Of a DNA stretch of 44,423 nucleotides, positions 1 to 44,423 are shown in pieces. A model generated the notes under the pieces. That model saw only the letters and a list, made by a program, of their open reading frames with translations. It was not told where the DNA came from and ran no database searches. Made by a program: the position numbers and the translations under genes. Numbering within the stretch: the first letter of the stretch is position 1; each line of letters begins with the position of its first letter. Source of the stretch: Natrarchaeobius chitinivorans (GTDB lineage Archaea > Halobacteriota > Halobacteria > Halobacteriales > Natrialbaceae); the NCBI RefSeq assembly GCF_003841505.1, contig NZ_REGA01000048.1, positions 1 through 44,423 on the forward strand, written 5' to 3'.

Positions 1-459
1 ACGGTACCGACACATCTGGAAGAGTTGCGTCAATTCGACGTTGGCCGTCGAGTTGCTTCGGCGATTATCTGCGATGACACCGACTTCATCCAGAATCGGC
101 GCACTCTGGAACGGTGCCGTCCGAAGCAGATGGATGGCTGTCTTCGCGTCCATCGCGGCATGGTTCTCGGCGTCGAACGCTGGATAGTGAGCTTTGGCGA
201 CCGATATTGCCCCGCTCGTTTTCCCGAGTCCGACCCCCGCGTTTCGACCGGTCCAGATGATCCGAATGTCCCGTTCGTTCTGCCATCGGCTCTCGATGAA
301 GTCGTGAATATCGAACGTCGATCGGTACGGCTCGAAGTCCTCGACGGGCAACTCGCGAACCTCGAGCGTGTCTTGTTGCTCGATCGATGGCGAGGACGGT
401 GTTACCGGTCCCTCTTTTGCAGGATCGACTGTCGGATCAAACGTTGAGTCGATGCTCAT
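1..459 (-). CDS. P-loop ATPase, N-terminal part (runs off left edge)
   Basis: Only the first 153 residues lie in the window. The sequence shows a Walker A-like motif (AGVGLGKT, residues 74-81) preceded by a hydrophobic strand (IRIIWTG), and a Walker B-like motif (PILDEV, 121-126) ending in Asp-Glu. The first 45 residues look disordered. The start ATG overlaps the stop of the upstream gene (ATGA, 456-459), so the two are co-translated. P-loop ATPases beside membrane-protein clusters are typical of archaeal viruses with membranes (genome packaging) and of conjugation systems; which role applies here is inference. The C-terminal half is needed to assign a family (packaging, HerA/FtsK, Zot-like or other). 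Confidence 0.8.
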   Translation of the reverse strand, partial: MSIDSTFDPTVDPAKEGPVTPSSPSIEQQDTLEVRELPVEDFEPYRSTFDIHDFIESRWQNERDIRIIWTGRNAGVGLGKTSGAISVAKAHYPAFDAENHAAMDAKTAIHLLRTAPFQSAPILDEVGVIADNRRSNSTANVELTQLFQMCRYR

Positions 460-983
460 TCGTCACCCACCGTTGTATCCGTATCTGGATCGTTCGTTTC
501 GACTTGGCTCTGATCGATCCGCTGACGCTCCGGTGCTGCGCCCTGCCCTGGGGAGAACGGCGAATCACGGAACAACTGATCGAGAACCATGACCGCTCTG
601 GCTGCAATCTCTGGCGGCATGATTCGCGAAACCTCCTCAGTTTGGATCGATTCGCCTTCAACTGCGTCTTCCGAGCGAACCTCCTGTTTCTCGACCGAGT
701 ATACCCACGGATCGAGGTTTTTGAGACCCGTGATCCAGTCGCCGTCATTACCCTTGTATAGCGGAACCTCATCCCAGTAGTAGGCCGACGTAATCGCCCA
801 CGGCCGGAGTGTAACGTAGTAGTGGGTTGTGGCGACATGAAGCGACGTTTTCGATTGGTCGACCGTGTCGTCGTCGTAGGATCCTGCCAGTACCTGATTG
901 ACTGTCCTCAACGCTTGCCGGGCTTCTCGAGATGCTTGATGAACGTCCTGTACAACCATTGCACCGCCATCGGCGCTCTGCAT
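456..983 (-). CDS. hypothetical protein upstream of the ATPase
   Basis: A 175-residue acidic protein, not recognised. The N-terminal part (about 10-35) is predicted helical. The centre (45-90) is rich in Tyr and Trp (THYYVTL, YYWDEVPLY, GDWITGL) and looks like a small folded domain. The last 40 residues are Asp/Gln-rich and probably disordered. There are no transmembrane segments. A TATA-like stretch at 1010-1017 lies 27 nt before the ATG, so the transcript is probably leaderless and begins at this gene. It overlaps the ATPase gene by 4 nt, suggesting a partner or adaptor of that ATPase. Confidence 0.7.
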   Translation of the reverse strand: MQSADGGAMVVQDVHQASREARQALRTVNQVLAGSYDDDTVDQSKTSLHVATTHYYVTLRPWAITSAYYWDEVPLYKGNDGDWITGLKNLDPWVYSVEKQEVRSEDAVEGESIQTEEVSRIMPPEIAARAVMVLDQLFRDSPFSPGQGAAPERQRIDQSQVETNDPDTDTTVGDE

Positions 984-1059
984 AGGGATTTGCTGTCAAA
1001 TTCGCTGTCTTATAATCTTGGGAAAGAACTAAGCCGAGCCGATTGACCACACCGCCAGC
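984..1059. promoter_or_regulatory. divergent promoter of the membrane-protein cluster
   Basis: This is the only gap between the leftward ATPase pair and the rightward membrane operon. TTATAATC at 1010-1017 is placed correctly (27-34 nt upstream) for a leaderless start at 983 on the minus strand. Rightward, the 30 bases before the ATG at 1060 closely match those before the second paralogue at 1569 (TAAGCC, then ATTGACCACAC, then CAGCATG), so the rightward promoter was duplicated with the gene. Transcription start sites are inferred. Confidence 0.55.
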
Positions 1060-1518
1060 ATGGCTACAGCAAGCCAGAGAGCCACCGAGATCGACGTCAG
1101 GGTGGCAACGACGGAGGCGCAAAGTTTCAAGGAGCGGCTCGCGGATGTCGCGACGATCGGAGCGATCTTCGGTCCTGCGGAGGCGGCGATCGCGGCGAAC
1201 GAACACGCTGAGGAGTTCTCCGATCAGCACTTTGACAACGTGCTGATTAACGGTATCATGACTGTCCTGATCGGCGGTATTCTCCTCACGCTGGCGGGAG
1301 TGATCATCACCGACTTCGTGGAAATTATGCCGGAAGGGACGACGGAAGAGCCGGCGCTGATCCCGCGGTCAGACATCACCGGCCCGCTCGCGACGGCGCT
1401 GGGACTCGCATCGATTTCACTCGTCGTGCCGATCGTCGCCGGTGTCGTCGCACTTCTCATGGGATCGTTCGGAGGTTTCATGGGCGGAAACGGCGGATTA
1501 GGTAGACGCGGGCGATAG
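1060..1518 (+). CDS. two-helix membrane protein, paralogue 1 (candidate major virion or pilus subunit)
   Basis: A 152-residue protein. Residues 1-58 are polar and helix-prone. Two long hydrophobic segments (about 61-85 and 108-137) are separated by a short acidic loop. The tail is glycine-rich and ends in basic residues (GGLGRRGR). No signal peptide is visible. The next gene is a close paralogue. Small abundant proteins with two hydrophobic helices, often as tandem paralogues, are the capsid proteins of spindle-shaped archaeal viruses (SSV1 VP1/VP3, His1 VP21); VirB2-type conjugative pilins have similar topology. Sequence homology to either has not been shown, so the structural role is inference from topology, duplication and operon position. 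Confidence 0.75.
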   Translation: MATASQRATEIDVRVATTEAQSFKERLADVATIGAIFGPAEAAIAANEHAEEFSDQHFDNVLINGIMTVLIGGILLTLAGVIITDFVEIMPEGTTEEPALIPRSDITGPLATALGLASISLVVPIVAGVVALLMGSFGGFMGGNGGLGRRGR

Positions 1519-1532
1519 CGTAGCCCCTCCGG

Positions 1533-1540
1533 TAATTTTA
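1533..1540 (+). promoter_or_regulatory. TATA-like box of paralogue 2
   Basis: TAATTTTA lies 29-36 nt before the ATG at 1569, consistent with a leaderless transcript. The region between it and the ATG resembles the region upstream of paralogue 1, so each paralogue probably has its own promoter despite lying in tandem. Confidence 0.5.
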
Positions 1541-1568
1541 AGCCAGCCTATTTGATCACACGGCGAGC

Positions 1569-2015
1569 ATGGCTGTATCAAGCCAAACGCCCGCCGAGAT
1601 TCCCATCGAGGTGGCGCAACCCGAGGAAGCACAGAGTTTCAAAGAGCGGATCGCAGACGTCGGGACAGTCTGGCGAATCTCTGGACCGGCAGAGGCAGCG
1701 ATCGCGGCAAACGAGCACGGAGAGGAGTTTGCCGATCAGCACTTCAACAACGTGCTGATCAACGGTATTATGACCGTCCTGATCGGCGGGATCCTGCTCA
1801 CGCTGGCAGGGGTGATCATCACCGACTTCGTCGAGATCATGCCTGAGGAGGGCTTCATGGATCAGTCAGACCTTACGGGGCCGCTCGCGACTGCGCTCGG
1901 TCTGGCGGCGATTTCGCTCGTCGTTCCGATCGTCGCCGGTGTCGTTGCACTACTCATGGGGTCGTTCGGCGGCTTCATGGGCAACGGCGGCGGTGTCGGC
2001 GGACGGAGACGCTAA
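1569..2015 (+). CDS. two-helix membrane protein, paralogue 2
   Basis: A 148-residue paralogue of the preceding gene, with the same layout: polar helical N-terminus, hydrophobic segments at about 62-86 and 102-133, glycine-rich basic tail (GGGVGGRRR). The first hydrophobic segment and its flanks are identical from the VLING motif to the EIMPE motif. The N-terminal 20 residues and the inter-helix loop have diverged, and the loop is shorter. Conserved helices with variable ends are expected of two subunits packing in one lattice or membrane. See paralogue 1 for the competing interpretations. Confidence 0.75.
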   Translation: MAVSSQTPAEIPIEVAQPEEAQSFKERIADVGTVWRISGPAEAAIAANEHGEEFADQHFNNVLINGIMTVLIGGILLTLAGVIITDFVEIMPEEGFMDQSDLTGPLATALGLAAISLVVPIVAGVVALLMGSFGGFMGNGGGVGGRRR

Positions 2016-2035
2016 CACGGTAGATCCCGCTTTTT

Positions 2036-2284
2036 ATGAAGACCACTGGAACGCTCGCCTCGTTGATACTCGTCGCCATCCTTGGAGTGGCGACCACTGT
2101 CGCGGCGTCGGGGTTTTACGCGGGTGACGGAGAAGCAACTGACGTTGAGCAAGCAATTTTCGGGACGCTCGGGACCGTTTCGGCTCCGCTGTTCGGCGCG
2201 CTGATTCTGTTGCTATTCGCCGTTTTCGTCGTCGCGATCGCACTCAGCGCTCGAGACAGTACGTACGGAGGTGGCGGCCGGTGA
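2036..2284 (+). CDS. small membrane protein, 82 aa
   Basis: Residues 5-25 form a hydrophobic segment after a single Lys and end near AASG, so this could be a signal peptide or a first membrane helix. A second helix spans about 52-72, followed by a short glycine-rich basic tail (YGGGGR). The loop between them is acidic (DGEATDVEQ). It is a smaller version of the topology of the two preceding genes. It overlaps the next gene by 4 nt (GTGA) and so is translationally coupled. Function unknown; probably a minor membrane component of the same particle. Confidence 0.7.
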   Translation: MKTTGTLASLILVAILGVATTVAASGFYAGDGEATDVEQAIFGTLGTVSAPLFGALILLLFAVFVVAIALSARDSTYGGGGR

Positions 2285-2604
2285 TTTGGCCGGTCTTCCT
2301 CTCGCTGTTCTGGGCAGGAATCGGGACGGCGTACGTCTCGGTCGTTCGTCGCGAGGCCGAGTTGCTGTTTGGCGGGTTGTCGTTTCTATGCTGGCTCGGC
2401 GTCGCGTTCTCCGCGACGTCCATCCAGATCGTGGCTGGCGACTCACTCGAGACGGTTGGCGAGCCCGGTGTGACGGCCATCGGGCTGTTCGGTGTCGTTG
2501 GGATGCTCGTCTGGATCCTGCTTGTCATCGCCGATCGCGTCCCGACGGACGGCGACCCAACTGACCGCGATCACGAACCTGACACCCATGACTACGAATA
2601 CTGA
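2281..2604 (+). CDS. small membrane protein, 107 aa
   Basis: GTG start overlapping the previous stop. Three hydrophobic stretches (about 3-22, 28-52 and 65-85) are followed by a very acidic tail (DGDPTDRDHEPDTHDYEY) that should be cytoplasmic. No family recognised. The following gene starts 17 nt before this one ends. Confidence 0.65.
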   Translation: MIWPVFLSLFWAGIGTAYVSVVRREAELLFGGLSFLCWLGVAFSATSIQIVAGDSLETVGEPGVTAIGLFGVVGMLVWILLVIADRVPTDGDPTDRDHEPDTHDYEY

Positions 2605-3112
2605 CCGATCCGGAACTGCATCGAACGCGAAAACGAACGGCCGAAGCCCGACGAACGGCGTTGCTCGACGTCCTCGAGCAAAGCCCGAATCGCTGGGATC
2701 CAAAGACAGCGAGTACGTCGATACGATCGTCTCGGCCGACAAGATTCACGAGCGCTGGGAATCCTGGCTCGAGACGGACTTTTCGAAGGACTATCCGCTG
2801 GCGAAGTATCCCGCCGGTCACGCTGAAGACGAGGAATTGCTGGTGCTGAACCGGATGGATCTGTTTCGGAAGTCCCACCCGCCAGACGATTCGGCGATCC
2901 AGGGGCCGGTTCGCGAAGAGCTGTTCGGCGATCAAAAAAAGCCGGTCGGCGCTGACGACCTGTACCTCTTGCAATCGTACCTGCGGCGGATCGTCTCGCG
3001 GATGACTCGCGGTGAGGGTGGCTGGCAACAGGACAAGTTCGACGGCGTGTTGTCCGTCTCGAAAAGCGAGAGTTCGGGCAGGAGATCGCTCAAAGAGAAG
3101 ATTTTCGGCTAA
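2588..3112 (+). CDS. hypothetical soluble protein, 174 aa
   Basis: The ATG at 2588 gives a natural start in the 3' end of the preceding gene. The first 45 residues are Asn/Ser/Arg-rich and disordered. The rest is a mixed alpha/beta domain (from DTIVSADKIHERWESW to the C-terminal KEKIFG) with no membrane segment. It is the one clearly cytosolic protein in this part of the cluster. Not recognised; it could be a scaffold or matrix protein between membrane and DNA. Confidence 0.65.
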   Translation: MTTNTDRSGTASNAKTNGRSPTNGVARRPRAKPESLGSKDSEYVDTIVSADKIHERWESWLETDFSKDYPLAKYPAGHAEDEELLVLNRMDLFRKSHPPDDSAIQGPVREELFGDQKKPVGADDLYLLQSYLRRIVSRMTRGEGGWQQDKFDGVLSVSKSESSGRRSLKEKIFG

Positions 3113-3114
3113 CC

Positions 3115-3723
3115 ATGAGTTGGAGAGAGAAACTCGCACGATGGCACATGAACCGCGCGATGTCGACGATCGGGACCGCCGTCCTGGTCGAAGACGACGA
3201 CAACCATTACACCCTCTACGGCGGTCAGTACGATCCCGAGGTGAACGCGATCACCTGCGAGTGGGGTGGTGACAAGCACAAATTCAAGCTCGATGGTGAG
3301 GGTGGCGTCGGCTCGTTCTGTGGCGGTGGATTGGCGCTTGCGTACCGCCGTCTCGGTGGCGTTGCGAGTGTTGCGAACGCTCGAGCGTCCAAAGAGGTAC
3401 ACCGCGTCACCGACGGCGGCACTGTCAAAGACGCCGATCCAGATACCGACATCGAGGTTCCCGTTGAGTCGGTCGGCGTCAAGCTCGGGAACGTGATGAA
3501 AGCCAGCCCGCACAAGTACGACCCCGAAGACCTGGTGAAAGCCGAGCAACGGGGGTATCTCTTCGCGAAAGACGAGAGTTCGATGCCCAGCTACATGCTG
3601 GTCATCGGCACCCTGTTGCTCGGTCTACTGATCGGCGCGTTGATCGTCTACTTCAGCATGGGTAGCGACGGTGGGTCGCCGATCTCGCTGATGGCTGGGC
3701 CGATCCTCACCGGGTGGTTCTGA
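3115..3723 (+). CDS. membrane-anchored protein, 202 aa
   Basis: Residues 1-150 form a beta-rich soluble domain (ETWINDOW-scale prediction by eye: alternating strands around VLVEDDDNHYTLYGG and AITCEWGGDKHKFKL). A strongly hydrophobic helix lies at about 160-182, followed by a short hydrophobic tail. There is no signal peptide, so the large domain should stay cytoplasmic with the C-terminus crossing the membrane. The stop overlaps the next start (TGATG). Function unknown. The orientation would suit a protein linking the membrane to internal cargo. Confidence 0.65.
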   Translation: MSWREKLARWHMNRAMSTIGTAVLVEDDDNHYTLYGGQYDPEVNAITCEWGGDKHKFKLDGEGGVGSFCGGGLALAYRRLGGVASVANARASKEVHRVTDGGTVKDADPDTDIEVPVESVGVKLGNVMKASPHKYDPEDLVKAEQRGYLFAKDESSMPSYMLVIGTLLLGLLIGALIVYFSMGSDGGSPISLMAGPILTGWF

Positions 3724-5546
3724 TGGCTCGAGACCGGCTCAGTGACGCGCTTCGGTCGGGATACGAGGCAGCGCTTGGTGCCGGCGGTCGCGCTCGAGAT
3801 CGCGTCGACGACGTCGCCGATCGAGCCCGCTCCGAGGTCGATGAAGTGACCGAGCGCGGGCAAGATCGACTCGACGAGGCGACGGATCGTGCGAAAGATA
3901 GCGCCGATCGCATTTCCGACGTCCCGGCGACTGTTTCTGAACGGGTGAGTGAGGCTGAACTTCAGAGTGACGAAATGTCGGTTCCGGTGGCCGATGGACA
4001 GGTTCGATCCAGGTTACAATCGGCGGCCGAAAGATGGGACGAGGCCGGTGAACGTATCGCCCCACACGTCGGCGAGGAAATGTCTGAGCGACCAGAAACA
4101 CTGGCTCCAGCGGCTGCCCCACACGTCGCCGCCTCGAGACCAACCGAGGAACTCGCTGATCGAACACTGGGAGAAGATCATCCGGCTGCCCAAATGCTCC
4201 CCTCGAGGGTAGCCAGTTCGGCGCTGTCGTCGGCGGAAGACGAAGTAGCCGAGAGAACGCTGTCAGAGAGCGTTGATACGGATCGAAGTGTACGAGCAGA
4301 CGCCGGCGAGCGAGTGACCCGGGGATTTACCCGCGGCGTGAATCCGGCTGCCATCGCCGACGCCGCAGTCGGGACCGGAGAAGCCGCAGTGTGGGTTGGT
4401 TCAGGGGCCACCGGTGGCCCTGGAGAGTTCGTCCGCCGAGGTGAAGTCTTCGGTGAGCATGGAACTGCCCTCGCGCGCCAGGGTGCTCGAGCGGCCAGAG
4501 AACGGCCTATCGAAACTCTTGCGACAGGAGCAGGTGGTCTTCTCTTCGGGGGAGGTGTTGGAGCCGCCACACGCGCTGGACGCGGTGCCCTCTCTCAACG
4601 ACCGAGTCCAGATACTCCGCAGCAACCGGCTACGGCACGGACCGACCTTCCCGACGAACGGCCAGATCCGTGGGCAGGTATCGATCCAAGTGCGCCAGCA
4701 TCGACGCGTTTCGGACTTGACGATCGCGGGCAAATGGACCTGACTTTCGGTCGGCAACGTGATCGTGGCCGGCAAGAACGCCGGCCTGACCGTGAGTACG
4801 ATCCCCTCGAGCGGGGTGACCGCGAAGTGCTGGAGGGATCGCCCCGGGATTTGGTTCAGGACGAACTGACGCAGATGCAGTTGGCGCAGCGGCGTGAGAT
4901 CGAAGCCGACGCCCTCGAGCCGGACGTTCGCCCCGGTCACCGGTTCGACGAGCCAACGCCGGCCCCCCGCACTCGAGATCGCCGCCAGCCGGATCACGTC
5001 GAACAGCATCGACGGGACAGTAGCCAGATGCACGATCCGCTGTATGCTGGTACCGGTGCGCTTGCTGGACTCCTTGGTTCCCCACCGATCGATCACGATG
5101 CTGTCGGCCCAGGGACGGACGACGTCGTCGGTCCTGACACCGATGCTGGCACACGACCCGACCAGCCTCTTCGAACCTATACAACCCCCCAGGTTGCCGA
5201 GGGTACGCGACATGACCAGCAGAGACGTACACCACCAGTTATTCAGACACCAGTCGTCCCGAGTCAGGATCCAGCACCGCCACCAGACTGGGGACGGTCG
5301 CCGCCGCCAGGATCGCCACGGCAAACGGGGGGACGTGGTCCTCCCCGTCCACCGAGGGTCGAGTTCGAAAGCGACGAGTATGAAATGCCGTCCGTAGATA
5401 CTACTGATCCCGGTTTCGGCGAGTGGCTGAATCCGATGTGGAGTCCTGCTCAGGTCGCAGGTCGCAGCGAGCCAGATTCACCCCAAGACGAATCTCAGGA
5501 CGATCCTGAAGCCCGCCTATCCGAGTTGCTTGGAGGTCCACGATGA
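3723..5546 (+). CDS. amphipathic-helix and disordered protein, 607 aa
   Basis: Residues about 5-70 form a long amphipathic helix with an approximate 11-residue rhythm (RDRVDDVADRA, RSEVDEVTERG, QDRLDEATDRA), like apolipoprotein or LEA-type segments that lie on membranes. A glycine/alanine-rich hydrophobic patch follows around 230-290 (including LLFGGGVGAATRAGRGALS). From about 290 onward the protein is proline-rich, polar and disordered. The start at 3723 (MARDRL) overlaps the preceding stop; an in-frame ATG lies 9 nt upstream. No family recognised. It may coat or bend the membrane of the particle, which is inference. Confidence 0.7.
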   Translation: MARDRLSDALRSGYEAALGAGGRARDRVDDVADRARSEVDEVTERGQDRLDEATDRAKDSADRISDVPATVSERVSEAELQSDEMSVPVADGQVRSRLQSAAERWDEAGERIAPHVGEEMSERPETLAPAAAPHVAASRPTEELADRTLGEDHPAAQMLPSRVASSALSSAEDEVAERTLSESVDTDRSVRADAGERVTRGFTRGVNPAAIADAAVGTGEAAVWVGSGATGGPGEFVRRGEVFGEHGTALARQGARAARERPIETLATGAGGLLFGGGVGAATRAGRGALSQRPSPDTPQQPATARTDLPDERPDPWAGIDPSAPASTRFGLDDRGQMDLTFGRQRDRGRQERRPDREYDPLERGDREVLEGSPRDLVQDELTQMQLAQRREIEADALEPDVRPGHRFDEPTPAPRTRDRRQPDHVEQHRRDSSQMHDPLYAGTGALAGLLGSPPIDHDAVGPGTDDVVGPDTDAGTRPDQPLRTYTTPQVAEGTRHDQQRRTPPVIQTPVVPSQDPAPPPDWGRSPPPGSPRQTGGRGPPRPPRVEFESDEYEMPSVDTTDPGFGEWLNPMWSPAQVAGRSEPDSPQDESQDDPEARLSELLGGPR

Positions 5547-5815
5547 GCGAGACGGTCGAGTACGCGATCGCTTGGGCGGTAATCATGATCATTGCCGGCC
5601 TTCTGTTGATTGGCTTTGTCTGGGTCATCCTCGACGTCTTCGTCCAGCATGTGATGGCGGAAGCCGGTGATACACCCGCATACTCGGCAGATCGCGTCGA
5701 GTATACGACACACTGGTTACGGCGGTTCTGGCTGTTCATCCCAACGATGGCGCTGGGCTCGCTGATTGCCTGGGGGCTCGTCCGTGCGGTATCCCATCGG
5801 GGTGGTCCCGCGTGA
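5543..5815 (+). CDS. small membrane protein, 90 aa
   Basis: Two hydrophobic helices (about 6-32 and 62-82) are separated by a polar loop containing HVMAEAGDTPAYS. ATGA overlaps with the previous gene and GTGA with the next show translational coupling. Function unknown. Confidence 0.65.
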   Translation: MSETVEYAIAWAVIMIIAGLLLIGFVWVILDVFVQHVMAEAGDTPAYSADRVEYTTHWLRRFWLFIPTMALGSLIAWGLVRAVSHRGGPA

Positions 5816-6057
5816 GCCATCCGGCGTTGGCCTGGATTCTCGTGATGGTCGTTTTCGTGATCCTCTTCGCCGTTACTTGGATGGCCGGCCAGCTCGTCGG
5901 CGAGTTGTTCCCCGCCCTCGAGGCGATGGGGAACGACTTCGTGCCGGTCTCGCTGGTCACTGACGCAATCCTGATCTGGATGCCCCTTGGGCTCGGGTTC
6001 GGGTTCGTGCTCTGGGCGATCGCGTACACGTTTCTGCGTGAGGCGGTGGTTCGATGA
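5812..6057 (+). CDS. small membrane protein, 81 aa
   Basis: GTG start inside the previous stop. Two helices (about 4-26 and 44-73) flank a short acidic loop (FPALEAMGND). It overlaps the large surface protein gene by 4 nt. Its place directly before the spike-like protein suggests it helps assemble or anchor that protein, which is inference. Confidence 0.65.
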   Translation: MSHPALAWILVMVVFVILFAVTWMAGQLVGELFPALEAMGNDFVPVSLVTDAILIWMPLGLGFGFVLWAIAYTFLREAVVR

Positions 6058-9000
6058 GCGGTCTCGACATACCCGACCTATCCATTTCTTCCAATCAAAT
6101 CCGGTCGATAGGGTTTGCGGTGTTGCTCATAGCCAGTGTCATGGCTGGACCGCTCGTCCTGACTGGCGTCGCCGCAACTAACGGGGTAGCCGCCGCTGAA
6201 GAGACCAACGAAGAAGAGATTGAGATGATCTTCGCTACCGGTGGAGAAGGATCTATTGCGGCAATCGACCGTGAAACAGGCGAGACGCTCTGGTCCGATT
6301 CGATCAGTGGTGAACCAGTTGAAGCTGGAGCCGTCTCACAAGATGGAGAGACGGTCTATGCGGGAGATCGTGCCGGCCAAATCGTAGCTTTTGACGCTGC
6401 CACCGGCGAGGAACAGTGGACGTTTGAATGGGATGGTGCAGAGTATCCGTGGATTCGCACTCTGTACCCGGCAGATGATGAATTATTCGTCGGAACTGCT
6501 GGCCTGTCAGGCCAGGGAACGATGATACTGTCGGTCGACAAAGACGAGCAGACGCTGAACTGGGTCAGCGAACCATACGATGGCGCACCTCATGAGTTTG
6601 CGATGTCTCAAGGGGAATTGTATACGATTATCGGTGGAACGCGGGGATCTCCTGCGGGACAACTCGCCCACGTTGATCAGACCTCAGGCGAACCACACTG
6701 GATCAAAGATCTCGACTCTGGCAGTGGGTTGGGCCTCCACGTCGATGGCGAAGGCATCTACACGTCTTCGAGGCACAGCAATAACGTCAGCGCGTTCGAT
6801 CGGGAATCGAGAGAACTACAGTGGGCGTTCACAGACCTGGGCAGTTCCCCGAGCGCGTTGGAGCACCGGCCAGGGAGCAACGAACTGTTTGTCGGCGACG
6901 GCGACGATACGTACGTTCTGGACAAGAATAGCGGCACCCTACAAAAGACCTACTCTATCGGACCCAACGCGATGGCGTTCGATCCGACTGGAGAGGTGTT
7001 ATACGCCGAGGAGCGCGGTGCAGGGAATACGATCGTCGGAGCGGATCCCGACACCGGAGAGGTGTTCTGGACCAACAGTGCGTTAGATCGAAACGTCCGT
7101 ACGATCTCGACGCTACCTGCTGACGGGCCAGTTGAGGTCGAAGGCCAGGTCGTTGACGCCCCTGTCGATGAAACCGGCCCCGGTCCTATCGACCCCGAAA
7201 ATCGAACGGCCGTTCCGAACGCAACCGTCGAGATCTGGAGTGAGGACGGGACAGAACTCATCGACTCGATGGAGACCAACGAACAGGGCCAGTGGGCGAC
7301 CGACGAAATCACAACCGGTGACGACGCCTCGATTTACGACACGCGCGTCTACGTCGGTGGAGAACGCCGCTGGGACGAAACGTCTGCGTTACCGGCGGAA
7401 GGCGATCACGTCTGGATGACTGTTCCGATGTCGGATCCGGAGTTATCCAGTCCTACACCCTCTGACGACTTCAACATTCCAGGCGTCACGGCTGGCACCG
7501 AACTCGAGGTGACGGTAACGGATCCGGACTTCCCGAGTTCGCACGTGTACGTCGAATTCTACGACGGTGACGACCAGTTCATTGGCGACGACCTGGTGTT
7601 CGTCAACGAAAGCGGTAGCTCCGCGACGGTCTCGATGCCGTGGTTCGACGCGAACGAACAGGGCGTCTACGAGTGGTATGCGGTGGCCTCTGATCCGTAC
7701 CTCTCGACGAACGATGCGGAAACCGATCTCAACACGTTCGAGATTCGGGACGACCCACCGATCATCTACGACTCTACCGCGTCGCCTGACGGCGAAACTG
7801 TCTCGGGAGACGTCGAGCTATCGATCGACGTCGACAATCCGAATTTCCCCGATGACGACGTCACCGTCGAGTTCTACGAGTACGACACGGGCGATCCCGA
7901 CGTCGACGAACTGATCGGCACGGACACGCTCGAGAGCAACGGTACTGCAAAGACAGAGTGGCCTGTTACCGACGAGTCCCTCGAGTGGTACGTGGTCGCC
8001 GAGAGCGAGCTGGGTCACGTCGTCTTCTCGCGTATCTTCTCGTTCGGCGTCGCCGGCGACCTCGAGATTCGGGACGCGACGAGTGGGGAGTTGATCGACG
8101 ATCGGACGGTCAAAGTCGATGTTACGGCCCCTGGGCAGAGTTACACGACGTACCTGACTGACGGCGTTTTCGACATCGGCGACCTCGAGGCCCATGACGA
8201 GACCGTTCGGTTCGACATCACCGCAATGGACTACTATCCACGGACTGTCGAACTCCGATCGACTGTCGGCGGCGTAGCTGTGTATCTCGAGCGCGGTCCC
8301 GACTGGGAACCAGATCCACCAGACGACGAAGACGATCCCGAAGACACGCCTGATTACGAGGACGACGAGAACAAAGTTCTCGTTCGGTTCGAACTCACAG
8401 ACAATACGGGTGATTTCCCACCCGAAGACACGACACTACGAATAAACGACCGTGTCGACAACGAGACGCGCCTGGTCCATAGTGAGACGTTCGGTCCGAT
8501 CAATCGTGTCGACGTGATCTTGAACCGGGACGAACGCTACCAGCTCGAGGCCGCAAGCGATGACGGTGGTGTGCGGGGACTCGGTGGATTCACTGCGAGC
8601 GAATCGGAGGTCGTCCCGCTCGAAATCGGTGAGTTGTCGTGGCCAATTCCGGTGGAAGAGGGTTACGAGTTCGACGCGCGGTTCGACGAAGACACCGGTG
8701 ACCTGGATATCCGATGGATCGACGACGACGAACTGACCAGACCGCTTCAGATCACAGTCAGAGACTACGAGAGTGGCCAGACAGTATTCAGCGATACACA
8801 CCCATCATTCCTTGGAGAGTACCGAAATCAGGTCGCACTCGAGACTGACCGCACGTACGAGGTTGAGGCGATTGCGACTCGAGACGGCGAGACAATCCAC
8901 CTAACTCGAATCATTGGGCCGACGGATATGGACATCGAGCCGCTGCTTGGGCCGATGGCGATGGCAGGTATCTCTGCGTTGGCGATCGTCGTCGTCGCGG

Positions 9001-9155
9001 GAATCGTCGGCGGGCGGCTCTCGTCGATCGGCTCGGTGATCGTTTCGTCGTTTGGTGCGTTGCTAGTCGTCGTCGGGTGGTTACCGATCCCGTGGCCGGC
9101 GATACTCGTGGCGTTCGTCGTCTCGGTGCTGTTCTACGTAGGTGACACCACATGA
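6054..9155 (+). CDS. large secreted beta-propeller/Ig-like surface protein, membrane-anchored (1033 aa)
   Basis: A hydrophobic segment (about 18-45, ending near GVAAAEE) looks like a Sec signal. Residues 55-350 contain repeated blades of the PQQ/quinoprotein-like type (AIDRETGETLW, AFDAATGEEQW, VLDKNSGTL, ADPDTGEVFW). A carboxypeptidase-regulatory-like beta sandwich follows (350-450), then two Ig-like repeats sharing VEFYD/VEFYE and WYAVAS/WYVVAE, a second regulatory-like domain, an acidic linker (DPPDDEDDPEDTPD) and a further beta region. Two or three membrane helices occupy 960-1030. This is the layout of a cell-surface adhesin or viral spike. It is the largest gene of the coupled cluster and the best candidate for host recognition. 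No homologue was identified. Confidence 0.8.
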   Translation: MSGLDIPDLSISSNQIRSIGFAVLLIASVMAGPLVLTGVAATNGVAAAEETNEEEIEMIFATGGEGSIAAIDRETGETLWSDSISGEPVEAGAVSQDGETVYAGDRAGQIVAFDAATGEEQWTFEWDGAEYPWIRTLYPADDELFVGTAGLSGQGTMILSVDKDEQTLNWVSEPYDGAPHEFAMSQGELYTIIGGTRGSPAGQLAHVDQTSGEPHWIKDLDSGSGLGLHVDGEGIYTSSRHSNNVSAFDRESRELQWAFTDLGSSPSALEHRPGSNELFVGDGDDTYVLDKNSGTLQKTYSIGPNAMAFDPTGEVLYAEERGAGNTIVGADPDTGEVFWTNSALDRNVRTISTLPADGPVEVEGQVVDAPVDETGPGPIDPENRTAVPNATVEIWSEDGTELIDSMETNEQGQWATDEITTGDDASIYDTRVYVGGERRWDETSALPAEGDHVWMTVPMSDPELSSPTPSDDFNIPGVTAGTELEVTVTDPDFPSSHVYVEFYDGDDQFIGDDLVFVNESGSSATVSMPWFDANEQGVYEWYAVASDPYLSTNDAETDLNTFEIRDDPPIIYDSTASPDGETVSGDVELSIDVDNPNFPDDDVTVEFYEYDTGDPDVDELIGTDTLESNGTAKTEWPVTDESLEWYVVAESELGHVVFSRIFSFGVAGDLEIRDATSGELIDDRTVKVDVTAPGQSYTTYLTDGVFDIGDLEAHDETVRFDITAMDYYPRTVELRSTVGGVAVYLERGPDWEPDPPDDEDDPEDTPDYEDDENKVLVRFELTDNTGDFPPEDTTLRINDRVDNETRLVHSETFGPINRVDVILNRDERYQLEAASDDGGVRGLGGFTASESEVVPLEIGELSWPIPVEEGYEFDARFDEDTGDLDIRWIDDDELTRPLQITVRDYESGQTVFSDTHPSFLGEYRNQVALETDRTYEVEAIATRDGETIHLTRIIGPTDMDIEPLLGPMAMAGISALAIVVVAGIVGGRLSSIGSVIVSSFGALLVVVGWLPIPWPAILVAFVVSVLFYVGDTT

Positions 9156-9523
9156 TGAGCACCCGCGCGCTGGCCGTGTTCATCGTCTGTCTGGCGGCCA
9201 GCACGGCGTTCGTCTCGGCCATCGGTTTCTCGGACGTCATCGGCGAGACTGAGGTCGGCGTCGAGGAGCGCGTCGGTGAGACCGAGGAGGAGTTGAGAGA
9301 CGTCGCTCCTGAGGACGAAGATCGCTCTAACGACGGGTTGCTGTCGCTCACCTATGGCGCGGTGAGCATCCTTCGTGATGTGGCTGGGATGGTTTTCTTC
9401 CTCCCTCAAGTGTTGCACAACCTCGGGCTACCGATGGCCGCAGCGACGTTCATTTCTGCCCCTGTCTACGTCGTCGTTGGACTATCGCTCGTCGAGTTTG
9501 CTCGAGGTGATCGGCTTCGATGA
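9152..9523 (+). CDS. membrane protein with signal-like N-terminus, 123 aa
   Basis: A hydrophobic N-terminus (3-24) is followed by an acidic stretch (ETEVGVEERVGETEEEL, then DVAPEDEDRS) and two hydrophobic segments (about 66-85 and 90-113), with a short basic end (ARGDRLR). It overlaps both neighbours by 4 nt. The first segment may be cleaved. No family recognised. Confidence 0.65.
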   Translation: MMSTRALAVFIVCLAASTAFVSAIGFSDVIGETEVGVEERVGETEEELRDVAPEDEDRSNDGLLSLTYGAVSILRDVAGMVFFLPQVLHNLGLPMAAATFISAPVYVVVGLSLVEFARGDRLR

Positions 9524-9873
9524 CTGACGAGTACGACGACGTCCCTGGTTCGGATCCAGACACCCTCCCTGACGGAGCCGACGGACTCGAGGGACTGGTA
9601 CAGGGAGAGATTCTCGAGATGATGCTCTCGCCGTATCTGGATACGCTCGGGCCGGTGTTCGCCGTGGTGTTGGTCGCCGGCGTCTTCGCGATGTTGTGGA
9701 TCTGGTCCGGCGATATCTCGCTCCCGATCGTCGTCGGGATTATCCTCTCTGGGTTGATGATCACGATCCTACCGTGGCAGCTCGTCGGGCTGCTCGAGGA
9801 TCTGCTGATCATCGGCATCGCGATCGCACTGTTCTCGGCGTGGTGGATGCGATCGGCAGGTGGGATGCGGTGA
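9520..9873 (+). CDS. membrane protein, 117 aa
   Basis: An acidic disordered N-terminus (1-40) precedes closely packed hydrophobic segments from about 43 to 110, probably three helices. It is coupled to both neighbours by 4-nt overlaps. No family recognised. Confidence 0.65.
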   Translation: MTDEYDDVPGSDPDTLPDGADGLEGLVQGEILEMMLSPYLDTLGPVFAVVLVAGVFAMLWIWSGDISLPIVVGIILSGLMITILPWQLVGLLEDLLIIGIAIALFSAWWMRSAGGMR

Positions 9874-10238
9874 CGGCTGTACACCGGCCAGTTCGAATCA
9901 GCGTTGGCTGTCTCCGGATCGTTTCTGTGTTTCTGTTGTTCCCGTGGATCCTCTTACACGAGCTGGCCCATGTTGTCGCGGCGCTCCCCTGGAGTACCCA
10001 GCAGTCGATCACGGTGTTCCCGCCTCGAGCCTCAATCTCGTTCGAGCACTCGAGTCAGGGGGCAATGTTGGTGGTCGGTCTCGCCCCGACAATCGCCGGA
10101 TACGTGCTCGCACTGAACGTCTTATCTACGGTCGGGTGGCCGCCCTGGTTCGGCGTGATCGATGTCTACCTACTGTTGGGGTGGATCGTTCTTTCGACGC
10201 CGAGCCCCCAGGATATCACGGCGTTCCGGCAGGTATAG
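9870..10238 (+). CDS. small membrane metalloprotease-like protein (HELAH motif)
   Basis: A 122-residue protein with GTG start. The second hydrophobic segment carries HELAH (residues 30-34), matching the HExxH zinc motif, embedded in a membrane helix as in site-2 proteases (MEROPS M50). Near the C-terminus PSPQD (111-115) could supply the third zinc ligand, as the NPxxxxD motif does in M50. The protein is much shorter than ordinary M50 enzymes. It is the last gene of the coupled envelope cluster, so a natural substrate would be one of the cluster's membrane proteins. The motif is visible; activity and substrate are inferred. Confidence 0.65.
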   Translation: MTAVHRPVRISVGCLRIVSVFLLFPWILLHELAHVVAALPWSTQQSITVFPPRASISFEHSSQGAMLVVGLAPTIAGYVLALNVLSTVGWPPWFGVIDVYLLLGWIVLSTPSPQDITAFRQV

Positions 10239-10385
10239 CTACAATTGGGGTGGGGCCGTGTGATCGATGTGAGAGTCCGGCGATCGACTCGAGCACGACG
10301 GACACTCGTAGACGTTGCCTTGGTCTCCAAAAACCCGGACGTACTGTCGTGAGACGTGTGATCCACAGGATCGGCAGGTTCCCAT
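10239..10385 (-). CDS. small four-cysteine zinc protein, 48 aa (DUF7563-like)
   Basis: The translation has CRSCGSHV at residues 4-11 and CPSC at 28-31, separated by RQYVRVFGDQGNVYE. This is the haloarchaeal small zinc-ribbon family with the CxxCGSHV and FGD signatures; the N-terminus of the gene at 29374 carries the same signature. The gene is convergent with the metalloprotease-like gene, whose stop directly abuts this stop. Such proteins are common in haloarchaeal mobile elements; molecular function is unknown. Confidence 0.75.
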   Translation of the reverse strand: MGTCRSCGSHVSRQYVRVFGDQGNVYECPSCSSRSPDSHIDHTAPPQL

Positions 10386-10435
10386 ACTGAAAACCCACCA
10401 AGCGGTCGCATTACCTTCAGGATTCTATGACTGTT

Positions 10436-10477
10436 CTCTATGATAGCTACATAGATCCGTAGATTTATCACATAGAG
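10436..10477. promoter_or_regulatory. promoter with flanking inverted repeat before the AbrB-type gene
   Basis: CTCTATG (10436-10442) and CATAGAG (10471-10477) are inverted copies flanking a TATA-like ATTTATCA near 10462-10469, about 26-33 nt before the ATG at 10495. Inverted repeats around a TATA box suit repression, perhaps by the AbrB-type product itself. Inference. Confidence 0.4.
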
Positions 10478-10494
10478 ACGAAACGGCCCGTTCG

Positions 10495-10677
10495 ATGCCG
10501 ATCTACGAACGTTATATCGGAACGACAACTGCACAGGGACGGGAAGCGGATGAAACCGTGACGACGACGATCCCGAAACCGGTCGCCGAAGAACTTGGGA
10601 TCGAAGCGGGGACGCCCGTACTCTGGGATTGCGAGGAGGGGAGTGAGACAGCCCAAATCAAAAATCCAGTGGAATAG
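10495..10677 (+). CDS. AbrB/SpoVT-type DNA-binding protein, 60 aa
   Basis: The central region (TVTTTIPKPVAEELGIEAGTP, split here as TVTTTIPKPV and AEELGIEAGTPV) fits the swapped-hairpin AbrB fold found in transition-state regulators and VapB/MazE antitoxins. No toxin gene accompanies it, so it is more likely a standalone regulator. The start is supported by a TATA-like box at leaderless distance. It lies just outside the envelope cluster and may regulate it. Confidence 0.65.
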   Translation: MPIYERYIGTTTAQGREADETVTTTIPKPVAEELGIEAGTPVLWDCEEGSETAQIKNPVE

Positions 10678-10850
10678 TATTTTTGGTGTCCGATTTCCGC
10701 CAAAGTCGAGCAACGTTCACTACAGGTGGAGTACATACCATTCGGCAAAAGCCATACGCATATTGATTGGTTTCGTTATTCGATCTGTTACCCGTTTTGT
10801 CACACCTACCACGATATAAGTGTCTACGAGTGGAAATTTATTTGTTAACA

Positions 10851-11252
10851 ATGGGGGAGAAACATCAGAAGAACGGTCAACAAGTTAGCGAGAGATGGAA
10901 CATGGTTTTCAAAGCCCTCTCGTCCGAGCCACGTCGCCAAATCATCGTTTCTCTTTTGGATACTGGACCAGATCAATCAGTTCCATTGCCCGAGAGTGCA
11001 ATGATGCCTAACGTTATACCCGACTCGGAAGTTCTTCGTCAAGAGTTACACCACCACCATCTGCCGATGTTAGTAGATTTGGGATTCATCACATGGGAAA
11101 CAGAGCCATTGGTCGCCTCTCGTGGTTCAGAGTTTGATGAAGTAGCGGTGATTTTCGAAGCACTCCACGCGGAAGCAACCAGCATTCCCGATTCATTAAT
11201 AATTGGCTGCCGCCGACTTGAGGAGGAACAGCAGAAGAACATCAACTTATAG
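10851..11252 (+). CDS. DUF7344-like winged-helix regulator
   Basis: A 133-residue protein. The segment FKALSSEPRRQIIVSLLD matches the opening helix of haloarchaeal DUF7344/ArsR-like winged helices, and LHHHHLPMLVDLGFITWE matches the following recognition helix and wing. GATATAAG near 10811 and an AT-rich stretch at 10828-10840 provide a promoter. The ATG at 10851 (MGEKHQ) is preferred over upstream codons in AT-rich DNA. An IS66-type element is inserted exactly at the stop codon, leaving the coding region intact but probably cutting off any terminator. Confidence 0.75.
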   Translation: MGEKHQKNGQQVSERWNMVFKALSSEPRRQIIVSLLDTGPDQSVPLPESAMMPNVIPDSEVLRQELHHHHLPMLVDLGFITWETEPLVASRGSEFDEVAVIFEALHAEATSIPDSLIIGCRRLEEEQQKNINL

Positions 11253-11266
11253 TTACTTGTATGAGT

Positions 11267-12736
11267 TTACCCCGAAGTCTCGACAGCCGGTACAGCGTGA
11301 GCCCGTGAGATCATCTCATTGTTGCTGACGACTCGGCGAAGTTCTTCGTAGGGATTGCGTCCCTGCTGGCGCCATGTCGCCAGCAGGGACAAGATCGTCT
11401 CGTGAACGAACATACCTCGATCGTTCCGGAGTGTCCCGATGATTTTCCGGAGAACGACTGGTTCACGAAGTGCATTCTCAGCTGCGTTGTTCGTCGGGGA
11501 GACCGCTGGCTCACCGACGAAGGTGAGCCAGTGGTCAATCCCTCCTTCGATCTTCCCGAGTAGTGTTGCCACTGCCTCGTCGGTTACTGACCGCTCAACG
11601 AGCGATCTAAGCCCGTTCTGGCATGATCGGTGCATCTGTGCTCTCTCACGAGGACTCGGGTCGGTCTCCAGCCACGACTGGAGACCGACAAACATCTGTT
11701 TGAGATACCGGTGAACCGGCTCTGCCTCCTCGTGGTCATTAGCAGCGTCTTCGGCTTCCCGGAGAAGATGTGCCCAGCACCGCTGTAAATTACTGCTGAA
11801 CGCTGGATACGCCGTCCACCCATCGCAGATGACCGTTCCCGCGAAGTCCTCGCCGAGGACTTCCGCGGGAACATCACTCCCACGACTCTCTCTAACGGCG
11901 TATAGCGTGTGTTCGCTCGTTCGAAACGTCCAGATCCACGCTTGCTCACCCTCACGTTTGATACCGGTTTCGTCGACGTGAACGATCTCTGCTTGCTGAA
12001 TCTGTCTTCGAATCTGTTCGTATTCGCAGCGACCGGCGCGCGCAGCGCGCTCGGTCGCGTGCCACGCGGACGCACCCGAGAGTTCTAATCCATGCAGTTG
12101 CTCGAAGCGATCAGCTATTTTCCGGTAGGGAAGGCGGTGATCGTACCGAGAAAGTGCTGCTTGAGAGATGACGTTCACCCCGAACTGCCCCTCATCGGGG
12201 CAGTCGGGGTGTGTAGCAACGGTTTCTGTTCCACAAGAGTCGCACTGGTAGCAGTGGCGGTTGTACTGGGTGACTTCAGGAGGCTGCGGATCAGGAACCT
12301 CCTCGACGAGTCGGGGGCTGACGCCCACCGACTCGTCGAAGTGGTCGCCACACTCGGGACAACAGTCACGGGTGACTTCGATCTCTTTGTCGGGGTCAGC
12401 TGTTACACGCCACTCTGGATCATGACCGTCCTTCCGTCCGGGAGTGCCGCCGTCGGTTCGAACATTCTCGTCTTCGTGGTCCTGCGATGTCGGGGACTCG
12501 TCAGTCCCCGACCGTCGCTTACTGGGCGGTGTATGCGGATTTTCGTATTTGCGAAGACGTGTTTCGAGTTCTTCTATCCGCTCGTCCTTCTGGTCAAGTT
12601 GCTCTTGCAACTGATCGATCTTCTTGTCCTTCCGCTTGTTTTCTTGCTCAAGTTCTTCGACCCGCTGCTCAAGCTGAAGCAACCGAGAAAAGAGCTCTTC
12701 TTTGGTGAAATCGTCTGCGTTCACAGACTCCACCAA
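11267..12736 (-). CDS. IS66-family transposase
   Basis: A 489-residue DDE transposase. An N-terminal leucine-zipper-like coiled coil (about 12-65) is followed by a linker, the IS66 zinc finger (CPEC near 126-129 and CYQCDSC near 162-168), and the catalytic core with D255 (HVDETG), D305 (CDGW) and E420 (NNAAEN). The start is TTG at 12736 or GTG at 12733. The stop lies inside the left terminal repeat. The coding sequence contains at least eight strong inverted repeats, annotated separately. No frameshift is seen, so the enzyme may be active. Confidence 0.92.
   Translation of the reverse strand: MVESVNADDFTKEELFSRLLQLEQRVEELEQENKRKDKKIDQLQEQLDQKDERIEELETRLRKYENPHTPPSKRRSGTDESPTSQDHEDENVRTDGGTPGRKDGHDPEWRVTADPDKEIEVTRDCCPECGDHFDESVGVSPRLVEEVPDPQPPEVTQYNRHCYQCDSCGTETVATHPDCPDEGQFGVNVISQAALSRYDHRLPYRKIADRFEQLHGLELSGASAWHATERAARAGRCEYEQIRRQIQQAEIVHVDETGIKREGEQAWIWTFRTSEHTLYAVRESRGSDVPAEVLGEDFAGTVICDGWTAYPAFSSNLQRCWAHLLREAEDAANDHEEAEPVHRYLKQMFVGLQSWLETDPSPRERAQMHRSCQNGLRSLVERSVTDEAVATLLGKIEGGIDHWLTFVGEPAVSPTNNAAENALREPVVLRKIIGTLRNDRGMFVHETILSLLATWRQQGRNPYEELRRVVSNNEMISRAHAVPAVETSG
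11359..12512. repeat. series of eight strong hairpins inside the IS66 transposase gene
   Basis: Inverted repeats lie at 11359-11390 (13 bp perfect, loop 6), 11501-11536 (15 bp, one G-T), 11660-11689 (12 bp perfect, loop 6), 11835-11872 (17 bp, one bulge), 12029-12058 (7+6 bp), 12184-12204 (8 bp perfect), 12303-12339 (12+4 bp, one bulge) and 12489-12512 (10 bp perfect, loop 4). They recur every 100-200 bp within sense codons. Neighbouring host genes show nothing comparable by eye. A ninth hairpin (12760-12788) lies upstream of the start. Function unknown. Confidence 0.8.
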
Positions 12737-13024
12737 CCAGGTATGACAGCAGAGGCAACGGGATGGACTCCGCTGCGGAGCCCATCCCTGAGAGTCGTAT
12801 CCGATGTCTGCTGCCTGTTCATATCGCGTCCGTTGAACGCTTCCTACGAGACAGTACCGAAATCAGCTCGGGCTAAACACATACAGTTACTTCAAAAGAA
12901 AATCTGCAGAGATCGTTACCGCTTAGTACTGGTGGAAGATGGTTCACCAACCGTGTTTCTCAGATTATCACAGCCAATAATATTGGGAAGAAACCCAAAA
13001 AGCTCTGACCTAATTTAGGAACAT

Positions 13025-13182
13025 ATGACTTTTCAAAATCAACAGAAGGTAGTCGCGGATGGCGGGTCCGCGATTGTTGTAGAAAGACAACCAAGTGAAT
13101 CCGCGGTACAGGCTGTAGTTCGAGGAGTCGCTGCTGCACAAGGAACTCCCGAATGTGACCTTGACCCGTTATACAATACAGT
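13025..13182 (+). pseudogene. HalOD1-domain gene truncated by an insertion
   Basis: After an ATG at 13025, the translation SAVQAVVRGVAAAQG followed by CDLDPLYNTV matches the N-terminal half of the haloarchaeal HalOD1 output domain. The match stops where the IS4-like transposase element begins. The frame runs on into the insertion for about 30 foreign codons. The missing C-terminal half is not found on the right side of the insertion (15131-15270), so flanking DNA has probably been lost. HalOD1 proteins are small signalling outputs often linked to response regulators; this copy should be inactive. Confidence 0.7.
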
Positions 13183-15132
13183 CCTCGGTAATTGGGCCTC
13201 AATTCTCAAATTCAGGATGACCGTCCAAGAGGAACGGATAGCCGTCACCGAACACCTCTCGAACGATGTTACTTCGAACTGATAGATCACGAACTTCTCC
13301 GATGTCGATTTCCTCCATGTCGAGCAGCATAGCGACCATGAACTGATTGGCTGTAAACCGGTATCGGCCCTGGTCGTCTTTTACTGGGCGGTCGTTCTCA
13401 ACGGCGTACTTCACGTTCGACGCCATCCACATCGCGTTGTAGATGAACGCCATGTTGGCGATAAACTCCCGCTGACTCCGTAGTTCGCTCGCAGACTTTG
13501 CGGTAAAATCGTGCTTCATCAGCCGATAGGAGGTCTCCACAGCCCATCTTTGCCGATATCGCCGCCCGATTTCCAACCCGTCGAATTTCTCAGGATCGAG
13601 GTTCGTGTAGTAGACTTCCCAATTGCCCTTGTCCTCGGTTCCGGTTTCTGCTCGGGAGATTCGCTTCTTGGAGGGCATCGTTATGAGCCACGACTTAGCC
13701 TCACTTTCCGGCACAACCTCACCGAGTCGGACGTCGTACCCGGTCGCGTTGTAGTCCATGTCATAGAGGACGCCAGCCTCTTTCAGGTCATCGACGATGG
13801 ATGGCATCCGGCCGCGCAGCCGGCTGATGAAGCTCAGGCCGTGGTCTTCCAGACACTCATGCATTCCGCGCCCGTAGAACCCGCCGTCCATACAGACGAT
13901 GTTGGGCTCGACGTAGTGCTTCGCGTACGTGAGCATCTCGTCTATCTGGTGTTCGATGCTCCTGCGGCGCTGGATACTCTTCGCGGCCAGTGTGACAGGA
14001 ATCTCTACGTTGGCGAGACTCACAGACGCAATCTGGAACGCAAAGGTGCTCCCCGCCTTTTGATCAACTCCTTCGACGCCGATAGGCTGGTCCTCGTGCG
14101 GGATGTCGTCGCGGTCGAGCCGCTTCCCATTTTTCTCCTTTTCCGTCGAGTGTCGCCCGTACCACATCAGGTTAGTCAGGTCCATAGCGAGGTCGGACCT
14201 ATTCGGGAGATACCCGTACTCGTCGAGGACCATGATCAGTCGCTCCAGAGCGGCGAGGTACATCTTCCGCAATTCGAAAATGTCGTACTCGCGGATTTGG
14301 TTCCAGAGCGCTTTGAACCCTGGTGAGTCCCGGTAGTAGAAGTACGGGAGGAACCGGAGCGAGGCCTCGGCATCGTTCGGATGGATGTTGCACAGTCCGG
14401 CGATTTCCATCAGCTTAAACAACTGCCACTTCGGGTACGTGATCCTGGACTCGTCCCGGTCCAACTGGATGAACTGGTACGCGAGTTTTCGCATCTCCCG
14501 AGAGATGAGTACCAGATCCGGTTCGCCCCGACCGTCTGCGGTCGCCTCGGAGAGTGTGATGATCTCCTCGTTGTCATCCAGCTGCTCAACGATCTCCCGG
14601 AGGGGATGGCTGACGTCAGCGCCGATCTGCGCTTCCACCTTCTCGCTGATTCTCTCGATTGTGTTCTCGGTGATGGTATCATTGAGCCCAAGGTGTTCCG
14701 CAGCGCCGTCTTTGAGTTCGTCCTCGATGACGTAGTCTTTCGAGGAACTGAGCGCGCGGTACAAGAACAGTCGGGCGGCATCTTCTTCGTCGAGCTTGTA
14801 CCACTTCCTTTCGAGGTTCCAGAACGGCACGTTCCCCGTGTAGAGGTCGAGTTTTCCGACCGCCTCCTCGGGAGAGAGGCCTTGATCGAAGTAACGAAGG
14901 AGTTGTGTCTCTAGGTCGAGGTTGCCCTCTATCTGTGTGATGAGAGACGGTCCAGAACTGGATTCGGAAGTATCGAAGTCATCGATAGAGAGGTCGTCAA
15001 GGTCGTTGTCGTTCTCGTTTGAGCCGTCCGGTGGCTCCAGAAAGCGGCGAGGTGTTCGCCCGTCGATGTCGGGTTCCCGCGACACGTTTCCAGACAATAC
15101 AGAAGATTGGTACTTAAATTACCCGTAGGATA
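13180..15132. mobile_element. IS4-superfamily-like element interrupting the HalOD1 gene
   Basis: The transposase gene is bracketed by short imperfect inverted sequences: TCCTCGGTAATT from 13182 on the left and TCCTACGGGTAATT read inward from about 15130 on the right. The match needs a one- or two-base gap. No target duplication could be found, so the exact ends are uncertain. The break in the HalOD1 reading frame near 13180 supports the left boundary. Confidence 0.55.
13199..15097 (-). CDS. DDE transposase, IS4 superfamily type (632 aa)
   Basis: The C-terminal third has YRQRWAVETSYRLMK, the Y-R-E-K signature of IS4-superfamily transposases, with its catalytic Glu. An upstream MDGGFYGRGM provides a catalytic Asp after an NIVC strand. 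The first 290 residues form an acidic helical extension, making it longer than typical IS4 members (about 400 residues), so it belongs to a larger-transposase group that I cannot name. No internal stop is seen. The acidic composition matches a long-term haloarchaeal resident. Confidence 0.8.
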   Translation of the reverse strand: MSGNVSREPDIDGRTPRRFLEPPDGSNENDNDLDDLSIDDFDTSESSSGPSLITQIEGNLDLETQLLRYFDQGLSPEEAVGKLDLYTGNVPFWNLERKWYKLDEEDAARLFLYRALSSSKDYVIEDELKDGAAEHLGLNDTITENTIERISEKVEAQIGADVSHPLREIVEQLDDNEEIITLSEATADGRGEPDLVLISREMRKLAYQFIQLDRDESRITYPKWQLFKLMEIAGLCNIHPNDAEASLRFLPYFYYRDSPGFKALWNQIREYDIFELRKMYLAALERLIMVLDEYGYLPNRSDLAMDLTNLMWYGRHSTEKEKNGKRLDRDDIPHEDQPIGVEGVDQKAGSTFAFQIASVSLANVEIPVTLAAKSIQRRRSIEHQIDEMLTYAKHYVEPNIVCMDGGFYGRGMHECLEDHGLSFISRLRGRMPSIVDDLKEAGVLYDMDYNATGYDVRLGEVVPESEAKSWLITMPSKKRISRAETGTEDKGNWEVYYTNLDPEKFDGLEIGRRYRQRWAVETSYRLMKHDFTAKSASELRSQREFIANMAFIYNAMWMASNVKYAVENDRPVKDDQGRYRFTANQFMVAMLLDMEEIDIGEVRDLSVRSNIVREVFGDGYPFLLDGHPEFEN

Positions 15133-15273
15133 GCACTCAGGACCGTCGGCGCTTGGCCATCTCTACGACATAAGACCACGACGAGAGTCCACCCGGGGGA
15201 CTTATTCCCTAGATCACCACGAAGAGTGCAGCGGGTCGGAAGCTTAGCTTTCAACCGTCGTTACTCACGACAG

Positions 15274-15615
15274 TCACAGCCAGTCGTCGGGTAGCTCATC
15301 GGCGTGGTTCTGCATTAACTCCAGCAGTGGTCGAATCTCGTCGAATTTGGGACCCTTCCGTATCGAGTTTGTGTCCCGATCCCACTCGATGAATCCTGAT
15401 TCTTCGAGCTTTGGAAGGTGCGTATGCGTCATGTGAATCCGAAGCGTTTCCAGGTCCTCATCTGCGAGTTTAATGTCCGAAGGAATTTTTGGGTCATCGG
15501 CATCCTGCGGATTGTGTTCTAGCAGCGCGACGAGCACGCGGCGACGATACTGGTTTTCTAAGACGTTTAAAATGGTGTCCATCGACAGGGGTGAAGGTCT
15601 CATTTGGGCCGTCAT
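15274..15615 (-). CDS. DUF7344-like winged-helix regulator
   Basis: A 113-residue protein. TILNVLENQYRRRVLVALLE is followed by MTHTHLPKLEESGFIEWD, the typical helix and wing of haloarchaeal DUF7344 regulators. It overlaps the upstream gene by 4 nt (ATGA at 15612-15615), forming a two-gene unit of related proteins. Target genes are unknown; the Bat-type regulator lies downstream in the same orientation. Confidence 0.75.
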   Translation of the reverse strand: MTAQMRPSPLSMDTILNVLENQYRRRVLVALLEHNPQDADDPKIPSDIKLADEDLETLRIHMTHTHLPKLEESGFIEWDRDTNSIRKGPKFDEIRPLLELMQNHADELPDDWL

Positions 15616-15878
15616 TGTCTGGAGGCCTCCTTGTTGCGTCCCTCAGCTCTAACGGTACCGGCGGTCGCAAGCGGTGAGCGATCCGATGCGACCCGTGCTG
15701 TAAGTGCATCGACCGAGATCGGTTCGTCCTGCTTCAGGAGCTGGAATAATATTCGTCGGTTGTTCCGGTGACTCAGAACGTTGAGTACTCCCGATAGTCC
15801 AGCTGGCACGTCCGTGTGGGGAGAAAGCTCTCCTGATTCGTGTTCGCCAGTACTGCGCTCCTCTTGGTTGCAGACCAT
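15612..15878 (-). CDS. short DUF7344-like protein
   Basis: From the ATG at 15878 it has 88 residues. LSGVLNVLSHRNNRRILFQLL matches the first helices of DUF7344 proteins, and EPISVDALTARV continues the fold. The recognition wing present in its downstream partner is missing; the last 25 residues (from RSPLATAGTV) look unrelated. It may be a shortened paralogue or have lost its 3' end by frameshift. It is coupled to the next gene by ATGA. Confidence 0.6.
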   Translation of the reverse strand: MVCNQEERSTGEHESGELSPHTDVPAGLSGVLNVLSHRNNRRILFQLLKQDEPISVDALTARVASDRSPLATAGTVRAEGRNKEASRQ

Positions 15879-16108
15879 GCCCTCACTCAGGGGGATACCA
15901 AGGAAAGAATAGTCCCGAAAAACTGCGCCAGCACCCAACACCGAGTCGCACTATTGCGAACGCCAACATGTCGTAATCATGTGCTCTGCTTCCTAAGTGC
16001 TCCTTCAACTCCTCTATAACCAATTTAAAAGGAATTCGTCGAGATAATACGTGAATAGGAAAGAAGGTACAAGACGTAATAATGAGATGAATAGCGACTG
16101 GTATTCAA

Positions 16109-19057
16109 CTACGCTTCTGGGTCGTGATCGAATACCATCGCCAGGAGTTTGCGTTCGCCACCTCTGAGATGATAGTTGAACGTCGATTGCGAGAGGTCCA
16201 GCGCGTCGGAAAGTTCTTTGCCCGTTTGAACGCGAGGTGACTCGAAGTACCCACTTCGGTAGGCCAGTTGGAGAATCTCTTGTTGACGGGGGGTGAGGCG
16301 CTGCTTGAATGTGGTTTGGAGCCGCAGTTCCTTGTCGGGTGGCCTGGTTTGAGACTGGCGAGCGAGCAGGTCGAGATCGGGAACGTCACGCTTCACACCT
16401 TCAACGAACTCGCGGACGTCGGCTGCCTCCGGCAACTCTACGACGGCAGTAGCGGTCCCCGCATCAATGTTTAGTGAGCGGATCGTCGCACCCTGTTCGA
16501 GGAGATTGCTGGCTAGCGTCGAGGTAGCCAACCGTGCTTTGAACTTGGAACCGGTATCCTGTTGAGCCAACTGAGACAATTCCTTGATAACGAGCGATTG
16601 CTCGCCGGCAGCCATCACCTCGTTGGGAGACACGTCCTTCGCAGTGAAGAACACAGTCATGTCCCCGTCGTCTCTCGGAACCGCTCCCTCAAACTCGATC
16701 ACACAGTCGGTCTCCAGGGAGAGCCGAACGAGTGGCATTTCTGCCGTCGTTTGGAGTGTGAGTTCGACGACGCTGTCGGTTCGCTGAGTTACTCTGGTTT
16801 CGACCGCATGAATCGCATGGGCGATCGTCTCCCCGAGTTCCGAGAGGACGTCCACGTTCCGTTCGTCGGGTTGTGGCGTCCTGCCGTACACAACTAAGAC
16901 ACCGTAGATAGACTCGTCATACACGAGTGGAATACAAATACACGACCGCGCGCCAGATTCCAGCGCGGCTTCGCGCCACGACGATGCCCGTGGATCTGTT
17001 GCGGTGTCAGCGACGACTTGAACCTCATCTGTCCGGACTGCGGCGATGACTTGGCTCTCACACCATACAGACTCCTCGCTTGTAATGAGTTGTTCCAGAG
17101 ATGTTCCATCAATCCCCGCCCACTCCCGAGCGGCAACCGTGTCGCCGGCGGCGTCGAACTCGCCGATCCAGGCGAACTCGAACAGGGCGGACTCGGCCAG
17201 GTGCTCGCAAACGGCCTCATCGATAGATTCGACCGTCTCCGCTCGGATGAGTGCCTGATCAATCTTCCTGATCAATATGTTGAGCCGATCAACCCTGGCT
17301 AACTCCGCGTTCTGCTGTTTCAACTTCGCTTCGCCATCGGCACGGTTCCAGGCGGTCTCGACCGTGGTGGCAACCGTCTCTACGAGGTCAACTAACCTAT
17401 CGTCGAACGTGTCGGACTGCGTCGAGCCGACACAAATGACGCCTTGTCTCCCCAATGGGGCTAACACACGACTCCGCAGTGGTGCCGCCCCCGTCTCGCG
17501 CCCACTACCCTCGACGTCGTTTTCGATGTCCACATCATCACTGATAAACGTCTGCCAGACCCGCTCGGGAAGGTTAGTGGGTAGCTGAACTGTATCAGGG
17601 TCGATTTCGGGGCTCGTTCGACTGGCGTACTCGTCAAGTTCGCCGATCGTCTCGTCGTAGAGCCAAAGTCCGGCGTATTCGACATCGAGGACCGACTGGG
17701 CGATGTCGGCGGTCCGGAGTCGCATCTCCTCGGGAGCAGCGTCGATCAGTTCCTGGGTTGCGACGTTGAGCCGTTCGAGTGCCGCCTCGGTCTCACGAAT
17801 GCGTTCTTCGGCGCGCTTGCGCTCGGTGACGTCGCGCGAGAGCGCGAGGACGTACCCCCGTTCTAGCTGATCCAGTTCGATGTACGACACGTTGACTTCA
17901 ACCGGGAACGTGGAGCCGTCTTTCCGCCGGTGCGTCCCGTCAAAGGTCGTGTGCCCATCGTCTTTTAGGTTCGTCACGAATGCCTGGTAGTCCTCCATCG
18001 TGGGAAGTTCGGTGTCGATGTCGGCTACCGTGAGATCCAGTAGTTCCTCACGAGAGTAGCCGAGCTGTCGGGTGGCGGTATCGTTGACGTCGAGGATTTC
18101 TCCGGTCCTGGGGTCTTCGACGAAGACGGCATCGGTGGAATAATCAAATAACGTGCGGAACAGTGCGTGATCACGTTCACGCTTCCGGTCCTCGGTTATG
18201 TCGCGGAAGTAGATTGATAGACCTGACGCGGACGGATAGACGTGAACCTCGAACCAACCGTCGAACGGCGGGTAGTACTCCTCAAATGAGGTGGGTTCTT
18301 GAGTGGCGAACACTTCACGGTATTGCTCCTCGAACGTCGTTCCGAGTGCTGGCTCGAACACATCCCAGAAGTTCCTGCCGACCAGTCCCTCGCCGTCGAG
18401 GTCAATCAGCTCCTTCCCGCGGTCGTTGATGTATGCGATGGTCCAGTCCGCGTTAATCCCGATGAAGCCGTCCGTGATGCGGTCGAACGTCTCTTTGAGG
18501 TCCTTCTCCCTTTCGTGGAGCTGTTTCTCCGAATTCACTTCCTTGATCGCAGCTGCAAGCACGTTAGCGATGCTCTGGACGAAGTTCACGTCGTGGTCGG
18601 TGAACTCGCGGCGCTCGGTTGTATGTGCTCCGAGTACGCCCCATGGCTCTTCGACAGAGCCAATGATAACGCTGATGCCGCTGACGACATCGTGGCTCGT
18701 GAGCAGCTCAGGTCCGGAAAATCGTTCATCGGTTCGAAGGTCGTCTACGATGATCGGTTCTTCAGATATCAGCGTATAGCCCGCTTGAGAGTCCAAATCC
18801 GCTGGCACCGTTGCTTCGCCGACGAGCCCATTTCGCCAGCCGATACCCTGTTGAAGGAACATTTTGTCTCCATCGGGAAGCAATTTCAACACTTTGACGT
18901 AGTCAGTATCAAGTGTCTCGGCGATGGCAACCGCAGCGTCGTGCATCAACTGTTCAAGATCATCGGTTTCGAACGCTTGCTGGCCGAGTTCAGCGGCAAC
19001 TTCCTGCTGCCGGACTCTGGTTTGCAATTCGGAATTCTGTCCGACAGTTGAATCCAT
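16109..19057 (-). CDS. multidomain sensor-regulator with Bat-type helix-turn-helix (982 aa)
   Basis: Domain order read from sequence: GAF (about 20-170), PAS (185-300, FDRITDGFIGINADW), PAS (305-425, ending in SRDVTERKRAE), GAF (435-590), GAF (600-765, with WIGEFDAAGD and CICIPLVYD), the bacterio-opsin-activator-associated domain (765-920) and a C-terminal HTH_10 (LTPRQQEILQLAY, then LDLSQSTFNYHLR). There is no kinase domain. Such proteins couple light, redox or small-molecule sensing to transcription in haloarchaea; ligand and target are unknown here. The start at 19057 (MDSTVGQ) is chosen because upstream codons lie in AT-rich non-coding DNA. Confidence 0.85.
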   Translation of the reverse strand: MDSTVGQNSELQTRVRQQEVAAELGQQAFETDDLEQLMHDAAVAIAETLDTDYVKVLKLLPDGDKMFLQQGIGWRNGLVGEATVPADLDSQAGYTLISEEPIIVDDLRTDERFSGPELLTSHDVVSGISVIIGSVEEPWGVLGAHTTERREFTDHDVNFVQSIANVLAAAIKEVNSEKQLHEREKDLKETFDRITDGFIGINADWTIAYINDRGKELIDLDGEGLVGRNFWDVFEPALGTTFEEQYREVFATQEPTSFEEYYPPFDGWFEVHVYPSASGLSIYFRDITEDRKRERDHALFRTLFDYSTDAVFVEDPRTGEILDVNDTATRQLGYSREELLDLTVADIDTELPTMEDYQAFVTNLKDDGHTTFDGTHRRKDGSTFPVEVNVSYIELDQLERGYVLALSRDVTERKRAEERIRETEAALERLNVATQELIDAAPEEMRLRTADIAQSVLDVEYAGLWLYDETIGELDEYASRTSPEIDPDTVQLPTNLPERVWQTFISDDVDIENDVEGSGRETGAAPLRSRVLAPLGRQGVICVGSTQSDTFDDRLVDLVETVATTVETAWNRADGEAKLKQQNAELARVDRLNILIRKIDQALIRAETVESIDEAVCEHLAESALFEFAWIGEFDAAGDTVAAREWAGIDGTSLEQLITSEESVWCESQVIAAVRTDEVQVVADTATDPRASSWREAALESGARSCICIPLVYDESIYGVLVVYGRTPQPDERNVDVLSELGETIAHAIHAVETRVTQRTDSVVELTLQTTAEMPLVRLSLETDCVIEFEGAVPRDDGDMTVFFTAKDVSPNEVMAAGEQSLVIKELSQLAQQDTGSKFKARLATSTLASNLLEQGATIRSLNIDAGTATAVVELPEAADVREFVEGVKRDVPDLDLLARQSQTRPPDKELRLQTTFKQRLTPRQQEILQLAYRSGYFESPRVQTGKELSDALDLSQSTFNYHLRGGERKLLAMVFDHDPEA

Positions 19058-19441
19058 GCTGAAGTCTGTAAGGCAGGAAGAAGCGTAAAGGCCCCGATGC
19101 TCACACGTATTATAATAAAGTAGGACTAACAGAATATTCCTAACGAACGTCACTGTGACTGCCAATGGGTGAATTCACTGGCCAGTCGAACCACTACTAA
19201 AGCAGTGAAACGAACGATATTATCGTGCTGAACTTATCCTCTGTCTTATTATTCAATAGTCACAATTAGATATTGTATTTATTTGATACTATTTCGGTTG
19301 AAAGACTCGTGCTCTGTTCCCTCAAACATCTATCAACCTCTGGGAATTTTTGGAGGAAATCTATGAATCGTTCAAGAAAATTAATTCAGAGAGTGAACTG
19401 TGGCGGAAACTGTTATCTCAGGGAGCAGGTTGAAGATAGTC
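19058..19441. other. AT-rich intergenic region
   Basis: About 380 bp of markedly lower GC than its surroundings. TATTATAATAAAG near 19111-19123 could serve as promoter for the leftward Bat-type gene. A 67-codon open frame at 19273-19476 has unusual composition for this genome and no recognisable motif, so I do not call it a gene. Nothing else is seen. Confidence 0.5.
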
Positions 19442-19725
19442 GTGAATCAGACACATTCGCTGGAAACGAAGACTGAATTACTTGCGGAGAGCGAACAAAA
19501 TAAAGGGCTAGCTCACGAATCTGAATTTGAGAATTTACATCCAATTACCGAGGACTGAATAGTATTGAACCAGAGGCACTAAACAAACTGATTCGACATT
19601 CACAGCGTGCCATAACAGATGTGTCTGTTGTATTCACCTATGAGGGGTTTACCGTTCAGGTAGAAGACGGAGGTTCAATAAAAATCATGGATTCTCCACC
19701 CGATGAAAGTTGGTGGCTGATGTAG
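19442..19725 (+). pseudogene. frameshifted HalOD1-domain gene
   Basis: One frame from GTG at 19442 reads to a stop at about 19558, ending HESEFENLHPITED. The adjacent frame then reads SIEPEALNKLIRHSQ and VVFTYEGFTVQVEDGG to a stop at 19725. Joined, these give the middle and C-terminal parts of a HalOD1 domain (acidic leader, PEAL, then the FTYEG strand pair). The switch lies at GAGGACTGAATAG. A sequencing error cannot be excluded. This is the second damaged HalOD1 copy in the window. Confidence 0.6.
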
Positions 19726-19875
19726 AACCAGATATTAGACCGATAAGTGCGCACGTGTAGTGTGCGTCCGAGAACTCCCCCAAAGTCGGACGAAATTAGA
19801 CCGGAAACCCGGTGCGTACCACCGTAACAACTACTATTCCCCCTCGAAACTGGCCGGGTTGCGAGGAAACCGGAC

Positions 19876-20463
19876 ATGAATCTTCAACAGCACGAGAACC
19901 GAGACGACATGAAGGTCTGGCTCAGCCAGTCCGAGGTCGAGCAGTTACTTGAGGCCGCGGAGAACGCTCAACAGCGGATTGCGTTCGCGCTCGGGGTGCG
20001 CTGCGGGCTCCGATCACACGAAGTCCTCGACGTCGCTCCTGAGGACGTCGTCGATACCGATTCCGGCACGGTACTACGCGTGTGGCACGGGAAAGGCGAC
20101 AAGTTCCGCGAGACGCCCGTCCCGCGCGATCTCGCGACGACAATCCGGACGGTCGACGACGTGCGTCCCGAGTCCTCGAGCACGTCGCTCGTCGAGATCT
20201 CGAGCACGCGCTCGCTTCGGCGGTGGTTGCGATCTACCGCTGACGAGCTGGCCGACGAGACTGAGGATGTTGGCTGGGAGCACCTGGCGTTTCACGATTT
20301 GAGACGAACGTGGGCGACTGCTCTCGCGTCGGCCGACGTCGACCCGTTGCTCGTCTGTGAGTACGGGGGTTGGAACGACCTCGAGACGTTCCTCGACCAC
20401 TATCGCGGCACATTCAGCCCGGAAGCGCGCAAACGGGAGCGGCAGAAAGTCTCCTGGTTGTAA
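19876..20463 (+). CDS. minimal tyrosine integrase, 195 aa
   Basis: The protein is essentially a catalytic domain only. Catalytic residues are visible: R46 (GLRSHE), K76 (GKGDKF), H140 and R143 (HDLRR), W166 in place of the second His (YGGW) and nucleophile Y176 (LDHY). The N-terminal core-binding domain of longer integrases is reduced to about 15 residues. Compact integrases of this kind occur in haloarchaeal proviruses such as SNJ2, but I have not compared sequences. The Orc1/Cdc6-like gene follows within 53 bp, suggesting one integrative, self-replicating unit. Confidence 0.85.
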   Translation: MNLQQHENRDDMKVWLSQSEVEQLLEAAENAQQRIAFALGVRCGLRSHEVLDVAPEDVVDTDSGTVLRVWHGKGDKFRETPVPRDLATTIRTVDDVRPESSSTSLVEISSTRSLRRWLRSTADELADETEDVGWEHLAFHDLRRTWATALASADVDPLLVCEYGGWNDLETFLDHYRGTFSPEARKRERQKVSWL

Positions 20464-20480
20464 TATTCGTCCCCAAAAGG

Positions 20481-20488
20481 TTATATTT
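20481..20488 (+). promoter_or_regulatory. TATA box for the Orc1/Cdc6-like gene
   Basis: TTATATTT lies 28-35 nt upstream of the GTG at 20516. This fits leaderless transcription starting at the GTG and supports that start codon. Confidence 0.6.
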
Positions 20489-20515
20489 ATGAATACTATT
20501 CCTCATTGATCTGTT

Positions 20516-21523
20516 GTGATAGACAACGCTCGAGCGCTCGAGACAACTCATGTTCCGCAGGACCTCGAGCATCGCGAGGGACAGATTGACCAACTCGTTA
20601 CTGACTTGAGCCCGATCGCTCACGGTCTATCCGGCGAACACACCATGATTTTCGGGCCGAGTGGAACTGGGAAGACGACGCTGGCAAAGTTCGTCGTCCG
20701 GAAGCTACAAGAAGAAGCCTTCGGCGTCAGGCGAGCGTACCATAATTGTATGTCTGGTTCGGCAGAAACAGCGGTTTTGCACGGACTGGTTGATGATTCT
20801 GGACTTGGGAGGCATCTTCCACAGGAAGGTGTCGCTGCAAATCGATACATCGAATGCCTGCGCGAGTCAGACGACCACATTGTTGCGGTCGTCGACGAGG
20901 TCGACGTGATCGACGACGAAACGACTCTGATTGGTCTCTCGGATCTGCCGAACGTCACGCTCATTCTGATTACGATCAACGAAAACGACTTTTTCAGCGA
21001 TCCACGGTTCGATGGTCGCGTCAGGTCGCGGTTTAACCACTGCGAGAAGGTTTGTCTCCACAAATACGAGCAGAACGAACTCGAAGACATCCTTTGGGCG
21101 CGGATCGAAGCGGGACTCAAGCCTGGCGTGATCGACAGTTACGTCGTCGAATATATCGCGAATATGGCTGCAGGCGATGCTCGAGAGGGGATTATACTGC
21201 TTCGACGTGCAACGATGCGAGCGATCGATGCCGATCGAACAGAGATCACGGTTGCCGACGTCGACGCGGTCGAAACCAGCGCAAGAGAGGAGAAACGTCA
21301 GGTCCACGTCGATTCGTTAGGAACACACAAGCGAACCCTGTACGATATTATCGAACGATCTGGAACGATCTCTTCGGCCGAATTGAAGGAAACATACAAA
21401 CAACGAGTCTCCAGCCCAAAATCGCGGAGTACCCGGAACCGATACCTCGATGCACTCGAGAATAAATACGGACTGATTACGTCGACTGGAGTCACGAAGG
21501 GGACTGTTTATCAGTCGACGTGA
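20516..21523 (+). CDS. Orc1/Cdc6-like AAA+ ATPase
   Basis: A 335-residue AAA+ protein with Walker A (GPSGTGKT, 47-54), Walker B (VAVVDEVD, with D127/E128), sensor 1 (LITINEN, 151-157) and sensor 2 region (AAGDAREGI). The last 75 residues form a winged helix (from THKRTLYDII). This is the architecture of archaeal origin-recognition proteins, which bind origin repeats and load MCM. It is shorter than chromosomal Orc1 (about 400 residues), as is usual on plasmids and proviruses. No classical origin-recognition boxes were seen next to it. Confidence 0.85.
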   Translation: MIDNARALETTHVPQDLEHREGQIDQLVTDLSPIAHGLSGEHTMIFGPSGTGKTTLAKFVVRKLQEEAFGVRRAYHNCMSGSAETAVLHGLVDDSGLGRHLPQEGVAANRYIECLRESDDHIVAVVDEVDVIDDETTLIGLSDLPNVTLILITINENDFFSDPRFDGRVRSRFNHCEKVCLHKYEQNELEDILWARIEAGLKPGVIDSYVVEYIANMAAGDAREGIILLRRATMRAIDADRTEITVADVDAVETSAREEKRQVHVDSLGTHKRTLYDIIERSGTISSAELKETYKQRVSSPKSRSTRNRYLDALENKYGLITSTGVTKGTVYQST

Positions 21524-21649
21524 ATACGGTACTTCAATTCACAAAGCGTAGCCACTGCCCGGACAATACAGGTGACCAAGTGAACGGGTTTGAAGAATTT
21601 AATCAGAGTTCACAGACAATATTATGGTATCAGTGGGTGAAGCGACTCT

Positions 21650-21847
21650 ATGCCAGATGGCGAGCACAAAAGAGGGGTTGCTAAGTGCCGCTCTTGCAGT
21701 TCTGTATTTGCCGTTGACATATGGGGAGACGGGACGGTTCGTCCCATCGGAAGACAGGACTGTGATTGCGGAGCAAACGAATTTCAACTCATTGGGAATC
21801 TGGATGAAGCCATCATTCAAGATAGCGAAACACCTGATCATTCTTGA
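21650..21847 (+). CDS. small zinc protein, 65 aa (RPIG type)
   Basis: Cysteine pairs CRSC (13-16) and CDCG flank a conserved core, DGTVRPIGRQ. The minus-strand gene at 29781-29924 has the same plan (VAxCxxCxS, DGxIRPIG, CxCG, F), so the two are paralogues 8 kb apart. The N-terminus is basic and the C-terminus acidic. Function unknown; the fold is probably a zinc ribbon for nucleic-acid or protein binding. Confidence 0.7.
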   Translation: MPDGEHKRGVAKCRSCSSVFAVDIWGDGTVRPIGRQDCDCGANEFQLIGNLDEAIIQDSETPDHS

Positions 21848-21953
21848 CCGCTCAATAAAGTATCTACATGTACCGCTACAGTTTCCGTCCCCGAACGCTC
21901 CGAGTTCTGGTTCAGGCACTCGATTCAACTGGCTCGACAGTGAATTAGACGCT

Positions 21954-22469
21954 ATGGTCGATGATCCACTCGACAACCTCGACCGCCGTATCCTGCACTT
22001 GCTCCAGATAGACGCCCGTGGTGCCAGCGACACGTCCATTGCCGACGAAACTGACGTTACCGGGACGACCGTCCACAATCGAATCCAGCAACTGGAAGAC
22101 CAAGGGGTCATTCTCGGATACAACCCGGAAATCAGTTACGAGCGGGCAGGCTATCCGATGCGCGTTCTGTTTATTTGCTCAATCGATCTCTCCAAGCGAT
22201 CAGAAATGGCGGTGAAAGCCCTCGATGTACGGGGTGTCGTTAACGTCCGGGAGATGCTGGCCGGTGAGGAGAACCTCCACGTCGAAGTCGTAGCCGAAGG
22301 GACATCCGATGTCAAGGAAAGCACCGAACAGTTAGACGAACTGGGTCTACAGATCATGAGCAGCAATATCTTAGCGGAGGAACACATCCAGCCATGGAAT
22401 CACTTCCACCAAGAAATGGCCGGCGAAGACGCCGAGACTCCCTCGGAGATCGGCTCCGACGAAGAATAG
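21954..22469 (+). CDS. Lrp/AsnC-family transcriptional regulator
   Basis: A 171-residue protein. The N-terminal helix-turn-helix (LDNLDRRILHLLQIDAR, TGTTVHNRIQQLEDQGVI) is classic Lrp/AsnC. The rest is a ferredoxin-like RAM domain (VLFICSIDLS, VREMLAGEENLHVEVVAEG). Lrp proteins sense amino acids or similar effectors and usually control neighbouring genes. The start at 21954 (MVDDPLDNLD) gives the normal family length; the frame is open further upstream, but that DNA overlaps the zinc-protein gene. The acidic tail (EIGSDEE) is typical of halophiles. Confidence 0.85.
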   Translation: MVDDPLDNLDRRILHLLQIDARGASDTSIADETDVTGTTVHNRIQQLEDQGVILGYNPEISYERAGYPMRVLFICSIDLSKRSEMAVKALDVRGVVNVREMLAGEENLHVEVVAEGTSDVKESTEQLDELGLQIMSSNILAEEHIQPWNHFHQEMAGEDAETPSEIGSDEE

Positions 22470-22721
22470 TCGCTCAGCGAAACTACGACGACGATTTGAC
22501 TATTGAATCCTTACCGCCGACGCCTTGATCGACACACACTATTGGTTGGATTATTGGAATATGGCTCGGGTTCCGTCTCATTTTACTTGAGAAAGTCAAT
22601 CAACTGTCCGTCTCTACGTGGAATTATAAAATACTTAGGTGGATCGCAAAAAAGACGTTAAGAGGCTCACAACGGCACTGTCTAGATGAGGGTTTGAGAA
22701 GCGAGCAGGTGGTGGCGAGAA

Positions 22722-23408
22722 GTGCTCATGCAACTCGCCGACCTGCTCAGAGAAACCTTGAACGTGGATTGTGATGAGGTTTGGGAGAACGAGCGCACCC
22801 CGACACCCGTCAGGGTGTTCGGGGTGCGCCTGCATTCGATGGGATTGTCGGTTCGAGAAGTCGTCGCGGTCCTCGAATTACTCGGTATTGAGCGTTCTCA
22901 CGGTGCAATCTGGAACTGGACGCACAAGCTGTCGGAGACCCAGAGCGACCCGCCGACGGCGACGCCGTCGCGGGTCGCGGTCGATGAGAAACAGATCGAG
23001 GTTGACGGTGAGAAAAAGTGGCTGTACGCCGCGATCGACACGGAATCGAAGCTACTGCTCGAAATCGACGTCTTCAGCCGCCGCGGGACTGACCCCGCGG
23101 CGGCGTTCCTGCATCGGCTCACCGAGAAACACGATCTCGACGAGACAGAGTTTCTCGTCGATGGTGGCGGCTATCTGACTGCCCTCGCGCGCCACGAATT
23201 GAGCGGTCACCTCAACTACAGCGACCGAAACCACGTCGAAAAGTGGTTTCAGACCGTCTCAATGCGGATCGACCGCTTTCACTCCTTCTGGCGGGGCAGT
23301 CCGGCCAGCGCAAGACGCTGGCTCAGACGCTTCAGACACCACTATAACCACGATCGACCGAATCAAGCGCTCAATGGCCGAACGCCAGCTGAGGAGGTCC
23401 TGAACTAG
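22722..23408 (+). CDS. IS6-family transposase
   Basis: A 228-residue DDE transposase with D88 (AVDEK), D147 (LVDGGG) and E173 (HVEKWF). Blocks FGVRLHSMGLSVREV and FHSFWRGS are typical of the family in haloarchaea. GTG at 22722 and ATG at 22728 are both possible starts. The gene appears intact. Three strong hairpins within the coding region are listed separately. Confidence 0.9.
   Translation: MLMQLADLLRETLNVDCDEVWENERTPTPVRVFGVRLHSMGLSVREVVAVLELLGIERSHGAIWNWTHKLSETQSDPPTATPSRVAVDEKQIEVDGEKKWLYAAIDTESKLLLEIDVFSRRGTDPAAAFLHRLTEKHDLDETEFLVDGGGYLTALARHELSGHLNYSDRNHVEKWFQTVSMRIDRFHSFWRGSPASARRWLRRFRHHYNHDRPNQALNGRTPAEEVLN
22793..23104. repeat. three strong hairpins inside the IS6 transposase gene
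   Basis: Inverted repeats at 22793-22829 (16 bp, one bulge, GTCA loop), 22945-22978 (15 bp, one bulge, GAC loop) and 23077-23104 (11 bp perfect, six-base loop). They are built from sense codons, as in the unrelated IS66 transposase gene of this window. Confidence 0.75.
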
Positions 23409-23439
23409 ACAGTGCCATGCGAACGAAACGATATCGTCA

Positions 23440-23718
23440 GTGACGATTATGACTGAAACGGATACTGTAACGTTCCCCCATGAATCAACGGAAACAGATG
23501 CCGTCGTCGTTCATATCGACGATACGAACACGCGAATCTCGGAACTGAATCGGACTCGGCTGTTAGGAAACGAAGAGTCCCCGGTACATCATGGCTCTGG
23601 CCTTGGTATGTGGTTGGTCAACTGGCTCGTGACGATGTCGGGCGGGCTCATCGAACACACAACACGATCCAACGGCGGGAATCGGATCTCGATTACGCTT
23701 CTCCAACCAACTGAATAG
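23440..23718 (+). pseudogene. C-terminal fragment of a histidine kinase
   Basis: The frame from GTG at 23440 gives 92 residues ending with the G2 region of a HATPase domain: HGSGLGMWLVNWLV, SGGLIEH and GGNRISITL. The phosphoacceptor domain, N box and most of G1 are absent. The frame is open back into the IS6 element, whose end lies 23 bp upstream, so the kinase was probably cut by that insertion or a linked deletion. Not expected to be functional. Confidence 0.75.
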
Positions 23719-23797
23719 GAAATCAACAGGTATCGAATCATACTCGAAAGTAGTGGTCTACCCCCTGTCTCGTCAACTTCTTCGTTTCACTTTCGGC

Positions 23798-23908
23798 ATC
23801 GTATATAAACTCTCGGATTGTCCCATTGTCCCACTTTTGTCCCACGCGGTACAGGCACTGAACCAGGTAATTTCGATCCCGAGAACGATTTTCGTCGTTT
23901 TTGTCCCA
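23798..23908. repeat. cluster of four TTGTCCCA repeats with a TATA box
   Basis: TTGTCCCA occurs in direct orientation at 23818-23825, 23826-23833, 23837-23844 and 23901-23908, inside the non-coding gap 23719-23951. A TATA-like GTATATAAAC lies just before the first copy (23801-23810). Short iterated words in a gap are typical of replication-initiator or repressor binding sites. The Orc1/Cdc6-like gene is 2.3 kb away. Role inferred. Confidence 0.5.
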
Positions 23909-23951
23909 TCGCCGGTATACTCTTATTCTATTTTCAGACCGTCATCCAATC

Positions 23952-24233
23952 ATGTCCGTCAGGATTGGAAATACGAGCCCGGACGAACCGCGACTGAAGA
24001 CGACCCTCAATGACGGCCGCGACGTCGAGATCGAGATCACCGGTAGGCCCGAGAACAAACGGCGGATCGACGTCACTGTCGATCACGGCCGGAAGTGGGT
24101 GTTTGGTGTTCAGGGAGGGGTTGCCGCGTTGATCATGACGCTGAACAGTCAGGGCCAGCGGATCGACGACGAGCTGCCGGCGTGGATCGAACCGATGCTT
24201 CAGCGGCTTGGGCTCGAGGGTGTTGACGCGTGA
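23952..24233 (+). CDS. hypothetical protein, 93 aa
   Basis: A small soluble alpha/beta protein. The first half reads as beta strands (LKTTLNDGRDVEIEITG, RRIDVTVDHG) and the second as helices (WIEPMLQRLGLEG). A TATA-like TACTCTTATTC at about 23918-23928 lies near leaderless distance from the ATG. It converges on the hicA stop with two bases between. No family recognised; the TTGTCCCA repeats lie directly upstream and may control it. Confidence 0.6.
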   Translation: MSVRIGNTSPDEPRLKTTLNDGRDVEIEITGRPENKRRIDVTVDHGRKWVFGVQGGVAALIMTLNSQGQRIDDELPAWIEPMLQRLGLEGVDA

Positions 24234-24235
24234 GA

Positions 24236-24481
24236 TTAGCGGTTCTCGTCGATCCACTCGCACCAAGCTTCAAAATCGCGTGCAGCACACTGATCGGCGA
24301 TGTTCCTCAGCGTTCCTTCACGGATCCGGTCGTGCATGGGAACAGAAACGAGACGGACCTCGTCGGTTTCCGGAACTTCGTACCGCAGTCGAACGTGGCT
24401 CCCTGTTCGTCCGACTGGTCGGTAATTGTACCGTCGGAGCACTTTGATGACGTCTTGCCCAGAGAAGTCGCGCGTCGCCAT
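24236..24481 (-). CDS. hicA: HicA-type toxin
   Basis: An 81-residue protein with the HicA double-stranded-RNA-binding-like fold: GQDVIKVLRRYNY, GRTGSHVRLRY with the catalytic-type His29, and a VSVPMHDRIREGTLR core. HicA toxins cleave mRNA and are neutralised by HicB. It follows the hicB gene by 5 nt in the same orientation, so antitoxin precedes toxin. Length and motif order are normal, so it is probably functional. Confidence 0.85.
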   Translation of the reverse strand: MATRDFSGQDVIKVLRRYNYRPVGRTGSHVRLRYEVPETDEVRLVSVPMHDRIREGTLRNIADQCAARDFEAWCEWIDENR

Positions 24482-24486
24482 ACGGG

Positions 24487-24750
24487 TTACTGCATGAACT
24501 CCGGCAGTTCCCGATCTTCCGCACCAGCAACATCCTCAGGATCGATTCCGATCTCTCGGAGGAACTCCTCTTCGTCCTCGATCGGCTCTCCAGCTTCTCC
24601 TGTGTGGAGCGCGACCACTTCATCGAGGTTATCTAATGCTTCCTCCCGTGTTTCGCCTTGGCTGGCGACGCCGACTTCCTCGTCGATCGCGGACCACCAG
24701 CCGTCGTCTTCCTCGATCAGGCGGATCTCCCGACGGACCTGTGTGCTCAT
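24487..24750 (-). CDS. hicB: HicB-type antitoxin
   Basis: From ATG at 24750 it has 87 residues. REIRLIEEDDGWWSAIDEE, VASQGETREEALDNLDEVV and a C-terminal FLREIGID match the partly degraded RNase H-like fold of HicB antitoxins. No separate DNA-binding domain is obvious. It is the first gene of the hicBA pair; the promoter should lie in 24751-24828. Confidence 0.85.
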   Translation of the reverse strand: MSTQVRREIRLIEEDDGWWSAIDEEVGVASQGETREEALDNLDEVVALHTGEAGEPIEDEEEFLREIGIDPEDVAGAEDRELPEFMQ

Positions 24751-24828
24751 GGGGATACGTACGGAAGATCCACGCATAAGGGTTCGGTCGCGTCCTATCT
24801 GGCTCGAGGGGGTCGAGAAGTGAACGGG

Positions 24829-25227
24829 TTAACTGCCGTTGTCTTCCGGCTCGAGCGGGACTCGCGTCACATCCAGATCGTCGTACGAGAGATCAGACGA
24901 GAGTATTCGCTCGTTTTGGCTTGCCGCAATCCCGGCGTGAAGCGCGTCGAACGGAGTCATTTCGTATTCCTCGAGATATGTCGCCGCCGCAAGCAGGGCG
25001 TCTTCGTGTGCCTGTGGTCGAACCGGGACGAGTTCGAGGAGATTGACGACGAGTCGGGGAGCGTCCGTCTCAAACCCCTCCCCCCTGTCGTACGTTCGAA
25101 CAAGGAATTCGGCGTAGGCAAGAATCGACGTATGGACGTCTTCGCGTTCGAGTGCCGCCTTCGCTTCGTCCTGCAGCCAATCATCACGCTTTGCGAGGGC
25201 GAACAGAAAGTCGGTTTCGACGTACAT
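24829..25227 (-). CDS. vapC: PIN-domain toxin (VapC type)
   Basis: A 132-residue PIN-domain protein with the acidic residues of the nuclease centre: D6 (VETDFL), E40 (AYAEFL), D94 (TPFDALHAGIA) and D112 (LSSDLSYD). PIN toxins are Mg-dependent RNases that often target tRNA or rRNA. The start lies 8 nt after the stop of an AbrB-type antitoxin gene, the usual vapBC order. The acidic residues are complete, so it is probably active. Confidence 0.85.
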   Translation of the reverse strand: MYVETDFLFALAKRDDWLQDEAKAALEREDVHTSILAYAEFLVRTYDRGEGFETDAPRLVVNLLELVPVRPQAHEDALLAAATYLEEYEMTPFDALHAGIAASQNERILSSDLSYDDLDVTRVPLEPEDNGS

Positions 25228-25235
25228 CCGCGGCG

Positions 25236-25508
25236 TTACTCCTCACCGCGCTGGCGGGCTTCGCGATCGCGGACTTCGTCATCGACGTCAGCTCGCACAG
25301 CCTCGCGAGCTTCCTGCTTGAGGTCTTCGATCGAGGTGTCTCCGAGCACGTCGCCGGCTTCCTCCTGGATGGCCTCGAGCGGATCTTCGTCGACGGGGAC
25401 GAGCATGATCCGCGTGGGGAGATTGACGACCCGGAACCGCTCTCCGTGCCGCTTGCGGAGCTTTTTCGGGAGGTACACACGCCCCCGATCGTCGGTTTCA
25501 ATCGCCAT
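25236..25508 (-). CDS. vapB: AbrB-type antitoxin (VapB type)
   Basis: A 90-residue protein. The N-terminal TDDRGRVYLPKKLRKRHGE and FRVVNLPTRIMLVPVD form an AbrB/SpoVT swapped hairpin for DNA binding. The helical acidic C-terminus (about 45-90) should wrap the toxin. It is the first gene of the pair. An 8-bp inverted repeat directly upstream is a likely operator for autoregulation. Confidence 0.82.
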   Translation of the reverse strand: MAIETDDRGRVYLPKKLRKRHGERFRVVNLPTRIMLVPVDEDPLEAIQEEAGDVLGDTSIEDLKQEAREAVRADVDDEVRDREARQRGEE

Positions 25509-25523
25509 GTGTCATAAGTCGGT

Positions 25524-25547
25524 TGGGAAAGTCAAGAGTCTTTCCCA
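25524..25547. promoter_or_regulatory. inverted repeat upstream of vapB, likely operator
   Basis: TGGGAAAG (25524-25531) and CTTTCCCA (25540-25547) form a perfect 8-bp inverted repeat separated by 8 bases, 16-39 nt before the vapB ATG. The position over the promoter is where a VapB dimer would autoregulate. Inference. Confidence 0.5.
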
Positions 25548-25563
25548 CACCTCCGACAAGCTG

Positions 25564-25857
25564 TTACTCGTCGCTCGACGGCTCGAGGGTATCTGCGTTG
25601 ACTTCCCCTTTGAGATATGCTTCGCCTCGCCAAGTGATCGAATAGTATCCTGGTTCTTCTTTTTCCACCAGCTCCACATCTTCGAGTTCCCTACAGACAA
25701 CACCGATGTAATTGCTGTCTTTGTAGCCTGTGCTATGAGCAATACACTTTGGCGACAACCGCAATCGGTCGGTTCTCGAGCTATCTGGGACATCGATTTC
25801 CAGCAGTTCGAGGACGGCCAAATGAGCACCTGTAGGTCCGCCCTCTTCAAGCGGCAT
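25564..25857 (-). CDS. winged-helix regulator, repressor-like
   Basis: A 97-residue protein. LAVLELLEIDVP, SPKCIAHSTGYKDSNYIGVVCRELEDV and LVEKEEPGYYSITWRGEAYL fit a winged helix of the type used by haloviral and plasmid repressors (phiH1 repressor-like): helix, recognition helix, then a wing ending in a WRGEAYL strand. It is divergent from the long operon at 26.1 kb across an AT-rich gap. An overlapping upstream frame from 25922 could extend the protein by frameshift; I keep the simple start at 25857. Confidence 0.7.
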   Translation of the reverse strand: MPLEEGGPTGAHLAVLELLEIDVPDSSRTDRLRLSPKCIAHSTGYKDSNYIGVVCRELEDVELVEKEEPGYYSITWRGEAYLKGEVNADTLEPSSDE

Positions 25858-26084
25858 ACTGCGATTTCTCGTCTAACGCTCTTTAATTCGTTCGGAAAGG
25901 GTGTCCAACCATCCATCTGCATTACTAACCATTCATATACTGGGAAAGATTTAATATTATATACTATAGAGTGTTGCTCAGCGCGAGTTCCACGCGAACC
26001 TGACTGTCATGGTTCGTATCAGAAATGCGGTCCGGTGCTGGGACACCGGGTCCGCGCGGCTCGCGTAGATACGGTACGCAAGCC
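25858..26084. promoter_or_regulatory. divergent control region between winged-helix gene and long operon
   Basis: A very AT-rich core (TTAATATTATATACTATAG, 25951-25969) sits in otherwise GC-rich DNA and can provide TATA boxes in both directions. The rightward ATG is over 110 nt downstream, so that transcript would have a leader, unlike most genes here. The arrangement resembles a lysogeny-type switch, with a repressor gene divergent from an early operon. Inference. Confidence 0.5.
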
Positions 26085-26501
26085 ATGCCCGAAGACACAA
26101 CGCGGGGTCTTGAATCCCCCGAACGATCACACGAAGCGACTGTCAACTGCAAGTCGGCGAGCGACCCAATCGACGGGTTCGGCGTCCGCTTCTCGCCATC
26201 CGATCGCCAGCCACGGAAAATCACGTTCGACTCGAGCCCGCGAGACGGCTTTTACCGCGCCGATTACGAGTGGAACGGCTGCACCTGGCGCGAAACCGGT
26301 TACGAGCACTGCGAAAGCGTTTCCCTCGAGTTCGGCGAGCAACTGCCGCCCGAACTCGTCGCGGCCGTCCTCGATCGACTGTTCTACGAAGCGTTCGAGT
26401 CGGGATCGCTCACCGACGTCGACGTTCTCAACGCGATCGCTCGTCGGGCGTTCCCCGAGGAGATGGTTTCCGAAACGCTCACGCAGGGAGGTGAGCGCTG
26501 A
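26085..26501 (+). CDS. hypothetical protein, first gene of the long operon
   Basis: From ATG at 26085 it has 138 residues. The first 45 are polar. The rest is a folded domain with FYRADYEWNGCTWRETGYEH and a helical C-terminus (LPPELVAAVLDRLFYEAFE). Not recognised. The next gene begins 2 nt after the stop, and an SD-like GGAGGTGA lies at its 3' end. Confidence 0.65.
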   Translation: MPEDTTRGLESPERSHEATVNCKSASDPIDGFGVRFSPSDRQPRKITFDSSPRDGFYRADYEWNGCTWRETGYEHCESVSLEFGEQLPPELVAAVLDRLFYEAFESGSLTDVDVLNAIARRAFPEEMVSETLTQGGER

Positions 26502-26502
26502 T

Positions 26503-26847
26503 ATGGTCCGCGGCGGCTGTCGCATGTGCGGCCAGCGCACGACGAACAACCGACTGTGCAACCGGTGCCAGAAACTCCGTCGACACGGGTTTTTCGTCGA
26601 GAATCGAGAGCAGAAACAGGATCCGTCTACGGTCCTGTACGAATGTGTCGAATGCGGTACCGAATACGAGGGGACGGTCTCGACTCCGTGTCCGGACTGT
26701 GGCGAAACCCGTTGCCGAGCGGCCAAGTCGGAAGTCGCAACCGATGGCGGTCAACCGGAGTGGGTTAGCGAACCGGAGACGACCTGGTGTTCCGACTGTC
26801 AACGGTACCGCGTATCCTGCGCACATCTCACAGGTGATTCACTATGA
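26503..26847 (+). CDS. zinc-finger protein with several CxxC pairs, 114 aa
   Basis: Cysteine pairs occur as CRMC, CNRC, CVEC, CPDC and CSDC plus a late single Cys, enough for two or three zinc sites. The N-terminal CGQRTTNNRLCNRCQKL is a treble-clef or ribbon-like finger. The middle (YECVECGTEY then CPDCGE) is a rubredoxin-like ribbon. Probably binds nucleic acid or protein. It overlaps the next gene by 4 nt. Confidence 0.7.
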   Translation: MVRGGCRMCGQRTTNNRLCNRCQKLRRHGFFVENREQKQDPSTVLYECVECGTEYEGTVSTPCPDCGETRCRAAKSEVATDGGQPEWVSEPETTWCSDCQRYRVSCAHLTGDSL

Positions 26848-27107
26848 GCTACACAGATTCATCCCCACGACCAGACGCACCGGCTATTTCACAAGCACGC
26901 GGACCGACGCAGATCGCGGTTCTCGAGGTACTCGAGGATCGAAACGAGGTCTCTGCTCGAGAGGTTAGCGAGGAGATCGACAAAAGTAGGGGATCGGTGG
27001 TGTCGGCGCTGTATCGACTCTACCACCGCGGTATCCTCAAACGGCGTCCTGATCCGACGTATCCCGTTCAAAATCTCTACTGGCTACCAGACGGTGACCA
27101 GCAATGA
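26844..27107 (+). CDS. winged-helix DNA-binding protein, 87 aa
   Basis: QIAVLEVLEDRNEVSAREVSE, then KSRGSVVSALYRLYHRGILKRR and a YPVQNLYWL wing, make a MarR/ArsR-like winged helix. It is coupled to both neighbours (ATGA overlaps). It probably controls this operon or the element's replication genes. Confidence 0.75.
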   Translation: MSYTDSSPRPDAPAISQARGPTQIAVLEVLEDRNEVSAREVSEEIDKSRGSVVSALYRLYHRGILKRRPDPTYPVQNLYWLPDGDQQ

Positions 27108-27670
27108 TCGACTGGCCCGCCGAGATTGAGCGAACACCGGAGGGTGAGCGGACGCGAAACAAGAATTTCAAAGCGTCACTCGGTTCGACGACGATCGATC
27201 TGTCGACTGAGATGGGCCGCCTCGAACCGGACAACTGGCGCGCGTCGATCGGGAATCAGCACACGAAATCGAACGGTCTTCCGAGGCACAACGCGAAACC
27301 CGACGATCCCGGGTTCGTCCTCCGATGGACGAAAGACGGCGAACAGTACGCGGTCGCCTGCGATGCGTACGATCGGCTTCGAGATAACGTCCGGGCGGTC
27401 TATCTGTGGGTTCGCGAAACCCGTCTCCGTGGGAATCGTCCGGTTCGAACCGCAGAGAGCGAGTTCGCTGCGGCCCGTCTCCCCAGCGCGGACGACGTCG
27501 CTGCAACCGATCAACCGCACGAGGTTCTCGACGTTGATCCGGATGCAACGGAGTCGGAGGTAAGGAACGCATTCCGGGAGAGGGCGAAACACTCCCATCC
27601 AGACCTTGGCGGAAGCGTAGCCGAATTCAAGCGCATCACCGGCGCAAAGGAGGCGATGATCGATGAGTGA
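27104..27670 (+). CDS. J-domain protein, 188 aa
   Basis: The C-terminal 55 residues are a J domain: HEVLDVDPDATESEVRNAF, then HPD in KHSHPDLGG and a final helix FKRITGAKEAM. The HPD motif, which stimulates Hsp70 (DnaK) ATPase, is intact. The N-terminal 130 residues form a separate domain with WTKDGEQYAVACDAYD; it is not DnaJ-like. J-domain proteins of this layout are found in haloarchaeal viruses and plasmids and may recruit host DnaK to remodel replication or assembly complexes. That role is inferred. Confidence 0.8.
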   Translation: MIDWPAEIERTPEGERTRNKNFKASLGSTTIDLSTEMGRLEPDNWRASIGNQHTKSNGLPRHNAKPDDPGFVLRWTKDGEQYAVACDAYDRLRDNVRAVYLWVRETRLRGNRPVRTAESEFAAARLPSADDVAATDQPHEVLDVDPDATESEVRNAFRERAKHSHPDLGGSVAEFKRITGAKEAMIDE

Positions 27671-27983
27671 CGAGTTCCTCGCACTCGAGGCGCAACGAGA
27701 AGCCCTCGAGCGACAGACCGAGGCACTCGAGGCGATCGCGACGGAGATGCGCTATCAGAACGCCGTCCTCGTCGAGATGGTTTCGTGTCTCGATGACCTG
27801 TCCGCTCGAGTCGACGAGAATCACTTTCCGGAGACCGAGCCAGTCGATCGGTCCGGGCCGGCACTTCAGACTTGGATCCAGGATCGGTTGTACGAGCGCG
27901 ACCAGCTCGAAGGCGACCAGCCGTCGTTTCGGTGGGGCCAGCCGGAGAACTGGCAGGATGCAAATCAGCGGGGTGAACGATGA
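27663..27983 (+). CDS. coiled-coil protein, 106 aa
   Basis: Residues 5-55 form a strong heptad coiled coil (ALEAQREALERQTEALEAIA), and the C-terminal half is polar with Trp residues (LQTWIQDRLYE, SFRWGQPENW). It overlaps the J-domain gene by 8 nt and the integrase gene by 4 nt. It may oligomerise with one of these neighbours; otherwise unrecognised. Confidence 0.65.
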   Translation: MSDEFLALEAQREALERQTEALEAIATEMRYQNAVLVEMVSCLDDLSARVDENHFPETEPVDRSGPALQTWIQDRLYERDQLEGDQPSFRWGQPENWQDANQRGER

Positions 27984-28990
27984 GCGAGGACCTCGAGCCG
28001 CTCTCGCCCGCCGAAGCGGTGAACCTCTATTTGAACCACCGTGAGCCGGAACTCTCCGAGAAAAGCATTCAAAACCAGCGATACCGACTGAACTCCTTCA
28101 TCGACTGGTGTCAGGAAACAGGATTCGAGAACATGAACGACCTCTCAGGTCGCGATCTCCATCGGTTCCGATCTTGGCGACAGAAAGAGGACGTCGCGAC
28201 GATCACTCTCCGGTCGCAACTCGCGACACTGCGCGTGTTCCTCGAGTTCTGCGCGAACATCGACGCTGTCGAACCAGGATTGCGTGAGCGCGTTCTGCTC
28301 CCGGAGGTCGATTCGGTCGACGAATCGCGCGACATTAAACTCGAGGAGGACCACGCGAACAGGCTTCTCGATTACCTCGAGAAGTTCGATTACGCCTCAC
28401 GAGACCACGTTATCGTCGCGATCCTCTGGCATACGGGGATTCGGTTAGGATCGCTTCGCGCGTTCGATCTGAACGATTTCGATCCAGACGACCAGTGTCT
28501 CGAGCTTCGGCACCGGCCGGAAACCGGGACACGTCTGAAAAACGGCTCGAAGGCAAAGCGGGCGATCGCCGTCGGCGAAACGTACTGCCGAACGATTCAG
28601 GACTACATCGACACCCACCGCGACTCGGTGACCGACGATTACGGCCGCCACCCACTGATCACCAGTACTCACGGCCGTCTCTCGAGTGGGGCGATTCGCG
28701 CCACCGTCTACAAGGTGACGCGCCCGTGTTTGCACGACCCCTGTCCGCACAATCGCGACCCGACGACGTGCGAGTATATGGATTATCAGAGCGCGAGTGG
28801 TTGCCCCAGCTCTCGATCACCACACGGGATTCGCCGCGGATCCATTACGAACCATCTCCGCGACGGGACGCCAGAGGAGATTGTCGGTGATCGCATGAAC
28901 GTCTCGAGCGACGTCCTCGAACAGCACTACGATCGGCGCACTGAACGCGAGAAAATGGAGCTTCGACGCCAGTTCATCAAAGAATCATGA
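27980..28990 (+). CDS. tyrosine integrase/recombinase with cysteine cluster (336 aa)
   Basis: An N-terminal SAM-like core-binding domain (about 10-105) precedes a catalytic domain with R155 (TGIRLGSLR), a Lys-rich beta turn (186-194), H282 and R285 (HGIRRGS) and nucleophile Y317 (EQHYDRR). Between them an insertion (250-275) carries C250, C255, C264 and C275, a likely zinc site also seen in other haloarchaeal integrase-like proteins. It lies mid-operon, coupled on both sides, rather than beside an attachment site. It could therefore act as a resolvase or inversion enzyme as well as an integrase. Confidence 0.85.
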   Translation: MSEDLEPLSPAEAVNLYLNHREPELSEKSIQNQRYRLNSFIDWCQETGFENMNDLSGRDLHRFRSWRQKEDVATITLRSQLATLRVFLEFCANIDAVEPGLRERVLLPEVDSVDESRDIKLEEDHANRLLDYLEKFDYASRDHVIVAILWHTGIRLGSLRAFDLNDFDPDDQCLELRHRPETGTRLKNGSKAKRAIAVGETYCRTIQDYIDTHRDSVTDDYGRHPLITSTHGRLSSGAIRATVYKVTRPCLHDPCPHNRDPTTCEYMDYQSASGCPSSRSPHGIRRGSITNHLRDGTPEEIVGDRMNVSSDVLEQHYDRRTEREKMELRRQFIKES

Positions 28991-29268
28991 TCCGACCAAT
29001 TACGAACGAAACCAGTACTGCATCGACGAATATCCGTCGCTTGGGAGACCAGCGTTCGCCGAATTATGTCTCCCCCGGCGAGTCCACTCGGAATTATCCG
29101 TTTTACACGGGGAAATTAAATCTACGAGAGGTAGCCTCTCGTAGCGGTTTTCCGGCGAATTACCGTTGCAGAATCTTCCATCTCAAAGAGAGTCCACTTG
29201 GGGGCGTGACGGACCCCGACGCTGTCTTGCGGTCGTTTGAGGGAGGTGATGCACGTGAGTTCGCCTGA
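28987..29268 (+). CDS. hypothetical protein, 93 aa
   Basis: Starts with ATGA overlapping the integrase stop. The composition is Ser/Asn/Arg-rich at the N-terminus, and no motif is recognisable. Local GC is lower than in the flanking genes. The 3' end overlaps the next small gene. A genuine but rapidly evolving gene or a spurious open frame are both possible. Confidence 0.4.
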   Translation: MIRPITNETSTASTNIRRLGDQRSPNYVSPGESTRNYPFYTGKLNLREVASRSGFPANYRCRIFHLKESPLGGVTDPDAVLRSFEGGDAREFA

Positions 29269-29377
29269 ACAGCGGGTTCGAGCGTTTACGCCGCCCGTCT
29301 GTCGGTTCTGCGGTCTCGAGATAGCGACAGTCGACGAGCAGTGCCCAGCACTCGACGACGGGGTGTGCCAGCCATGA
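29249..29377 (+). CDS. small zinc protein, 42 aa
   Basis: VCRFCGLEIATVDEQCP with a final VCQP gives a CxxC pair and two more cysteines in 25 residues. ATG at 29249 follows a strong SD-like GGGAGGTG; GTG at 29255 is an alternative. The stop overlaps the next ATG (ATGA). One of several tiny zinc-ribbon-like proteins in this operon; function unknown. Confidence 0.6.
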   Translation: MHVSSPEQRVRAFTPPVCRFCGLEIATVDEQCPALDDGVCQP

Positions 29378-30063
29378 TGCGCTGGAAACCCAGCGCATCG
29401 GCTCGAAACCAGTGTCAGAAATGTGGCAGTCACGTCACTGGCGAGTTCCGACGTGGCTACGGCGACCAAGACGACGTCGCGCACCGCTGCCCGACGTGCG
29501 ACACCTACGAGCGGCTGTCTGACGGGAGTGCGTCCGGCCAGTTCGTCGCACTTCCCGATCCGCTCGACGATCCGACGCGGTTCAACTGCTCCCGTGCGGA
29601 CCTTCCCGAGCGAATCTTGACTCTTGTCGAGTCTCGAGCTGCCACGACCGACGGCGGCGAGGACGACGATCATAAGATTCGGACCGATGGAGGCCACTGT
29701 ACAGACGGTACTGGTCGCGAGAAGGTAGGGTACAGTCGACGAGAAAACGAGGTGGTTTCGCAATTCGAGCACGAGCCAGTTCAGCGACGTGGCCGGAACA
29801 GTTTGGATCCACAAGAACAGGAATTGACTCCTATTGGGCGGATCCGTCCGTCCGAGATCTCTTTCGCCGCGTATGCCGACTTACACTCTGTACAAACGGC
29901 CACAAGTCGATTGTGGTCGCCCATTGCGAGCACCTCCTCTATTCGAAGAGCTTCTAACAACTTCAATCCCTATTTTAAACATAGAGTAACTCACCGGAGT
30001 GTAACTGTCTTCTTCAACCGGTCACTATGCACGGATAGTGGACAGGACGGTGATTCTCGATGA
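29374..30063 (+). CDS. DUF7563-like zinc protein with an unusual C-terminal extension
   Basis: Residues 10-60 carry CQKCGSHVTGEFRRGYGDQDD and CPTC, the same zinc-ribbon family as the gene at 10239-10385. A polar region to about residue 110 is plausible. The remaining 120 residues overlap, in antisense, the small zinc gene at 29781-29924 and its promoter, and contain unusual sequence (for example VTHRSVTVFFNRSL). The native gene probably ended earlier and was extended by an inserted cassette. The final codons (GDSR) precede the next gene's ATG. The extension may not be a functional protein segment. Confidence 0.6.
   Translation: MMRWKPSASARNQCQKCGSHVTGEFRRGYGDQDDVAHRCPTCDTYERLSDGSASGQFVALPDPLDDPTRFNCSRADLPERILTLVESRAATTDGGEDDDHKIRTDGGHCTDGTGREKVGYSRRENEVVSQFEHEPVQRRGRNSLDPQEQELTPIGRIRPSEISFAAYADLHSVQTATSRLWSPIASTSSIRRASNNFNPYFKHRVTHRSVTVFFNRSLCTDSGQDGDSR
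29781..29924 (-). CDS. antiparallel small zinc protein, 47 aa (RPIG type)
   Basis: Translation from ATG at 29924, which has an SD-like GGAGGTG about 7 nt upstream, gives CTEC (11-14), DGRIRPIGVN and CSCG (36-39). It closely parallels the 65-residue protein at 21650-21847. It lies opposite the 3' extension of a plus-strand gene and has its own AT-rich upstream region (TTTAAAATAGG, complement of about 29971-29981). An independent reversed unit inside a long operon resembles a phage moron. Confidence 0.7.
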   Translation of the reverse strand: MGDHNRLVAVCTECKSAYAAKEISDGRIRPIGVNSCSCGSKLFRPRR

Positions 30064-30179
30064 GCCACCTCGTCGAGTCCGACGAGTGCGAACGGTGTGA
30101 CGCATCTGTCCCGGCAACGCGCCGTCTCTGTCCGAAATGCGCTCGAGAGGTTCGGCTGGCTCGAGGTGGTCCGCTGTGA
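30060..30179 (+). CDS. small zinc protein, 39 aa
   Basis: CERC (residues 10-13) and CPKC (24-27) separated by DASVPATRRL form a compact zinc ribbon. The ATG at 30060 follows an SD-like sequence, and the stop overlaps the nuclease-like gene start (GTGA). Too small for an enzyme; probably a partner or regulator of the following protein. Confidence 0.65.
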   Translation: MSHLVESDECERCDASVPATRRLCPKCAREVRLARGGPL

Positions 30180-30700
30180 GTTCACGTACGTCGGCTCTCG
30201 AGAGTCCGAAAGCCAGCGGTGACGCGCTCGAGGCGCACCTGATCCAGTCGATAGAGGAACTCGAGTACGTCGGCGATCGGACGGCGACCTGGCACGACGC
30301 GCGGACGACGACGCTGCTCGAGCCGACGTCGTCGCTGCCGTTCTTCGGAATCGTCCTCGTCGAGCCGGACGTCCCGGTCGAGATCAAGGGCTGCCAGATC
30401 GAGACGAGTAACGGGAGCAGTTCGACGCGCGGCCGGTTCTACGTCAAACGTGACGCGCACGAGCGACTGCTCAAGGCCGGCGGGATGTACCTGCTCGTCG
30501 TCTATCTGCCCCGTCCGGGGCTCCCTCAGGTCGCCCGCGCGATCGTCCCAGCGACGATCGTCGACGAGCTGCTCGCCGATCGGTGGTACGAGGTCAGTGG
30601 GTCGCGCTCGGAGAACGAGGTCGCGAAGCTCGCCTGGTCGCACGTGATCGATCCAGCGACGATTGATCCGACGGATACAGTGGGTGGTCAGTATGTCTGA
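30176..30700 (+). CDS. PD-(D/E)XK nuclease-like protein, 174 aa
   Basis: GTG start overlapping the previous stop. After an N-terminal helix (AHLIQSIEELEYVG) comes FFGIVLVEPDVPVEIKGCQ, a hydrophobic strand carrying D65, E69 and K71 as in the PD-(D/E)XK core. Next are YVKRDAHERLLKAGGMYLLVVYLP, a helix and strand typical of the fold, and a C-terminal helical region. Holliday-junction resolvases and restriction-like nucleases share this fold; in a replication operon a junction- or branch-cutting enzyme is plausible. Remote-homology search is needed for subfamily. Confidence 0.65.
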   Translation: MSSRTSALESPKASGDALEAHLIQSIEELEYVGDRTATWHDARTTTLLEPTSSLPFFGIVLVEPDVPVEIKGCQIETSNGSSSTRGRFYVKRDAHERLLKAGGMYLLVVYLPRPGLPQVARAIVPATIVDELLADRWYEVSGSRSENEVAKLAWSHVIDPATIDPTDTVGGQYV

Positions 30701-30806
30701 ACGCGAGACCGAACGAGTCGAGTGCTTAAAATGTGGCTACAATCGCCTCACTTGGGAGGCTTGCCCAGAGTGCGGAGCCTACGGAGGTGATCGAAATGAC
30801 GAGTGA
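30693..30806 (+). CDS. small zinc protein, 37 aa
   Basis: CLKCGYNRLTWEACPECGAYGG is a textbook short zinc ribbon (CxxCG, nine residues, CPECG). The ATG overlaps the nuclease gene by 8 nt, and an SD-like GGAGGTGA at the 3' end serves the next start. Function unknown. Confidence 0.65.
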   Translation: MSERETERVECLKCGYNRLTWEACPECGAYGGDRNDE

Positions 30807-31131
30807 CGGTGCTGATCACTCACTCGAGAGGCTAAAGAGAAATCAGGTGGGTTTAGATTACAGTTGGTTCGACCACTCGTGGCCGCAATCTGGACATGCA
30901 AAGTCTACTATAGTCAGCCCTTCAGAGGCGTATTTAGCAATTCGTTCCCCCAACCCGTCGTCGCATTCTGGACATCGAGCTCTCATTCCTGTATTCGAGA
31001 ATAATAACCCCTCCCTGATTAGTCCAGTACCAAATCATGTGTGTAGTACATTCCTCGAAAACAACCTATCCATCCTCAAAGAATGCTCACTACACACGGT
31101 AGCTGACCGGTGGGAGGGCGATTCTCGATGA
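30796..31131 (+). CDS. doubtful open frame spanning an inserted cassette
   Basis: ATG at 30796 opens 111 codons, but only the first 15 or so fit the operon's composition (TSDGADHSLERLKRN). The rest is antisense to the small zinc gene at 30858-30986 and contains low-complexity, non-halophile-like residues. It ends in GDSR immediately before the next ATG, exactly like the extended gene at 29374. I interpret it as the remnant of a short plus-strand gene enlarged by the insertion. Translation through it may still maintain coupling. Confidence 0.3.
   Translation: MTSDGADHSLERLKRNQVGLDYSWFDHSWPQSGHAKSTIVSPSEAYLAIRSPNPSSHSGHRALIPVFENNNPSLISPVPNHVCSTFLENNLSILKECSLHTVADRWEGDSR
30858..30986 (-). CDS. 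antiparallel small zinc protein, 42 aa
   Basis: From ATG at 30986 the product has CPEC at residues 5-8 and CPDCGHEW at 31-38, with DGLGERIAKYASEGLTIVDF between, a clean zinc ribbon. It reads against the operon. The upstream GGGTTATTATTCTCG (complement of about 30997-31011) can serve as a promoter. Its context parallels the reversed gene at 29781-29924, but its sequence is a different zinc-ribbon subtype. Confidence 0.65.
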   Translation of the reverse strand: MRARCPECDDGLGERIAKYASEGLTIVDFACPDCGHEWSNQL

Positions 31132-31640
31132 CCGTTCACACGACCTACTTCGGCGGGTTGAACTCGAGTTTCGAACCTGGCGAGGAAGATGCTGTGTTCG
31201 GCGTCGTCCGCTTCCCGCAGGATTTCGTGGATCGACTCACGGATCGAAACATACCGGCTGTCGCGCCGCCTGCGGACCTACTCGAGGCATACAAGACCGT
31301 CGAGGAGGCCGCCGAAGAGAACGGCGAGCCGAACCCCGCCGCGATCGCATGGGACTCGGTCGAGTACGAAGGCCGGTATCTGGCTCACCTCGAGCAAGCA
31401 GGGCCGCAAACAGTCGTTGGTGAGCTGGCCGACCGCACTCGAGAGCGGGACATCTGGCTCGTCTGCTGGGAGAACGACGCCCGTTGGTGTCATCGACGGT
31501 TGCTCGCGAACGCCGTTGTCGCCGAACTCGAGGACGTCGAGGTCGTTCACCATCCCGATCCCTCGACGATCCCGATCGACGATGAATCCGAGGAGCAGCC
31601 GGAAGCGACGCTTGCGGACTTCGCCCCTGGTGGTGCCTGA
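31128..31640 (+). CDS. DUF488-like protein, 170 aa
   Basis: The C-terminal RDIWLVCWENDARWCHRRLLANAVV matches the DUF488 hallmark (LVC-x-E/D then CHR), placing C and H near residues 112 and 122. The N-terminal VHTTYFGG and later VVRFPQDF fit the opening strands of that fold. DUF488 proteins are widespread, often near mobile elements, and biochemically poorly understood. ATG at 31128 follows the second cassette boundary; the stop overlaps the next ATG. Confidence 0.7.
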   Translation: MTVHTTYFGGLNSSFEPGEEDAVFGVVRFPQDFVDRLTDRNIPAVAPPADLLEAYKTVEEAAEENGEPNPAAIAWDSVEYEGRYLAHLEQAGPQTVVGELADRTRERDIWLVCWENDARWCHRRLLANAVVAELEDVEVVHHPDPSTIPIDDESEEQPEATLADFAPGGA

Positions 31641-31771
31641 TGAGCGCCGATTTCGTCCGCGCGAGTCGCCTCTACGACGTCGGGAGTCGGACGGCACTCG
31701 TTCATCCAGCCGCACAGGCCAACGACTCAGACGTTCGACGCGCTCTCGAGGACCATGAGTCGCGAGCCTGA
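31640..31771 (+). CDS. small hypothetical protein, 43 aa
   Basis: ATG overlaps the DUF488-like stop (TGATG). The product (SADFVRASRLYDVGSR, ALVHPAAQAND, ALEDHESRA) is probably a short alpha/beta peptide. It overlaps the following large gene by 17 nt, so translation is likely coupled. Supported mainly by start/stop architecture and codon style. Confidence 0.45.
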   Translation: MSADFVRASRLYDVGSRTALVHPAAQANDSDVRRALEDHESRA

Positions 31772-33755
31772 CTCTGACGAACTCGAGGAGGCAACCGACA
31801 ACGCGTTCGACCTCCTCGAGTCTGCGCGGCCTGTCACGAACAGTGACGATGAAATCGAGAGTTTGGTCGAGCAGGAGATCCCGACCGCTGGTGGCGACGA
31901 CGTCACGCTCGAGTTCGACGAAGACAGCGATGTCGGCGATCCCGAACCTCGAGCAGCGTGTCGGTTCTGCCAGGAAGAGTTCCACACGGTCACGGCAGAG
32001 CGGTCGCACCACTCCGAAGATCGGTGTGATCAGGAGTCGCCGGTGTTCCGGCCGGACGGACGGCCGCTGATCGATCCCCAGTTGCACAAGTTCGGCGGGC
32101 ACTTCCTGTTTGTGCCCGGACTCGGCGATCTCCGTGGGTCACAGGACGGGATGGCTCCGTACTTCGGGATCGTCTCGCAGTTCGATCGCTGTCTGCAAGA
32201 GGACGGCGAGGACTACGTCGGATCGTTCGAGAGTGCTGGCGACTCCTGGGTTCTCAACCACGACGAAGACAAGGTCAAGTATTGGCAGGGGCAGATCGAG
32301 ACGCGTCCAGGCGACGTTGGCGATGCGTACTACGAGTATCAGATCGGCGTCGTCGCTGAGGATGCGGTCGGTCGGAAACGGATTAATTTCCAGTTCAGAC
32401 CGTCGCTGCCGGAAGCAACGAACGCTGAGACTGGTGAGCGAATCCAGTCGATGCCGGCTGATCTTCCCGAGGGCATTCGTGTCCAGGTCGAGAGTGCGAA
32501 CGTCGAGCCCGAGGAGATGTTCGGGGTGTTACGGGATTTGATGAGAGAGATCGACGTCGATCCGGCGTACTTCGACGTCGAGAATCTCCACGAGCATTCG
32601 AGAGTGACCGGGCTCGAGCTATACGTACGCGCCGTCCGCGAGATCGTCGAGAAGCAGGTCGTCGAAACCGGTGCCTTGTTCGATCGACTGGCTCAGTTCT
32701 CGAGCGTTCGGCGAGGCCGCGGCGAATACGTGTGGGACAACGAGGAGATCATCGGCCACCGTCACGCCGTCGCGATGAACGAGACGTCACTCGGGAAACT
32801 CTATCGGCAGGGCGAGCACGAGGTCGGCAAACTGCTGAAGAGCTATCTGATGAAGAATCCCGAGAAGCAGGGCGGTCCGACCGCTGAACCGAAGATCGAA
32901 GTTCAGTGGAACAAGGAGTACAGCGACTATCTCGGCGGCAACGCCGTTCCATGGATCGATCCGGACGGCTACGATTTCGAGGATCTTCGTGATGAACTTG
33001 ACGAACACCTGATGTTCGCGCTGAACGCGGCCGAACTACCGCTTCGGGCCGATCCGACGGTGTACGTCGCCGACGAGTACTGGGATGTCGAAGAGTCCGA
33101 GCGTGACGTGGCGGTCCACTCAGATCCGACCGAGGAACTGAAAGAAGCGGAGGAAGATCTCACTCGAGCCCAGCTCGCTCGCGAGGACTTGACGCCGACC
33201 GACCGCGCCGTGATCAAGGCGCTGGCCGACGGCGGTCAACAGCACTACGAGCAAATCGTCGAGAAGACTGATACCTCGAGCAGTTCGGTGTACCGCTCGA
33301 TCGATAAGTTCGGAACGCTCGTCGAGAAGGTGGGTCGCGGGACGTACGATCTGGCCGACGACGTCGTCCGCGAGAAGATCGAGGACGTGTTCCATGCGCT
33401 CGAAGACGTTACCGAGTGGGTCGAGCGCGGGATCGAGGCGGTCGTCGAGGGGAGTGGCGAGATCGCCGACGACTCGGCACTCGCGAAGTGGGCACGACGG
33501 CACGGTGCGATCCTCGATGGCCACCACGACAATCTCGAGGTCGAGCTGACCGGCAGCTTCGCCTCGAAGTACGAAATCCGGAAGTTGCTTCGGTTCGGTC
33601 TCCAGGCCGCCCAGGAGACCGGTGCGAAGACTCGAGCACGGTTCGTTGACGGTTCGTTCACGTTCCGGTTGAACGGAGAGCGACGTCCTCACCAGGAGCC
33701 GTTCCATCACGTCGGCGATCGCCTGTTCTGTCTCGGCGCTCGCACTGAGCGATAA
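31755..33755 (+). CDS. large zinc-finger/winged-helix protein, 666 aa (DUF7845-like)
   Basis: An acidic leader (1-65) precedes a C2H2-like finger (CRFCQEEFHTVTAERSHH, then C). The central domain (about 95-460) includes GHFLFVPGLGDLRGS, APYFGIVSQFDR and WNKEYSDYLGG and resembles haloarchaeal DUF7845 proteins. Around 475-570 is a winged helix (LTPTDRAVIKALAD, TDTSSSSVYRSIDKFGTLVEKV) and then helices and a final beta region. It is the last and largest gene of the operon. In haloarchaeal plasmids and proviruses such proteins occupy the place of a replication or packaging factor, but no enzymatic motif is visible. Function unknown. Confidence 0.7.
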   Translation: MSREPDSDELEEATDNAFDLLESARPVTNSDDEIESLVEQEIPTAGGDDVTLEFDEDSDVGDPEPRAACRFCQEEFHTVTAERSHHSEDRCDQESPVFRPDGRPLIDPQLHKFGGHFLFVPGLGDLRGSQDGMAPYFGIVSQFDRCLQEDGEDYVGSFESAGDSWVLNHDEDKVKYWQGQIETRPGDVGDAYYEYQIGVVAEDAVGRKRINFQFRPSLPEATNAETGERIQSMPADLPEGIRVQVESANVEPEEMFGVLRDLMREIDVDPAYFDVENLHEHSRVTGLELYVRAVREIVEKQVVETGALFDRLAQFSSVRRGRGEYVWDNEEIIGHRHAVAMNETSLGKLYRQGEHEVGKLLKSYLMKNPEKQGGPTAEPKIEVQWNKEYSDYLGGNAVPWIDPDGYDFEDLRDELDEHLMFALNAAELPLRADPTVYVADEYWDVEESERDVAVHSDPTEELKEAEEDLTRAQLAREDLTPTDRAVIKALADGGQQHYEQIVEKTDTSSSSVYRSIDKFGTLVEKVGRGTYDLADDVVREKIEDVFHALEDVTEWVERGIEAVVEGSGEIADDSALAKWARRHGAILDGHHDNLEVELTGSFASKYEIRKLLRFGLQAAQETGAKTRARFVDGSFTFRLNGERRPHQEPFHHVGDRLFCLGARTER

Positions 33756-34208
33756 CCGAGTAGTTACATCTTTTTCGACCGACTTTATTTCTGCAAGTTT
33801 ACTTTCTCCATATCTGGCCTACACAAGTCAGCTTGAATTATTCTGCCGAAAGGGGGAAGAGTGTCGCACTCGACCCATATCACAAAAGTATCACTTCCCG
33901 GCGTTTGGGCAACACCCCTTAGGGCGTGTGCCTAAGGGCACAACCTCAAAAAAACCACTGCGGCTGGTCAGTCGGCTGTTTCAGTTGATCCACACGAAAC
34001 GTACCCCCTGTCCGAAGGACAGCACGGAACAATTTCGTCGTACCGCTTCTCTGTCCCCAAGGGGCCAGCGCAAAAAATTACAGAGCCCCCGCCCCACCTC
34101 CGTACGAAAATCTCCAGTTGAAGCACATGAAACGGGGGTTATACCAGATACATCGGGTTATCCTTTCTAGGGGAAGGTTCAAATAGATCCCATATAATAG
34201 ATGGACCA
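33756..34208. other. non-coding region rich in inverted repeats
   Basis: About 450 bp between the GC-rich operon and an AT-rich gene pair. It contains an 8-bp perfect inverted repeat with 7-base loop (CCCTTAGG at 33916-33923, CCTAAGGG at 33931-33938), CTGTCC/GGACAG at 34008-34022 and the palindrome CCCCAAGGGG at 34055-34064. An open frame at 33928-34170 lacks haloarchaeal composition and is not called. The region could hold a terminator, an origin or a module junction. Confidence 0.45.
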
Positions 34209-35231
34209 ATGTCAGTTGATAAGGACAAGATTAGAAATATCTTGGAAAGTGATTCTATCAAGGCTTCTCACCTGAAAGACTTGGTCGATGAAAGGGGGTT
34301 GGATGTCGAACCACGAACAATCGATAATATGATTACAGCCCTTCTTTCAGAAAAATGGACTACTGACGAGTTTGATGAATTGAAGAAGAAGCTCGTTATG
34401 ATTCAGAAAGAATCATCTCCACATGGATATTATGTCGGAACAATTGAGGATTTGCCGGATGCCACTCCACAGAAAGATCACGAAGAACTCCAAGAGGCTC
34501 TCCGTATCAATGAGGCCAGTTTTGATGGAGACGACTTAGTTGACTCGGGTTTCAAGGTGAATAAATCACTTCCTGATCTGGTCACTGGTATCTATTGGAC
34601 CCAGACCACTACCTATGAATCGGACCCATTCGATAACTTAAGGACAAGGACTAAATTATATGATTTCGGGTTCGAATTCCACCTTGATGAGGGTATCGTG
34701 CATATAATTGGAGATAATTTTGGGAAATTAGGGGAGGTGATGTCGGCCCTTGAAGAAGTTGGTGTCGATATCGAAGGAGTAGGCCATGACGGCGTTCATC
34801 CAGACGATGCTCAAACATATGTGAAAGGCTTTATAAACGACCTGTCTGATGGATTGCAAGACAAGCGTGCTCAACAAAGCCTTACGAACTTCGGTTCAGG
34901 AAGCCACAATCCCCTAATAAGCGTCCATACGGTGCATATCCGTCTATCAGGAGGAGCCCTTCAAAAAGCCGATCTCGAAGGGAACCAAGATATCTTCGAT
35001 AATGATACTGTGGAGGATCTAACAGAAAACAAGAACGGAAAAATTGCGCAAATGAAGGGCGATCTAACCTACAAAGACACGAGCTTTGGATTTAATATCG
35101 GATACAATGAAAGACTTGGCAGAATCAGAATTAAAAAGAAAACAGGGAAAGATGGCGACGTAGATATTGTAGAAGAGGCTTTTGAATTTGTATACTCATA
35201 TTATATAGAATACTATATTGAGAAGCCATAA
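34209..35231 (+). CDS. AT-rich island gene 1, hypothetical (340 aa)
   Basis: Not recognised. Residues 1-55 resemble a winged helix or helical bundle (KIRNILESDSIKASHLKDLV). The central region has strands and helices (FGFEFHLDEGIVHIIGD, GEVMSALEEVGVDIEGVGHD) suggestive of a ferredoxin-like unit. The C-terminus is beta-rich and ends in a Tyr-rich segment (VYSYYIEYYIEKP). No membrane segment is present. GC content and codon use are clearly lower than in flanking genes, indicating separate acquisition. It is coupled to the following membrane protein (TAATG), so the two probably act together. Confidence 0.7.
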   Translation: MSVDKDKIRNILESDSIKASHLKDLVDERGLDVEPRTIDNMITALLSEKWTTDEFDELKKKLVMIQKESSPHGYYVGTIEDLPDATPQKDHEELQEALRINEASFDGDDLVDSGFKVNKSLPDLVTGIYWTQTTTYESDPFDNLRTRTKLYDFGFEFHLDEGIVHIIGDNFGKLGEVMSALEEVGVDIEGVGHDGVHPDDAQTYVKGFINDLSDGLQDKRAQQSLTNFGSGSHNPLISVHTVHIRLSGGALQKADLEGNQDIFDNDTVEDLTENKNGKIAQMKGDLTYKDTSFGFNIGYNERLGRIRIKKKTGKDGDVDIVEEAFEFVYSYYIEYYIEKP

Positions 35232-35980
35232 TGGGGAGACAATTCCAATTTGAGGTTCAATATACCCTCTCACTCATTGTCGGTGTGTTAGGTTTGATCG
35301 GAACAGAGGCCCTTAGCGGCTATATCCGCTTGGAAGTAGGATTAGGGTTCCTAATTATGGGTGGATTCCATTTAATATTGCTATCTATAGTATATAGCTT
35401 TGAAAAGACTGTATCGATACCAATACCGTTAGTTGAGCGGATAGAGGGAGCTAGCGTATGGACATTACGATTAGCAACACTGTTCTTCGTATATTTGCTA
35501 TTCCATGGCCTGAGTAGGAGTCTCTTACCCACTGCAGTCTCTGAAACAAACCGAGGTCTTATTGTGTTTGGGTTACCACTTCTACCTGTTGTGATCATCG
35601 TGATGGCATACATCCTCAGCATCTTACCTTTCAAGAGGTTCTCTGATGATGTCTCCATCACGATTGTCCCGGATGGTCTCACGATCTTTGAGAACTATGA
35701 GGATGGAAGGCCGGGACATATTGAAGTAGTAAATGATGGTGAAAGAACTCACGAGTTTGAGATAGTCATTGACCTTCCAGAGAATGTATACGCCCGTTAC
35801 AAGGGAGAAGAATATGCTGACGAGATTAGAGAGACTCTCTCATTTTCAGGGAAAGGTCTCCAAACTATGGATTTGCAACTTCGTCATGACTCTTCAACAC
35901 AAAAAATGGCACTGACCAAAGTGAATGTTGACTATAAAACGTCTACGAGAGAGATCGAATGGGAAACTCTGTTAGCTTGA
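35231..35980 (+). CDS. AT-rich island gene 2, membrane protein with beta domain (249 aa)
   Basis: Four hydrophobic helices (about 10-28, 33-53, 72-95 and 110-130) are followed by a cytoplasmic or exported beta-rich domain of about 110 residues (VSITIVPDGLTIFENYEDG, then EFEIVIDLPENVYARYKGE) resembling an Ig-like or CARDB-like sandwich. The start overlaps the upstream stop by one base. A soluble protein plus a four-helix membrane protein in a foreign-composition island is a layout seen in many defence systems, but no known family is recognised. Confidence 0.7.
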   Translation: MGRQFQFEVQYTLSLIVGVLGLIGTEALSGYIRLEVGLGFLIMGGFHLILLSIVYSFEKTVSIPIPLVERIEGASVWTLRLATLFFVYLLFHGLSRSLLPTAVSETNRGLIVFGLPLLPVVIIVMAYILSILPFKRFSDDVSITIVPDGLTIFENYEDGRPGHIEVVNDGERTHEFEIVIDLPENVYARYKGEEYADEIRETLSFSGKGLQTMDLQLRHDSSTQKMALTKVNVDYKTSTREIEWETLLA

Positions 35981-36311
35981 TTTGAATTCCACTATTAATT
36001 TTCCTTCCCCCAGGGATTGTACGTCGACAGAATCGGTTTCGCGAATATGCACACGAGAATCGAGATACCGTGTGTATATCTCGAGTTGCTCATTCGATTG
36101 TCTCACTATTCGTCTGTGACTGACCAACAGTTTCGGACCGATTGAGTCCGCTATGGGGTGTTCAGTGAGTCGAAAAAACTAGGATATCGGGGTCGTGTGT
36201 ACGAATATGTGGATCCGAACCGTCAACACTGACTGAAACCGGCCCGATTTATTGAGTGAATATGGCCGACACAGGTGACCAGGAGCCTACTCTCACAAAC
36301 TGACCCAGTTA
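35981..36311. other. non-coding region with an 8-bp inverted repeat
   Basis: A 330-bp gap between the AT-rich pair and a leftward gene. TCGAGATA (36060-36067) and TATCTCGA (36077-36084) form a perfect inverted repeat with a 9-base loop, possibly an operator or terminator. No convincing gene was found on either strand. Confidence 0.4.
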
Positions 36312-36656
36312 TCAGTCTACGCGGAAGGCTGGGTGGATCCACTCGAGGTAGGGCCGGTGGTGTCGAATCCACTGGTCGAGGTCACGGCCTTTCCAGACGG
36401 TACCGACGCACGGGAGATGACCGTCAATCCCGATCTCGTGGATGCGTAGAACATCGCTCTCGTCTTGTCCACCCTCTTCGTACAAGAAGACTTCACGGCC
36501 CCGACGTCGAAAGCCAACCACGTACGAGCCGACGCTGTGCTTTCGCGTGAGTCTTTGTGCGAGTCGGTCCGGATCTCCAGCCCTATCGACCTTCTTGAGG
36601 TACTCTTGGAGTTCGACCTGGAGCGATTCAAGTTCGCTCGTCATTGCGTATGCCAT
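36312..36656 (-). CDS. hypothetical protein, 114 aa
   Basis: Starts at ATG 36656 (MAYAMTSELES), about 25 nt downstream of a TATA-like CTATTTATC on the minus strand, so leaderless. An N-terminal helix (LESLQVELQEYLKKVDRAG) precedes a beta-rich domain (VGSYVVGFRRRGREVFLYEEGG, HEIGIDGHLPCVGTVW) ending in Trp/His-rich residues. A second in-frame ATG lies at 36644. Not recognised; probably a small soluble regulator or ligand-binding protein. Confidence 0.65.
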   Translation of the reverse strand: MAYAMTSELESLQVELQEYLKKVDRAGDPDRLAQRLTRKHSVGSYVVGFRRRGREVFLYEEGGQDESDVLRIHEIGIDGHLPCVGTVWKGRDLDQWIRHHRPYLEWIHPAFRVD

Positions 36657-36842
36657 ATAGACGCCCACGGAGTTGCGATAAATAGTCTCGAGGGACCGGT
36701 TTCCGTTTCCAAAAGTTTCCGATAACCCTCGCGTCCACCGTATCCGGACGAAAGTCGTTGGGCGATCAATTCCTCTGGACAGCATACCGGCGTATGTGTG
36801 ATAGAAACGTTTAACCCAGTTAATTTGACACCCGGTGGGTGA

Positions 36843-37871
36843 ATGAACCGACCCGAGGCCGGATCCCAGTTCGTTGCTCAGGTCGCGGTGATGTCGATCC
36901 TTGCAGTCGCGACAATCGTCATCATTACACTGCTCATCGGCGCTCCAGGAGCTTCGGTCGAAGGGTTTGAACCAGATGCAAGCGGTACAACACTCGAGAC
37001 CGACGTGGACGAGGTCACGATCGTCGACTCAACGGGGACGGCGATCGAAATGGGTCCGTCACACTCACGCGTCGCGACGGACCTATCCGACGGTGAATCA
37101 GGCGAAGCAGCGTTGTCGACATGGGTGCAACTCGATAGTGAGGCTGCACTCTGGCGGGACTACTACGTCGCCCAGTATGGCGATGCCCAGCTCGTCCTGC
37201 TTCTCATTGACGGTGAATGGACGGGGATTCATACGGATCAGCAGTCGGCTATCGTTTCCACCGACGTAACCAACCACGATACACTTCGGCAGGTTGGCCT
37301 CGAGCACGACTCTGAAGAGTTGCGGTTGTACGTTGACGGTGAATTAGTCGATTCGGAACCGTTGACCGATGGAGACACCGATATCCCAGCAACCGACTCA
37401 TTCTTTGGAACGGTCGAAGAGGTCCGAACGTTCGACAGTACGCTGGAGGCAGACGACTGGCACACGCTGCACGACGATCCAGTCGCACCGGTCGAACCAG
37501 GTTCAGAAACTGCTCGGCTCATGTTCGACGAGTCTGGCGGTGATGAAACGTACGTCGTCTACCACGGCGAGTGGACCGAACTCGAAGGAAACATCGAGTG
37601 GACAGACGGGCTCGAGGGAACGACCCTTTCCGAGGGTGACGATTACGAGATCGACGCACCCGACAACACCATTCAGCCAACGCAAGAAGGAGAATTAGCA
37701 GAGCTACCCCGGGCGTACATCTACACGTCGGATTCCAACCAGTTCATCGCAGCCGATACACTCTCGCGAGTGTTTTCCATCCTTCTGGTTTCACTCGTGG
37801 TGCTGGTCGTAGTTGCAGTGATCACCATGCTTCCTACCTTGTCGGGCGGATCGCGGTCTCGAGGACGATGA
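36843..37871 (+). CDS. membrane-anchored LamG-like surface protein (342 aa)
   Basis: A hydrophobic segment at about 12-35 could be a signal anchor or pilin-like N-terminus. Residues 45-220 form a concanavalin/LamG-like sandwich (ALSTWVQLDSEA, LRQVGLEHDSEELRLYVDG, EEVRTFDSTL). A second beta region follows, and a C-terminal helix (about 308-332) with a basic tail (GGSRSRGR) anchors it. It should be displayed outside the cell or particle. ATGA overlap couples it to a Tat-type partner. Carbohydrate or glycoprotein binding is the usual LamG role; the ligand is unknown. Confidence 0.7.
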   Translation: MNRPEAGSQFVAQVAVMSILAVATIVIITLLIGAPGASVEGFEPDASGTTLETDVDEVTIVDSTGTAIEMGPSHSRVATDLSDGESGEAALSTWVQLDSEAALWRDYYVAQYGDAQLVLLLIDGEWTGIHTDQQSAIVSTDVTNHDTLRQVGLEHDSEELRLYVDGELVDSEPLTDGDTDIPATDSFFGTVEEVRTFDSTLEADDWHTLHDDPVAPVEPGSETARLMFDESGGDETYVVYHGEWTELEGNIEWTDGLEGTTLSEGDDYEIDAPDNTIQPTQEGELAELPRAYIYTSDSNQFIAADTLSRVFSILLVSLVVLVVVAVITMLPTLSGGSRSRGR

Positions 37872-38941
37872 CAGATCAAACCATGACGAACGACACAATG
37901 CAGACCAGTGAAACGACGAACCTCTCACGACGAGCAGTCTTGGCGATAACCGGGTCCCTGGGGGTTGCTACTGCAACCCAGACAGTCAGTGGCGATGTCT
38001 CAGTAGGATCTTCCAGTGGCACACAAGAGGCAACGCCGATCCGAAACTGGCAAGTCGGGCACGAAGACAACGTGCCGGACGATTCGCAGGGGGTTGAGGG
38101 TGATATGTTCTTCACGACCAACGCCGCCCCGGACTACTGGCATGATGGATCCGAGTGGGTTTCGGTCCCCGGAAACGGTGACGGCAGTTGGTCACTGACT
38201 GCCGATGGCGCTCTCGAGCCGACTGACGGCCAGCCAGTCACTGTCGAAAAGGCATACACGGAAACTGTTCCTGACGAAGCGTCGGCGATCCCGAACCGAA
38301 ATTGGGTCGATAGGCAAATAGCCAGCACTCCCGACGTGATCGATGGCTTCGAGAGTGGAACTGTTGCGGAATACGACGGTGATCTCGGCTCGTTCGACGT
38401 CAACAGCGATGACCCTGTTTCGGGAGGGCACTTCAGCCTCAAACTCTTGCCAGACGCTGATGTGGCCGATAGAATCGTCTCGACCACCGGGTTGAACGCG
38501 TATCCGCCGCGTGGGAGTACCATTCTGGCAGACGTCGAAATGGTGAACGTTGATCAAAACGTTCGGCCTGGATTGATTTTCGGCGCAGAAGGGCTCGAGA
38601 ATCACTATACGGCGAGGTACCAGGGGCAAGCCAGTGAAATCCAGATCGGCATCCGTGAAGGCGGGACCTGGGACGTTCTCGATTCGGCATCTATCGATCT
38701 CTCTTCTGGCCGTCACACGTGGCGAGTTGACTTCGACGATCCAACGATCCGATTCGAACTCAGAAACCTCGTCGGCGACGTCGAAGGGATCGTCGAGGTC
38801 GATGACGAGACGTTCGAGGGCCACGGTGTTGGGTACTACATCGGTTCCTCGATATCGTATACAAACGCGGTTTTCCACCGCATCCGACGCCTCTCACAGA
38901 AGTTAGATACGGACTATGACGGTGGCGGAGGAGCCAGATAG
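37868..38941 (+). CDS. Tat-exported LamG-like protein (357 aa)
   Basis: The N-terminus has NLSRRAVLAITGSLG, a twin-arginine export signal followed by a short hydrophobic stretch. Residues 60-130 contain a fibre-like module (GDMFFTTNAAPDYWHDGSEW). The second half is a concanavalin/LamG-like sandwich (GGHFSLKLLP, NHYTARYQGQASEIQIGI, RHTWRVDFDD). The WHDGSEW-type module resembles phage tail-fibre segments. It lies between an anchored LamG-like protein and a carboxypeptidase; all three probably act at the cell surface or on a virion. Confidence 0.7.
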   Translation: MTDQTMTNDTMQTSETTNLSRRAVLAITGSLGVATATQTVSGDVSVGSSSGTQEATPIRNWQVGHEDNVPDDSQGVEGDMFFTTNAAPDYWHDGSEWVSVPGNGDGSWSLTADGALEPTDGQPVTVEKAYTETVPDEASAIPNRNWVDRQIASTPDVIDGFESGTVAEYDGDLGSFDVNSDDPVSGGHFSLKLLPDADVADRIVSTTGLNAYPPRGSTILADVEMVNVDQNVRPGLIFGAEGLENHYTARYQGQASEIQIGIREGGTWDVLDSASIDLSSGRHTWRVDFDDPTIRFELRNLVGDVEGIVEVDDETFEGHGVGYYIGSSISYTNAVFHRIRRLSQKLDTDYDGGGGAR

Positions 38942-38943
38942 CG

Positions 38944-39924
38944 ATGAGTGACGAGCATATTGCAGTAGAGTTAGCGGATCCGTGGTGGGGTCCAAACGGC
39001 TACTGGAACTTTCGACTGAACGGCGTCAAGGACAAGCAAATCTCGTTTCACATCCGAAATATCGAAGAGTCACACCAGGACTTGGATTACCGGCCTGCGA
39101 TAACGGCAGATCCGATGACTGACGAATGGGATCGAGTAGACGAATGGGTTGAGGATGGCTGGACCCACTCGTTCGATATCGACACGGCCTATATTGGATT
39201 CGTCCCGTATCCCTACCGCAAAACAGTTGACTTCGTTTCCGAGGTCTCCGACAGCGAGTTCGTCGAGACTGCGGTCATCGGCCAGAGCGTCCAGGGCCGT
39301 GATATGCATTGTATCCGCATTGGGGATCCTACCGAGAACGGCGAGATGCTCGATATCGTACTCACTACGCGGCTACATCCGGGGGAGACGCTCTCGAGCT
39401 ATCAAATCGAAGGGGCGGTGAACTATATCCTCGATACGTTCAGAGAGAGTGGGTTCGATCGAGCTTACCGCTTTCACATCTATCCGAACGGGAACCCTGA
39501 CGGCATGGTCAACGGATGGCAGCGTCACAACGTCAACGGCGTCAATCTCAACCGACAGTGGGACAAAACAGATCCATCCGTCGAGGTCGAAAACATCCAA
39601 CATGACCTCGAATCACACGTCGACAACTATCATTGGGGAATCGACTGGCATACGCAACCGGCGGACTATCCCACTGTATTCTACGATGCTACCGAGCATT
39701 CTGACGATGAAATCGATACCATCGAGGAAATCGAACGTGCGATAGAAGGCACGTCCGGGTTGAATAGCGTTGACGGTGCAGGACGGGCTCGAGGCTACTT
39801 TACCGATGAATTCGGTGGTCCAGGGATCACCATCGAGACGAAAGATTATCACCCGTACGATGCGGCTACGCTCCGATCCGAGGGGCGTCAAGTAATTCAG
39901 GCGATCACGGATACGGCAGCGTAA
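38944..39924 (+). CDS. M14-family zinc carboxypeptidase (326 aa)
   Basis: The M14 catalytic set is complete: H145 and E148 (RLHPGETLSS), R204 (NLNRQW), H236 (IDWHTQ) and E298 (TIETKD). A beta-rich N-terminal domain (about 1-95, YWNFRLNGVKDKQISFHI) resembles that of cytosolic carboxypeptidase-like members. M14 enzymes remove C-terminal residues or modify peptides. No signal peptide is visible, unlike its exported operon partners, so it may act inside the cell or use another route. It starts 2 nt after the preceding stop. Substrate unknown. Confidence 0.82.
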   Translation: MSDEHIAVELADPWWGPNGYWNFRLNGVKDKQISFHIRNIEESHQDLDYRPAITADPMTDEWDRVDEWVEDGWTHSFDIDTAYIGFVPYPYRKTVDFVSEVSDSEFVETAVIGQSVQGRDMHCIRIGDPTENGEMLDIVLTTRLHPGETLSSYQIEGAVNYILDTFRESGFDRAYRFHIYPNGNPDGMVNGWQRHNVNGVNLNRQWDKTDPSVEVENIQHDLESHVDNYHWGIDWHTQPADYPTVFYDATEHSDDEIDTIEEIERAIEGTSGLNSVDGAGRARGYFTDEFGGPGITIETKDYHPYDAATLRSEGRQVIQAITDTAA

Positions 39925-39960
39925 GAACCACTCTGAATTAAGAATTCTATAGAACGATTA

Positions 39961-40276
39961 CTAAACCAAAAAGCAGGGTGAGTGCTGAGGTGGCATACAG
40001 TCAGCGACCTTAATCTTAAATTTCCAAAGATGATACGGGAGTTCTCTACTGACTCGATCAAACGCTGCTACGTCATCACTGGACTTGTTGTAGGTTATCC
40101 GCAAGTGTCCTCCGTTATCAGAGTTCGAAAACTCCACCGTTCCGCTAGCGTTCTCCACAATCCTCTTGATAAGACACAATCCCAAACTGTTTCAATTGTC
40201 TAACTTAGTTTCGCCCCCTGCAAAACTGCTCGGCGGTCGGCGTCTGGAATTGAATATCCTGGATTCCGTGGGTTGT
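39961..40276 (-). pseudogene. decayed histidine kinase C-terminus
   Basis: Three pieces of one HATPase domain can be read on the minus strand: NPGYSIPDADRRAVLQG (G1-like), then after a frame change FAGGETKLDN, an in-frame TGA, and NSLGLCLIKRIVENASG with GGHLRITY (G2 box). A frameshift and a stop within 30 codons make it non-functional. The upstream kinase domains are missing. This is the second kinase remnant in the window. Confidence 0.7.
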
Positions 40277-40291
40277 TCTCATAAGAGCGTA

Positions 40292-41899
40292 TTAGGATTG
40301 AATACGAGGGAGTGACGTAATATCGTATAGATCGTCAGAAAGGTATTCAGAAACGCCAATCTCGATAATAGCGGTTACATCTCGAGAGGTTGCCGTCTCG
40401 AATGCCGCTTTGACCTCCTCGGGCGTTTCAGTAGAGTAGGATTCGACGCCGTCGAAGCAGCGGCCCAATTCGTCATACTTGATCGGAGAGGGGTCTTTCG
40501 GCGTAATTCGTTGGCCAAATTCGGCTTCCTGACGTTCAGTGACCAATCCGAGACGAGAGTTGTTGACGACACAAATAATGGGATTTGACTCCTGATATTG
40601 TGCTTCTGTTATCAGGGAGAGATCCATTTCGAATTCACCATCGCCAAGCACTAAAATCGGTGATTCACCCCATTCAAGCCCTGAAACCACTTCACCCATC
40701 GATCCACTGCGAGAAACCTCCTTTCGAACCGTCGGTCCGAGGGCATAGGTCATCCACAGCATTGAATTTCCTACCCCAAGCGTAACAACTGATTCCGGAC
40801 TCTGTACCCGGATAGCGGATCCTAACGCCTGGAGCTGGTCCGGAACCAATTCATATTTCGACCCGCAGTCGTAGCGACAGTCGAACCAGACGTCACTGGC
40901 TTGATCGTCAAGAACGTCAAGCGCTGTTTCGACACCGGAAGAGAACCAGGAATCGGTGAATACACTTCGTCGTCGGGGATTGTCTTCGACCTGGATAGTC
41001 TTCGCCTGAAATTCCTTGATCGTCTCTGGATCATAGGACGTCACGAGATTATTCACCGATGTACCGAGAGCAATCACCAAATCCGACCGGAAAAACGCCT
41101 CATTGGCCGATGGCGTCCCAAGCGTCCCGATACGGCCCACGTGGCTTGTATCGAAATAGCCGTCCGTCTGCAACGTCGTCGCGATCGGGATCCCGGCATC
41201 AGCAGCAATAGCTGAAACTCGCTGTCGCGTTTCGGGATGTCGGATACCACGTCCGACGATCAACAGTGGTCGATCGGCATCCGAAACGCGCGACGTGAAC
41301 GCCGATTGTGACACGACAGTAGGAGAATACGACTCGAGGAATTCAAACTGAGATCCAAGGTCGGCTTCGGTATAGAGGGGGAGATGGACGAATCCAACGT
41401 CTTTCGTTTCTGCAACAGTCTCCACGAGCTGGTCAACTCGATCAATATCGCTTTCGTCACTGACCAAAAGGCGCTCAGCAATGCCCTCGTGCTGTTGAAG
41501 AGCCTCGGTTTGGGAAATTGTTTCGTAGGTCGTCGCCCGCGGAGATTGATGAGCGGTGTTCACTGCGTTTCCAACATGAGGGAACTGCTCCTCTGCAACC
41601 ACGACGATGCAGGGACAGGTGATTGACCCAGCCAGTAACGGCTGAGAAAGCATCGCCTCTCCCAGATCAGCTGACGCAACAACGATTGGAATTTGCTTTT
41701 TTCCCTCTTCCAACGTCCTGAAATACTGGCTCTGCGCTAAATGAAGGAGATGTTGTTCACGAACAGTAGAGACAATATCTTTCCCGTGTTCCTCAACAGC
41801 TTCGTAGACATACCGTGGTGGACTCCCAGGGTACGTATATACTCGTTCAGAGCCGGTTAGTGTTAAAATCCGATCGATAACGCGCCCAGTAGTGGACAT
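40292..41899 (-). CDS. thiamine-diphosphate-dependent enzyme (acetolactate synthase-like)
   Basis: A 535-residue protein with the three-domain layout of the acetolactate synthase/decarboxylase family. E48 (VREQH) occupies the place of the catalytic Glu. The middle domain has LLIVGRGIRHPETRQ. The diphosphate-binding motif runs from GDG (419-421) to NN (446-447). The N-terminal PGSPP replaces the usual PGG, so it is divergent from true IlvB. No small subunit gene adjoins. Reaction and substrate (2-oxoacid decarboxylation or ligation) are unknown. The gene appears intact. Confidence 0.75.
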   Translation of the reverse strand: MSTTGRVIDRILTLTGSERVYTYPGSPPRYVYEAVEEHGKDIVSTVREQHLLHLAQSQYFRTLEEGKKQIPIVVASADLGEAMLSQPLLAGSITCPCIVVVAEEQFPHVGNAVNTAHQSPRATTYETISQTEALQQHEGIAERLLVSDESDIDRVDQLVETVAETKDVGFVHLPLYTEADLGSQFEFLESYSPTVVSQSAFTSRVSDADRPLLIVGRGIRHPETRQRVSAIAADAGIPIATTLQTDGYFDTSHVGRIGTLGTPSANEAFFRSDLVIALGTSVNNLVTSYDPETIKEFQAKTIQVEDNPRRRSVFTDSWFSSGVETALDVLDDQASDVWFDCRYDCGSKYELVPDQLQALGSAIRVQSPESVVTLGVGNSMLWMTYALGPTVRKEVSRSGSMGEVVSGLEWGESPILVLGDGEFEMDLSLITEAQYQESNPIICVVNNSRLGLVTERQEAEFGQRITPKDPSPIKYDELGRCFDGVESYSTETPEEVKAAFETATSRDVTAIIEIGVSEYLSDDLYDITSLPRIQS

Positions 41900-42408
41900 G
41901 TTATAACATCATCTATATAACTTTTGGATTATTATTGTTCCGTTATACATAGGACTGTAATGTTAACACAACCGGGCGAATATTCGAATACTTCCAACCG
42001 TAGAAGTTCCAATCACACTTCCAGATCAAAGGGCAGTGGTGCAGAAGTCCCCACAAGGAAGCGGTAGGACGGTATTTGATGTGTTCAGCACTAAGTCCGT
42101 CCTACCGGATAACGCTACGGTCGAACAGGTGTTCAAAACACTGGAGACAAAGACTACCCCGAAGATTGTGCCAGTTTCCATATAACGGTCGTATTCAGCA
42201 TGCGTCGATCAACACCTGCATTACTTGATGGAATCGGTCGCGTTCAGTCCGCACGTGTCGTGGCCGGGTGGTTCACCGCTGTCGGCGCAAAACAAACAAA
42301 ATCGGCATGCGGAACTAATGCTCTATATCCAGCACGCCGATGCCGACATGTCCGTAACATGCCACACTGGATGTGTGAGGTGCTGGGGTAACTCCCACAA
42401 GTTTTCGG
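41900..42408. other. intergenic region with an unassigned open-frame fragment
   Basis: AT-rich DNA at 41900-41960 should hold the promoter of the leftward thiamine enzyme. From 41967 to 42185 one plus-strand frame is open for 72 codons with protein-like composition (LPTVEVPITLPD, then TVEQVFKTLETK) but has no start codon. It may be the 3' end of a lost gene. A second open frame at 42200-42476 is not convincing. No known element was recognised. Confidence 0.35.
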
Positions 42409-43674
42409 TCACCACGTCCAAAATCGACCAGTCTCAGTTCCTCTTCCAACCCCAGCCGGGACACGATCCTGTGTGACGAAGAGGCCAGTATCAGCCGATC
42501 GATCGACACCGAGCACAGGATCAGGTTGCGGATTCGGCGGTGTAAACCATCCAGTTCGGGCGTCGCGTTCAAAGCGGACTGGATCGAGAGGTTCGGGAGC
42601 GGGCCGCCGCTCACGGTGACACTCTTCGGCGGCGCGCTCGACGAACTCGTGACCGAACTCGGCCCGGATATCCTCGATCGTCTCTTTCGCTCGTCGAATT
42701 CGCGCGTTCGAGACACCTGGATCCTCGCCGGCCAGAATCGCGCGGAACACCTCGGGATCGTGTTCGTCGCTGATCTCCATGCAGTGTTCGATCACTGCAT
42801 CCGACGCATGTTGTCGTTGCTGAACCGGCGCACCGACGGCTCCTGCGGCCATCGCGTCGAACGCACCTTCTCGAGCATGTTCGTCCATCCGCGCACCACG
42901 TTCGTCGCGACGGGCCTGCTCGGCGATCGAGCGGTGTTCGTCGACGGTAAGTTGGGGATCGTAGTAGGCGATCCAGTCGTCGACTCCGGAGCCCTGGAGG
43001 ACAGCCTTCGCCGACTGTGCGTGAAAGAGCATCCGACCGTCCCAGTCGCGGCGATCCTCGAGCTGGGCTCGTTCGGCTCGAGTGAGTTCTACCTGGCCGA
43101 ACTGGTCGGCAAGGTGTGCTCGACTCTCGGTGGCCTCGAGCGCGATCGCGTCGACGACGTCGTCCGGAGCGTTCCCCCAAATGCGAACCGTCTTCGTTCG
43201 ACGGGAGTCGGAATCGTCGAGCGCATCCGGATAGCGGTCTCGAGCCGCGTTTGCGCCGTCGAGCGAGTGAAACTCGATTTCGATCGGGTCCGGTTCGAAG
43301 ACGTCCGGCGGCGCGTGCTCGGCGTCGCCGTTCGGACCGATCGGCTCGAGGACACCCGCTTGCTCGGCCGCTGCGATGTTCTCCTCGAGGGGAACCGGTT
43401 CGACGGTCGGTCCCGACCAGTCTGGCGTATCGGTGACTGTCGCTTCGCCACCGAGTAGATCCGCCTGTCCCTCGATCGTCTCGGAGGTCTCGACGAGTGG
43501 TGTCTGTTCGCCGGGATCGATCGTTGGCTCATCGACGTCGACGAACGCTTCGGATCCGACGATCTCGCCACCGCGTTCAGCTCGTCTCGCTGTTCGTTGA
43601 GCGGCATCGCCGACGTCGAGTGTTGCCTGCTGTGGCCGATCGTCGAACCAGCCGCCGTTATTGTCTTGTGGCAT
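42409..43674 (-). CDS. hypothetical protein, 421 aa
   Basis: From ATG at 43674 (MPQDNNGGWF) the protein is acidic and mostly soluble. Residues 1-150 are low-complexity Glu/Pro/Asp-rich. A central domain (about 150-290) reads IEFHSLDGANAARDRYPDA, TVRIWGNAPDDVVDAIALEA and GVDDWIAYYDPQLTVDEH. A helical part and a tail with Gly-Trp-Phe motifs (TGWFTPP, TGRFWTW) follow. An upstream GTG at 43752 is a possible alternative start. No family recognised. Base composition matches the 26-33.8 kb operon. Confidence 0.65.
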   Translation of the reverse strand: MPQDNNGGWFDDRPQQATLDVGDAAQRTARRAERGGEIVGSEAFVDVDEPTIDPGEQTPLVETSETIEGQADLLGGEATVTDTPDWSGPTVEPVPLEENIAAAEQAGVLEPIGPNGDAEHAPPDVFEPDPIEIEFHSLDGANAARDRYPDALDDSDSRRTKTVRIWGNAPDDVVDAIALEATESRAHLADQFGQVELTRAERAQLEDRRDWDGRMLFHAQSAKAVLQGSGVDDWIAYYDPQLTVDEHRSIAEQARRDERGARMDEHAREGAFDAMAAGAVGAPVQQRQHASDAVIEHCMEISDEHDPEVFRAILAGEDPGVSNARIRRAKETIEDIRAEFGHEFVERAAEECHRERRPAPEPLDPVRFERDARTGWFTPPNPQPDPVLGVDRSADTGLFVTQDRVPAGVGRGTETGRFWTW

Positions 43675-43982
43675 CGGTAGCGGTGTGTCAAACACGGTGT
43701 GAAAACTGTTGTTCTCGTCCAAGTGGGCAGGCGCGACACGGGGGCGGCACACGTGCGGAAACGTCCGTTCGCGGGGAGGTCTCGGTCTCGCAAATCGATC
43801 GGCGATTTTCCACCGGCCCTACTCCATGATATATTATTCTGGCCTACTTTCTTCTTGCAGGTTCCATCCCTTCGGTCCCTTCGCTGTCTTGCGTTTTTCT
43901 TCGATCGATTCCAAAATATAGTGCCTAATTCCTATGTTAAGAGTGTCGAAATTAGTTTCCAGTCTTGCGGTTTGCTTCGTTT
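43675..43982. other. intergenic region between two leftward genes
   Basis: An AT-rich stretch includes TATA-like sequences on the minus strand near 43830 (ATAATATATC) and 43917 (ACTATATTTTGG). Either would give the 421-residue gene a leader of 100-200 nt. No gene was found. Confidence 0.4.
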
Positions 43983-44363
43983 TTATTCGTCTCGGATAAT
44001 CTGGCCGACTCGAGAACCGCTCAGGTCGATCGCCTCGCCGATGTTACTCTGGGTCAGTTCTGTGTTCTCATAGATTCCCTTCAAAATCTCGTGTTTCACC
44101 GTCTTCTCGGCGTCTTCAACCTCTCGCTCGACGATCTGCTCGTGTTCGTCTCGCCAGAGCAGATTCGACTCCTCGAGTCCGTCGTACCGGTCGTCCTTCA
44201 GATCCGAAAGGTACTGATAGTCCGGATCGTTGTCGATCGGATCCCACTCGAGATACTGGAGAATCTTGGGCTGAAGCTGTCGCTGGGTGGCGGAGTCGGG
44301 TTGATCGTAGCGATAGACTTTCGCCTCTCCTTGATCGGTGACGTGGATCCGCAGGTCTGACAT
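43983..44363 (-). CDS. helix-turn-helix protein, 126 aa or longer
   Basis: From ATG at 44363 (MSDLRIHVTD). The N-terminal half is a small alpha/beta domain (RIHVTDQGEAKVYRY, ILQYLEWDP), then a charged helical linker. The C-terminal 35 residues form a helix-turn-helix (EILKGIYENTELTQSNIGEAI, LSGSRVGQIIRDE). The frame stays open to the right edge, so the true start may lie outside the window. Probably a regulator of an element extending rightward. Confidence 0.65.
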   Translation of the reverse strand: MSDLRIHVTDQGEAKVYRYDQPDSATQRQLQPKILQYLEWDPIDNDPDYQYLSDLKDDRYDGLEESNLLWRDEHEQIVEREVEDAEKTVKHEILKGIYENTELTQSNIGEAIDLSGSRVGQIIRDE

Positions 44364-44423
44364 CTCGATCAGTCGGACGTCGAGCGCGGAGATCGACGGA
44401 AGCGTCGCCTGCAAGAGGTACTG

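Follow-up and report, generated by a model that had tools for sequence, protein, structure and literature searches.

We propose that two overlapping genes, A and B, in a 44,423-nucleotide stretch of Natrarchaeobius chitinivorans DNA (the window) encode a two-component module for virus exclusion, carried by haloarchaeal mobile elements and acting in the manner of lambda RexA/RexB, a reading to which we give a probability of roughly 55%. The proposal is based on four features: an RdgC-type soluble protein, a four-helix membrane protein, carriage by temperate viruses and neighbouring repressor-type genes. The predicted proteins, a swappable slot for defence genes and relatives inside archaeal proviruses together suggest that A and B probably block rival viruses.

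The two ORFs form the AT-rich island described in the original prediction, with a GC content of 42.0% in the A/B cassette versus 56.8% across the remaining window (Table 1). They are also coupled, as had been claimed, by a TAATG junction in which the TAA stop of A and the ATG start of B share one base. The host genome (4.57 Mb in 48 contigs) carries a single copy of A. Orthologues in Halopiger goleimassiliensis are 93% (A) and 91% (B) identical at the protein level; the DNA of this species is 84% identical to the window over a block barely exceeding both genes and differs throughout outside it. Counting codon changes against the nearest relative, we obtained dN/dS values of 0.037 (A) and 0.084 (B). 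Because the orthologues retain this protein identity at 84% DNA identity with low dN/dS, A and B are not chance coding; both are intact genes under purifying selection, which favours the Rex-like reading. The expectation that neither protein has a recognised family held up: searches of Pfam even at E<=1 gave no meaningful match for A or B (a match of B to ABC2 at E 1 is meaningless), neither matched a PADLOC model at E<=0.01, and 18 rows of the A family matched nothing in PADLOC-DB at E<=10. One PHROG of unknown function weakly matches residues 251-311 of A (E 1e-4).

Table 1. Coordinates of the genes, conserved segments and protein regions discussed in the text; nucleotide positions refer to the window unless a locus is named.
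Feature	Location	Strand	Description
Gene A	34209..35231	+	ORF, 340 aa, predicted soluble
Gene B	35231..35980	+	ORF, 249 aa, predicted membrane protein
Left conserved slot segment	34052..34139	+	Order and orientation kept with right segment in many relatives
Right conserved slot segment	36003..36222	+	Reaches first codons of lost DUF7692 gene
DUF7845 / PHROG 3288 "transcriptional regulator" gene	31755..33755	+	Pfam E 4e-89; PHROG E 3e-72
Tyrosine integrase	27980..28990	+	Pfam; tblastn
Tyrosine integrase	19876..20463	+	Pfam; tblastn
Transposase	22722		Upstream of A/B
Protein A, N-terminus	residues 1-69		Helical; likeness to SAP judged by eye alone
Protein A, first half	residues 70-224		First half of RdgC-type fold (model)
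Protein A, second half	residues 237-340		Second half of RdgC-type fold (model)
Protein B, membrane part	residues 1-140		Four membrane helices (model)
Protein B, helices	residues 2-24, 34-60, 66-98, 105-140		Model and hydropathy
Protein B, C-terminal domain	residues 141-249		Ig-like beta-sandwich (model, Ig-like structure matches)
Gene C	L055 8992-9744		
Gene C	L059 10055-10834		
Gene C	L039 3257-3934		
Gene C	L053 6194-6940		
Gene C	L056 6329-7063		
Gene C	L057 8884-9579		

An AlphaFold model of A from an 18-row alignment (mean pLDDT 87.3, pTM 0.80) agrees with the earlier description of A as a soluble multidomain protein. RdgC is a toroidal, recombination-associated DNA-binding protein of E. 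coli, and when the model was compared with the PDB using Foldseek, three RdgC chains alone reached E<=0.001, the best with E 2.5e-6, a probability of 1.00 and a TM of about 0.4. VIA-align likewise placed RdgC first, with Z scores of 10.6 (rmsd 5.4, 227 residues aligned) and 9.7, followed by kinetochore CENP-L and others at 7.6 and below, and among viral structure models phage RdgC-type proteins top the matches of A. In the model, residues 70-340 share the RdgC-type overall fold. Since A has no sequence signal to RdgC (no match to PF04381, while E. coli RdgC scores E 6e-126, and an hhalign probability of 0.3), the assignment is one of fold only. The generic sensor role first suggested for A is accordingly less likely than that of a DNA-binding protein with an RdgC/RexA-like fold. 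In three genomes (G315, G156 and G456) A takes the form of two consecutive ORFs, and all three are split at one and the same linker, where confidence in the A model is lowest (residues 228-232). Given this shared breakpoint, A looks as if two cooperating halves had been fused.

The model of B (pLDDT 81.4, pTM 0.54) is less certain in its overall arrangement; it reproduces the four-helix membrane protein with a beta domain that had been described, and hydropathy supports the helices. Charged residues suggest that the Ig-like domain probably faces the cytoplasm.

We looked for relatives in genomes of the host's family, order and class and in viral contigs; the pair turned up again in other haloarchaea, in two forms. 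Type 1, in which B follows A in the same direction, occurs in the window and in genomes G011, G087, G315, G156, G453 and G459, with B cut off by the contig end in G156. In type 2 a homologue of A, A', adjoins a membrane or an Ig-domain protein, B', usually divergently and often with a third gene, C; it was found in G034, G063 (two), G089 (two), G024, G093, G006 and G456, and as two A'/B' pairs on the IMG/VR contig L039. No B' was identified at the type 2 locus L054, and at three others (L053, L056, L057) a short Ig-domain ORF was all that was seen. Within the window's family, 3 of 125 genomes carry type 1 and 6 carry type 2. A and B stay linked at every type 1 locus that no contig end interrupts, and at type 2 loci A' almost always has an Ig-domain gene or a membrane gene beside it, a recurrence that also argues for the Rex-like reading. 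Comparison with hhalign shows A and A' to be homologous (probability 98%, E 1.7e-13, 267 columns); the similarity of B to B' is weak (probability 13), with at most the Ig-like part in common. Gene C, of about 225-250 aa with a GYV/IEVY-P motif, accompanies most type 2 pairs; by eye we suspected it to be a relative of A, and the comparison of the two detected no kinship.

In all 17 cassettes measured, GC content is 0.38-0.47 with host flanks at 0.52-0.66, and this constancy of AT-richness across hosts is consistent with the Rex-like reading. Searches of plasmids with A and B (tblastn), and of viral contigs with A alone or with alignments of type 1 A or B, gave no match. N-terminal matches that fell within TadA/VirB11-like ORFs (G329, G282) were set aside as chance (E about 0.008).

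Two overlapping genes in a mobile location, one of them for a membrane protein, could also be a toxin-antitoxin or addiction pair in which B damages the membrane and A neutralises B. We consider this quite improbable: A is large, is modelled as folded and shows the same degree of conservation as B, the model of B includes a folded beta domain, and type 2 loci have divergent genes plus the further gene C.

Tyrosine integrases usually accompany the relatives, which are found in pleolipovirus-like and SNJ1-like proviruses and on an IMG/VR contig with two pairs. In G453 the pair adjoins a replication gene that is related to those of pleolipoviruses and 55% identical to its counterpart in Halorubrum virus Humcor2; other genes of virus families, paired winged-helix regulators and a TIR-type protein are also present. 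In G459 it adjoins SNJ1-like genes, including a capsid protein (32% to SNJ1) and a packaging-type ATPase, and on L039 an integrase sits between the two A'/B' pairs. Tyrosine integrases akin to the two in the window are found at eight loci (L017, L030, L031, L039, L053, L054, L056, L057) and integrases of other types at L032, L008/L009 and L059; the association of integrases with the pair is a descriptive one. At L030, a TIR/nucleoside-deoxyribosyltransferase-like gene (1933-2658; PADLOC TIR effector E 3e-10) lies directly 5′ of the pair within a pleolipovirus-like element.

That pleolipovirus-like, SNJ1-like and other viral elements carry the pair, near integrases and winged-helix regulators, speaks for the Rex-like reading. 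Many pairs adjoin such regulators as well as integrases, which would also suit a self-serving role in which A adjusts how its own provirus or plasmid replicates or switches to lysogeny, B only anchors A, and effects on other viruses are incidental; lambda RexA, too, shifts the lysogeny switch (PMC11077077). We regard this role as unlikely, as the pair turns up in elements unrelated to one another and within a slot otherwise filled by restriction systems, and the G011 pair persists under selection apart from any recognisable provirus. The Rex-like reading also draws on the methyltransferase, helicase or TIR genes that adjoin other A loci. Among the neighbours are a type II methyltransferase and a GajB-like helicase in G156, a helicase and an exonuclease in G315, and a DrmD-like SNF2 protein in G089. 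Against it stands one copy, in Halopiger goleimassiliensis, among ordinary chromosomal housekeeping genes. Consistent placement in metabolic or transport operons had been named as the pattern that would speak against defence; the homologues instead lie in proviruses, beside integrases and restriction-modification or helicase genes, and in the restriction-carrying slot.

This slot was revealed by a DNA search using window positions 33000-38000. The cassette exceeds the two genes (34209-35980), with conserved ends at 34052 and 36222. In most relatives read, a DUF7845 gene lies upstream of the slot and a DUF7692 gene downstream; the window retains the former, and its DUF7692 gene is broken after the first codons. 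The slot is nearly empty in G030 (344 bp in all) and in other relatives holds cargo unrelated to A/B of up to 4.9 kb. Among it are a restriction-modification enzyme of type IIG (Eco57I-type) and an Mrr-type nuclease that has membrane helices; a DNA methyltransferase is found together with a GHKL ATPase, which PADLOC relates to type II restriction enzymes; several other genes are unknown. Most of this other cargo is AT-rich as well. We had read the paired ends as those of a transposon, but both neighbouring genes proved conserved once the flanks were read, so that an integration or recombination hotspot fits better. The slot looks like a hotspot for antiviral cargo with A-B as one occupant, and the restriction systems that it holds in other genomes favour the Rex-like reading.

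The slot, present in relatives at L086-L101, is common in haloarchaea and contains restriction systems and many unknown AT-rich genes. At L088 (2199-3884, minus strand) it holds a pair encoding a soluble (294 aa) and a membrane (267 aa) protein with no PADLOC match and no detectable kinship to A. The host genome has two further copies of the left segment, one with a small ORF of about 170 aa as cargo (G000:C2, L084 4597-6134) and one with a membrane protein (G000:C11, L085 4313-4400). Its occupants make up a ready catalogue of other putative antiviral genes.

The window's own copy of A/B lies inside a mosaic mobile region. The original prediction had set the pair between mobile modules, and we do find two integrases, a transposase and the virus-type DUF7845 gene, all of them upstream. 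The DUF7845 gene product shares 20-25% identity with proteins of pleomorphic haloviruses, SNJ2 and LSV-48N. The integrase nearer to the cassette is related to those beside the A/B loci L017, L030, L031, L054, L056 and L057, and the farther one is 84% identical to the L039 integrase. A Cdc6/Orc-type AAA gene (20516-21523) adjoins an integrase, which suggests an integrated replicon upstream of the cassette. Downstream, a three-gene run (36843-39924) encodes a membrane protein of laminin-G lectin type, a protein that looks secreted and an M14 zinc carboxypeptidase.

For a Rex-like module we infer the following course. A would dimerise through its RdgC-type fold and clasp double-stranded DNA without sequence specificity, while B, anchored in the cytoplasmic membrane by its four helices, would hold A via the Ig-like domain. 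Close to the membrane, A may engage the DNA of an infecting rival virus or its replication-recombination intermediates; the complex of A and B would then stop the infection, most likely through a Rex-like disturbance of the membrane by B; it is less likely that it merely holds viral DNA at the membrane, as in Kiwa. The candidate defence or competition role put forward originally survives every test made, and setting and predicted fold both argue for such an activity.

We suggest more tentatively that A/B represents an archaeal virus-exclusion family that shares no sequence kinship with described systems and consists of a DNA clasp of RdgC fold tethered to the membrane (A) and its four-helix Ig-domain partner (B), present in two forms, in several kinds of haloarchaeal provirus and in the DUF7845-DUF7692 slot. 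If true, the Rex-type strategy is also present in archaeal viruses, possibly of independent origin, and exclusion by an RdgC-fold DNA binder with a membrane partner operates in archaea, in elements related to membrane-enveloped viruses. So far such exclusion has been described for lambda and a handful of actinophages, and it is still poorly understood. Since the haloarchaea Haloferax and Haloarcula have laboratory genetics, how Rex-like systems sense and stop infection would then be testable in a second domain of life.

Several known systems invite comparison. Among them, RdgC resembles residues 70-340 of A in overall fold, as modelled, but A differs from it in sequence and in having a membrane partner gene; to our knowledge RdgC has no such partner. 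P2 phages and P4 satellites have antiviral hotspots with fixed flanks and exchangeable antiviral cargo (PMC9122126). The haloarchaeal slot shares both properties and differs in its DUF7845-DUF7692 flanks and in its cargo.

Kiwa combines a membrane protein with the DNA-binding KwaB, which blocks replication (PMC12904381). A and B could work in this manner, with B as a membrane sensor and A as a DNA-binding effector that coats injected viral DNA, blocking replication and late transcription without membrane damage. The two-part layout is the same, with a soluble partner (predicted to bind DNA in the case of A) of about 320-340 aa, and 11 of 125 genomes from the same archaeal family carry true Kiwa loci, some of them adjoining an integrase closely related to that of L039 (L069 119-3046 in G041, 92% identical; L060 5-2037 and G060, 93% for the fragment in G060). 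However, A has no match to PF16162 and an hhalign probability of 0.1-0.2 against eight haloarchaeal KwaB proteins, B reaches a probability of 2.7 against four KwaA-like partners, and these partners lack its Ig-like domain. RdgC, not KwaB, leads the structural matches of A, and KwaB chains, which the PDB holds, are absent among those listed. On profile comparison we reject membership of Kiwa, and a Kiwa-like mode of action, the leading rival mechanism, is unlikely, if slightly less so than the self-serving role.

The layout of the pair has a close known analogue in lambda RexA/RexB, which refines the sensor-plus-membrane-effector arrangement suggested originally. RexA binds DNA and is dimeric, and its crystal structure showed an unexpected likeness to RdgC; RexB has four predicted transmembrane helices and interacts with RexA, and the two exclude T4rII (PMC11077077). 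Rex-like proteins of actinophages bind DNA, and as pairs they exclude other phages (PMC11077077); phages Sbash, CarolAnn and Toast carry such Rex-like pairs. No sequence test relates A/B to this system or to Kiwa, and we therefore file the pair under neither: A gave no match to the RexA profile PF15969 at E<=10 (lambda RexA, E 1e-97; hhalign probability 0.1), nor B to the RexB profile PF15968 (lambda RexB, E 8.5e-92; hhalign probability 3.5). The RexA structure 8twq, although present in the PDB, is also absent among the structure matches listed for A, which counts against the Rex-like reading. A further differs in its additional helical N-terminus and B in an Ig-like domain that RexB lacks, and the carriers are archaeal, with type 2 loci divergent and joined by a third gene. 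The likeness lies in a soluble protein with a modelled RdgC-type fold, a four-helix membrane protein encoded next door (model and hydropathy), and carriage by temperate viruses near repressor-type genes, here in pleolipovirus-like, SNJ1-like and IMG/VR elements. A/B and RexAB are perhaps unrelated by descent, and A/B is most likely a sequence-unrelated variant of the Rex-type kind.
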